Assembly (NCBI GenBank): GCA_039714315.1
Contig: JBDLJM010000009.1
Span: 1 to 41,410 of the forward strand
Direction of reading: 5' to 3'
DNA length: 41,410 nt
Source: Bacteroidota bacterium
GTDB taxonomy: Bacteria > Bacteroidota > Bacteroidia > Flavobacteriales > JADGDT01
Below the pieces are notes generated by a model. The model ran no database searches. It saw nothing but the letters and a program-made list of their open reading frames with translations, and was not told the DNA's origin. Position 1 is the first letter of the stretch. Each line of letters begins with the position of its first letter. The translations under genes were made by a program, and so were the position numbers. Below are positions 1 to 41,410 of the stretch, piece by piece.

Positions 1-295
1 TGTTAACCTTAAGTTTTGTGCTTTTAGAATATTTATAATTCTCCAAAGTATTTGTATCAAAATTACTTTTAGAGACAAATACATTTTTTTCTTTATCCCA
101 AAGGCTATTAACAATAATGGAGGTGTCTATTTCTTTTTTAGATTTTATGGTCAGGAAAGCATGGAAATTTTCCTTATCCCAAATATTAAGCTTTTCAGAA
201 TTATTAAAAATATCCTGACTTAATTTTTTAATATCAGAAGAACTTAATTTTTTTCTTAAACCTGCATATTTTTTTCTGAGATCAGACTTCTTCAT
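1..295 (-). CDS. 5-formyltetrahydrofolate cyclo-ligase, N-terminal part (cut by window edge)
   Basis: The minus strand reads an open frame from an ATG at 295 to the window edge, giving about 98 residues that begin MKKSDLRKKYAGLRKKLS. The K-R-K-YxxLRKxLS start, the later LNIWDKENFHAFL stretch and the KEIDT and VSKSNF blocks match the N-terminus of 5-formyltetrahydrofolate cyclo-ligase, as I know it from flavobacterial members. The family converts 5-formyl-THF to 5,10-methenyl-THF with ATP in the cytoplasm. The basic N-terminal KxxLRK segment is the part of the family that contacts nucleotide. The C-terminal half lies outside the window, so intactness cannot be judged. It is divergent from the arsenic genes. 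Confidence 0.72.
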   Translation of the reverse strand, partial: MKKSDLRKKYAGLRKKLSSSDIKKLSQDIFNNSEKLNIWDKENFHAFLTIKSKKEIDTSIIVNSLWDKEKNVFVSKSNFDTNTLENYKYSKSTKLKVN

Positions 296-379
296 TATTT
301 ACCAATGTTAAGCGATTGTTAGGAGTTTAAAGATATGTTTAAATATTTAAAAATCACGATGATAAATATCTTTTAGCTG

Positions 380-387
380 TAACTTTG
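380..387 (+). promoter_or_regulatory. Candidate -7 promoter element (TAACTTTG) upstream of the arsenite exporter
   Basis: TAACTTTG fits the Bacteroidota -7 consensus TAnnTTTG and is the best match in the 228-bp gap before the exporter. It would leave an untranslated leader of about 130 nt. No TTTG lies at the expected -33 spacing, so this is only a candidate. I see no obvious ArsR-type operator dyad. Confidence 0.3.
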
Positions 388-460
388 TCTATATCCAAAA
401 ATAATGGCTTTATGTTGTTTAATGGTAATTTATAGAAAATAGGCTTATTAGCTAATAACA

Positions 461-503
461 CTTTGCGCTCTTTGCATGTTTTTTCTTTGCGCCTTTGCGT
501 GAA
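461..503 (+). repeat. Intergenic CTTTGCG repeat
   Basis: Two imperfect copies of a CTTTGCGCnCTTTGCrTG-type unit lie at 461-478 and 486-501, separated by a T-run, just before the exporter start codon. Motifs of the type CTTTGCGCCTTTGCGTGAAA recur in intergenic DNA of many Bacteroidota, so this is probably a dispersed repeat rather than a gene-specific site. The remainder of 296-523 holds nothing else I recognise beyond the promoter candidate at 380. Confidence 0.45.
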
Positions 504-523
504 ATATTTAAAACTAACTCAAT

Positions 524-1561
524 ATGAAGGTGAAATTAAAACTATTAGACCGTTATTTAACTCTTTGGATATTCTTCGCCATGGCTATTGGTATTGCTTT
601 GGGAGTAATATTCCCAAATATTTCTAAGATAAGTGAATCTATGTCTATAGGAACAACAAATATACCATTAGCTATAGGACTTATTTTGATGATGTATCCG
701 CCATTAGCGAAAGTAAATTACTCTTTACTGCCAACTGTTTTCAAGGACAAAAAGGCAATGTCGCTTTCTCTTTTAATGAATTGGATTGTCGGGCCATTAT
801 TAATGTTTTTTCTGGCTATTATATTTCTAAGAGATGAACCGGGCTATATGATTGGTGTTATACTGATAGGTTTAGCACGATGCATAGCTATGGTTTTGGT
901 ATGGAACGACCTTGGCGGAGGGAGCAAGGAATACGGTGCTGCTTTGGTTGCCCTGAACAGTATTTTCCAGATATTCACCTACAGCTTCCTGGCATGGTTA
1001 TTTATCACGGTTCTGCCAAAATATTTCGGCTTAGAATCGTATGAAATTGATATTTCGATAGCCGATATTGCCAAAAGTGTATTAATATATTTAGGTATCC
1101 CATTTTTAGCAGGTTTTTTAAGCAGAATTATTCTGGTAAGATCTAAAGGCGAAAAATGGTATACACAAAAATTTATTCCAAAAATATCACCAATAACTTT
1201 GATCGCCCTGTTAGCAACAATTATTTTGATGTTTAGCCTCAAAGGTGAACTGATAGTTGAAATTCCTTTCGATGTATTAAAAGTTGCTACGCCACTGATA
1301 ATTTATTTTGTATTAATGTTTTTTATAAGTTTTTTTGCAGCGCAAAAATTAGGTATAGATTATAAGCGTAATGCATCAATAGCATTTACTGCTACAGGAA
1401 ACAATTTTGAGCTTGCAATAGCTGTTTCTATTGCAGTATTCGGAATAAGTTCGCAGCAGGCTTTTGCAGGGGTAATAGGCCCTTTGGTTGAAGTTCCTGT
1501 ACTTATAGGACTTGTTAATGTGGCTCTTTGGTTGAAGAAGAAATATTATAATATAGTATAA
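524..1561 (+). CDS. acr3: ACR3-family arsenite efflux permease
   Basis: A 345-residue polytopic inner-membrane protein with about ten hydrophobic segments. It matches the ACR3 (bile acid:Na+ symporter superfamily) arsenite exporters in length and motifs. The conserved cysteine lies in the [14 protein letters not shown] segment (Cys120), and the membrane glutamate in [10 protein letters not shown] (Glu296). Both positions are known to be needed for As(III) transport in characterised ACR3 proteins. The next gene is an arsenate reductase 3 bp downstream, so the pair forms a reduce-and-export arsenic resistance unit. No arsR repressor is present on either side within the window. Substrate is inferred from family and neighbour. 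Confidence 0.93.
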
Positions 1562-1564
1562 ATA

Positions 1565-1987
1565 ATGATTATGAAGATACTGGTATTATGTACAGGTAAT
1601 TCCTGTAGAAGTCAGATGGGAGAAGGATTTTTTAAATCTTTCGATGAAAAGTTGGAAGTTGTATCTGCGGGAACAGAGCCAAGTGGTGAAGTACATCCTT
1701 TGGCTGTGAAGGTAATGCAGGAAGTTGGTTTAGATATAACAGAAGGATATCCAAAAAATGTAGATGTATTCCTCAAAGAAGAATTCGATTATGTAATTAC
1801 TGTTTGTAGTGGAGCTCAGGAAGCCTGCCCGACGTTTACAGGTAAAGTTAAACAAACTGTTCACATAGGTTTCGATGATCCGGCTGAAGCCACCGGAAGT
1901 GATGAATTTGTATTATCTGAATTCAGAAGAATCAGAGATGAGATAAAAAGAGACTTTTATAAATTCTATTCAGGTCTTGATATGTAA
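1565..1987 (+). CDS. arsC: Arsenate reductase, low-molecular-weight phosphatase (thioredoxin-coupled) type
   Basis: A 140-residue cytoplasmic protein with the CX5R phosphatase loop LCTGNSCRSQ (Cys9 to Arg15) near the N-terminus. It has the Cys81/Cys88 pair in VCSGAQEACP and the GFDDPAEA segment. This three-cysteine layout is that of Staphylococcus aureus pI258 ArsC, which reduces arsenate by a disulfide cascade regenerated by thioredoxin. An alternative ATG two codons downstream (1571) would give the more usual start MKILVLCTGNSCRS, and I cannot decide between them from a ribosome-binding site. The gene starts 3 bp after the exporter stop codon, so co-transcription is very likely. A strong terminator hairpin follows. 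Confidence 0.92.
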   Translation: MIMKILVLCTGNSCRSQMGEGFFKSFDEKLEVVSAGTEPSGEVHPLAVKVMQEVGLDITEGYPKNVDVFLKEEFDYVITVCSGAQEACPTFTGKVKQTVHIGFDDPAEATGSDEFVLSEFRRIRDEIKRDFYKFYSGLDM

Positions 1988-1992
1988 AAAAA

Positions 1993-2022
1993 AATGAGGT
2001 TGACTTAACAGTCAACCTCATT
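1993..2022. terminator. Bidirectional rho-independent terminator between arsC and glmS
   Basis: A perfect 13-bp inverted repeat, AATGAGGTTGACT (1993-2005) and AGTCAACCTCATT (2010-2022), has a 4-nt loop. It is flanked by an A-run on the left and a T-run on the right, so the stem extends by A-T pairs and works in both directions. It separates convergent arsC and glmS, whose stop codon lies at 2027. Confidence 0.9.
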
Positions 2023-2026
2023 TTTT

Positions 2027-3877
2027 TTATTCCACCGTTACCGATTTAGCCAAATTACGTGGCTGGTCAACGTTGCAACCCCGCATTATTGCAATGTGAT
2101 ATGACAATAATTGCAGAGGTATTGTAGACATTATAGTTGAAAATTCCTCAGCAGATTCCGGAATTTCAATAACATAATCGGCAATACTTTTAATAACCTC
2201 ATCGCCTTCGGTAACAATAGCGATAATTTTTCCCTTACGGGATTTTATTTCCTGAATATTGGAAACAATTTTTTCGTAATGACCTTTTTTCGTAGCAATT
2301 ACTACTACCGGCATTTGCTCATCGATCAATGCGATAGGTCCGTGTTTCATCTCTGCTGCTGGATAACCCTCAGCATGGATATAGGATATCTCTTTAAGTT
2401 TTAAAGCACCTTCAAGGGCCGAAGGGAAGTTGTATCCCCTTCCTAAGTACAAGAAGTTTGGCGAATCTTTGTAAACCCCGGCAATTTGTCGAATCTGAGC
2501 ATCACTTTTTAAAGAATCTTCAACTTTAGCGGGTATCATTTCCAACTCCTGAAGTAAATTATGATATCTGCTTTCTGAAATAGATCCGTTTTCCTTACCC
2601 AGCTTCATTGCCATCATAGCCAACACAGCTACCTGAGTAGTAAATGCCTTGGTAGATGCTACTCCTATTTCGGGTCCTGCGTGTGTATATGTACCTGCAT
2701 CAGATTCTCTGGCAATTGTAGAACCAACAACATTACAAATTCCGTAAACAAAAGCTCCTTTCGACTTAGCCATTTTAATAGCAGCTAAAGTGTCGGCTGT
2801 TTCTCCTGATTGGGAAACTGCTATAACTATATCTTTTTCGGTGATTATTGGATTGCGATATCTGAATTCTGATCCGTATTCTACTTCTACCGGTATTCTG
2901 GCCAAGTCTTCAAATAAGTACTCTCCAACCAAACCTGCATGCCACGAAGTTCCGCAACCAACCATAATGATACGGTTTGCATTTTGAAATTTCTCCAAAT
3001 TATCACTTATCCCTGAAAGGTAAATATTTCCTTCTTCAGCAAGTAAATGTCCTCTGAGAGTATCGGTAATTGCATTAGGTTGTTCGTAAATCTCTTTGAT
3101 CATAAAATGATCGAACCCTCCTTTTTCGATCTGCTCGATATCTAACTGCAATTCCTGAATATAATGATCAACTAAGGAATCATCTTTTATACTTCTAACT
3201 TTTATATCGCGACCTCTTCTGATTACTGCCATTTCATCATCTTCGAGGTAAACAGCGTTCTTTGTAAATTCTATAAAAGGTGATGCATCGGAGGCAATAA
3301 AAAATTCAGAATTATCTTTTCCTATTCCAATAGCCAACGGACTTCCAAGCTTGGCAACTACGATTTCCTCAGGTCTGTTTTTGTCAAAAACTGCAATTGC
3401 ATAAGCACCCACTACCTGTGTTAAAGCCTTACTTACAGCTTTCCCTAAGGATACGTTTTCTACTTTCTTTACATTTTCAATAAGATTTACAAGTACTTCG
3501 GTATCAGTATCACTGTGAAATACAAAACCCCTATCGATCAATGCTTTTTTTATTGAAGCATAATTTTCAATAATTCCGTTGTGAATTAAAACTAAATCAC
3601 CTGAATTTGAGGTATGAGGATGAGAATTTACATCGTTAGGTTCTCCGTGAGTCGCCCATCTGGTATGACCTAAACCAATAACACCATTTGTGTTAAAGTC
3701 TTTAGCTTTTTCTTCCAGATCAACTACTTTTCCCTGTTTTTTTACAAGAGTAATCTCCTCATTGTTATATAGAGTTACTCCTGCACTGTCGTATCCACGA
3801 TATTCCAATCGCTTCAATCCTTTAATTATAATAGGATAAGCCTGGCGTTCGCCAATATATCCAACAATTCCACACAT
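2027..3877 (-). CDS. glmS: Glutamine--fructose-6-phosphate aminotransferase (isomerizing)
   Basis: A 616-residue enzyme of normal full length. It starts MCGIVGYIGE, so Cys2 is the N-terminal nucleophile of the class II glutaminase domain (roughly residues 1-230). Two SIS domains follow, with the SQSGETADT phosphosugar loop, and the protein ends with the family signature NLAKSVTVE. It makes glucosamine-6-phosphate from fructose-6-phosphate and glutamine, the first step towards UDP-GlcNAc for peptidoglycan and lipid A. It is last in a three-gene minus-strand set after the GT5-like and DUF4270 genes, an order I recognise from flavobacteria. A hairpin at 3906-3939 separates it from DUF4270 and may limit read-through or act in the leader. 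No glmS ribozyme is evident in the short leader. Confidence 0.97.
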   Translation of the reverse strand: MCGIVGYIGERQAYPIIIKGLKRLEYRGYDSAGVTLYNNEEITLVKKQGKVVDLEEKAKDFNTNGVIGLGHTRWATHGEPNDVNSHPHTSNSGDLVLIHNGIIENYASIKKALIDRGFVFHSDTDTEVLVNLIENVKKVENVSLGKAVSKALTQVVGAYAIAVFDKNRPEEIVVAKLGSPLAIGIGKDNSEFFIASDASPFIEFTKNAVYLEDDEMAVIRRGRDIKVRSIKDDSLVDHYIQELQLDIEQIEKGGFDHFMIKEIYEQPNAITDTLRGHLLAEEGNIYLSGISDNLEKFQNANRIIMVGCGTSWHAGLVGEYLFEDLARIPVEVEYGSEFRYRNPIITEKDIVIAVSQSGETADTLAAIKMAKSKGAFVYGICNVVGSTIARESDAGTYTHAGPEIGVASTKAFTTQVAVLAMMAMKLGKENGSISESRYHNLLQELEMIPAKVEDSLKSDAQIRQIAGVYKDSPNFLYLGRGYNFPSALEGALKLKEISYIHAEGYPAAEMKHGPIALIDEQMPVVVIATKKGHYEKIVSNIQEIKSRKGKIIAIVTEGDEVIKSIADYVIEIPESAEEFSTIMSTIPLQLLSYHIAIMRGCNVDQPRNLAKSVTVE

Positions 3878-3905
3878 ATAATAATTGTTTTGGGTTCGCT
3901 TTAAA

Positions 3906-3939
3906 TAAAATCACAGGGTCTGCACTCCCTATGATTTTA
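3906..3939 (-). terminator. Hairpin between the DUF4270 gene and glmS (terminator or leader structure)
   Basis: Arms TAAAATCACAGGG (3906-3918) and CCCTATGATTTTA (3927-3939) form a 13-bp stem with an 8-nt loop. The single non-Watson-Crick position is a G-U wobble in minus-strand RNA but a C-A mismatch in plus-strand RNA. This suggests that the structure acts in the minus-strand transcript. The U-tract after it is weak (TTTTATTTAAA), so partial termination or attenuation before glmS is as likely as full termination. Confidence 0.6.
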
Positions 3940-3956
3940 GCGAATTGTTACTATGA

Positions 3957-5516
3957 TTACTCTTCTATTTCACTGTTCTTTTTGCTATACTTAATTTCTA
4001 ATCTCAAATTTTTCACATCAGGATTATTACCGTCTACTATATTAGAATTTAATTTAACACGAGAAGTACTTTCTGTTCCTGAAACAGATATAAGTCTGAT
4101 CGGGTAATTATACGGATACACCTGACTATCAACACCTTCAACAGTTTGTTCTGTTTTTCCATTCAATAATTCGTGAATAAGACCCGTTATTCTAAACTTG
4201 TAGTATCTGTTATCTCCACCAAACATATATGGATCTTCTCTCATCGATCCGCCAAATGCAAGCTGATCTCTGTACTCGTCAATTATTCTCCAATCTCCTC
4301 CGTCAATTGAATCTCTGTTAAATATATACAGTTTATAAGGTACTGAAACTGCAGACTCCTTATTTTCTGTAACTCTAAAAGTTAAAGATGCTTCATTAAT
4401 AACCCAATTAGAGTCTCTTAAAGCCTGTAATTGTTCTTCGTCCGAGAAAAGCTTTATATTTCCTTCAAGCCCCGACATTCCCTGTAAATATATTGCATCT
4501 GACCCTTCTAAGGTATCTCCGGCCAACTGTGCCAATAGAGTAGATCCCGGATCGGTGATTGTTGACCTGTCAAATTCATATTTATTTACTCTTGCATAGT
4601 TACTTCCAAAATACAAACTGAATCGTTGCTGAGGTAGAGCTTCCCCTTCATCATCAAGATCTTCATTAGTATAGAATATTTCTATCGAAGTACCACTGAG
4701 CAAATTGAATGAAAATATTGCGCCATCAGTACTTGTAGTATTAAAAACCAAACCATTCATATAACTGATAAAGTTTGAATTATTATCTAGTACCGAACTC
4801 CCCTGCATATCTATAATCTTAGATTGGAAGTAATCCTTATCCAAATGAGCTCTAAAAGCTGCAGGTAAGGTTGTTACTATAGTAGAATCAACATTTCCTT
4901 CATCGTCATACAAATACGATAATAAAGATATTTCATTAAAATTAGCTATAAAATTTTGATCCTCATATAATGGTGAACCTACAGTCGGTAAATCAACATT
5001 CGAGTAATAAGTAGTATCGGGATGCATAAATTTATTCATCTCTGAAATCTGAATATGCATAGGCATCAATGCATCACCGTAAACTGAATCTGTAACGTAA
5101 TTTATAAAGCTTACTATAGAATCATTTCCATCAGAATCTTTTACTGTTTTTGTATCTTCCTTGCCAAGATAAGGCATAGTCAAAATTACAGAATCGATTT
5201 TAGGATTTGTTCCAAAATCAGGATTCGTACTACCTAAACCAAGCTGTGCTCCAAAAGAAGATATTGTGGTTCCAAAGACGTTATCCTTATAAGCTCCCAA
5301 TAAATTAAGAGATGACCTGCTGCTAACTACTTTTTCATTTTGAGAAGTAAAAGCTAACAATTTTGTTCCTCGAAAAATACCGGTTTCAAACTTTTCTCCT
5401 TCCAGAAAATCAGATCCGATATCGTTTACATCCTTCTTACATGCAATTGTAATTACAAACAAAATTGAAAAAATAGCCAGTCCTTTGGCTATTTTTATTA
5501 TTGATTTTTGACTCAT
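3957..5516 (-). CDS. DUF4270 family lipoprotein
   Basis: A 519-residue protein with a lipoprotein signal peptide: a basic N-terminus, a hydrophobic core and a lipobox ending at Cys26 (VITIAC, then KKDVNDIGSDF). The mature part is rich in beta-strand-like, Ser/Asp/Asn-rich sequence, with the conserved C-terminal half (YYKFRITGLIHELLNG, then LRLEIKYSKK) that I associate with DUF4270. The family is restricted to Bacteroidota and lacks a firm function. The position between a GT5-like gene and glmS is conserved in flavobacteria as far as I know, which hints at an envelope role, but that is inference. Inner or outer membrane and surface exposure cannot be decided from sequence. Confidence 0.85.
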   Translation of the reverse strand: MSQKSIIKIAKGLAIFSILFVITIACKKDVNDIGSDFLEGEKFETGIFRGTKLLAFTSQNEKVVSSRSSLNLLGAYKDNVFGTTISSFGAQLGLGSTNPDFGTNPKIDSVILTMPYLGKEDTKTVKDSDGNDSIVSFINYVTDSVYGDALMPMHIQISEMNKFMHPDTTYYSNVDLPTVGSPLYEDQNFIANFNEISLLSYLYDDEGNVDSTIVTTLPAAFRAHLDKDYFQSKIIDMQGSSVLDNNSNFISYMNGLVFNTTSTDGAIFSFNLLSGTSIEIFYTNEDLDDEGEALPQQRFSLYFGSNYARVNKYEFDRSTITDPGSTLLAQLAGDTLEGSDAIYLQGMSGLEGNIKLFSDEEQLQALRDSNWVINEASLTFRVTENKESAVSVPYKLYIFNRDSIDGGDWRIIDEYRDQLAFGGSMREDPYMFGGDNRYYKFRITGLIHELLNGKTEQTVEGVDSQVYPYNYPIRLISVSGTESTSRVKLNSNIVDGNNPDVKNLRLEIKYSKKNSEIEE

Positions 5517-5601
5517 TCGCGTATTAAAAAATTATCATAGCAGTTTACTATCTTAATTATTATCGATAATAAACTACATAAGCTATATGGTTAGAACCTA
5601 T

Positions 5602-6417
5602 TTAGTTTTCTTCTAAAACTTCGTTATGATAGAAATTATTGTAAGGTTCTGCAAAAACATCTACATCATGGAAAGGTAACACCGGTAAATCAGACTTTTC
5701 CATAAAGTCATTTATATCTTCCGATAATACATCGCCTGCTCTAACAATACCATCAGAAAAACTCATAGCCAGTTTAGTAAGATTGTCTAAACTTGGAGTT
5801 TCTATTAAGTTTAATCTATCATCAGATATACCGTCAAACTTAATTTTATCTATCAGTTTGCTGTTCAACTCAGCGCTAAAACCATAATTGAAAGCCGATG
5901 TAACTATTTTACTGTCTGCAAAAGTAGGATCATCGGAATAAATAGTTTTTACGTACATAGGAAGTAAACTTGCCATCCATCCGCTAACATGAATTACATC
6001 GGGTGACCAGTTCAATTTTTTAACAGTCTCCAATACTCCTTTTGCAAAAAATATTGCTCTCTCATCATTATCCTCAAACAATTTACCTTTTTCATCGGCA
6101 ACAATTGCTTTCCTTTTAAAATATTCTTCGTTATCAATAAAATATACCTGAAGACGCTCTTTTGGAATAGAGGCAACTTTTATTATCAATGGTTGATCCA
6201 TATCGTTAACCACCAAATTCATCCCTGATAAACGAATAACTTCATGTAATTGATGCCTACGCTCGTTGATAGCTCCATAACGAGGCATGAATATTCTAAC
6301 TTCATTATTCAATTCATTCATCTTCTTTGGCGCTTCCAAAGACATTGTAGATATTTGATTTTCAGGAAGATAAGGTGTTACTTCTGACGATACGTATAGT
6401 ATTCTTCTTTTTTTCAT
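5602..6417 (-). CDS. Stand-alone glycogen/starch synthase N-terminal (GT5-like) domain protein
   Basis: A 271-residue protein resembling only the first Rossmann half of glycogen synthase GlgA (MKKRRILYVSSEVTPYLPE, later PDVIHVSGWMASLLPMYVK). Full GlgA is about 470-500 residues with a second GT-B domain, which is absent here. The ADP-glucose-binding KTGGL motif expected after SSEV-P is replaced by PENQI (residues 18-22). It is therefore unlikely to be a normal glucosyltransferase. Flavobacterial genomes commonly carry this short form next to panC and DUF4270, so it is probably a real family rather than a truncation. Divergent from panC and first of the set leading to DUF4270 and glmS. Confidence 0.82.
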   Translation of the reverse strand: MKKRRILYVSSEVTPYLPENQISTMSLEAPKKMNELNNEVRIFMPRYGAINERRHQLHEVIRLSGMNLVVNDMDQPLIIKVASIPKERLQVYFIDNEEYFKRKAIVADEKGKLFEDNDERAIFFAKGVLETVKKLNWSPDVIHVSGWMASLLPMYVKTIYSDDPTFADSKIVTSAFNYGFSAELNSKLIDKIKFDGISDDRLNLIETPSLDNLTKLAMSFSDGIVRAGDVLSEDINDFMEKSDLPVLPFHDVDVFAEPYNNFYHNEVLEEN

Positions 6418-6454
6418 ATATGAAAAATGAAATTAATTCGTATAATTTAGCACG

Positions 6455-6462
6455 CAAAAGTA
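6455..6462 (-). promoter_or_regulatory. Candidate -7 element (TACTTTTG) for the GT5-like/DUF4270/glmS unit
   Basis: The minus strand reads TACTTTTG, matching TAnnTTTG, about 38 nt upstream of the GT5-like start codon. It would give a leader of about 30 nt. A -33 TTTG is not evident. It lies back-to-back with the panC promoter candidate in a 106-bp divergent gap. Confidence 0.45.
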
Positions 6463-6495
6463 CAAAAAGTATCCTATTTATAATAGTATTAGTAT

Positions 6496-6503
6496 TAGCT
6501 TTG
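6496..6503 (+). promoter_or_regulatory. Candidate -7 element (TAGCTTTG) for panC
   Basis: TAGCTTTG fits TAnnTTTG and lies 20 bp before the panC ATG, implying a very short leader. No good -33 TTTG is seen. The two opposing elements in this gap support real divergent promoters. Confidence 0.45.
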
Positions 6504-6523
6504 CCAAATTAAACCAACGTAAT

Positions 6524-7369
6524 ATGCATATTTTCAATTCAAAAACAGATATAAATAATTATCTGTTAACCCAAAAAACAAATAAATCATCTATTGGTTT
6601 TGTTCCAACCATGGGAGCGTTACATAAGGGTCATATTTCGTTGGTTGAAAATTCAAAAAAAGATAACGACATTACTGTTGTTAGCATTTTTGTAAACCCT
6701 ACCCAGTTTAACAATCCTGAAGATTTAAAAAAATATCCTGTCAATACCGGTGAGGATCTAAAATTACTGGAAGATTTTAGTGTTGAAGTGGTTTTTCTTC
6801 CTAGTGTAGAAGAAATTTACGGAAATGATATATCATCTGAGAAATATGACTTTGGCACCTTAGACAAGGTAATGGAAGGCGAACACAGAAAAGGACATTT
6901 TGATGGTGTTGCAACAATAGTTAAATTACTTTTTGATACTGTAATTCCTGATAATGCATACTTTGGAGAAAAAGATTTTCAGCAATTACAGATTATCAGG
7001 AAAATGGTAGAAATAAAAAATCTTCCCGTAAATATTGTAGCTTGTCCTATTGTAAGAGAAGATGACGGTTTGGCAATGAGTTCAAGAAATGTACGACTTA
7101 CTCCTGAACACCGAAAGGATGCTCCTTTCATTTATAAATCATTAAAAAAGGCATCTGATCTTTCAAAAAATAAATCAGTAGATGAAATTTATGAATTTAT
7201 AAATGAATCATTCGCCAATAATGATTTATTTGATTTGGAATATTTTGAAATAAGAAATGAAAAAACACTCGGTAAAACGTCTGATTTCCAGTTACATAAC
7301 AATTTCAGAGCGTTCATTGCCGTTTTTGCGCAGAATATCAGATTAATTGATAATATAAAACTATTTTAA
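6524..7369 (+). CDS. panC: Pantothenate synthetase (pantoate--beta-alanine ligase)
   Basis: A 281-residue cytoplasmic enzyme of the usual length. It has the nucleotidyltransferase HxGH motif in PTMGALHKGH (His34, His37), the EGEHRKGHFDGVATIV pantoate-site block (residues 118-133), FGEKDFQQ, and the AMSSRN loop (184-189) equivalent to KMSKS. It joins pantoate and beta-alanine with ATP, the last step to pantothenate for coenzyme A. The next gene, panD, supplies the beta-alanine. The 114-bp gap to panD carries its own promoter-like element. No panB is in the window. Confidence 0.97.
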   Translation: MHIFNSKTDINNYLLTQKTNKSSIGFVPTMGALHKGHISLVENSKKDNDITVVSIFVNPTQFNNPEDLKKYPVNTGEDLKLLEDFSVEVVFLPSVEEIYGNDISSEKYDFGTLDKVMEGEHRKGHFDGVATIVKLLFDTVIPDNAYFGEKDFQQLQIIRKMVEIKNLPVNIVACPIVREDDGLAMSSRNVRLTPEHRKDAPFIYKSLKKASDLSKNKSVDEIYEFINESFANNDLFDLEYFEIRNEKTLGKTSDFQLHNNFRAFIAVFAQNIRLIDNIKLF

Positions 7370-7370
7370 T

Positions 7371-7378
7371 TACTTTTG
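7371..7378 (+). promoter_or_regulatory. Candidate -7 element (TACTTTTG) for panD
   Basis: TACTTTTG begins two bases after the panC stop codon and matches TAnnTTTG. Initiation just downstream would give panD a leader of about 100 nt containing a small ATACC/GGTAT hairpin (7388-7403 region). Either panD has its own promoter or the match is chance; no -33 TTTG is seen. Confidence 0.35.
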
Positions 7379-7483
7379 CTCCGACAAAAATACCTTTTTG
7401 GTATGATGTAAAGTAAATAAAAGACTTTTAAACGTTTTTTAATTACACCTAAAATAAAACATAACTAAATTTATCTATCTGAA

Positions 7484-7831
7484 ATGAACGTTGAGGTTGT
7501 AAAATCTAAAATTCATAGAGTTACTGTTACCGGGGCTGACCTTAATTATATAGGAAGTATCACGATCGATGAAGATTTAATGGATGCTGCTAATATTATT
7601 GAAGGTGAGAAAGTTCATATTGTTAATATTAACAATGGTGAAAGACTTGTTACTTACACAATTAGAGGTGAAAGAGGAAGTGGTGAAATAAACCTGAATG
7701 GTCCTGCTGCACGTAAAGTTGCAAAAGGCGACATCATTATTATCATATCTTATGCAGGTATGGATTTTGAAGAAGCTAAGAATTTTAAACCATGGTTAGT
7801 TTTCCCTAACGAAGAGGACAATAGCCTATAA
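7484..7831 (+). CDS. panD: Aspartate 1-decarboxylase precursor
   Basis: A 115-residue pyruvoyl enzyme precursor. Self-cleavage occurs between Gly24 and Ser25 in NYIGSITID, making the pyruvoyl cofactor on the Ser25 side. The adjoining [29 protein letters not shown] and DIIIIISYA blocks are characteristic. It decarboxylates aspartate to beta-alanine, the substrate for panC immediately upstream. The GERGSG segment carries the conserved substrate-site arginine region. A downstream hairpin at 7901-7939 probably ends the transcript. Confidence 0.97.
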
Positions 7832-7900
7832 CTTTAGATATTAAATTGTTTCTATTTTAGAAAAACAGTTTAATACAGATATTTTATAAAGAATATTACG

Positions 7901-7939
7901 AACAGGAATTTATCTCAATTTTTATTGATAATTCCTGTT
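7901..7939 (+). terminator. Hairpin downstream of panD
   Basis: AACAGGAATT (7901-7910) and AATTCCTGTT (7930-7939) form a perfect 10-bp stem with a 19-nt loop. Only a short T-rich tail follows, so termination is likely but not certain. The rest of the 175-bp gap before the next gene holds nothing I recognise. Confidence 0.5.
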
Positions 7940-8006
7940 TGTCTGTATAATACAGATTATATTCGCAAAAACGTTACATCAACCCGATATATAAAAAATA
8001 CTTTGG

Positions 8007-9020
8007 ATGAATAAGAAACTAATAAGTACAATAAAGTATTCTCTTTTCTTCCTGATTGGGATAGCACTGATTTATCTTGTATTCAAAGATGCGGATCCCA
8101 AACAAATGCTCACCGACTTACAAGAAGCAGATTACAAATGGATTATACTTTCATTTGTAATGGGTTATGCAGCTTATATTTCACGCGGATACAGATGGCT
8201 TCAGCTAATTGAGGCTATGGGTTACAAGGCCAAAGCAATTAATGCTATTAATTCAGTTTCTATTACATATTTTACAAACCTGGCTTTACCAAGAGCAGGA
8301 GAAGTAGCCAGAGCAACTTCTTTAAATCAGTCGGAAGGAATTCCTGTAGACAAACTTTTAGGAACCATTGTTATAGAAAGAATAATTGACATGATTTTAT
8401 TGTTGTCTTTAATTTTTTTAACAGTAATAGTAAGATATGAAGATCTTATAAATTTTTTCAATACAGCTATAAGTCAAAAAAGTGGTAGTTCAGGCGAAGA
8501 TTCTTCATTTTTATTATACTTTGCCATTACAATAGTTATACTAATTGTAGTAGCTGTTGTACTTAGAAACAGTATAAAAAAAACAACTTTATACGATAAA
8601 ATCAGATCTTTCTTATTAGGTATTAAAGAGGGAATAGGAACCATAAAACATATGAAAAATAAAGGTATGTTTATTGCTCATACATTATTTATATGGTTTA
8701 TGTATTATATGATGGTATATGTTGTATTTTTTGCAATGCCCGAAACGAGTAATCTTACTATATCCGATGGATTATTTATTATGGCAGTTGGTGCCTTAGG
8801 TATGGTAGCTCCTGTTCCCGGAGGTTTAGGGGCTTATCACGGTGCGGTAATGATAGGATTAAGCTTATTGGGTATATCAACAGATACCGGTAGAAGTTTT
8901 GCAATAATTGTGCATTCAACTCAAACTATGGTTGCTTTAATTTCGGGACCAATAGCTATTATTATGACTTCAATTGTAAAACAAAAAAGATTAAATCAAA
9001 ATAATTTAATTAAAAATTAG
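8007..9020 (+). CDS. UPF0104 / lysylphosphatidylglycerol synthase transmembrane-region family protein
   Basis: A 337-residue integral membrane protein with about eight hydrophobic segments. It carries the family hallmarks ALPRAGEVARATSL (near residue 93) and APVPGGLGAYHGA (near residue 272). These correspond to the membrane domain of MprF and the YbhN-like UPF0104 family. It has no C-terminal soluble lysyltransferase domain, so it is not a full MprF. Members without that domain are thought to move lipids or undecaprenyl-linked sugars, but none of that can be read here. It follows panCD in the plus direction, an order familiar from flavobacteria. Confidence 0.85.
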   Translation: MNKKLISTIKYSLFFLIGIALIYLVFKDADPKQMLTDLQEADYKWIILSFVMGYAAYISRGYRWLQLIEAMGYKAKAINAINSVSITYFTNLALPRAGEVARATSLNQSEGIPVDKLLGTIVIERIIDMILLLSLIFLTVIVRYEDLINFFNTAISQKSGSSGEDSSFLLYFAITIVILIVVAVVLRNSIKKTTLYDKIRSFLLGIKEGIGTIKHMKNKGMFIAHTLFIWFMYYMMVYVVFFAMPETSNLTISDGLFIMAVGALGMVAPVPGGLGAYHGAVMIGLSLLGISTDTGRSFAIIVHSTQTMVALISGPIAIIMTSIVKQKRLNQNNLIKN

Positions 9021-9105
9021 TGAAATTATTTTATTTGAAATTGTTGCAATTATGTAATTTTAATAAAAATATAAAAACCAAATATAACCTTATAATATAT
9101 AAACA

Positions 9106-9540
9106 ATGGATTTTATTTCAAATCACTCTAATTGGGCTTTAATTACTTTAATACTGCTTCTAATTACTATTATTAATGCAGTAATAGGTATTCTTATGAA
9201 AAGGGATTTTGGTTTTATAGATAAAAAATTATCGCTTTATTCACTTATTGCAGTATATATACAAATAATCTTAGGATTAGTATCTTATATGATTTCTAAA
9301 ATTACTCAAAGTGCGATGCAGGATTTTGGTTCTGCTATGAAAGATACAACACTTAGATTATTTGCTGTGGAACATCCTTTGATGATGATAATTGGTTCTT
9401 TATTAATTACAATAGGATTTATTAAAGCGAAAAAAGCTACGGCAGATACAACTAAATTTAATAAAATACTTGTCTTTTATATTTTAGGATTTATCTTGAT
9501 ATTATCAAGAATTCCATGGAGCGAATGGGCACAACATTAA
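9106..9540 (+). CDS. Four-helix membrane protein of the flavobacterial 'cytochrome B' annotation class
   Basis: A 144-residue protein with four clear membrane segments (about 10-30, 45-63, 90-107 and 121-135). It has conserved-looking polar residues in or near helices: NHSNW at the start, EHP (Glu89-His90-Pro91) before helix 3, and SRIPW at the end. Short four-helix proteins of this pattern are often annotated 'cytochrome B' in flavobacteria. The two histidines (His7, His90) could bind haem, but I see no proof. It stands alone between the UPF0104 gene and hflX. Function should be regarded as unknown. Confidence 0.7.
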   Translation: MDFISNHSNWALITLILLLITIINAVIGILMKRDFGFIDKKLSLYSLIAVYIQIILGLVSYMISKITQSAMQDFGSAMKDTTLRLFAVEHPLMMIIGSLLITIGFIKAKKATADTTKFNKILVFYILGFILILSRIPWSEWAQH

Positions 9541-9616
9541 TGTTGAATACTTCTACTTAGCTCAGGACAAGTTGGTGAATTGTGAATGTTGAATTAATAA
9601 TTTTTGATTATTAAAG
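9541..9616 (+). repeat. Low-complexity intergenic spacer with a decayed CTCAGG element
   Basis: The gap carries TACTTAGCTCAGGACAAG, which resembles a decayed REP-like (TTCG..CTCAG) unit, followed by GTGAATTGTGAATGTTGAAT-type simple sequence. The same two sequence styles recur in other gaps of this window. Nothing promoter-like is convincing before hflX. Confidence 0.35.
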
Positions 9617-10828
9617 GTGATTGAATTAAACGAAATAGTATACGAAAAGGCTGTGTTGATTGGAATTATCACTAATCAGCAAAACGATGAGCGTTCGAAA
9701 GAATATCTCGATGAACTTGAATTTCTTGCGACTACTGCGGGTGCAAAAGTTTATGGTAGAATAACACAAAAACTTCAGGTACCAAATCCAAAAACCTTTT
9801 TGGGATCCGGAAAAATGGACGAACTAAAAAAGTTTATTGAAGAAAACGAAATTGATATTGCAATTTTCGATGATGAGTTATCTCCGGCACAATTGCGAAA
9901 TATTGAGAAAATAATTGAAGTAAAAATTCTGGACAGAACTAATCTTATTTTGGATATTTTTGCTCAGAGAGCTCAAACATCTTACGCCAGAACACAGGTA
10001 GAACTTGCACAATATCAATATTTATTACCCCGATTAACAAAGATGTGGACCCACCTTTCGAAACAAAAAGGGGGAATTGGTATGAAAGGACCGGGTGAAA
10101 CCGAAATAGAAACCGACCGTCGTATTGTTCGAGACCGTATTACACTGCTAAAAAAGAAGTTGAAAACTATCGACAAACAAATGGAAGTGCAACGAAAAAA
10201 CCGTGGTAAAATGGTTAGAGTTGCTCTGGTAGGGTATACAAATGTTGGTAAATCAACTGTGATGAACATGTTGAGTAAATCTGATGTTTTTGCAGAAAAT
10301 AAACTGTTTGCCACTTTAGATACTACTGTTCGTAAAGTTGTAATAGAAAATTTACCATTTTTACTAACCGATACTGTTGGATTTATCCGCAAACTGCCAA
10401 CTCAACTGGTTGAATCTTTTAAATCGACTCTTGATGAGGTTAGAGAAGCAGATATGCTCATGCACATAGTTGATATATCGCACAAAAACTTCGAAGAACA
10501 TATAGAGTCGGTTAATAAAACTTTAGCTGAAATAAAAAGTAATGATAAACCAACAATACTTATTTTCAACAAAATTGATAACTACACATACGTTGAAAAA
10601 AAGGAAGATGATTTAACAGAGCATACAAAAGAAAATTACACTCTGGAAGAGTGGAAAAAAACCTGGATGGCCAAAATGGGCAATAAGGTTATTTTTATTT
10701 CTGCTACCGAAAAAGAGAATGTTGATAATCTTAAAAAACTGATGTACAACGAAATTAGAAAAGTACATATTACACGTTTTCCGTATAACGACTTTTTGTA
10801 TCAAAATTACGAGGTAGAAGACGAATAG
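9617..10828 (+). CDS. hflX: HflX GTPase (ribosome-associated, 50S-binding)
   Basis: A 403-residue protein. The N-terminal HflX domain (FLGSGKMDEL, FDDELSPAQLRNIE, LDIFAQRAQTSYARTQVELAQ) is followed by GGIGMKGPGETEIETDRR and a G domain with G1 GYTNVGKS (206-213), G3 TDTVGF (251-256) and G4 NKID (318-321). HflX splits or rescues stalled ribosomes in characterised bacteria. The start is GTG at 9617; no ATG lies in frame nearby upstream, and the family N-terminus (EIVYEKAVLIGI) begins right after it. A symmetrical terminator follows. No hfq neighbour, unlike in Proteobacteria. Confidence 0.95.
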   Translation: MIELNEIVYEKAVLIGIITNQQNDERSKEYLDELEFLATTAGAKVYGRITQKLQVPNPKTFLGSGKMDELKKFIEENEIDIAIFDDELSPAQLRNIEKIIEVKILDRTNLILDIFAQRAQTSYARTQVELAQYQYLLPRLTKMWTHLSKQKGGIGMKGPGETEIETDRRIVRDRITLLKKKLKTIDKQMEVQRKNRGKMVRVALVGYTNVGKSTVMNMLSKSDVFAENKLFATLDTTVRKVVIENLPFLLTDTVGFIRKLPTQLVESFKSTLDEVREADMLMHIVDISHKNFEEHIESVNKTLAEIKSNDKPTILIFNKIDNYTYVEKKEDDLTEHTKENYTLEEWKKTWMAKMGNKVIFISATEKENVDNLKKLMYNEIRKVHITRFPYNDFLYQNYEVEDE

Positions 10829-10851
10829 CCTTTTACTGTTAAATATTTATT

Positions 10852-10886
10852 AGCCACAGATTAATTTAATCCTCTAATCTGTGGCT
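10852..10886. terminator. Bidirectional terminator between hflX and flavodoxin
   Basis: AGCCACAGATTA (10852-10863) and TAATCTGTGGCT (10875-10886) form a perfect 12-bp stem with an 11-nt loop between convergent genes. Flanking runs are A/T-rich but not uniform, so efficiency cannot be judged. Confidence 0.7.
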
Positions 10887-10896
10887 TTATCAAATT

Positions 10897-11403
10897 CTAT
10901 AAAAACTGTTTCTTCAATTCTACAGTCCAATTCTTTACCCTTTCATCTGTCAAATCACTTTGATTATCTTCATCAATAGCCATTCCAATAAATTTACCGT
11001 CAATCACAGCTTCTGAATCTTCAAATTCATATCCTTCACACGAAGTTTTACCGATTACATCTGCATTTTTTTCAACTAATTTATTATAAAGCTCGGCAAG
11101 GCCATTCAAAAAAGTATCACCGTGTGAATCCTGATCCCCAAGACCAAATAAAGCAACTTTCTTTCTGCTGAAATCTATATTATCAAACTCTTCAACAAAA
11201 GTCTCAAAATCATCCTGCATTTCACCGGATCCCCAGGTAGAAGTTCCTAAAATAATATTTGAAAAATCTTTAAGATCATCTAGATTAACATCAGTTACGT
11301 TAAAAACCTTTGCTATTTCGGCTCCAAATTCACCTTGTATTTTTGTCGCTACTTCTTCTGTATTTCCGGTGGTTGATCCGTATAATATAACTATGTTTTC
11401 CAT
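10897..11403 (-). CDS. Flavodoxin
   Basis: A 168-residue long-chain flavodoxin. The FMN phosphate loop is YGSTTGNTEEVA (residues 8-19), with GTSTWGSGEMQDDFETF supplying the first isoalloxazine-stacking Trp region and FGLGDQDSHGDTF the second loop. It carries low-potential electrons in the cytoplasm and can replace ferredoxin, typically under iron limitation. It lies downstream of the peroxiredoxin gene on the same strand with an 82-bp gap, so the two may be co-transcribed and both fit an oxidative or iron-stress role. That link is inferred from position only. Confidence 0.95.
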   Translation of the reverse strand: MENIVILYGSTTGNTEEVATKIQGEFGAEIAKVFNVTDVNLDDLKDFSNIILGTSTWGSGEMQDDFETFVEEFDNIDFSRKKVALFGLGDQDSHGDTFLNGLAELYNKLVEKNADVIGKTSCEGYEFEDSEAVIDGKFIGMAIDEDNQSDLTDERVKNWTVELKKQFL

Positions 11404-11485
11404 TATTCTATATTTATTAATAAAAGAGAAGTTAAAGACTAATCAGACTATGCAGAGATTAAAACTAAACTCCTCTTTAAAAAAA

Positions 11486-12133
11486 TTAGATCTTTTTCTT
11501 CATCAGATAAAAGTCAACTTTATCTTCGTAGGCTTCATTGCTAATTCTCTCATTCATTTCATCCAAATTTGCAGGAGGAGGAACTATTACCTTATCACCT
11601 TTTTTCCAGTTTAAAGGAAGCGCTACTTTATGCTCATCAGAAAGTTGTAAACCTTCAAGAACTCTAAGAATTTCATCCATATTTCTTCCAACATTAAGAG
11701 GGTAGTACATTATTAATCTGATTTTCTTTGACGGATCAATAAAGAAAACAGCTCTTACTGCTGCCGTTTCATGTTCATTTGGCTGAAGCATTCCATATTT
11801 TTTGGAAACTTTCATATCCAGATCGGCAATAATCGGAAAATCGAAATACACTCCTGTTTTCTCTTTTACATTATTAACCCAGGCCAAATGAGAATGTATA
11901 CTGTCAATACTCAATCCGATAAGTTCGGTATTTAGTGCATCAAATTCACTCTTACGCTGAGCAAAACCAGTCATTTCAGTAGTACAAACAGGTGTAAAAT
12001 CAGCCGGATGCGAAAACATTACAACCCATTTATCAGTTGCGTAATCATGAAATTCAATATCTCCCTTTGTTGTTTTTGCTTTAAAATTCGGAGCTTTATC
12101 TCCAATCCGAGGCATGCTATATTTTTTTCCCAT
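11486..12133 (-). CDS. 1-Cys peroxiredoxin (Prx6 type)
   Basis: A 215-residue peroxiredoxin with the peroxidatic motif PADFTPVCTTE (Cys50), RAVFFIDP, and the Prx6-type C-terminal extension (LPLNWKKGDKVIVPPP). Cys50 is the only cysteine in the protein, so it lacks a resolving cysteine and must be reduced by an external thiol. The family reduces H2O2 and organic peroxides in the cytoplasm. An internal ATG at codon 7 (MPRIGDKAPNF) is an alternative start that better matches shorter homologues. It lies just upstream of flavodoxin on the same strand. Confidence 0.93.
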   Translation of the reverse strand: MGKKYSMPRIGDKAPNFKAKTTKGDIEFHDYATDKWVVMFSHPADFTPVCTTEMTGFAQRKSEFDALNTELIGLSIDSIHSHLAWVNNVKEKTGVYFDFPIIADLDMKVSKKYGMLQPNEHETAAVRAVFFIDPSKKIRLIMYYPLNVGRNMDEILRVLEGLQLSDEHKVALPLNWKKGDKVIVPPPANLDEMNERISNEAYEDKVDFYLMKKKI

Positions 12134-12170
12134 AATAATAAATTTTATATGTTTATCGATTTTGTTGATA

Positions 12171-12178
12171 CAAATTTA
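12171..12178 (-). promoter_or_regulatory. Candidate -7 element (TAAATTTG) for the peroxiredoxin gene
   Basis: The minus strand reads TAAATTTG, a full match to TAnnTTTG, 38 bp upstream of the peroxiredoxin start, implying a leader of about 30 nt. No -33 TTTG is evident at the usual distance. Confidence 0.45.
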
Positions 12179-12291
12179 CTTAGACAATCGTTATGTATTA
12201 TCGATTTACTATATTTACTATATATTGTATTATAATTAAAATTTATTTAGTTAAAAAATACAATAGATAAAAACTAACTATACTTTCTAAT

Positions 12292-13095
12292 ATGTCAACT
12301 CTGAAAAAAAAGTTATTCGAAGTGGTATTTGAAGCAGATACAAAATCGGGTAAGGTTTTTGATATTGTTTTACTGATAGCCATTATATTAAGCTTAGTAC
12401 TGATTATGTTATCCAGTGTTAAGGAAATAGAATATAATTATCACGAAATTCTGCTTTACTCTGAATGGATATTAACAATAATATTTACTGTAGAATATAT
12501 TTTAAGATTATTAATTTCGCCTAAACCTATAAGTTATGCCAAAAGTTTTTTTGGTGTAATAGATTTATTATCAATAATGCCTACTTATATTGGAATATTT
12601 TTATCAGGAGGACACGCATTTATGGTATTAAGATCACTGCGGCTTCTGCGAATGTTCAGGATATTCAAACTGAGCAGATATATTCACGGAGGATCAATAA
12701 TTATAAAAGCTCTGAGAGCTTCACTGCCAAAAATTAGCGTATTCCTTTTTGGTGTAATAATGATAGTTATTATAGTCGGATCGTTTATGTATATGATAGA
12801 AGGTGAAGAAAATGGCTTTACATCTATTCCACGTGGTATTTACTGGGCTATTGTAACGCTTACAACAGTAGGATACGGCGATATATCACCCCAAACAGAT
12901 TTAGGACAGTTTATATCGAGTATGGTAATGATAATTGGTTATTCAATAATAGCGGTACCAACAGGAATTATTACCAGCGAGATTTCAACACACAAAAAAG
13001 ATGATCATTATTCTACACAGGTTTGTCCGTCATGTATGAGTGAAGATCACGATTCTAACGCTATTTATTGTAAAAAATGCGGAAATAAACTGTAA
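12292..13095 (+). CDS. Voltage-gated potassium channel with C-terminal zinc ribbon
   Basis: A 267-residue six-helix channel subunit. The S4 sensor is LRSLRLLRMFRIFKLSR, with Arg at every third position (114, 117, 120, 123) and then Lys126 and Arg129. The pore helix and K+ selectivity filter TVGYGD lie at 192-197, followed by S6. After S6 a short tail carries CPSC (245-248) and CKKC (260-263), a four-cysteine zinc-ribbon pattern in the cytoplasm. By analogy with Kv/KvAP-type channels it should be a tetrameric K+ channel. The zinc ribbon may sense metal or redox state or help assembly, which is inference. No partner gene is evident. Confidence 0.92.
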   Translation: MSTLKKKLFEVVFEADTKSGKVFDIVLLIAIILSLVLIMLSSVKEIEYNYHEILLYSEWILTIIFTVEYILRLLISPKPISYAKSFFGVIDLLSIMPTYIGIFLSGGHAFMVLRSLRLLRMFRIFKLSRYIHGGSIIIKALRASLPKISVFLFGVIMIVIIVGSFMYMIEGEENGFTSIPRGIYWAIVTLTTVGYGDISPQTDLGQFISSMVMIIGYSIIAVPTGIITSEISTHKKDDHYSTQVCPSCMSEDHDSNAIYCKKCGNKL

Positions 13096-13179
13096 TTAAC
13101 AACTGACGCAACAGTTTAAAAACAACTATTAACACCATTGTTAATAACTATGCTAATTAACTGAAAATAAACACCCCAT

Positions 13180-13213
13180 TTTTTAACATAAAAAAATGAG
13201 AGTATGTTAAAAA
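13180..13213. repeat. Inverted repeat TTTTTAACATA / TATGTTAAAAA
   Basis: Perfect 11-bp arms at 13180-13190 and 13203-13213 are separated by 12 bp. Being almost purely A/T, it would form a weak hairpin in RNA and is better regarded as a DNA-binding dyad or an unwinding-prone site. Confidence 0.6.
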
Positions 13214-13391
13214 CTTGTAAAGAGATTGTGAAAATTAAATTTGCATTTTTCAAACAAAAAATTGCTTGTAATTATATTTCAGAAATCCAATTTGAAAACT
13301 CACTTTTTTATAATAAACAATCTACAAGTTATCAACAGTAATTAACAATTACGATTAATACTTTTTATTAATTAATAACTATTAAAACCGA

Positions 13392-13411
13392 TATTAACAG
13401 CTCTGTTAATA
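13392..13411. repeat. Near-perfect palindrome TATTAACAG / CTGTTAATA
   Basis: Nine-base arms at 13392-13400 and 13403-13411 are separated by two bases (CT). The 20-bp dyad is the size of a dimeric regulator operator. Its half-site is the same word repeated throughout the gap. Confidence 0.6.
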
Positions 13412-13587
13412 AGTATAAAAAACTATTGATTTTCTGCTCTTTAAATTTAACAATAGCTTATTTTAGTGTTAATAGTATTTAATAATTGAAAAATACAAAC
13501 TACTTTTATAAAAGTTTTACTCGGTATCAACAGCACATTATAATCATTATATTTATTTAATTAATAAAAGAATAATATATATATAAT

Positions 13588-15087
13588 ATGAAGTATTCCT
13601 TTTTGCTACTCTTCAATTTCCTATTTGTTTCTTCTATATTTTCACAGGTAGATTCTATCACTAAATTTTATTACAAAGACGGTACTCTTTCCAGTGAAGG
13701 TTATTTACGTAACGGTAAACCCGACGGATATTGGAAAACTTATTACCAAAACGGAAAATTGAAGTCAGAAGGTAACAGAAACTTTTACCAGTTAGACGGG
13801 TTGTGGAAATTTTATGATACAAAAGGATTTATTTCTCAGGAGATAAATTATAAAGACGGAATACGCGAAGGTGAAGAAAAATTTTATAAACAGGGAGTTT
13901 TATTTGAAAGTGTAGACTTTGTAAAAAATATTAAAGAAGGTAAATCGTATAGGTATTATCCCGATGGAAAGATTAACTATGAAGTGAATTATGTGAATAA
14001 CGAAATTTTCGGAAAAGGATATGAATTCGATACCATCGGTAATATTATTACAATTGAATCGTATAGCAGCGGAGTATTGAGCAGAACACAGAGGATAAAC
14101 AGAAGTGACGTTAAAAACGATAAACACGGCCTCTGGGTTTGGTTTGATGACGATAGGAGGGTAACACTCCAGGGAACATATAAACACGGCTTAAAACACG
14201 GTTATTTCAAAACGTATGATAAAAAGGGAAATCTTGTAAAAACTACAAAATATATCAATGGTGAAATTCAGGAAGATGCTATTGAAACCGCAAAATTAGA
14301 AGTGAAAAGAACTTATTATTCCGATAAAAAGTTAAAAAGCTATAAAAGTTACAGAAATGGTGTTCCGGATGGTGTTCATCAGGAATTTGACGCTAGTGGT
14401 AAAACGAATTCAACAGTTTTATACAAACTGGGAATAGTTGTAGCCAAAGGCGGTTTACTCGATGAAAAAGGTAAACGTCAGGGGGTTTGGACAGAGTTCT
14501 TTATGAGTGGTGAAAAGAAGTCTGAAGGAAAATTTGTAGACGGAAAAAAGGATGGGATTTGGAAGTTTTTCTTCGAAGACGGTGAAGTTGAACAGCTTGG
14601 CAGTTATAAAAGCGGAAAAGCAATAGGAGAGTGGACCTGGTATTATGATGATGGAAATATATTGCGACTTGAAGGATTTATTAACGGAAAAGAAGAAGGA
14701 GAATCAGTAGAGTACGACAGGTCTGGAAATATTGTGGCTAAAGGTGAATATATAGAAGGGCAAAAAGAAGGTGAGTGGTTTTATATAACTGATAAATACA
14801 GGCATGAAGGAGGATATGAAGAGGGGATGAAAACAGGTAACTGGAAACAAATTCATATTACCAATGATAAAATAGTATCTGAAACATATTTTTATGAAGG
14901 ACTTAGAGACGGAGATGTAAAATATTACTACGATAACGGTATCATAAAAGTGGAAGGTAACTTTGAATCGGGATTAAAACAGGGAGATTGGAATTATTAT
15001 AACGAGCAGGGTGCAAAAACTTTAACAGTTAAATATTCTGCAGGAGTGGATGTTAAGTATGATAATATTGAGACTGTTGAGTTGTAA
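13588..15087 (+). CDS. Secreted MORN/YwqK-type repeat protein
   Basis: A 499-residue protein with an N-terminal signal peptide (MKYSFLLLFNFLFVSSIFSQ). The rest is about twenty imperfect repeats of roughly 22-24 residues with the pattern G-x-W-x-x-[FY]-[FY]-x-[DN]-G-x-[LI]-x-x-E-G-x-[YF]-x-x-G-x-x-[DE]-G. This is the MORN-like array often annotated 'toxin-antitoxin YwqK family antitoxin' in Bacteroidota. It has no sorting domain at the C-terminus and no lipobox. The antitoxin label is not supported here because no toxin gene is adjacent. Role unknown; periplasmic or surface location is inferred from the signal peptide. Confidence 0.85.
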   Translation: MKYSFLLLFNFLFVSSIFSQVDSITKFYYKDGTLSSEGYLRNGKPDGYWKTYYQNGKLKSEGNRNFYQLDGLWKFYDTKGFISQEINYKDGIREGEEKFYKQGVLFESVDFVKNIKEGKSYRYYPDGKINYEVNYVNNEIFGKGYEFDTIGNIITIESYSSGVLSRTQRINRSDVKNDKHGLWVWFDDDRRVTLQGTYKHGLKHGYFKTYDKKGNLVKTTKYINGEIQEDAIETAKLEVKRTYYSDKKLKSYKSYRNGVPDGVHQEFDASGKTNSTVLYKLGIVVAKGGLLDEKGKRQGVWTEFFMSGEKKSEGKFVDGKKDGIWKFFFEDGEVEQLGSYKSGKAIGEWTWYYDDGNILRLEGFINGKEEGESVEYDRSGNIVAKGEYIEGQKEGEWFYITDKYRHEGGYEEGMKTGNWKQIHITNDKIVSETYFYEGLRDGDVKYYYDNGIIKVEGNFESGLKQGDWNYYNEQGAKTLTVKYSAGVDVKYDNIETVEL

Positions 15088-15313
15088 GTGTAGATAAATA
15101 TGCTCGTTGTGTATTTACTAATGTTACTGGTTGCTCGTTGCTGGTTAAAAACTAAATTAAGAATAAACCTGTAACAAGTAATATTAATTATTTGTGCAAC
15201 TATTATTATTTCAATTAGTTATTAATTTAATATGTACAACCAGTACAAATATATAAACTTATATAGGTGAATTTTCTCATAAAATTTTTTTAGGTCATAA
15301 AATCATATAGGTA

Positions 15314-15321
15314 TAAATTTG
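15314..15321 (+). promoter_or_regulatory. Candidate -7 element (TAAATTTG) for the transporter pair
   Basis: TAAATTTG fully matches TAnnTTTG, 50 bp before the first transporter's ATG. The 283-bp gap (15088-15370) also carries GTTGCTCGTTGCTGGTT-type repeat sequence at 15127-15147 and otherwise only AT-rich DNA. Confidence 0.45.
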
Positions 15322-15370
15322 TCGACTGTTATAAAAAACAAACAAACCGGTTAATTTTTATTATCATTTT

Positions 15371-16987
15371 ATGGAAATTTTAAAAGAACTTATCACTACA
15401 GACTATTTCGTACTTTTTTTAATAATCGGTCTGGGGATAACAATTGGTAAGATTAAATATAAAGGAATATATTTTGATCTGTCAGCTGTTATTTTTGTTG
15501 CAATATTTTTTGGGTTTTTGTACAATAGTTATGGTATAGAATTTAATTTACCTCCAATTATTCAAAGCATTGGATTAGTATTGTTTATTTATACAATAGG
15601 TATGCAGGCAGGACCTTCGTTTTTCAACGCTTTTCGCGAACAGGGAATTAAATTGATTGCTCTTGCCGGAATTACTGTAATAAGCGGAGCACTTGTGGCT
15701 ATATCAATTTCATTCATCTATGATATTGATATGGCAATGATGACCGGTTTATTAACCGGAGCACTTACTTCAACACCGGGTTTAGCAGCGGCGATAGAAG
15801 CTTCACATTCGTCGTTAGCATCAATTGGTTATGGTATAGCATATCCTTTTGGAGTACTTGGAGTAATACTGTTTATGAAACTCAGTCCTAAAATATTTAA
15901 GATTGATATATCTGCAGAAGAAGAAAGTTTTAAGAAAAGTTCAGAATCTAATACACCTCCTATTTCAAATAGAAATTTCATTGTTTCAAACGAAAATGTA
16001 AACGGAAAAACTATACGGGAACTCAATATCAGATTTATGACTAAGGCTAATATTTCAAGAATAATGAAGCCTGATGAAGAATCTGTAAATCCAACTCCTG
16101 AAACAGTATTACAAACTGGCGATATGATTAAAGCTGTAGGTACTGAAGATGCTTTAAAAAGGGTAGAGGTATTAATTGGACACAGAACCGAAAATAAAAT
16201 TCCGCGTAGTGGTTTGTACGAAATAAAATGGTACGTAGTCAGTAATAAAGATGTTGTTAATAAATCAATATCTGTATTAAATCTTCTTGAAAACTACAAT
16301 GCAACAATAACCAGAATAAGAAGGTCTAGTATTGATTTATCGCCACGTCCGAGTACTAAAATACGTTATGGTGATAAAATTCTAATTTCGAGTACTAAAG
16401 GAAATGTTTCTGCTATTACTGATTTGATGGGTGATAGTTTGAAGAGAGTAGGGGAAACAAGTTTTTTACCTGTTGCTTTTGGTATTGTTTTGGGAGTTTT
16501 TATTGGTGGAATAACTTTTCCTTTAGGGGGATTACATTTTAAATTAGGTTTGACCGGAGGAGTTTTACTAACTTCTCTTTTACTGAGCTGGAAAGGAAAA
16601 ACCGGTCCTATAATTTGGAATTTATCCGGTCCGGCAAATCAAATATTACGTCAATTTGGATTATTGATGTTCTTAACACCTGTAGGTTTAAAAGCTGGAG
16701 AAAACCTTATTTCGGCTATAGACCAAAATGGTATGATATTATTTGTTTACGGTGCACTTATTACTATTATTCCTATGATAATTTCAATTATTTTTGGCAA
16801 ATATTTACTAAAATTGAATTTTCTATCTATTTTAGGAGCTTTATCGGGCGGAATGACCTCAACACCCGGATTAAGTGCTACAGACTCTTTAACAGAATCT
16901 GATGCACCTCAAATTGCCTATGCAGCAGTATATCCTTTTGCGTTGGTGTTGATAATTGTGGTTGCCGAAATAATGGGAATATTGTAA
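15371..16987 (+). CDS. AspT/YidE/YbjL-type transporter, copy 1
   Basis: A 538-residue inner-membrane protein. Two membrane modules of the aspartate-alanine exchanger type (residues about 10-170 and 370-538) flank two cytoplasmic RCK_C/TrkA-C-like domains (about 200-355), which usually bind regulatory ligands. Each module has the internal signature GALTSTPGL (133-138 core) and GGMTSTPGL (496-501 core), reflecting the family's duplication. Family members exchange small anions such as aspartate/alanine or succinate; the substrate here cannot be read. The adjacent gene is a same-length paralogue 65 bp downstream, so they probably form one operon and perhaps a hetero-oligomer. Confidence 0.88.
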   Translation: MEILKELITTDYFVLFLIIGLGITIGKIKYKGIYFDLSAVIFVAIFFGFLYNSYGIEFNLPPIIQSIGLVLFIYTIGMQAGPSFFNAFREQGIKLIALAGITVISGALVAISISFIYDIDMAMMTGLLTGALTSTPGLAAAIEASHSSLASIGYGIAYPFGVLGVILFMKLSPKIFKIDISAEEESFKKSSESNTPPISNRNFIVSNENVNGKTIRELNIRFMTKANISRIMKPDEESVNPTPETVLQTGDMIKAVGTEDALKRVEVLIGHRTENKIPRSGLYEIKWYVVSNKDVVNKSISVLNLLENYNATITRIRRSSIDLSPRPSTKIRYGDKILISSTKGNVSAITDLMGDSLKRVGETSFLPVAFGIVLGVFIGGITFPLGGLHFKLGLTGGVLLTSLLLSWKGKTGPIIWNLSGPANQILRQFGLLMFLTPVGLKAGENLISAIDQNGMILFVYGALITIIPMIISIIFGKYLLKLNFLSILGALSGGMTSTPGLSATDSLTESDAPQIAYAAVYPFALVLIIVVAEIMGIL

Positions 16988-17052
16988 AAGTATTATCATT
17001 AGTTTTATACTGAGAAATGATTAAAAGAGAATAAGATTCTAAAGATTATAAA

Positions 17053-18669
17053 ATGTCAATAAACGAACTTCTTACTGAAGAGTATTTCATTTTATTTGTA
17101 ATAATGGCAATTGGAATTGCTATTGGAAAAATTAAAATAAAAGGAATAGGTCTGGATTTATCGGCGGTTATTTTTGTTGCAATGACTGTAGGATGGATTT
17201 ATCATTTTTTTGGTATCAGCTTTCAATTTTCTGAAGTGATAAATCGCTTTGGATTAGTACTGTTTATTTATACGATAGGTATGCAGGCAGGACCTTCATT
17301 TTTCGAGTCATTCAAATCGTATGGTTATAAAATATTTTTATTGGTAAGTATAATATTAGTTTCGGCAGCTTTAATTTCATATTTTCTCGTCTCTCTGCTT
17401 GATATAGATAAAAATCTTGCCGTGGGATTATTTACCGGGGCTATTACCAGTGCGTCAGGATTAGCTGCAGCAAGCGAAGTATCTTCATCACCTCTTGTAA
17501 CAATAGGTTACGGTATTGCCTTTCCGGTAGGAATAGTAACTATTTTAGTATTTGTAAAGTTCAGTAACAGAATATTTAAAATAGATATTAGTGCTGAGGA
17601 AAATAAAATTGAAAGTGAAAAAAAATCTAAAGTTTCTTCTATTTTAAACCGACATTTTGAAGTTTCTAACGATAATATTAATAATAAATCCTTAAAACAG
17701 ATCGATGTAAGAAAATTTACAAATTGTTCTGTTGCAAGGATTATGCGTGCCGATGGCGAACTTGTTATACCAACAGATAAAGTTACTTTACATTGTGGTG
17801 ATATTATTAAAGCGGTTGGTAAAACAGAAGATCTTGAGAAAGTGGAAATACTTATCGGGAAAGTTACCGATCGAAAAATACCGAGTTACAAAAATTTTGA
17901 ATCAAAATGGTACGTCGTAACTAATAAAAATGTTGTTTCTAAGACTCTAAGAGAATTGAATTTGATGTCTAATTACAACTCTACCGTAACAAGAATAAGA
18001 AGGTCAGGTTTAGATATATCACCAAATGCCGATATTAAAATCCGTTATGGTGATAAAATTATGGTATCATCGCCTAAAGGAAACTCCAGAGCCTTTAAAA
18101 AGATGTTTGGAGATAAAATTAAACAGTTGTCGGAAACAAGTTTTTTACCTGTTGCACTTGGTATAGTACTGGGAGTATTACTTGGAAGTATTTCTTTTCC
18201 ATTATTCGGACTGGATATAAGTTTAGGTTTAACGGGTGGAGTACTTATTGTTTCTATATTGACCAGTTACAAGGGGAAAACGGGTCCGATTATTTGGAAT
18301 TTAACAGGTCCGGCAAATCATCTGTTAAGGCATTTGGGGCTGTTACTTTTCCTTATTCCAATAGGTTTGGAAATTGGAAGTCAAATATCTGATACAATTG
18401 ATTCTTTTGGATATAAATTATTTGCAGTAAGCTTTTTTATAACCTTAGTTCCTATGGTTCTTGCAGTAGCTGTAGCCAAATATATTTTTAATATGAATTT
18501 TCTGGTTATTTTAGGAGCTTTATCAGGAGGGATGAACTCTACACCCGGACTTACAGTAGCTGAAACAGTTACAGACAGTGAGGCTCCACAAATTGCATAT
18601 GCTGCGGTATATCCTTTTGGATTGGTTTTGATAATTGTTATAGCACAGTTAATGGGGATGTTGATATAG
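17053..18669 (+). CDS. AspT/YidE/YbjL-type transporter, copy 2
   Basis: A 538-residue paralogue of the preceding gene with the same order: membrane module, two RCK_C-like domains, membrane module. Long stretches are nearly identical (VLFIYTIGMQAGPSFF, KTGPIIWNL-GPANH, EAPQIAYAAVYPF). The first membrane signature has changed from TSTPGL to TSASGL (132-137), while the second is NSTPGL (495-500). Loss of that proline in a symmetric transport motif suggests a different substrate or an altered role within a pair. It is convergent with a small minus-strand gene ending 5 bp away. Confidence 0.88.
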   Translation: MSINELLTEEYFILFVIMAIGIAIGKIKIKGIGLDLSAVIFVAMTVGWIYHFFGISFQFSEVINRFGLVLFIYTIGMQAGPSFFESFKSYGYKIFLLVSIILVSAALISYFLVSLLDIDKNLAVGLFTGAITSASGLAAASEVSSSPLVTIGYGIAFPVGIVTILVFVKFSNRIFKIDISAEENKIESEKKSKVSSILNRHFEVSNDNINNKSLKQIDVRKFTNCSVARIMRADGELVIPTDKVTLHCGDIIKAVGKTEDLEKVEILIGKVTDRKIPSYKNFESKWYVVTNKNVVSKTLRELNLMSNYNSTVTRIRRSGLDISPNADIKIRYGDKIMVSSPKGNSRAFKKMFGDKIKQLSETSFLPVALGIVLGVLLGSISFPLFGLDISLGLTGGVLIVSILTSYKGKTGPIIWNLTGPANHLLRHLGLLLFLIPIGLEIGSQISDTIDSFGYKLFAVSFFITLVPMVLAVAVAKYIFNMNFLVILGALSGGMNSTPGLTVAETVTDSEAPQIAYAAVYPFGLVLIIVIAQLMGMLI

Positions 18670-18674
18670 AAATA

Positions 18675-18974
18675 TCAATTACTAAGTTTAAACAGAAAAC
18701 TTCCTTTTTCAATATCAATGTTAGATTTTAGTAGATCGTAGACAGATCTAATATATTCTCTTTCGAAATTACTAATACTTGAATTTCGTGTATTTATTTT
18801 TATACTGTCTTTTTCTTTATCGAAAGAAACTTCAATAACTTTTGAGTTTTTTTCCTCTAATTCTATTTTGTGAATTCCGGAATCAACTTTAGAGTTTATA
18901 ACATGATTGGCTATGAATATACCTATTATCAAAATTGTTATAAATGATAGCAGTGCAATTATTACCCTTTTCAT
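18675..18974 (-). CDS. Small single-pass membrane protein of unknown function
   Basis: A 99-residue protein with one N-terminal hydrophobic segment (MKRVIIALLSFITILIIGIF) and a charged, probably periplasmic remainder rich in Lys, Glu and Ser. I recognise no domain. It lies 140 bp downstream of the outer-membrane protein gene on the same strand, with a weak terminator-like structure between, so it may be the tail of the sigma-factor operon or independent. Confidence 0.55.
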   Translation of the reverse strand: MKRVIIALLSFITILIIGIFIANHVINSKVDSGIHKIELEEKNSKVIEVSFDKEKDSIKINTRNSSISNFEREYIRSVYDLLKSNIDIEKGSFLFKLSN

Positions 18975-19056
18975 TACTTTAATTTTTATCTAACTATCTG
19001 TATGACGTATTAAAACTCAAAATGTTACAAAAAACTTAAAGAATCTTAAAAAAATA

Positions 19057-19096
19057 TTAAAGGTCAAAGAGCGATAAACTATTTAGCACCCTTTAA
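19057..19096 (-). terminator. Weak hairpin with U-tract after the coiled-coil OMP gene
   Basis: In the minus direction TTAAAGG and CCTTTAA (19096-19090 and 19063-19057) can pair across a loop of 26 nt. They are followed by a seven-T run (ATATTTTTTTAAG). The long loop and A/T-rich stem make this a low-confidence terminator. Confidence 0.35.
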
Positions 19097-19114
19097 CCCT
19101 TTTTTATTTAATAT

Positions 19115-20380
19115 TTAAAAACTAAACTTGGCTCCTATATTCCAAACCTGATAATCATAAGGATTGTCAACATCGAAGAATGGTGACAGCTCATATTTTC
19201 CAACTACACTAAATGCACCATATCCTATTTCGGCCTGCAGACCATAGCTAAACGGATTCACATAGTATTTGTTTCTATTAGTTATTAGGTTTTTATCACC
19301 ATCGGCATCTTTAAATTTTACCGTTTGCCAGGTATACCATCTTACACCTCCATAAGCTCCAATACCTATTTTAAAACCTGTGTCCATACGGTGTTTACTA
19401 AAATCTAACTGAAGCATTACGGGTGCTGTCATATACAGATTTCTTATTCTTGATACTTCCAGGTTTCTTCCAAAAGGATCTTCAACATACATTGGTTGAT
19501 CATTTACTTTTTCTAATATATAATCTCCTTTTACACGGTAATTACTCCACTGTAAACCCAGTCCGTATTTTATATGCAATGGACTGTTTTCTTTGAACAT
19601 TCTTGTTTTTCCGTTAAAAGAAAATCCAAAATACATCGAAGGCCACATATCAAAATCGGGATATTCAGCGGCTGTACCTTCAATATGTTTATAGTCTTCT
19701 AATCCATCCCATCCAAAATCAATATCGAATTTAAATCTCGTTCTTTTTTTATGGTGTTTATATTTTTTGTGTTTAGATTTATCACTAAACGAAATAACGA
19801 TATTATCTTCATCGTCCGAAATACGAATACCGTAAAAATCATCATCATCATCGTATTTTCCTTCTTCCAGTTCTTCCGAAAGATTATGAAGTTTCTCGGC
19901 TTTCAGTTCCAGAATAATTGCCTGACGTTCCAGATCACTATAGTTTTTATCCAGAAGTTCCTGATTTTCTTCTATTATTTCTTCTATCTCCTCGAGTTCT
20001 TTTTCATGTACCTGAAGCATAATATTGGCCTGTTCTTCAATATTTTTACCGGCTTCATTTATCTTTTTTGAAGCTTCTTCGGCAGCTCTTTGTTTTTCTT
20101 CGATAGCCTGCTCACCGGTTATTTCGCCTTTGGCTTCTTTTTCCTCAATAAGTTTGAGTTCCTGTTTAAGTTTTTCGGTTTCTTCGCGTATAACTTTGTC
20201 ACTTTCTTCTTTTGCCTGTTTCATTGCCTTTTTTAGTTCTTCGGCAGTAACAGTGTCATCAATCATTATTTTACGCTTGTCTAATTCACTTTCGTTAATT
20301 ACTTCCTGCGCATTTATCAATCCCCCAAATATCAGGGCAACAGATAGTATTATGAATTTTAGCTTTAATAGGTATTTCAT
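19115..20380 (-). CDS. Outer-membrane protein with coiled-coil region and C-terminal beta-barrel
   Basis: A 421-residue protein. The signal peptide runs to about residue 25 (LIFGGLINAQ). Residues about 45-180 are a strongly charged, Glu/Lys-rich helical region with heptad character. An acidic stretch (EGKYDDDDDFYG) and a KHKKYKHHKKR basic patch follow. The last 200 residues have alternating aromatic strands and end NIGAKFSF, typical of a PorT-like outer-membrane barrel. It follows the sigma and anti-sigma genes by 22 bp, so it is probably in their operon and may be the envelope output or sensor. The coiled coil could span the periplasm; this is inference. Confidence 0.78.
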   Translation of the reverse strand: MKYLLKLKFIILSVALIFGGLINAQEVINESELDKRKIMIDDTVTAEELKKAMKQAKEESDKVIREETEKLKQELKLIEEKEAKGEITGEQAIEEKQRAAEEASKKINEAGKNIEEQANIMLQVHEKELEEIEEIIEENQELLDKNYSDLERQAIILELKAEKLHNLSEELEEGKYDDDDDFYGIRISDDEDNIVISFSDKSKHKKYKHHKKRTRFKFDIDFGWDGLEDYKHIEGTAAEYPDFDMWPSMYFGFSFNGKTRMFKENSPLHIKYGLGLQWSNYRVKGDYILEKVNDQPMYVEDPFGRNLEVSRIRNLYMTAPVMLQLDFSKHRMDTGFKIGIGAYGGVRWYTWQTVKFKDADGDKNLITNRNKYYVNPFSYGLQAEIGYGAFSVVGKYELSPFFDVDNPYDYQVWNIGAKFSF

Positions 20381-20402
20381 AGTATTGATATTTTAAATAT
20401 GA

Positions 20403-21140
20403 TTATTTCTTAATAATTTTAATTAGGTCGTTTTTAGTTACAGGCAGGTTATTTTCTGTAATAAAATTACTGGTTTCTTTTTCTATTTTATTTAATAATT
20501 TTCCTGTGTATAATTCTGCCAGTCCTTTTTCGTTCTCATTTTCGGCCATTGACAATAATTGTTCCGGGCTGATATTTACCTCAATTTTTATCCATTGTTT
20601 AGAAGTTTGTATGAAGTTTGATTCTTTTGTTTTGTTTATTTTGGTGATCGAAGGTGATGCGAGTTGAGACGATGCACGCATCGTTTTTACGCGGTTTATA
20701 CCCTGTGAATTTAATGCAATAACACTTTTTGTATTTAATATTTTTGATTTTTGAGATGATGCCAGTTGAGACGATGCGTGCATCGTCTTTACCTGATTTA
20801 TACCTTGTGAATTCTTAGTAATAACACTTTTTGTATTTATTATTTTTGATTTTTGAGATGATATAGGAGACGATGTGCGCATTGTCTTTACTGTACTTAT
20901 AGTTTCTGTTGCTTTGTAAGGACTTAGAGTAGTATTATTGTTAACATCCACATTACTGCTAATAGGGTACAGAAGCGCTATTATAATGGCAAACCCAGCC
21001 GCAAGCTTAAAATAAAATATTTTATTTGAGTTTCTTTTTCCATTGCTGAGTTGTACATCTATTTTATTCCACAAATCAGAGGAAGGTTTAATAGAGTTAT
21101 TCCTAAGTTTTTCCTTAAACAGTTTATCTATATTATCCAT
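20403..21140 (-). CDS. Putative anti-sigma factor (single-pass) with tandem-repeat linker
   Basis: A 245-residue protein. The N-terminal cytoplasmic part (MDNIDKLFKEKLRNN...SDLWNKIDVQL) resembles Bacteroidota anti-sigma-like proteins. One membrane helix lies at about 41-60. A Ser/Lys-rich extracytoplasmic linker carries three tandem units beginning VKTM at residues 84, 117 and 151 (33 and 34 residues apart). A conserved-looking C-terminal segment (QWIKIEVNISPEQLLSMAENENEKGLAELYTG is split here only for description) follows. It starts 18 bp after the ECF sigma stop codon, so it most likely restrains that sigma factor. No zinc-finger HxxxCxxC motif is present, so the assignment rests on context and topology. 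Confidence 0.65.
   Translation of the reverse strand: MDNIDKLFKEKLRNNSIKPSSDLWNKIDVQLSNGKRNSNKIFYFKLAAGFAIIIALLYPISSNVDVNNNTTLSPYKATETISTVKTMRTSSPISSQKSKIINTKSVITKNSQGINQVKTMHASSQLASSQKSKILNTKSVIALNSQGINRVKTMRASSQLASPSITKINKTKESNFIQTSKQWIKIEVNISPEQLLSMAENENEKGLAELYTGKLLNKIEKETSNFITENNLPVTKNDLIKIIKK
20642..20891 (-). repeat. In-frame tandem repeat (99/102 bp) carrying a REP-like palindrome
   Basis: Three copies of a roughly 100-bp unit lie inside the putative anti-sigma gene. Each contains a palindrome centred in VKTM(R/H)(A/T)SS: ACGATGC-AC-GCATCGT (20669-20684), GACGATGC-GT-GCATCGTC (20770-20787) and a degenerate GACGATGTGCGCATTGTC (20869-20886). The first two keep perfect arms. Palindromes of the type GAGACGATGC..GCATCGTCTC occur as dispersed intergenic repeats in Bacteroidota. 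Here one appears captured in coding DNA and then duplicated in frame. Confidence 0.75.
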
Positions 21141-21158
21141 GACTCAGGTTTATTTTTT

Positions 21159-21752
21159 TTATATTGAAATACTTACAATTACAGATTCGTCAGATACTGA
21201 TTCTAATTTTTTCACTTCTTTTTTTAATATACTACGCGCTTTAAAAAGTTGTGATTTAGAGGTACTTTCCGTTATATTTAACATCTCTGCAATTTCGCTG
21301 TGTTTGTATTCTTCGATCGCATACAGATTAAATATAGTTCTATATCCGTCCGGTAATTTATTAATCAGATTCATAAGTTTGTCGGCACTTATATTTTCTG
21401 ATGATTCTCCAATTTCTGTCTCATCATCCATTAACTGAATATTGTCAGTTGAGAGATGTATACTTTTATTTTTTCTCAAATATGAAATACTTTCATTAAC
21501 AATTATTCGTCTCATCCATCCCTCGAAACTTCCTTTATTATTGAATTTATTCAGATTGGAATATATTTTCATAAAGCTTTCCATCAATACATCTTCTGCA
21601 ATTTGATAATCGCTGATATATCTGAGACAAACAGCAAGAAAAATTCCCGCATATTTATCGAAAAGGTATTTTTGAGCCTGTGGTATGGCAGCAATACAGT
21701 CTTCGATAAGTTTGTCTTCGTTTTTATATTTATCCAGTCGAAAAAGTTTCAA
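21159..21752 (-). CDS. ECF-type RNA polymerase sigma factor
   Basis: A 197-residue sigma-70 family protein with region 2 at about 24-95 (LFDKYAGIFLAVCLRYI, AEDVLMESFMKIY, GWMRRIIVNESISYLRKN) and region 4 at about 126-178 (LPDGYRTIFNLYAIEEYKHSEIAEML, then SQLFKARSILKKEV). There is no region 3, the ECF layout. It heads a minus-strand set with a putative anti-sigma factor (18 bp downstream) and a coiled-coil outer-membrane protein. This fits cell-envelope stress control, probably with autoregulation. The 163-bp divergent gap to the next plus-strand gene shows no clear promoter motif to me. Confidence 0.93.
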   Translation of the reverse strand: MKLFRLDKYKNEDKLIEDCIAAIPQAQKYLFDKYAGIFLAVCLRYISDYQIAEDVLMESFMKIYSNLNKFNNKGSFEGWMRRIIVNESISYLRKNKSIHLSTDNIQLMDDETEIGESSENISADKLMNLINKLPDGYRTIFNLYAIEEYKHSEIAEMLNITESTSKSQLFKARSILKKEVKKLESVSDESVIVSISI

Positions 21753-21915
21753 TTTTGGCCTGTTTTAATAGTAAGACGATTTAAGTTATAAAAAGTTGCC
21801 TGAGTTTTATAAAATATATAACTGGTTATTAATCATTTGTGGTACATAAGTTGTTAAATAATAGATTATATGTTATATATTGTAAACGATTTATAAAAAA
21901 ATTAAACTACTTATT

Positions 21916-22719
21916 ATGAAGAATTTAATCACTGTTATATTATTGTTTTTGTCTGTTTCTGCATTTGCCCAGGACAAAATAATTAAAAAAACCGGTGACG
22001 TTATTAACTGTAAAGTTACCGAATTAGGTGCTGATGAGGTTAAATATTATTATTCAGGAAATGAAAAACTGATATTCGGTATTGATAATGCCAAGGTAGA
22101 AAAGGTTGAATTTGCTACCGGTGAGGTTGTTGTTATAAAGAGTGATACTTTCATGGATGAGGAGTATTATGCAAATCAGAGTAAGCATGCATTTAAAATA
22201 GGATTTTTGGAACCAATATTTGGTCATACCTCATTTACTTACGAGCAGTATATCAAACCAGGAAGATCGTGGGAAACTTCGTTGGGAATTATTGGTTTAG
22301 GTTTAGATAATTATGATTTAAACGCCAGAGGTGCTTATGGAAAAGTTGCTTATAAAATGATGAGAAAACCCGATTATTATATGACGCGTATGCATTATTC
22401 TCATATATTGAAAGGTGCTTATGTTGCTCCGGAACTGGCTATGAGAATTATGTCGTATGACGGTGGTGGATATTATAATTATAATACCGGTTATTATGAA
22501 GATGGTGACAGAGAATCAAACTTTGGAATAGCCCTGACTTTAAAATTTGGAAAGCAGTGGGTAATAGATGACGGGTTATTGATTGATCTTTATGCCGGTG
22601 TTGGATACGGAATAGGAGGTGATGATAATGAAGGACCAATGCCATTTGGGTTTATTGCCGGTCCGTCGGAAGTGCCAATAGCATTTACAAGCGGATTGAG
22701 AATTGGATGGGTATGGTAG
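21916..22719 (+). CDS. Secreted or outer-membrane protein, unknown function
   Basis: A 267-residue protein with a clear signal peptide (MKNLITVILLFLSVSAFAQ). An N-terminal segment (DKIIKKTGDVINCKVTELGADEVKYYYSGN) is of the type seen before outer-membrane barrels in Bacteroidota. A Gly/Tyr-rich, strand-alternating remainder ends LRIGWVW with a C-terminal aromatic, as in outer-membrane barrels. It is divergent from the ECF sigma gene, so it could belong to the same regulon; that is inference. A REP-like unit abuts the stop codon, and a terminator lies about 100 bp downstream. Confidence 0.7.
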   Translation: MKNLITVILLFLSVSAFAQDKIIKKTGDVINCKVTELGADEVKYYYSGNEKLIFGIDNAKVEKVEFATGEVVVIKSDTFMDEEYYANQSKHAFKIGFLEPIFGHTSFTYEQYIKPGRSWETSLGIIGLGLDNYDLNARGAYGKVAYKMMRKPDYYMTRMHYSHILKGAYVAPELAMRIMSYDGGGYYNYNTGYYEDGDRESNFGIALTLKFGKQWVIDDGLLIDLYAGVGYGIGGDDNEGPMPFGFIAGPSEVPIAFTSGLRIGWVW

Positions 22720-22740
22720 CTTTGGCTCCGCTCAGGAACC
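22720..22740 (+). repeat. REP-like unit CTTTGGCTCCGCTCAG abutting a stop codon
   Basis: Starting immediately after the TAG at 22717-22719, the sequence reads CTTTGGCTCCGCTCAGG. An almost identical CTTCGGCTCCGCTCAG begins immediately after the mnmG stop codon (35428). Such (T)TCG..TCCGCTCAG words are dispersed intergenic repeats in many Bacteroidota. Confidence 0.55.
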
Positions 22741-22819
22741 ACAGCTCTGGGATAACCGCTAAATGACCGTAGTTCAGTGTTCATCACTATTAAAAGAATA
22801 TAAAATTAAATATTATGAT

Positions 22820-22854
22820 AAAGCAAGCTTCAATCGGGAGGCTTGCTTTTTTTT
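22820..22854 (+). terminator. Rho-independent terminator
   Basis: AAAGCAAGC (22820-22828) pairs with GCTTGCTTT (22841-22849), extended by weaker pairs towards the loop, and is followed by a run of eight Ts. It ends transcription from the secreted-protein gene at 21916 and comes just before a structured repeat element. Confidence 0.88.
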
Positions 22855-22862
22855 GTGGCCGC

Positions 22863-23024
22863 GGGTGCAGTGGCAGCTTTTTGGATTTGTTTGTATTGAA
22901 CCTGTGCCAAAAAGAGCGACATAAGAAGCTCCTTTTTGGTATTAGAGTGAAAACAAACAAATACAAAAACTATAACGGAACACGCCTGCCTGACTGCATC
23001 ACGCAGGCAGGCGAAATGCCACCC
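22863..23024. repeat. 162-bp nested inverted-repeat element (MITE- or REP-like)
   Basis: An outer pair, TTTTTGGATTTGTTTGT (22878-22894) and ACAAACAAATACAAAAA (22953-22969), matches at 16 of 17 positions. Nested inside are CCAAAAAG (22907-22914) with CTTTTTGG (22932-22939), extended by AGC (22915-22917) and GCT (22928-22930) across a one-base bulge. A second hairpin, CGCCTGCCTG/CAGGCAGGCG, lies at 22983-23013. The ends carry GGGTG..TGGCA and TGCCACCC as short terminal inverted repeats. No transposase or target-site duplication is visible. It is GC-richer than its surroundings and non-coding, so a non-autonomous mobile element is the best reading. Confidence 0.55.
22983..23013. repeat. GC-rich palindrome CGCCTGCCTG / CAGGCAGGCG, copy 1
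   Basis: Perfect 10-bp arms (22983-22992 and 23004-23013) with an 11-nt loop. A second copy of its 27-bp core lies at 26959-26985 with 24 identical bases, so this is a dispersed element. It sits at the right side of the nested element upstream of glnS. Confidence 0.75.
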
Positions 23025-23058
23025 TAATAAAAAATACTAATATCTAACAGCTATTTCT

Positions 23059-23066
23059 TAACTTTG
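23059..23066 (+). promoter_or_regulatory. Candidate -7 element (TAACTTTG) for glnS
   Basis: TAACTTTG matches TAnnTTTG and lies 15 bp before the first possible glnS ATG (23082) and 24 bp before the second (23091). With initiation about 7 nt downstream, the second ATG (MDKSAINEN) gets the more plausible leader. No -33 TTTG is evident. Confidence 0.5.
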
Positions 23067-23081
23067 CAGCCTGAAAAATAA

Positions 23082-24794
23082 ATGTATAGCATGGATAAAT
23101 CTGCCATAAATGAAAATGAGGAGAAGAAATCTCTGAATTTTATTGAACAATTGGTTGAAAAAGAGATAAAAGAAGGGAAGCACGATGGAAAAATCTTAAC
23201 GAGATTTCCACCGGAGCCTAACGGATATTTGCATATAGGTCACGCAAAAGCTATTTGTGTGAGTTTTGGAATTGCCGAAAAATACAATGGTAAAACCAAT
23301 CTTAGATTCGACGATACTAACCCTGCAAAGGAGGATGCAGAGTACGTTGAGGCTATAAAAGAAGATATTAAGTGGCTCGGATTTGAGTGGGAAGGTGAGG
23401 CAAAATTCACTTCCGATTATTTCGATCAGCTTTATAGCTGGGCACAAGAATTAATAAAGAAGGGAAAAGCTTATATAGATTCGCAAAGCTCGGAGGAAAT
23501 GGCAAAGCAAAAAGGTACGCCAACAACTCCGGGTAGTGCAAGTCCGTACCGTGAGCGTAGTGTTGAGGAAAATCTTGACTTGTTTGAGAGGATGAAAAAC
23601 GGTGAGTTTGAAGAAGGAACTCATGTTTTACGTGCAAAAATAGATATGGCACACCCGAATATGCACATGCGCGATCCATTGATGTACCGTATTATAAATG
23701 CACCGCATCACAGAACGGGAGATAAATGGCATATCTACCCGATGTACGATTGGGCCCACGGAGAGTCTGATTATATTGAAGGAATTACAAACTCGCTTTG
23801 TTCATTGGAATTCGAGATTCACCGTCCGTTGTATGAGTGGTTTGTAGATCATATTAAGATAGATGAATACCAACCTTTACAATCGGAATTTGCGCGTTTA
23901 AATCTTAACTACACTGTTATGAGTAAGCGTAAATTATTGCAGTTGGTTGAAGAAAAATTAGTTTCGGGATGGGATGATCCGCGTATGCCTACACTTTCGG
24001 GTTTGCGCCGCAGGGGTTATACACCTAAGTCGATTCGCGATTTTGCCGATACAATTGGTGTTGCCAAGAGAAATAATATTATAGACGTTGCCGTATTGGA
24101 AAATGCAGTTCGTAACGATCTTAATAAAACTGCTCCGCGTGTGATGGCAGTTTTGGATCCTATAAAAGTTATTATAGATAATTATCCCGAAGGAGAAACA
24201 GAATGGTTAGATGCCGAAAATTCTCAGGAAGACGAGAGTTTGGGATACAGAAAAGTTCCTTTTTCGAGAGAGATTTATATAGAAAGAGAAGATTTCAGGG
24301 AGCAAGCCAATAAGAAATTCTTCAGACTGAAATTAGGAGGCAAGGAAGTTCGTTTGAAAAACGCTTACATTATAAAAGGTGAAAGTGTTGAGAAAGATGC
24401 TGACGGAAATATTACTGTTATTCACGCATCTTACGATCCAAAATCCAGATCGGGTAGTGGTACCGAAGAATCAATGCGTAAGGTTAAAGGTACTTTGCAT
24501 TGGGTTTCGGCTGAGCACGCTTTAGATGCTGAGGTTCGTTTGTACGACCGTTTGTTTATGGATGAAAATCCTGACGGACACAAAGACAAGGATTTTAAAG
24601 AATTCTTAAATCCCGATTCGTTAGAAGTTATTACCGCTAAGGTTGAGCCTTACCTAAAGGATGCCAAAGTACAGGACAGAATGCAGTTTCAGCGCAAAGG
24701 ATATTTTGTGGTTGACAATGATTCTACAGCCGATAAGTTGGTGTTTAACCGTACTGTTGGTCTTAGAGATTCCTGGGCTAAGAAAGGGAAATAA
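23082..24794 (+). CDS. glnS: Glutaminyl-tRNA synthetase
   Basis: A 570-residue class I synthetase of normal length with [13 protein letters not shown] (HIGH at 51-54), the DDTNP block and VMSKRK (279-284) as the KMSKS loop. The C-terminal anticodon-binding beta-barrels ([34 protein letters not shown]) follow. It charges tRNA-Gln directly, so this organism need not rely on the Glu-tRNA amidotransferase route. Two starts are possible; the ATG at 23091 ([12 protein letters not shown]) fits the promoter spacing better than that at 23082. The gene stands alone: a repeat element lies upstream and a strong terminator downstream. Confidence 0.97.
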
Positions 24795-24858
24795 TTTTGA
24801 ATGATAAATGAATAATGTTGAATTATGAATTCACATTATTAAAAATATTATAATCAAT

Positions 24859-24912
24859 AATCCGTGTATCCATGGCAAAGTAATATGCCAATGATGCACG
24901 GATTTTTTATTT
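24859..24912 (+). terminator. Terminator after glnS
   Basis: AATCCGTG (24859-24866) pairs with CACGGATT (24896-24903). An inner TGGCA/TGCCA stem (24873-24877, 24886-24890) extends the hairpin, and TTTTTATTTTT follows. The preceding 24795-24840 is TGAATGATAAATGAATAATGTTGAA-style simple sequence (written in part) as in other gaps; 24915-25051 holds nothing I recognise. Confidence 0.8.
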
Positions 24913-25051
24913 TTATTCGTAAATTTATATGGTCCAATATATACCTCAAAACAGTACTTATATTTAACGATAAGTCCGCTTACACATCTGATAATATCCT
25001 TTCTAAAAATTATCTTGACTATAGATATTGTTTAATGTTAATAGTTGCGAT

Positions 25052-26473
25052 ATGAAAAAGTTATACTATTTATTATTGACACTTCTATTTACAATATTTT
25101 CATTTAATATTTTCGGACAGGGATGGACTCAAATAGGAGGAGATATTGATGGAGAAGCTGAAGGAGATATGAGTGGTTCTTCAATTAGTTTAAATGCAGA
25201 CGGAACTATTGTTGCAATCGGGACACAGTATAACGATGGTAATGGTACAGATGCCGGACATGTAAGAATTTACCAAAATGTAGATGGAGATTGGGTACAG
25301 ATGGGAGAAGATATCGATGGTGAGGAAGGTGACAACAGTGGAATATCAGTAAGTTTAAGTGCAGATGGTTCAGTAGTAATTATCGGATCACCCCGAAACG
25401 ATGTAAATGGTTCTGATTCGGGAAAAGTGAGGATTTATGAGAATAAGGAAGGTAGTTGGATTAATATTGGTGAAATTGATGGAGAAGCCACAGGTGATTG
25501 TATTGGATTTTCTGTAGATATAAGTTCTGATGGCTCAATTATAGCATTAGGATCTCACGAAAATGATAGTGGAGGACCAAATTATGGTAGGGTTAGAGTT
25601 TTCAAGAACAATGAAGGTACTTGGGAGCAGTTTGGCGATGATATTTTAGGTAATAGTTATAATGAACAGTTTGGAAGAGAAGTAAGATTGAGTAGTGATG
25701 GTTATGTAGTTGCAATTAAAAGCGGAACAATAAGTGTTTTAAGAATATATAAAAATGTAGATGGTGTTTGGACTCAGATAGGAGATGATTTAGAACAAGC
25801 TCACAGCGATATACGTATAAATAACGATGGTTCTGTTATTGCATTTAGTGATAAAGGTTGGTTTGGTAAAGTTAGGGTTTTTGAGAACAAAAATGGCTCA
25901 TGGATCCAGAAGGGAGAAGATATAGGTGGTTGGTTTACCAGTACCGGATTTGGAGAAAGAATATGTTTAAGTAGTAGTGGTGATTTAATTGTAATACCAG
26001 CAATAGGTGATAACTACGGTACAGGATTAGTAAGGATTTATGAGTTTATTGATAATGCATGGGCTCAGGTAGGAGATGATATTAAAGGTGAGGCTGCATC
26101 TGATAATTTTGGTTATTCGGTGAGTATAAGTTCAGATGAATCAGTGCTAGCAGTAAGTGCCTCGAGAAATGATGGAAATGGAACAGATGCTGGGAATGTA
26201 AGAATATTTAAAAAGGGAACACTTGCTTTAGATGATATTTCCGCTTCAAAAATAAAATTATATCCAAATCCGTCACAGGGAATATTTACAATAGAAAATG
26301 CCAAAGGATGTGTGATATTGATAAGTGATGTTAGCGGGAAGCTTATTTATAAGTCTGAAATCACAAGTAATCCTGAAAGAATAGTTGTAAAATCTAAATT
26401 TAAAAAGGGTTTGTATTTTATCAGACTTGAATCGGAAACAATTAACTATACAAGAAGGTTAGTTATTGATTAA
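25052..26473 (+). CDS. T9SS-secreted protein with beta-propeller-like repeats
   Basis: A 473-residue protein from the ATG at 25052, which gives a proper signal peptide (MKKLYYLLLTLLFTIFSFN, then IFGQG). An in-frame ATG 24 bp upstream would put polar residues before it. The body has seven or so repeats of about 50 residues with W-x-Q-x-G-x-D-I, S-x-S-x-DG-x-[VI]-x-[AI]-[IV]-G and N-DG-NG-x-D-x-G-x-V-R-[VI]-[FY], like FG-GAP/propeller repeats. The last 75 residues (KIKLYPNPSQGIFTI to YTRRLVID) are a type A sorting domain for type IX secretion, later cleaved. Surface or extracellular; function unknown. Confidence 0.88.
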   Translation: MKKLYYLLLTLLFTIFSFNIFGQGWTQIGGDIDGEAEGDMSGSSISLNADGTIVAIGTQYNDGNGTDAGHVRIYQNVDGDWVQMGEDIDGEEGDNSGISVSLSADGSVVIIGSPRNDVNGSDSGKVRIYENKEGSWINIGEIDGEATGDCIGFSVDISSDGSIIALGSHENDSGGPNYGRVRVFKNNEGTWEQFGDDILGNSYNEQFGREVRLSSDGYVVAIKSGTISVLRIYKNVDGVWTQIGDDLEQAHSDIRINNDGSVIAFSDKGWFGKVRVFENKNGSWIQKGEDIGGWFTSTGFGERICLSSSGDLIVIPAIGDNYGTGLVRIYEFIDNAWAQVGDDIKGEAASDNFGYSVSISSDESVLAVSASRNDGNGTDAGNVRIFKKGTLALDDISASKIKLYPNPSQGIFTIENAKGCVILISDVSGKLIYKSEITSNPERIVVKSKFKKGLYFIRLESETINYTRRLVID

Positions 26474-26590
26474 TAATTATTTCACATTTGTTTTTATTAT
26501 CGGTCATCACGAATTTTATACGTTAGCCCGAATTAGTTTTAGTATGTAGTTTTTTTATTAACTTTATTGTAAATCAATATCTTATATGGG

Positions 26591-26881
26591 ATGAAAAAGT
26601 ATTTAACAATATTAGTTATAGCAATTGGATTATTAATTTCATGTGGAACATCAGAAATGGTAATTCCTGAAGGTACTCCTCCCGAGGTTGCCCAGGTAAT
26701 GAAGACATATCATATAAAACAGGACAGTGCCGTAAAATTATTGGACGCACTTGAAAGTCAAAGCGGGTTATCGGATGTAAAGATGAGCGATATTTCTTCC
26801 GTTCAGGAAAGAATAATACAAGGTCGCAGGGTTCTTGCAGTTAAAGCCGGGTTTAAGGATTTTTATGTGAATTTGGATTGA
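26591..26881 (+). CDS. Small lipoprotein, unknown function
   Basis: A 96-residue protein with a lipoprotein signal peptide (MKKYLTILVIAIGLLISCG, lipobox Cys18). The mature part is 78 residues, mostly helical in character (EVAQVMKTYHIKQDSAVKLLDAL). I recognise no domain. It follows the T9SS cargo gene by 117 bp in the same direction. The downstream side runs straight into low-complexity repeat DNA. Confidence 0.7.
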   Translation: MKKYLTILVIAIGLLISCGTSEMVIPEGTPPEVAQVMKTYHIKQDSAVKLLDALESQSGLSDVKMSDISSVQERIIQGRRVLAVKAGFKDFYVNLD

Positions 26882-26888
26882 GTTGGTT

Positions 26889-27052
26889 GTCAAAGTCTAA
26901 AGTCTAAAGTGTTTTTCGAAGATGCACTTTCATCTTTTATCTTTCATCTTTTCACTTTCCTACCTGACTGTGTCACGCAGGCAGGTATCTTTTATCTTGT
27001 GTCTTTTATCTTTTATCTTTCATCTTGTGTCTTTCACCTTGTGTCTTTATCA
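26889..27052. repeat. Low-complexity repeat tract interrupted by a palindrome
   Basis: The tract starts with AAAGTCTAAAGTCTAAAGT and continues as imperfect CTTTTATCTT, TTTCATCTT and CTTGTGTCTTT units. It is split by the GC-rich palindrome at 26959-26985. The right part runs into the MFS gene and encodes its last 14 or so residues and stop codon. Simple-sequence tracts of this AAGACAAAAGATAAAAGA style are common between Bacteroidota genes. Confidence 0.7.
26959..26985. repeat. GC-rich palindrome, copy 2
   Basis: Core related to 22985-23011 at 24 of 27 positions, including the loop words ACTG and TCACG. The left arm is CCTACCTG and the right arm CAGGCAGG, so one stem pair has been lost relative to copy 1. 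Conservation of the loop as well as the arms points to a common mobile ancestor rather than chance symmetry. Confidence 0.7.
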
Positions 27053-28166
27053 CCTGTACAAATCCCAATGAAAGAACACTTAGTCCCACGCCTACATAGA
27101 AAGGCAATTGCCAGTTGCTCATCCAAAGAACACCACCCACAAATGGAATTACTACTGCTGCAACGTGATTTATAGCGAAGCCTACTGCATTAGAAGGTGC
27201 AATATCTTTTGGATCGGCAATTTTTTGCAGGTATGTTTTTAATCCGAAACTAAAGTTAAAGAAAATGTGATCTAGTATGTAGAGTAGTGCCACTCCCCAT
27301 TTCCAGTCCCATTGTGTGTAGGCATAGAAAATAAATATTAAGGCGATATATTCGAAACTCAAAACTTTTCGTTCGCCAAAGATATTTATGGATTTCGCAA
27401 TAAGTGGATTGGCAAAATAGCCAATTATATTATTTACAACAAACAGAGCTGCTATTTCGCCCACCGAAAAATTATAGCGTTCTACGAGAAGGAATACTGC
27501 AAAAACTACAAAAATCTGTCGTCGGGAACCGCTTAAAAAGTTTAGAACATAATATAGCCAGTATTTTTTTCGCAAAAAGAATTTCTTGTGTTGTTCGTGA
27601 GTTTCATCTACTTCGGGGGGATTAAGTAATAAGTAGATACTTCCTGAAACTGTTATAATACCAATCAATAGAAAGTTCATTTCTATAGGTAATATATATG
27701 AAAGTCCTACAATTGCAGAACCAACAGCAATATTTGTCAATGACATTACTGCCCGCAGTTTTCCAAAAACAATAGACGAATCAATTTTGTTGAAATTTTG
27801 AAGTATCAATGACGAGCTTGTTGTTTCGAAATAGTGGAACCCTACCGACATAACAAAAGTTGTAATAAGTAAACCCTCAAAAGAAGGTAAAAGTCCCGTA
27901 AAAAGCACTCCTATACCCATTGTTAGTAAACTCAATGCCGACAGTCTTTGTTCTTTAATGAAAATAAGCAGGTAGATAACCAAAAAAGACAGAAAACCAG
28001 GAATTTCTCTAATTGACTGAATAGCCCCGACTTCGATACCTGTAATTCCAACTTCATCAACGGCAAAGTTATTGAATAGTGTTCTCCATCCCTGAAATCC
28101 TATAGCTACAAATATCCATGCAATAATGAGGTAGCGGTATACTTGCTTTTCTTTGTAGTCGGTCAT
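27006..28166 (-). CDS. Major facilitator superfamily transporter
   Basis: A 386-residue protein with about twelve hydrophobic segments in two halves. The first half opens YLIIAWIFVAIGFQGWRTLFNNFAVD; charged loops such as NPPEVDETHEQHKKFFLRKK lie mid-protein, as expected for the central MFS loop. The fold is clear but I cannot name a substrate. The C-terminal tail (KTQGERHKMKDKR) is encoded by a low-complexity repeat rather than by MFS sequence, so the original end has probably been replaced. It lies alone on the minus strand, between the repeat tract and the gltX terminator, with a 160-bp gap upstream holding that terminator and no evident promoter. Confidence 0.82.
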   Translation of the reverse strand: MTDYKEKQVYRYLIIAWIFVAIGFQGWRTLFNNFAVDEVGITGIEVGAIQSIREIPGFLSFLVIYLLIFIKEQRLSALSLLTMGIGVLFTGLLPSFEGLLITTFVMSVGFHYFETTSSSLILQNFNKIDSSIVFGKLRAVMSLTNIAVGSAIVGLSYILPIEMNFLLIGIITVSGSIYLLLNPPEVDETHEQHKKFFLRKKYWLYYVLNFLSGSRRQIFVVFAVFLLVERYNFSVGEIAALFVVNNIIGYFANPLIAKSINIFGERKVLSFEYIALIFIFYAYTQWDWKWGVALLYILDHIFFNFSFGLKTYLQKIADPKDIAPSNAVGFAINHVAAVVIPFVGGVLWMSNWQLPFYVGVGLSVLSLGFVQVIKTQGERHKMKDKR

Positions 28167-28267
28167 TTTGTGTTTATTGCTTCGTTAAATATTTTGGTTA
28201 TTTCAATTGACTTAGTCAATTGTGTTTATTTGTTAGGGTAGTTGTAAATGTAGGTTATTTAAAACAA

Positions 28268-28296
28268 TCACGGGGTGACTTGAAGTCACCCCGTGA
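28268..28296 (-). terminator. Terminator after gltX
   Basis: A perfect palindrome, TCACGGGGTGACTT (28268-28281) and AAGTCACCCCGTGA (28283-28296), is GC-rich in the stem. In the minus direction TTGTTTTAAATAA follows. It lies 33 bp after the gltX stop codon and isolates it from the MFS gene downstream. Confidence 0.85.
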
Positions 28297-28328
28297 ATAA
28301 TACTTTCTTAATCTAATGTCTAAATACT

Positions 28329-29843
28329 TTACCTCACAATCTCATCAACACCTTTCTGTAATCTCGCAAGTGTTTCGGCTTTTCCAACCCATTCGATAAT
28401 TGTAAACAGATCAGGACCTTTACCGGCACCAACCATACAAAGTCTTAAGGAGTTCATAACCTGACCCATATTCCATTCTTTTTCTTCTACAAGAGCCATT
28501 ACAGCATCATGGGCAGAATCGCGGTTGAATGTGTCAAGGTTATCGAGAACTGTTCTTATATCGGCTATATTTTGATTCATTTCACCTTTCCAGCGTTTCT
28601 TGATAACTTTAGCATCGTATTCTGTTGGTGCTTCGAAAAAGAATGAAGACTGTTCCCAAAGATCAGAAACAAATGTTGCGCGTTCTTTTACTAGTCCTAC
28701 AACATCTTTTACAAATAATCCTTCTTCAACAATTCCTTTTGCCTGTAATTCTTTCTGGAAGAGTTCTGCTATTTCTTCATCAGTTTTTAATTTCATCCAT
28801 TGCTGGTTGAACCACTTTGCTTTTTCCGGATCGAAACGTGAACCCGATTTACCAACTTTTTCAAGAGAGAAATCATTTACTAATTCTTCCAGAGTATAAA
28901 TTTCTTTTTCCGTTCCCGGGTTCCATCCAAGCAATGCAAGCATATTTACAAAAGCCTCCGGAAAATATCCTTCTTCTCTGTATCCCATCGATGTAGATTC
29001 TTCTGTTTTCCATTCAAGAGGAAAAACAGGGAAGCCCATTTTGTCACCGTCACGTTTACTCAATTTTCCTTTTCCTGTTGGTTTCAAGAGGAGTGGGAGG
29101 TGTGCAAATTCTGGTATTTCCCACCCAAAAGCTTTATAAAGCATCACGTGTAATGCCATTGAAGGTAACCACTCTTCACCACGTATAACATGAGAGATTT
29201 CCATCAGATGGTCATCTACAATATTTGCCAGATGATATGTTGGCATTCCATCAGATTTGAATAAAATTTTATCGTCTAATGCCGAAGTATTAACTTTCAT
29301 ATCGCCACGGATAATATCTTTTAATTCCAGAATTTCGTTTTCCGGCATTTTGAAACGGATAACATATTGCTCTCCTTCTTCAATTTTTTTATTTACTTCA
29401 TCCTGGCTTAGGGCCAGAGAATTATTCAGATTTCCTCTGACTTCGGCATTATATGTGAATACCTTTTTCTCTGCTTCGTATTGGTTTCGAAGTGCATCAA
29501 GTTCTTCCGAAGTATCGAAAGCGTAATATGCATTCCCCGAATTTATTAATTCTAAGGCGTAATTTTTGTAAAGCTCTTTTCTTTCCGACTGGCGGTATGG
29601 TCCATAATCACCACCAACACTCTGTCCTTCATCAGGAGAAATACCACACCATTTCAATGATTCAACAATGTAGTCTTCGGCTCCTGCAACAAATCTGTTT
29701 TGATCGGTATCTTCAACTCTTAAAATAAAATCACCACCGTGTTTTTTTGCAAACAAATAGTTATATAAAGCTGTACGAACTCCACCCATGTGTAGAGGTC
29801 CGGTTGGACTTGGAGCAAAACGAACTCTTACTTTTTTTCCCAT
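28329..29843 (-). CDS. gltX: Glutamyl-tRNA synthetase
   Basis: A 504-residue class I synthetase of normal length. The signature APSPTGPLHMGG (10-21) replaces HIGH in the usual GluRS way, with EDTDQNR after it and KLSKRD (260-265) as the KMSKS loop. A helical anticodon-binding C-terminal half (residues about 330-504) follows. No zinc-binding CxC cluster is seen in the 100-140 region. It charges tRNA-Glu, and since glnS is also in the window it can be a discriminating enzyme. Divergent from the DUF4175-ybeY-mnmG unit. Confidence 0.97.
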   Translation of the reverse strand: MGKKVRVRFAPSPTGPLHMGGVRTALYNYLFAKKHGGDFILRVEDTDQNRFVAGAEDYIVESLKWCGISPDEGQSVGGDYGPYRQSERKELYKNYALELINSGNAYYAFDTSEELDALRNQYEAEKKVFTYNAEVRGNLNNSLALSQDEVNKKIEEGEQYVIRFKMPENEILELKDIIRGDMKVNTSALDDKILFKSDGMPTYHLANIVDDHLMEISHVIRGEEWLPSMALHVMLYKAFGWEIPEFAHLPLLLKPTGKGKLSKRDGDKMGFPVFPLEWKTEESTSMGYREEGYFPEAFVNMLALLGWNPGTEKEIYTLEELVNDFSLEKVGKSGSRFDPEKAKWFNQQWMKLKTDEEIAELFQKELQAKGIVEEGLFVKDVVGLVKERATFVSDLWEQSSFFFEAPTEYDAKVIKKRWKGEMNQNIADIRTVLDNLDTFNRDSAHDAVMALVEEKEWNMGQVMNSLRLCMVGAGKGPDLFTIIEWVGKAETLARLQKGVDEIVR

Positions 29844-29944
29844 TACGAAATATTATTATCTTTTATCTATCTACTTTTCTATATTGATTAAAACTTTACG
29901 ACCTTTGATTAATTATATAAGGAGGAGTTTTAAAAAATTGTCTG

Positions 29945-29952
29945 CAAAGATA
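29945..29952 (-). promoter_or_regulatory. Candidate -7 element (TATCTTTG) for gltX
   Basis: The minus strand reads TATCTTTG, matching TAnnTTTG, about 100 bp upstream of the gltX ATG in the divergent gap (29844-30021). It implies a leader near 95 nt. No convincing plus-strand element for the DUF4175 gene was seen in the same gap. Confidence 0.45.
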
Positions 29953-30021
29953 ATACATTTAATTAAGTGTATCTCAGAAGATAGTTTTGATATTTATTCT
30001 GAGTTTAGAAGGCTACTATCA

Positions 30022-33000
30022 ATGAATCCAATAAAAAGGAAAATACAAAACTTCATTCGAAAGCTTTATTTATACAAAGCTCTTGAGAACTTTATTGTTT
30101 TTATACTATTCTTCGGAGCTTATTTTCTATTATATCTTCTGGTTGAATCTGTATTTTATTTTGACAGCAGCATACGAACTATTCTATTTTATTTAAGTCT
30201 CGGAGTTGGTATTATCTGGCTTGCCTACAAAGTTATTTTTCCATTTGTTCAAAGTTTTATCCCGAAATTTCAAATTACTAAAGAGTATGCCTCTGTTCTT
30301 ATTGGTGAATCTGATTCTGAAATTAATGACCGGCTTCTAAATTTATTACAACTGGAGAAGTTGGGTAATGGTGATTTGATAATAGAGAGTATTAATCAAC
30401 TGGAAAAAGATTTGTTTCGTTTTAATTTTTTGAAAGCTATAAATCTTAAAAATCTAATTTTGTTTTCAAAGCTTACTTTGGTTCCTCTTTTGTTTTTTGT
30501 TCTGCTTTCGTTAATAAACTTTGATTCTATTATTGCGAATCCTACCGAACGGGTACTATCGTTTAATGAGAAGTTTAATAAACCATTGGATTTTAATATT
30601 ACCATTTTAAACGACAGTTTGAGAGGAGTAGAGGGAGAGGAGTTTGATTTTATCTTTAAATCAAATAGTGCTGAACAAATATTTCTTTACGAAGGTGTTG
30701 ATGTATTTGAATTGTCTGCTATCAATGAAATTTATTCTCATAAATTTAATAATCCTATATCCGATTTATCATTCAAAATTGGAACTAGTTTTGATCGATC
30801 TTATTCATTTGTTTTAAATATAATTAAACGACCAAAAATTAAATATTTAAAACTGGAATCCTTTCCGCCAAAATATACCGGACTTAATAAAATTGTCTCT
30901 ACAAATCTTGCTGAGGTTTTTGTTCCTGTTGGCAGTAAAGTGGATTGGCTACTTGATGTATATAGTGATGAAACAGCCCGTTTTGCCTCTGGTGATTATA
31001 TTCAAAAATTTGTTAAAGAAGATGGAATAATGAAGTTTTCATCTACAGCAGATTCTTCTTTTTATTATTCGGTGATGATTTCTAATGAGGAATTAATTAA
31101 TTATATCAAACTAGGGTATACCATAAGCGTTATTGATGATCAATATCCAAAATTAAAAGTCGATATTTCAGATGATGATAAGTTTAATTTAGGTGTTTAT
31201 AATTTTAGATTTTCCTCTAGCGACGATTATGGTATTAGCCGAGTTGGATATAATATTATTGATGAAGGAAAAATTATAGATACGCGATCACATTATATTA
31301 ATAAACAAAAAAATCTAGATAAACAATTTAGCGTAAATACCAGAGATCTTAATTACAGTGGTGATGTTTATATTAAATTTTTTGTAAAAGATAATGATGG
31401 ATATAATGGAGTAAAGACAAGTTATTCTTTACCATTTTTTATTAAACTTTATTCTGCAGAAGAACTTTCAGTTAATGAGAAAACTATAGAGGATTCTCTA
31501 CTGCATTCGTACTCCGATAAACTTGACCGGAAAATAGTTTCCGACCAGATTGAGAAAGAATTCGAGCGGTTGGATAAAAATGATTTAAACGACAATAAAC
31601 GTTTAGAGCAACTAAAGAAAGAAGTAGAGAAAAGTCTGGAAGAGAAAATAACCCTGTCAAAACAATTAAATTCTATTAGTGATAAGGAATTGTTGGAGGA
31701 GATAGAAAGGGCAATTATTGCACAGCAGGAACTTCTTAAAGAAATTGAAGATGCTTTGAAGGGATTGGAGAATACAAAAAAACATGATGAGCTTGATTCT
31801 AAAAATCAGTTTCAGGAAAGTAAAACATTAAATTTTTTACGTAAAGTAGCAGCTGCAGAGTTGTTAAAGAAGTTGAGTTCTGAAGCAGCAAAATTAAATG
31901 ATCTGCTTAAGGATATTTCATCTGAAACCGATAATAAATATAAGAGTGATGTAAATGAATCTTTAAATATTTTAAATGATAATCTTGAAAAATATTCTAA
32001 GCTAAAAGGAGATGAATTATTGAAAAAACAGCTTGAAAAAGATATTGAAAACATTGAAGAGGAAAATGCTAAGGAGAGTGGTTCGGATGTTGATTCAATG
32101 CAGGAGTCTTCAGAAAATATTTTAAATAAATTACAATCAGAACTGTCTACATGTGCCGCTTCCGGTAGTCAAATTTCGATTGATCTTAAAGAGCTTGAAT
32201 ATCTGTTTTACGAGTATTTATCGCTGTCGTATTCTGAAGAAAATTTAATCATCGATTTTGATATTAGTGAAGGACCTGATCAGGTTTCTCAGTACAGTCT
32301 GTTAAATACTCTTTCGCATCTTAACTCGCGGTTATATAATTTTGCTCTAGATAATGAAAGCTTTAGCAGAGCTAGTTTTGATTTAATATATCCTCTACAG
32401 GGTTATTACGAAAAAATCAATGAAGCTTATTATATGAATAACGAGAGCAAATTAAATCAACGTCAAAGGGAGTTACTCAGAGATATTAATATTGTTACGG
32501 ATTTATTGAGTGATATTCAGGAGCAAATGTTAAATGCCCAGGCAAGTGCCGGGTCTTCCGGTGATGGTAATAAACGTGAAAATGGTACTCCACAGGATTT
32601 AATTGATGAGCAACAAAAATTGAATTCTGAAACTCCGGGAGAAAACGGAGAACAGTTATCTGATGAAGAAATCTCTGATATTATTCAGAAGCAGGAAGAT
32701 ATTAAAAATAAGTTGAGAGAGTTGAGTGGTGAAAATAATTCTGAGTTTGAAGAGGAAGTAAAAGAGTTGAAAAAAGCTTTATTGAAACACGCCGGCACAA
32801 AACAAATTAAGAACAGACAGGAAAAACTTAAGAAGCTTTTGAAAGACTTTAAAGGTGAAGCAAAAGAGGAAGAAGAGAAGAGGAAAAGTAAATCTGCTAA
32901 TCAACATAGTGGTGATTATAGTATTGAAAGCATTAAGCAGGACAGTATTTTTTATCAGGATGAAATATTACAAAGGGAAGTACTTGATTACAATGAATTT

Positions 33001-33030
33001 TATAATAATAAAATTGAGGAGAGCAAATGA
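30022..33030 (+). CDS. DUF4175 family membrane protein
   Basis: A 1002-residue protein from the ATG at 30022 (MNPIKRKIQNFIRKL). The open frame extends further upstream, but that part would overlap gltX on the other strand and lacks family sequence. Two membrane helices lie in the first 80 residues, a third follows near residue 150 (LVPLLFFVLLSL), and a large extracytoplasmic region comes after. The middle and C-terminal parts are long charged coiled coils (EEIERAIIAQQELLKEIE, EKLKKLLKDFKGEAKEEEE) with a Q/S/N-rich segment. DUF4175 is a Bacteroidota family of unknown function. Its stop overlaps the ybeY start (ATGA), so the two are translationally coupled. Confidence 0.85.
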   Translation: MNPIKRKIQNFIRKLYLYKALENFIVFILFFGAYFLLYLLVESVFYFDSSIRTILFYLSLGVGIIWLAYKVIFPFVQSFIPKFQITKEYASVLIGESDSEINDRLLNLLQLEKLGNGDLIIESINQLEKDLFRFNFLKAINLKNLILFSKLTLVPLLFFVLLSLINFDSIIANPTERVLSFNEKFNKPLDFNITILNDSLRGVEGEEFDFIFKSNSAEQIFLYEGVDVFELSAINEIYSHKFNNPISDLSFKIGTSFDRSYSFVLNIIKRPKIKYLKLESFPPKYTGLNKIVSTNLAEVFVPVGSKVDWLLDVYSDETARFASGDYIQKFVKEDGIMKFSSTADSSFYYSVMISNEELINYIKLGYTISVIDDQYPKLKVDISDDDKFNLGVYNFRFSSSDDYGISRVGYNIIDEGKIIDTRSHYINKQKNLDKQFSVNTRDLNYSGDVYIKFFVKDNDGYNGVKTSYSLPFFIKLYSAEELSVNEKTIEDSLLHSYSDKLDRKIVSDQIEKEFERLDKNDLNDNKRLEQLKKEVEKSLEEKITLSKQLNSISDKELLEEIERAIIAQQELLKEIEDALKGLENTKKHDELDSKNQFQESKTLNFLRKVAAAELLKKLSSEAAKLNDLLKDISSETDNKYKSDVNESLNILNDNLEKYSKLKGDELLKKQLEKDIENIEEENAKESGSDVDSMQESSENILNKLQSELSTCAASGSQISIDLKELEYLFYEYLSLSYSEENLIIDFDISEGPDQVSQYSLLNTLSHLNSRLYNFALDNESFSRASFDLIYPLQGYYEKINEAYYMNNESKLNQRQRELLRDINIVTDLLSDIQEQMLNAQASAGSSGDGNKRENGTPQDLIDEQQKLNSETPGENGEQLSDEEISDIIQKQEDIKNKLRELSGENNSEFEEEVKELKKALLKHAGTKQIKNRQEKLKKLLKDFKGEAKEEEEKRKSKSANQHSGDYSIESIKQDSIFYQDEILQREVLDYNEFYNNKIEESK

Positions 33031-33437
33031 TAGAGTTTAATTATGAAATGGATTTTGAGTTGGAAGACGAAGTTTCTACTCAGAAATGGATATCTGATTG
33101 TATCGAAAATTTCGAAAAAGAGGAGGGGGAGATACAATATATTTTTTGCGATGATAAGTATCTGCATAAGATAAATGTTGAATTTTTGGATCACGATACT
33201 TTAACAGATATTATAAGTTTTGACTACACTATGGGTGACTTGATTTCCGGTGATATTTTTATTAGTATCGAGAGAGTGATCGAGAACGCCAAAGATTTGA
33301 ATATTGACTTTAAAGATGAGTTAGACAGAGTTGTCATACATGGGATATTGCATTATATCGGGTTTAAAGACAAGACAGAGAATGATAAAAAGGTAATGCG
33401 CTCTAAAGAAGATTATTGTTTATCTTTGCGCGCTTAA
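33027..33437 (+). CDS. ybeY: Endoribonuclease YbeY (16S rRNA maturation)
   Basis: A 136-residue UPF0054 protein with the metal site HGILHYIGFKDK (His105, His109, third ligand position Asp115 rather than the third His of E. coli YbeY). It also has the upstream DTLTDIISFDY block and the Arg101 just before the site. YbeY takes part in 16S rRNA 3'-end processing and ribosome quality control. It overlaps DUF4175 by four bases (ATGA). Its last codons contain the likely mnmG promoter. The Asp in the HxxxHxxxxxD/H motif appears normal for flavobacterial members as I recall them. Confidence 0.93.
   Translation: MIEFNYEMDFELEDEVSTQKWISDCIENFEKEEGEIQYIFCDDKYLHKINVEFLDHDTLTDIISFDYTMGDLISGDIFISIERVIENAKDLNIDFKDELDRVVIHGILHYIGFKDKTENDKKVMRSKEDYCLSLRA
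33421..33428 (+). promoter_or_regulatory. Candidate -7 element (TATCTTTG) for mnmG inside ybeY
   Basis: TATCTTTG matches TAnnTTTG and lies in the last codons of ybeY, giving mnmG a leader of about 115 nt that contains two parS-like sites. It could allow mnmG expression independent of DUF4175-ybeY. No -33 TTTG at proper spacing. Confidence 0.45.
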
Positions 33438-33469
33438 AATACAGGATATAAGTGTTTTAAATAAAGCAT

Positions 33470-33485
33470 TGTTTCACGTGGAACT
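33470..33485. promoter_or_regulatory. parS-like site 1
   Basis: TGTTTCACGTGGAACT differs from the symmetric form TGTTYCACGTGRAACA only in the last base. The core is the ParB-binding palindrome known from B. subtilis (TGTTTCACGTGAAACA) and Pseudomonas (TGTTCCACGTGGAACA). Located between ybeY and mnmG. Confidence 0.75.
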
Positions 33486-33524
33486 TTTATCACACTGTTT
33501 CAATGTTTAGATATAAGAAATTAA

Positions 33525-33540
33525 TGTTTCACGTGGAACA
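33525..33540. promoter_or_regulatory. parS-like site 2
   Basis: TGTTTCACGTGGAACA is a full match to TGTTYCACGTGRAACA, with one half-site of each known type. Its centre is 55 bp from site 1, and it lies 13 bp before the mnmG start codon. Confidence 0.82.
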
Positions 33541-33552
33541 AGATAATTTAAG

Positions 33553-35427
33553 ATGAGTGTTTTTTCAGATATATATGATGTAATTGTTGTTGGTGGAGGT
33601 CATGCCGGAGCAGAGGCTGCTGCTGCAGCTGCTAATCTCGGATCGAAGACTTTGTTGGTTACTTTGAATCTTGAAACCATAGGACAGATGTCTTGTAATC
33701 CTGCTATGGGCGGTGTTGCAAAAGGACAAATTGTTAGAGAGATTGATGCCTTGGGTGGTTATTCCGGTATTATAACCGATCATACAATGATTCAGTTTAG
33801 GATGTTGAATACGTCTAAGGGACCTGCTATGTGGAGCCCAAGAGCACAGTCGGACAGGATAGCATTTGCCAGAAAATGGAGGTTGACCTTAGAGCATATA
33901 GATAATTTAGATTTGTTTGCCGATATGGTAACCGGTCTTTTGATTGAAGGTGATAAGGTGGTTGGTGTAAAGACACAGCTTGGAATTGAGATTAAATCAA
34001 AGTCGGTTGTGTTGACTAATGGTACTTTTTTAAATGGAATTATTCATATTGGAACAAAACAATTTGGAGGAGGTAGAGCTGGAGAAAGTGCTGCGTTTGG
34101 CATCACAGAACAATTGGTTGATTTAGGGTTTGAAGCGGGTAGAATGAAAACAGGAACACCTCCGCGTGTTGATTCCAGATCTTTGGATTTTTCTAAAATG
34201 ACAGAGCAGCCCGGTGATGATAATCCCGGTAAATTTTCGTTTACTGATACTCCCGGATTAGAGAATCAGTTGAGTTGTTTTACTACATATACAAATCCGA
34301 TTGTTCACGATACTTTACGAATTGGCTTTGAAGATTCGCCTATGTTTGCCGGAAGAATTCAGGGAGTTGGTCCCAGGTATTGTCCTTCTATAGAAGATAA
34401 GATAGATCGTTTTTCGGCTAAAGACAGACATCAGATATTTGTTGAACCTGAAGGCAGGGGAACTATTGAAATGTATGTAAATGGTTTTTCAACTTCATTG
34501 CCCGAAGATGTTCAGATGATGGCTATGAAAAGGATGGAAGGTTTTGAAAAAGTGAAGATGCTTCGTCCCGGTTATGCAATTGAATACGATTATTTTCCTC
34601 CAACGCAATTAACTAATACGCTTGAAACAAAGAATGTGAAGAATTTGTTTTTTGCAGGACAAATTAATGGAACTACCGGATATGAAGAAGCAGGTGGACA
34701 GGGATTGATTGCCGGTGTAAATGCGCATAATAAAGTTCACGATTTAGGTGAGTTTGTGTTGAGTAGGAGTGAGGCTTATATTGGAGTTTTAATTGATGAT
34801 TTGGTTACTAAGGGAACTGAAGAGCCATATCGTATGTTTACTTCGAGAGCTGAGTACAGAACTTTGTTGCGTCAGGATAATGCAGATGAGAGATTAACCC
34901 CACGCGGATTTGAAATAGGGTTGGCTACGCAAGAGCGAATGAATAAACTTGATAAAAAGAGATCTGACGTTGATAGTTTTGTTGAGTTTTTAAATAAGAC
35001 AAGTGTAAAAGCGGAGGATATTAATCCTGTGTTAGAAGCAAAAGGAACAGCTGCAGTAAAGCAGTCTGATAAGTTTATTAAGTCAGTTTCGCGACCACAA
35101 ATTGATTTGAAGGATACTTTTGAAATTCCAAAGATGAAAAAGTTTTTGGATGATAATAAGTTTGATCCGGAGGTTTTGGAACAGGTTGAAATTAAAGTAA
35201 AGTATCAGGGTTATATCGATAAGGAAAAACTTAATGCCGACAAATTAAATCGTCTTGAGAACATTAAGATACCGCATAATTTTGATTACGATAAATTGAA
35301 GTCATTGTCTTTTGAGGCGCGCCAAAAATTGAACAAGATTAGACCTAAGACTATATCTCAGGCCTCCAGGATATCCGGTGTTTCTCCGTCTGATATTTCT
35401 GTTTTATTGGTTTATATGGGAAGGTAA
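33553..35427 (+). CDS. mnmG: tRNA uridine-5-carboxymethylaminomethyl modification enzyme (FAD-dependent)
   Basis: A 624-residue flavoenzyme of normal length. The FAD-binding GGGHAGAEAA motif lies at 14-22, CNPAMGG (Cys48) and the second conserved cysteine in PRYCPSIE (Cys277) match the catalytic pair of E. coli MnmG, and FFAGQINGTTGYEEAGGQG and RTLLRQDNADERLTPRG close the family pattern. With MnmE it installs cmnm5U34 in tRNA wobble positions. Start ATG at 33553 is preceded closely by parS-like site 2. The gene is bracketed by three parS-like sites, as gidA often is near replication origins. mnmE is not in the window. Confidence 0.98.
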   Translation: MSVFSDIYDVIVVGGGHAGAEAAAAAANLGSKTLLVTLNLETIGQMSCNPAMGGVAKGQIVREIDALGGYSGIITDHTMIQFRMLNTSKGPAMWSPRAQSDRIAFARKWRLTLEHIDNLDLFADMVTGLLIEGDKVVGVKTQLGIEIKSKSVVLTNGTFLNGIIHIGTKQFGGGRAGESAAFGITEQLVDLGFEAGRMKTGTPPRVDSRSLDFSKMTEQPGDDNPGKFSFTDTPGLENQLSCFTTYTNPIVHDTLRIGFEDSPMFAGRIQGVGPRYCPSIEDKIDRFSAKDRHQIFVEPEGRGTIEMYVNGFSTSLPEDVQMMAMKRMEGFEKVKMLRPGYAIEYDYFPPTQLTNTLETKNVKNLFFAGQINGTTGYEEAGGQGLIAGVNAHNKVHDLGEFVLSRSEAYIGVLIDDLVTKGTEEPYRMFTSRAEYRTLLRQDNADERLTPRGFEIGLATQERMNKLDKKRSDVDSFVEFLNKTSVKAEDINPVLEAKGTAAVKQSDKFIKSVSRPQIDLKDTFEIPKMKKFLDDNKFDPEVLEQVEIKVKYQGYIDKEKLNADKLNRLENIKIPHNFDYDKLKSLSFEARQKLNKIRPKTISQASRISGVSPSDISVLLVYMGR

Positions 35428-35660
35428 CTTCGGCTCCGCTCAGTCACCGTTTGTTCGACTCAGTCATTGTTAGTTTAGTTGTCGGTTCTCTTTTTGATGC
35501 CAGCAGCTTCGCCCTGTTGTATATTTTACTGTTGGTTTATACGGTTTTAGAGAGTTTGCTGAAGTTGAAGTTTCACGTGGAACAATGAAATAATAATAAA
35601 GCCAGCAACCAGTCCTTCGACAAATTCAGGAATCGGAGGAAATAAATTTTATACCAGAAT
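35428..35660. repeat. Repeat-rich gap after mnmG (REP-like fragments)
   Basis: Immediately after the TAA comes CTTCGGCTCCGCTCAG (35428-35443), then TTCGACTCAGTCA (35453-35465) and, near the end, CCAGCAACCAGTCCTTCGAC running to AAATTCAGGA (35603-35632). The last two resemble dispersed TTCGAC..CTCAG words, and CCAGCAACCAGT is the reverse complement of the ACTGGTTGCTxG style seen at 15125-15147. No gene is visible in this 233-bp gap, which also holds parS-like site 3. Confidence 0.5.
35569..35584. promoter_or_regulatory. parS-like site 3
   Basis: AGTTTCACGTGGAACA matches TGTTYCACGTGRAACA except for the first base. It lies 141 bp after the mnmG stop codon, outside any gene and amid REP-like fragments, so it is not explained by coding or leader function. 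Confidence 0.75.
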
Positions 35661-36230
35661 ATGAAATTAGTATCAGATAAAGAATTCAAGAAAAAGATAT
35701 TTACTAAAGACGAATTAAAAAATGTAGAGTTTGATTCCTGTAGTTTTTATAATTGTGATTTTTCGGAGCAGAACTTTTATAATACAGAGTTCGTAGAATG
35801 TGTTTTTGATGAATGTAATTTTTCTTCGGTTGTGATTTCTGAGGTGGCCTTTAAGGATGTTGAATTTAAAAATTCGAAATTGATAGGAGTTGATTTTAGT
35901 ACTTGTAATAATTTCATGTTGTCCTTTTCTTTTCAAAATTGCATTTTAAATTATTCACAATTTTCCGCTTTGAAAATTAAGAATACAGTTTTTGAAGATT
36001 GTCATATTAAGGAAGTGGATTTTACGGAATGTGATTTGCAGTCATCAAAATTTAATAATTGTGATTTGGAAGGGGCAGTTTTTGTAAAAACAAATCTCGA
36101 AAAAGCCGATTTTAGGACTGCAAATAACTTCACAATTAATCCTGAAATTAATAGGATGAAAAAAGCAAAATTCTCAATTTTGGGGGCTAATTCATTATTG
36201 AGTAAGTATGGGTTGGATATTAGAAGTTAG
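35661..36230 (+). CDS. Pentapeptide-repeat protein
   Basis: A 189-residue soluble protein made almost wholly of pentapeptide repeats of the form A/C/S/T/V-[D/N/E]-[F/L/C]-x-x, e.g. CSFYNCDFSEQNFYNTEF and NCDLEGAVFVKTNLEKADF. These fold into a right-handed quadrilateral beta-helix. The length and all-repeat structure are like the Qnr/McbG class of DNA-mimic gyrase protectors, but many pentapeptide proteins have other roles and I see no loop features that prove this. It lies downstream of mnmG and the third parS-like site, in the same direction. Confidence 0.85.
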   Translation: MKLVSDKEFKKKIFTKDELKNVEFDSCSFYNCDFSEQNFYNTEFVECVFDECNFSSVVISEVAFKDVEFKNSKLIGVDFSTCNNFMLSFSFQNCILNYSQFSALKIKNTVFEDCHIKEVDFTECDLQSSKFNNCDLEGAVFVKTNLEKADFRTANNFTINPEINRMKKAKFSILGANSLLSKYGLDIRS

Positions 36231-36262
36231 AAGTGAAAAATTATAAATCATAAATCCAAAAA

Positions 36263-36442
36263 ATGCCAACAATTAGTAAAATTATAATTGCAATAGCAAT
36301 AGTTTATATAACAGCTGTATTAATAATAATCGACTTTTCTGATTTATCATGGCAAACAAACAGTGATAACTACTGGAAGCTTATAGCCGGATTTGTTTTT
36401 ATTGCAATTCAGTTTATGTACAAGAAAAAGAGAGAAGACTGA
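36263..36442 (+). CDS. 59-residue small membrane protein
   Basis: An ATG at 36263 opens 59 codons to a TGA at 36440-36442. The product begins MPTISKIIIAIAIVYITAV. It has two hydrophobic segments (about 5-23 and 38-51), a polar Asp/Ser/Trp-containing loop between, and a basic-acidic tail YKKKRED. The paired helices, positive tail and absence of another gene in this 268-bp gap support a real small protein. I recognise no family. It lies between the pentapeptide-repeat and methyltransferase genes in the same direction. Confidence 0.6.
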   Translation: MPTISKIIIAIAIVYITAVLIIIDFSDLSWQTNSDNYWKLIAGFVFIAIQFMYKKKRED

Positions 36443-36498
36443 TTTTATTCTATTTTCGTAATATCACATTTTCAGCAACCATCCAATTAAATGTTAAT

Positions 36499-37371
36499 AT
36501 GACCACATCACCTATTTCAGGAAATAATCTCAAAGATCTAATGGTTTGTAAAGATCATTTGGTGACCAAAAATGACTTTTCGCTATTGATTGATGAAGAA
36601 ACAGAACTATTGGTTACAAATCCGCAGCCTTCTCAGGATGAAATAGGGAGATATTACGAATCTGACGAATACAATTCTCATTCAGATGAAGAGCGTTCGT
36701 TTTTCGATAAGGTTTACAATTTTGTTAAATCAGTCAACCTGAAAAGTAAATATTCTATTATCGATAATAATTTCGACGGTGTAGGAGAGGTTCTGGATAT
36801 TGGATGTGGGGCAGGAGACTTTTTAAATTTTTGCAAAACAAAAGGATGGAGTGTTAGTGGTGTAGAGCCTACAAAAAAAGCCCGTGAAATTTCGGAAAAG
36901 AAACTCGGAATTAAAATCAACGGGGATTCTTCGTTGGAAAGTTTTGAAGATAATTCGTTCGATGTTGTAACAATGTGGCATGTGCTTGAACACCGTTACG
37001 ATATTATGGAAACAGTTGCTCATTTAAAAAGAATTGTAAAACCGGGTGGATTAATTATTATAGCGCTTCCTAATTACAAAAGTTACGATGCGAAATATTA
37101 TAAGCAATTTTGGGCTGCTTATGATGTGCCTCGTCACCTTTTTCATTTTTCCAGAAAAACTATTGATATTATTCTTCAAAAAAATGAATTAAAACTTTCG
37201 AAAATTTATCCTATGTGGTTCGATGCATTTTATGTTAGTTTAATTTCCGAAAAAAACAGAAGTGGTAAAATGAATCCTCTTAGAGCAATTTTCGTCGGAT
37301 TATTATCAAATTTGAAAGCAGTCTTCTCAAAAGAAGCCTCTTCGTTGATTTATCTGTCTAAAATCAATTAA
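36499..37371 (+). CDS. Class I SAM-dependent methyltransferase
   Basis: A 290-residue protein. Motif I is VLDIGCGAGDF (98-108), the ribose-binding acid is in VSGVEP (Glu123), and motif IV region is FDVVTMWHVLEH, followed by KPGGLIIIALPNY. The first 60 residues (CKDHLVTKNDFSLL.. VTNPQPSQDEIGRYYESDEYNSH) are a conserved N-terminal segment that I have seen in Bacteroidota methyltransferases next to mnmG. Substrate unknown; a small-molecule, polysaccharide or isoprenoid target are all possible. A second in-frame Met at codon 15 could be the start. Confidence 0.85.
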   Translation: MTTSPISGNNLKDLMVCKDHLVTKNDFSLLIDEETELLVTNPQPSQDEIGRYYESDEYNSHSDEERSFFDKVYNFVKSVNLKSKYSIIDNNFDGVGEVLDIGCGAGDFLNFCKTKGWSVSGVEPTKKAREISEKKLGIKINGDSSLESFEDNSFDVVTMWHVLEHRYDIMETVAHLKRIVKPGGLIIIALPNYKSYDAKYYKQFWAAYDVPRHLFHFSRKTIDIILQKNELKLSKIYPMWFDAFYVSLISEKNRSGKMNPLRAIFVGLLSNLKAVFSKEASSLIYLSKIN

Positions 37372-37672
37372 ATTTCCATTTTAAGACGATTTAAGAGTGT
37401 TTTTCTGTTATTGGCATGTACTGTGTCGAAAAATCTGTAAAACGGACAGACGAGGGATGAAAATTTAGGCTTTTTTTCCTATTTAACCACAATAACTTCC
37501 AATAATGGTGTTGTGTTTCCAATTTTTGGAATAATTATTTTATCCTTAATTTATTTCATATTTTTCATTATTTATAATAGTTCTTAATAATATGATTATC
37601 ATCATGGTTTTTAAAATATTCTAACATTTACTTTGCATTGTTTTTATTTATACTATTTAAGAATAATGTTTA
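37372..37672. other. 301-bp gap before the TonB receptor
   Basis: Mostly AT-rich. It holds a weak TTCCAA/TTGGAA dyad (37518-37532 region) and TTACTTTG at 37628-37635, one base off the -7 consensus, 37 bp before the receptor ATG. A 14-codon frame at 37417-37461 is too short to support. I find no riboswitch signature (no cobalamin-box word) and no Fur-box-like dyad that I would defend. Confidence 0.4.
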
Positions 37673-40021
37673 ATGTTTAGAAAATTACTTTTTGCTTTTT
37701 TATTTATTAGTCTATCTAATTTAGCATTTACAGAAAACACATCTATCGAAGGTCATATTTCCTCAACCGGAGAACGATTGCCATACGTATCTGTTGTTAT
37801 TAAGTCACTCAATTTAGGGGTTAGTACCGATATCGACGGCAGATACCACATGGAGGTAGAACCCGGAAATTATTCGGTTGTAGCATCTTTTATGGGCTAT
37901 AAATCATCTACAAAGAACATAGAGATAAATAAAGGTCAACATTTACATCTTGATTTTGATTTGAGACCTGATGTTTTTGGATTAGATCAGGTAGTTGTTA
38001 CTTCTACACGGAACGAAGTTTCAAGAAAGGAATCGCCTATAACAGTAAATGTATTAAGTGATAGAATATTCGAAATAACACAGGCTTCAACTATGTCGCA
38101 GGGTCTTAGTTTTACACCTGGTTTAAGAGTTGATTTGAATTGTCAGAACTGTGGTTTACCTGATGTAAAAATGAATGGTCTGGCGGGAGCTTATTCGCAG
38201 ATATTGATAGATGGCAGACCTTTGTATTCGGCTTTAAGCGGGGTTTACGGTCTGGAGCAGATTCCGGCTAATATGATAGAGCGCATTGAAGTTGTAAAAG
38301 GTGGAGGGTCGGCTTTATATGGAGCTAACGCCATTGCCGGAACGATAAATGTTATCACAAAAGATCCGATAGAAAACACTTTTTCGGTAGGAATAAACTC
38401 TTCTTTTATAGGTTTACAGACACTTGATAATAATGTGACTTTCAATTCTTCTACAGTTTCTGAAGATTATAATTCGGGTGTATCTTTCTTTGGTAATTAC
38501 AGAAACAGGGACGTGTTTGATGCAAATGACGATGGTTTTTCGGAGTTGTCGAAAATTAAATCCTATTCTTTTGGGACTAAGGCATTTTACAAACCCAATA
38601 ATCTGAGCAGATTTGGAATGGAGATACATTTTATAAACGATTTCAGACGTGGAGGAAATATGTTTGATAAAATGCCTCATCAAACCGATGTTACCGAACA
38701 AACAGCTCACGATATTTTAAGTGGTCAGCTATCGTACGAAGCTTATAACAGTAGTATGCGGGATAAATTTTCTACTTACCTGTCGTTTCAAACAACGAAG
38801 CGCGATAGTTATTACGGTAGTGGAGGGAATTCAGATGATCCTGCCGATCAGCTTTTAGCGGCAAATTATTACGGTAATTCTGATGATTTGACTTTTGCAG
38901 GTGGTATGCAATATTCGCATTCCTTCGAAAGTTCTACGCTTACCACCGGAGTGGAAGCAAAGCACAATAATGTTATAGACCGTATGCCTGGTTACAACAG
39001 AGTAATAGATCAGACGGTCGATAACTACGGAATTTATCTTCAGTATGAATTTCAACCTTTGAAAAAAACAACGGTACTACTTGGAGGACGTTACGATTAC
39101 ATGCCTATAACAGGATTGTATGATTATAATGTAATCTCTGATGTAAATAGTTTAAATATGAAAGTTTTTACTCCACGTGGATCGCTTATGTACGATATTA
39201 GTTCGAATGATCAGATAAGATTTACTTATGCGCAGGGATTCAGACCACCTCAGGCTTTCGACGAGGATTTACATATAGAAACTATTGGCGGATCAGCAAA
39301 AATTGTTAGAATCAACCCTGAATTACAAGCCGAGAAATCGACTAGTTTTACGCTTGGATACGAGAAAAACATGTATTTCGGAAGCTCAACTGTCGATTTT
39401 ACTGCCGATGCATTTTATACAAAATTAAGTAATCCTTTCATAAATGTTCCTGTTTTCGATGATACAACGCTACCCGAAAATATTGTTTTGGTTGAGAAAA
39501 GAAACGGAGACGGTGCTTCGGTAATGGGGGCTAATCTTGAATTAAATACCTATGTATCAGAAAAGATCAATTTTCAGTTAGGAGCAACTTTCCAGAAGTC
39601 GGAGTATGAAGTTGAAGAGGTTGTAATAGAGAGCGGAGACGATATTGATAACCCGATTATCGTTACTACAAAAGAGATGCTTAAATCGCCGGATGCATAT
39701 GGATATCTGACATTACAATATCTACCTACAGATAAATTTTCGGCCAATGTAACAGGTATTTATACCGGATCAATGCTTGTAGCCAATCAAACTTCATTAG
39801 AAATAAGAGAAACACCTCAGTTTATTGAACTAGGTTTAAAACTCAGCTACGATATTGTGATAAACAACAGCTTAAAAATGGAATTAAGCGGAGGTATAAA
39901 TAATATATTAAATGCCTATCAAAACGATTTCGAATCGGGAGCAAACCGTGATTCGGGATATATTTACGGTCCGTCGCAACCCCGTACAATTTACGCTGGA
40001 GTAAAGGTCGGGATGTTCTAA
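37673..40021 (+). CDS. TonB-dependent outer-membrane receptor
   Basis: A 782-residue receptor. The signal peptide (LLFAFLFISLSNLAFT) is followed by a carboxypeptidase-regulatory-like domain (about 22-100: EGHISSTGERLPYVSVVIKS, split here for description). A TonB-box-like QVVVTSTRNE and a plug follow, with DLNCQNCGLPDVKMNGL (two Cys), YSQILIDGRPLYS and ERIEVVKGGGSALYGANAIAGTINVITK. A 22-strand barrel ends in aromatic VKVGMF. The cysteine motif and GRPL block set it in a CirA/BtuB-like subgroup rather than the SusC group. No SusD partner is present. The adjacent Nramp-like transporter suggests a metal or metal-chelate substrate; that is inference. Confidence 0.92.
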   Translation: MFRKLLFAFLFISLSNLAFTENTSIEGHISSTGERLPYVSVVIKSLNLGVSTDIDGRYHMEVEPGNYSVVASFMGYKSSTKNIEINKGQHLHLDFDLRPDVFGLDQVVVTSTRNEVSRKESPITVNVLSDRIFEITQASTMSQGLSFTPGLRVDLNCQNCGLPDVKMNGLAGAYSQILIDGRPLYSALSGVYGLEQIPANMIERIEVVKGGGSALYGANAIAGTINVITKDPIENTFSVGINSSFIGLQTLDNNVTFNSSTVSEDYNSGVSFFGNYRNRDVFDANDDGFSELSKIKSYSFGTKAFYKPNNLSRFGMEIHFINDFRRGGNMFDKMPHQTDVTEQTAHDILSGQLSYEAYNSSMRDKFSTYLSFQTTKRDSYYGSGGNSDDPADQLLAANYYGNSDDLTFAGGMQYSHSFESSTLTTGVEAKHNNVIDRMPGYNRVIDQTVDNYGIYLQYEFQPLKKTTVLLGGRYDYMPITGLYDYNVISDVNSLNMKVFTPRGSLMYDISSNDQIRFTYAQGFRPPQAFDEDLHIETIGGSAKIVRINPELQAEKSTSFTLGYEKNMYFGSSTVDFTADAFYTKLSNPFINVPVFDDTTLPENIVLVEKRNGDGASVMGANLELNTYVSEKINFQLGATFQKSEYEVEEVVIESGDDIDNPIIVTTKEMLKSPDAYGYLTLQYLPTDKFSANVTGIYTGSMLVANQTSLEIRETPQFIELGLKLSYDIVINNSLKMELSGGINNILNAYQNDFESGANRDSGYIYGPSQPRTIYAGVKVGMF

Positions 40022-40043
40022 ATAGACTATACTATTTATTACG

Positions 40044-40079
40044 CAATAGCCTTTAGGATTTAATGCCTGAAGGCTATTG
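40044..40079 (+). terminator. Hairpin between the TonB receptor and the Nramp-like gene
   Basis: CAATAGCCTT (40044-40053) and AAGGCTATTG (40070-40079) form a perfect 10-bp stem with a 16-nt loop, 22 bp after the receptor stop codon. No long T-run follows, so it may be partial termination or an mRNA-stabilising structure. Confidence 0.5.
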
Positions 40080-40087
40080 TATGTAAA

Positions 40088-40117
40088 TTTACTTATCTTC
40101 GGCGACCGAAAAGTAAA
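40088..40117 (+). other. Stem-loop immediately before the Nramp-like start codon
   Basis: TTTACTT (40088-40094) pairs with AAGTAAA (40111-40117), and TTCGG (40098-40102) with CCGAA (40106-40110), with an ATC bulge. The stem ends 5 nt before the ATG. TATCTTCG (40094-40101) inside it is also one base from the -7 consensus, so it may instead be promoter DNA. Confidence 0.4.
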
Positions 40118-40122
40118 GTATA

Positions 40123-41349
40123 ATGAAGAATTTTAGTTTAAAGAATCTCGGTCCCGGACTATTGTACGCAGGCGCAGCTGTTGGTGTTTCGCATCTGGTA
40201 CAATCTACAAGAGCAGGTGCAAACTTTGGTTTGTGGATGGTATTAATTGTGTTGCTAACTAATGCTATAAAATACCCCTTTTTCGAATTTGCGAGTCGTT
40301 ATACAGCTGTAAAAAAGAAGTCTGTTTTAGAAGCCTATAAAGAAATTGGAGATTGGGCATTGTGGTTGTTTCTCACTCTTACTGCTCTTACCATGTTTGC
40401 AATTCAGGCAGCCATAGTAACTGTTACTTCCGGTTTGGCAAAGGAGATTTTTGGATTAGATATCCCGATTAGTTTTATTTCTGTTTTCTTGCTGATTATT
40501 GTTGGCGCAATATTAGTTATCGGTAAATATTCTCTGCTCGATAAAATGATGAAAGTGATTATTATTTCGCTTGCTATAACAAGTTTAGTTGCAGCTTTTT
40601 TATCGGTAGAGCAAAATTGGGGCAGGGCAGATCAGTTTCTATTTGAAATGGATTTAACTCAGCCTGCACATCTGTTCTTTTTTATCGCCCTGATTGGCTG
40701 GATGCCCGCGCCGATCGATATCACTGTGTGGCAATCGGTATGGACCAGGGAACGTCAGAAAATAGATAAAGGATTTAGTTTAAATAATGCTCTTTTCGAT
40801 TTTAAGGTTGGTTACTGGGGTACAGCACTTTTAGCTGTATTTTTTGTTATTCTTGGAAGTATGACACTTTTTAACTCCGGAATAGAACTATCGTCAAGCG
40901 GAGGGGTTTTTGCTAATCAGTTATTGGGAATTTACACCGATAGTATAGGGCAATGGGCTTATCCAATTATTGCTGTTGCTGCATTTACAACTATGTTGAG
41001 TACGAATTTAAGTGTAATGGATGCATATCCGAGAGTATTGGGTGAAACTCTTCAGTTATTAGGATTTACTAAGCAAAAGATAAAATACTTTTGGTGGATC
41101 GTAATGATTGTTATTGGAACAACAATCGTTATTATTTTCTTTATGAAAAACATGAAGCAAATGGTTGATTTAGCTACTACATTGTCGTTTTTAACGGCTC
41201 CTGTCTTGGCCTACTTAAATTTAAAGATTGTCAGAAGTAAAAGCTTCCCTGTGAAATACAAACCTAAACGAACTATGTTTGTATTATCGCTAATAGGTAT
41301 TTCGATTATGATAGCTCTATCACTTGTTTACTTGTACACTAAATTTTAA
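40123..41349 (+). CDS. Nramp-family transporter with non-canonical metal-site motifs
   Basis: A 408-residue protein with about eleven hydrophobic segments and the LGPGLLYAG entry of Nramp (SLC11) proteins. In canonical Mn/Fe Nramps, TM1 has DPGN and TM6 has MPH-type metal-binding residues. Here the TM1 region reads VGVSHL (20-25) and TM6 reads MPAPID (194-199), so the Asp and Asn ligands and the His are missing. The fold is likely retained, but ion choice and coupling must differ. It follows a TonB receptor in the same direction by 102 bp, so an outer plus inner membrane uptake route is possible. The last 61 bp of the window hold nothing I recognise. Confidence 0.85.
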   Translation: MKNFSLKNLGPGLLYAGAAVGVSHLVQSTRAGANFGLWMVLIVLLTNAIKYPFFEFASRYTAVKKKSVLEAYKEIGDWALWLFLTLTALTMFAIQAAIVTVTSGLAKEIFGLDIPISFISVFLLIIVGAILVIGKYSLLDKMMKVIIISLAITSLVAAFLSVEQNWGRADQFLFEMDLTQPAHLFFFIALIGWMPAPIDITVWQSVWTRERQKIDKGFSLNNALFDFKVGYWGTALLAVFFVILGSMTLFNSGIELSSSGGVFANQLLGIYTDSIGQWAYPIIAVAAFTTMLSTNLSVMDAYPRVLGETLQLLGFTKQKIKYFWWIVMIVIGTTIVIIFFMKNMKQMVDLATTLSFLTAPVLAYLNLKIVRSKSFPVKYKPKRTMFVLSLIGISIMIALSLVYLYTKF

Positions 41350-41410
41350 GCACATTATTTACTTATAGAGTGTATGCTTTGTTTAAGGCTCTGGTTTAGT
41401 GTGTAATAAA

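Follow-up and report, generated by a model that had tools for sequence, protein, structure and literature searches.

How three REP-type palindromes came to lie in frame within a single regulatory gene, and whether they matter to the regulator, is the question raised by the window analysed here (the whole stretch of 41,410 nucleotides from a Bacteroidota bacterium). The explanation that we favour, with a probability of roughly 0.8, is that REP-derived elements dispersed by the genome's own RAYT were captured in the linker of an anti-sigma factor and then recombined there, with a near-neutral outcome. The host gene (20403–21140, minus strand) is 245 codons long and encodes a protein with a short cytoplasmic N-terminus, one transmembrane segment (hydropathy maximum at approximately residues 41–60) and an extracytoplasmic part that harbours the REP array. 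An ECF sigma factor gene (21159–21752, minus strand; Pfam Sigma70_r2, 2e-13, and Sigma70_r4_2, 4e-16) is located upstream in the same operon, and the third operon gene codes for an outer-membrane beta-barrel protein (19115–20380, minus strand; Pfam OMP_b-brl_2, 1e-7). Searches of the protein against Pfam and NCBIfam gave no match, curated anti-sigma domains included. It is therefore called anti-sigma-type from its context, namely the adjoining ECF sigma gene, the N-terminal cytoplasmic part and the single transmembrane segment, and is not placed in a named anti-sigma family. The operon order of sigma factor, anti-sigma factor and beta-barrel protein is common to ten genomes of the order, as is the N-terminal motif.

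All three palindromes are read on the minus strand, and the ORF stays open across them, so that a mobile palindrome sits in frame in an otherwise intact gene. The first in protein order, U3 (20867–20891; palindrome 20867–20888), encodes VKTMRTSS and is decayed, with two G.T mismatches. The second, U2 (20766–20792; palindrome 20768–20789), encodes VKTMHASS, is the only perfect palindrome and matches exactly the dispersed consensus GTAAAGACGATGCNNGCATCGTCTCAA. The third, U1 (20664–20690; palindrome 20666–20687), encodes VKTMRASS and has one palindrome mismatch (GACGATGCACGCATCGTT) and one mismatch to the dispersed consensus. The sequence-only reading of this locus had described two perfect copies and a decayed third; the decay is confirmed, while perfection is confined to the middle copy. 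Within the window GAGACGATGC occurs six times with at most one mismatch, against 0.58 expected.

The palindromes are spaced by 102 and 99 bp, and the segments between them, A (20793–20864, containing SSQKSKIINTKSVITKNSQGIN) and A' (20691–20765, containing SSQKSKILNTKSVIALNSQGIN), both on the minus strand, are 83–89% identical, the upper value holding across 21 codons. The array, covering about 75 residues of the protein, thus has the order REP-A-REP-A'-REP, in which a segment of about 70 bp has been duplicated once. Homology to A is not seen beyond the outer REPs (37% after the last REP and 37–44% before the first, p 0.67), and the alignment scores of these outer sequences are not above those of shuffles. 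The earlier proposal of repeat units of 99 and 102 bp is therefore right for the spacing, but three full tandem units of about 100 bp are ruled out. An array in which homology ends at the outer REPs fits unequal recombination or slippage between direct REPs about 70 bp apart, and we infer this to be the route by which it arose. A further candidate, the whole unit of about 100 bp as the mobile element, was rejected because confident matches elsewhere cover the REP of about 27 bp only; the match on contig C70 extends to 44 bp at 82%, into a T-rich flank.

A palindrome in a coding sequence need not be mobile DNA. The repeat could be one of protein, with the palindrome a chance by-product of codon usage, and an equally long or high-scoring palindrome was indeed obtained in 32 of 500 codon shuffles of the gene, so that the single-gene score alone is not significant. 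Significance comes instead from recurrence across the genome, which had been set beforehand as the test of the mobile-palindrome proposal and was assessed by pattern searches. With as many as three mismatches allowed, the 27-bp pattern GTAAAGACGATGCNNGCATCGTCTCAA was found 10 times and the reversed control not at all; these matches represent eight places, two symmetric places being counted on both strands. Elsewhere in the genome this asymmetric element (GTAAAGACGATGC..GCATCGTCTCAA) is mostly located between genes. After U2, which is exact, the closest matches are U1 and an intergenic copy on C36 (one mismatch each) and intergenic copies on C31 and C70 (two each), with more copies on C89, C115, C157 and C192; each of these seven contigs carries an intergenic copy. 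In total about 13 confident copies are present at at least nine loci, as for a dispersed REP palindrome of 20–40 bp. Because an element with both of its asymmetric ends recurs between genes, and its core recurs in a RAYT gene, a chance palindrome is contradicted and the codon-usage explanation is hardly credible. One match, in a rhodanese gene (C31:18085), was discarded as probable chance, as it has two mismatches and the motif lies inside the conserved domain. The assumption that similar palindromes are known in Bacteroidota proved only partly right for the exact sequence, since GAGACGATGCNNGCATCGTCTC is present in just 2 of 395 genomes of the phylum, its own genome counted.

The dispersed copies differ in their foot. 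GTAA is found in the window copies and in those on C31, C36, C70 and C157, and GTAG in those on C89, C115 and C192. Canonical TnpAREP targets carry a GT[AG]G foot (PMC6006769). As the window copies have GTAA in place of this 5' foot of the TnpAREP hairpin, they are filed as REP-derived and not as canonical REPs; the GTAA-footed copies appear to form a sub-family of the element with the GTAG foot. At three places the TAG stop codon of a gene forms part of the foot (GTAG) of a REP-type element (L010 on C115, 1497–1499; L004 on C89, 1472–1474; L011 on C192, 841–843), and the 3' ends of these genes may have been set by REP insertion.

Of the approximately 13 confident copies, six are read in frame as coding sequence: the three in the anti-sigma-type gene, two in the RAYT gene of C192 and a single one in the metH gene of C151. 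Between this last copy (GAAACGATTCACGAATCGTCTC) and the REP on C115 there is a one-base difference, and REP ancestry is likely for the metH sequence. It sits in a loop that is long throughout the genus, with 23 residues in this genome and 25 and 20 in the two genus-mates, and that is shorter elsewhere in the order; no palindrome was seen in metH of the one genus-mate whose DNA was read; with such loop lengths in the genus-mates a clean REP insertion in metH is unsupported.

A RAYT/TnpAREP encoded on C192 of the same genome matches NF047646 with an E-value of 1e-13, in two stretches and under the curated cut-off. In its gene GTAGAGACGATGCACGCATCGTCTCTAC is read in frame, after the HxH motif and ahead of the C-terminal part, and there is a second, decayed copy. 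A related palindrome with the core GATACTCGTATC is present upstream of the gene, and the identical core occurs also twice inside the ORF. A cognate tnpAREP gene with the same palindrome beside it and inside it is thus present, and on sequence grounds this RAYT is the likely source of the element. The claim of an in-frame REP capture with tandem multiplication in the anti-sigma gene is in this way backed both by dispersed copies and by a cognate RAYT.

The other two RAYTs of the genome, on C20 and C25, carry different long in-frame palindromes at the same place, so that all three contain an in-ORF palindrome. A survey of 80 loci included 75 RAYT ORFs that belong to named genomes, and 47 of these had an in-linker palindrome whose net arm score was 12 or more, 44 of the 47 having a GTAG-type foot; because the loci were picked by similarity to the three RAYTs of this genome, the resulting 63% is not an unbiased rate. 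For subclass 2.4 TnpAREP, REPs inserted in frame into the tnpAREP gene itself, in the interval from HuH to Y, have already been described (Quentin et al. 2018, PMC6006769). The RAYT-internal palindromes are therefore corroboration and not a new discovery, and our placing of these RAYTs in subclass 2.4 refers to the shared in-ORF palindrome and the phylum, not to a tree. The C25 RAYT ORF (L046; G000:C25:470–561) contains ACCGTACTGTTGCCC three times directly, once with one mismatch, and once inverted; elsewhere in the genome, any match to it has at least two mismatches. Immediately upstream of this gene (L046, 1–130) are direct repeats of about 24 bp (TCCGGGCAGCCCTATAGCAGGTAGT). In-ORF REP-type palindromes were observed also in RAYTs of metagenome-assembled genomes labelled Uhrbacteria, Anaerolineales/Anaerolineae and Spirochaetes (L097, L111, L115, L120 and L128; the taxonomy is that of the labels).

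Relatives of the host gene bear on whether the array has a function. Across the order the sigma genes are 41–47% identical and the anti-sigma homologs about 25–40% identical, while the anti-sigma linkers are unalignable. The REP motif is absent from the homologs checked, and the extracytoplasmic linker varies freely in sequence and length across the order without REPs. In both same-genus genomes (L197 and L198, compared with window positions 19115–22719) the sigma and anti-sigma genes are absent, whereas the flanking outer-membrane protein gene and the plus-strand gene are kept. The switch is thus dispensable in the genus, which fits relaxed constraint. A clean empty site was found neither in these two genomes, which do not have the gene, nor in the homologs, at their identity of about 25–40%.

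These comparisons bear on the proposal, made in the sequence-only reading, that the insertion was domesticated and that the copy number of the unit of about 100 bp differs between strains, tuning the ECF sigma switch through linker length. In its favour are a period divisible by three, direct REPs, between which unequal recombination can occur, and an internal identity of the array that still stands at 83–89%; copy number may in principle tune the sigma pathway. However, the loss of both partners in same-genus genomes and the free variation of linkers that have no REPs leave domestication and tuning unsupported, and we consider tuning by a strain-dependent copy number improbable. We give a similarly low probability to a broader proposal, that host proteins (anti-sigma factor, MetH, RAYT) preferentially take up transposase-linked palindromes of this lineage in frame, and that direct copies of these serve as recombination sites through which a sigma-factor regulator can be lengthened and shortened reversibly without a change of frame.

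An effect in the mRNA is a further alternative, in which the 18-nt arms of U1 and U2, pairing inverted, or single hairpins alter how the anti-sigma message is translated or degraded in comparison with that of sigma. The array RNA has a folding energy of -49.1 kcal/mol, compared with -34.8 kcal/mol in codon-shuffled versions (z -3.3). However, any captured palindrome would fold, ribosomes would open the structure, and it is not conserved, being absent from all relatives checked. We regard such an effect as very improbable.

In the capture-and-recombination explanation, which we prefer, the RAYT/TnpAREP of the genome would disperse REP-derived palindromes, and one of these would have landed in the freely varying extracytoplasmic linker with the open frame VKTMxASS. 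Tolerance of the linker for additional residues would have allowed it to be retained. Unequal recombination or slippage between two direct REPs about 70 bp apart would then have given REP-A-REP-A'-REP. The outcome would be a longer linker, most likely near-neutral for sigma control, and we take the extension to be close to neutral. Against an origin from the RAYT stands the GTAA foot, so that the anti-sigma copies may be relics or products of another enzyme.

The element resembles the REPs of subclass 2.4 TnpAREP (PMC6006769) in being a dispersed, GTAG-footed, double-foot palindrome that is also present in frame within the gene of a RAYT. It differs from them in that REP-type elements occur here also within a regulatory gene of the host and within metH, and in the GTAA foot of the anti-sigma copies. 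In-frame REPs of the GTAG/CGTC type, single or grouped, have been described inside host genes (Di Nocera et al. 2013, PMC3733652), as here; many of those were found in genes for replication and repair, and mostly in other phyla, and the passages compared here mention neither an anti-sigma factor nor a REP-bounded tandem array. Rickettsia palindromic elements (RPEs; Ogata et al., cited in PMC3733652) are likewise protein-coding palindromes in frame in working genes. They are unrelated in sequence, those matched in that source being of the CGTC type, and are not known to have a dedicated transposase, whereas a cognate RAYT is present here. In-frame REPs in host genes, RPEs and REPs in their own transposase genes are thus already known. 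A search of the open-access literature found no report on repeats, whether tandem or palindromic, in Bacteroidetes anti-sigma factors, though an earlier one may exist, and as far as our searches show this case adds an anti-sigma host and a tandem array bounded by REPs to the known instances.

The locus is a readable case of mobile palindromes creating new protein sequence, since a single genome shows the transposase that is the likely donor, the dispersed copies, a copy in frame in a host gene and a tandem expansion bounded by REPs. If strains differ in copy number, in-frame tuning of an ECF sigma pathway would become testable. As a separate observation, a related palindrome (RASPVERMHAVETMHASSLHEQW) occurs as an in-frame doublet in a secreted repeat protein from another Bacteroidota family (L050, 1501–1522; genome G349).
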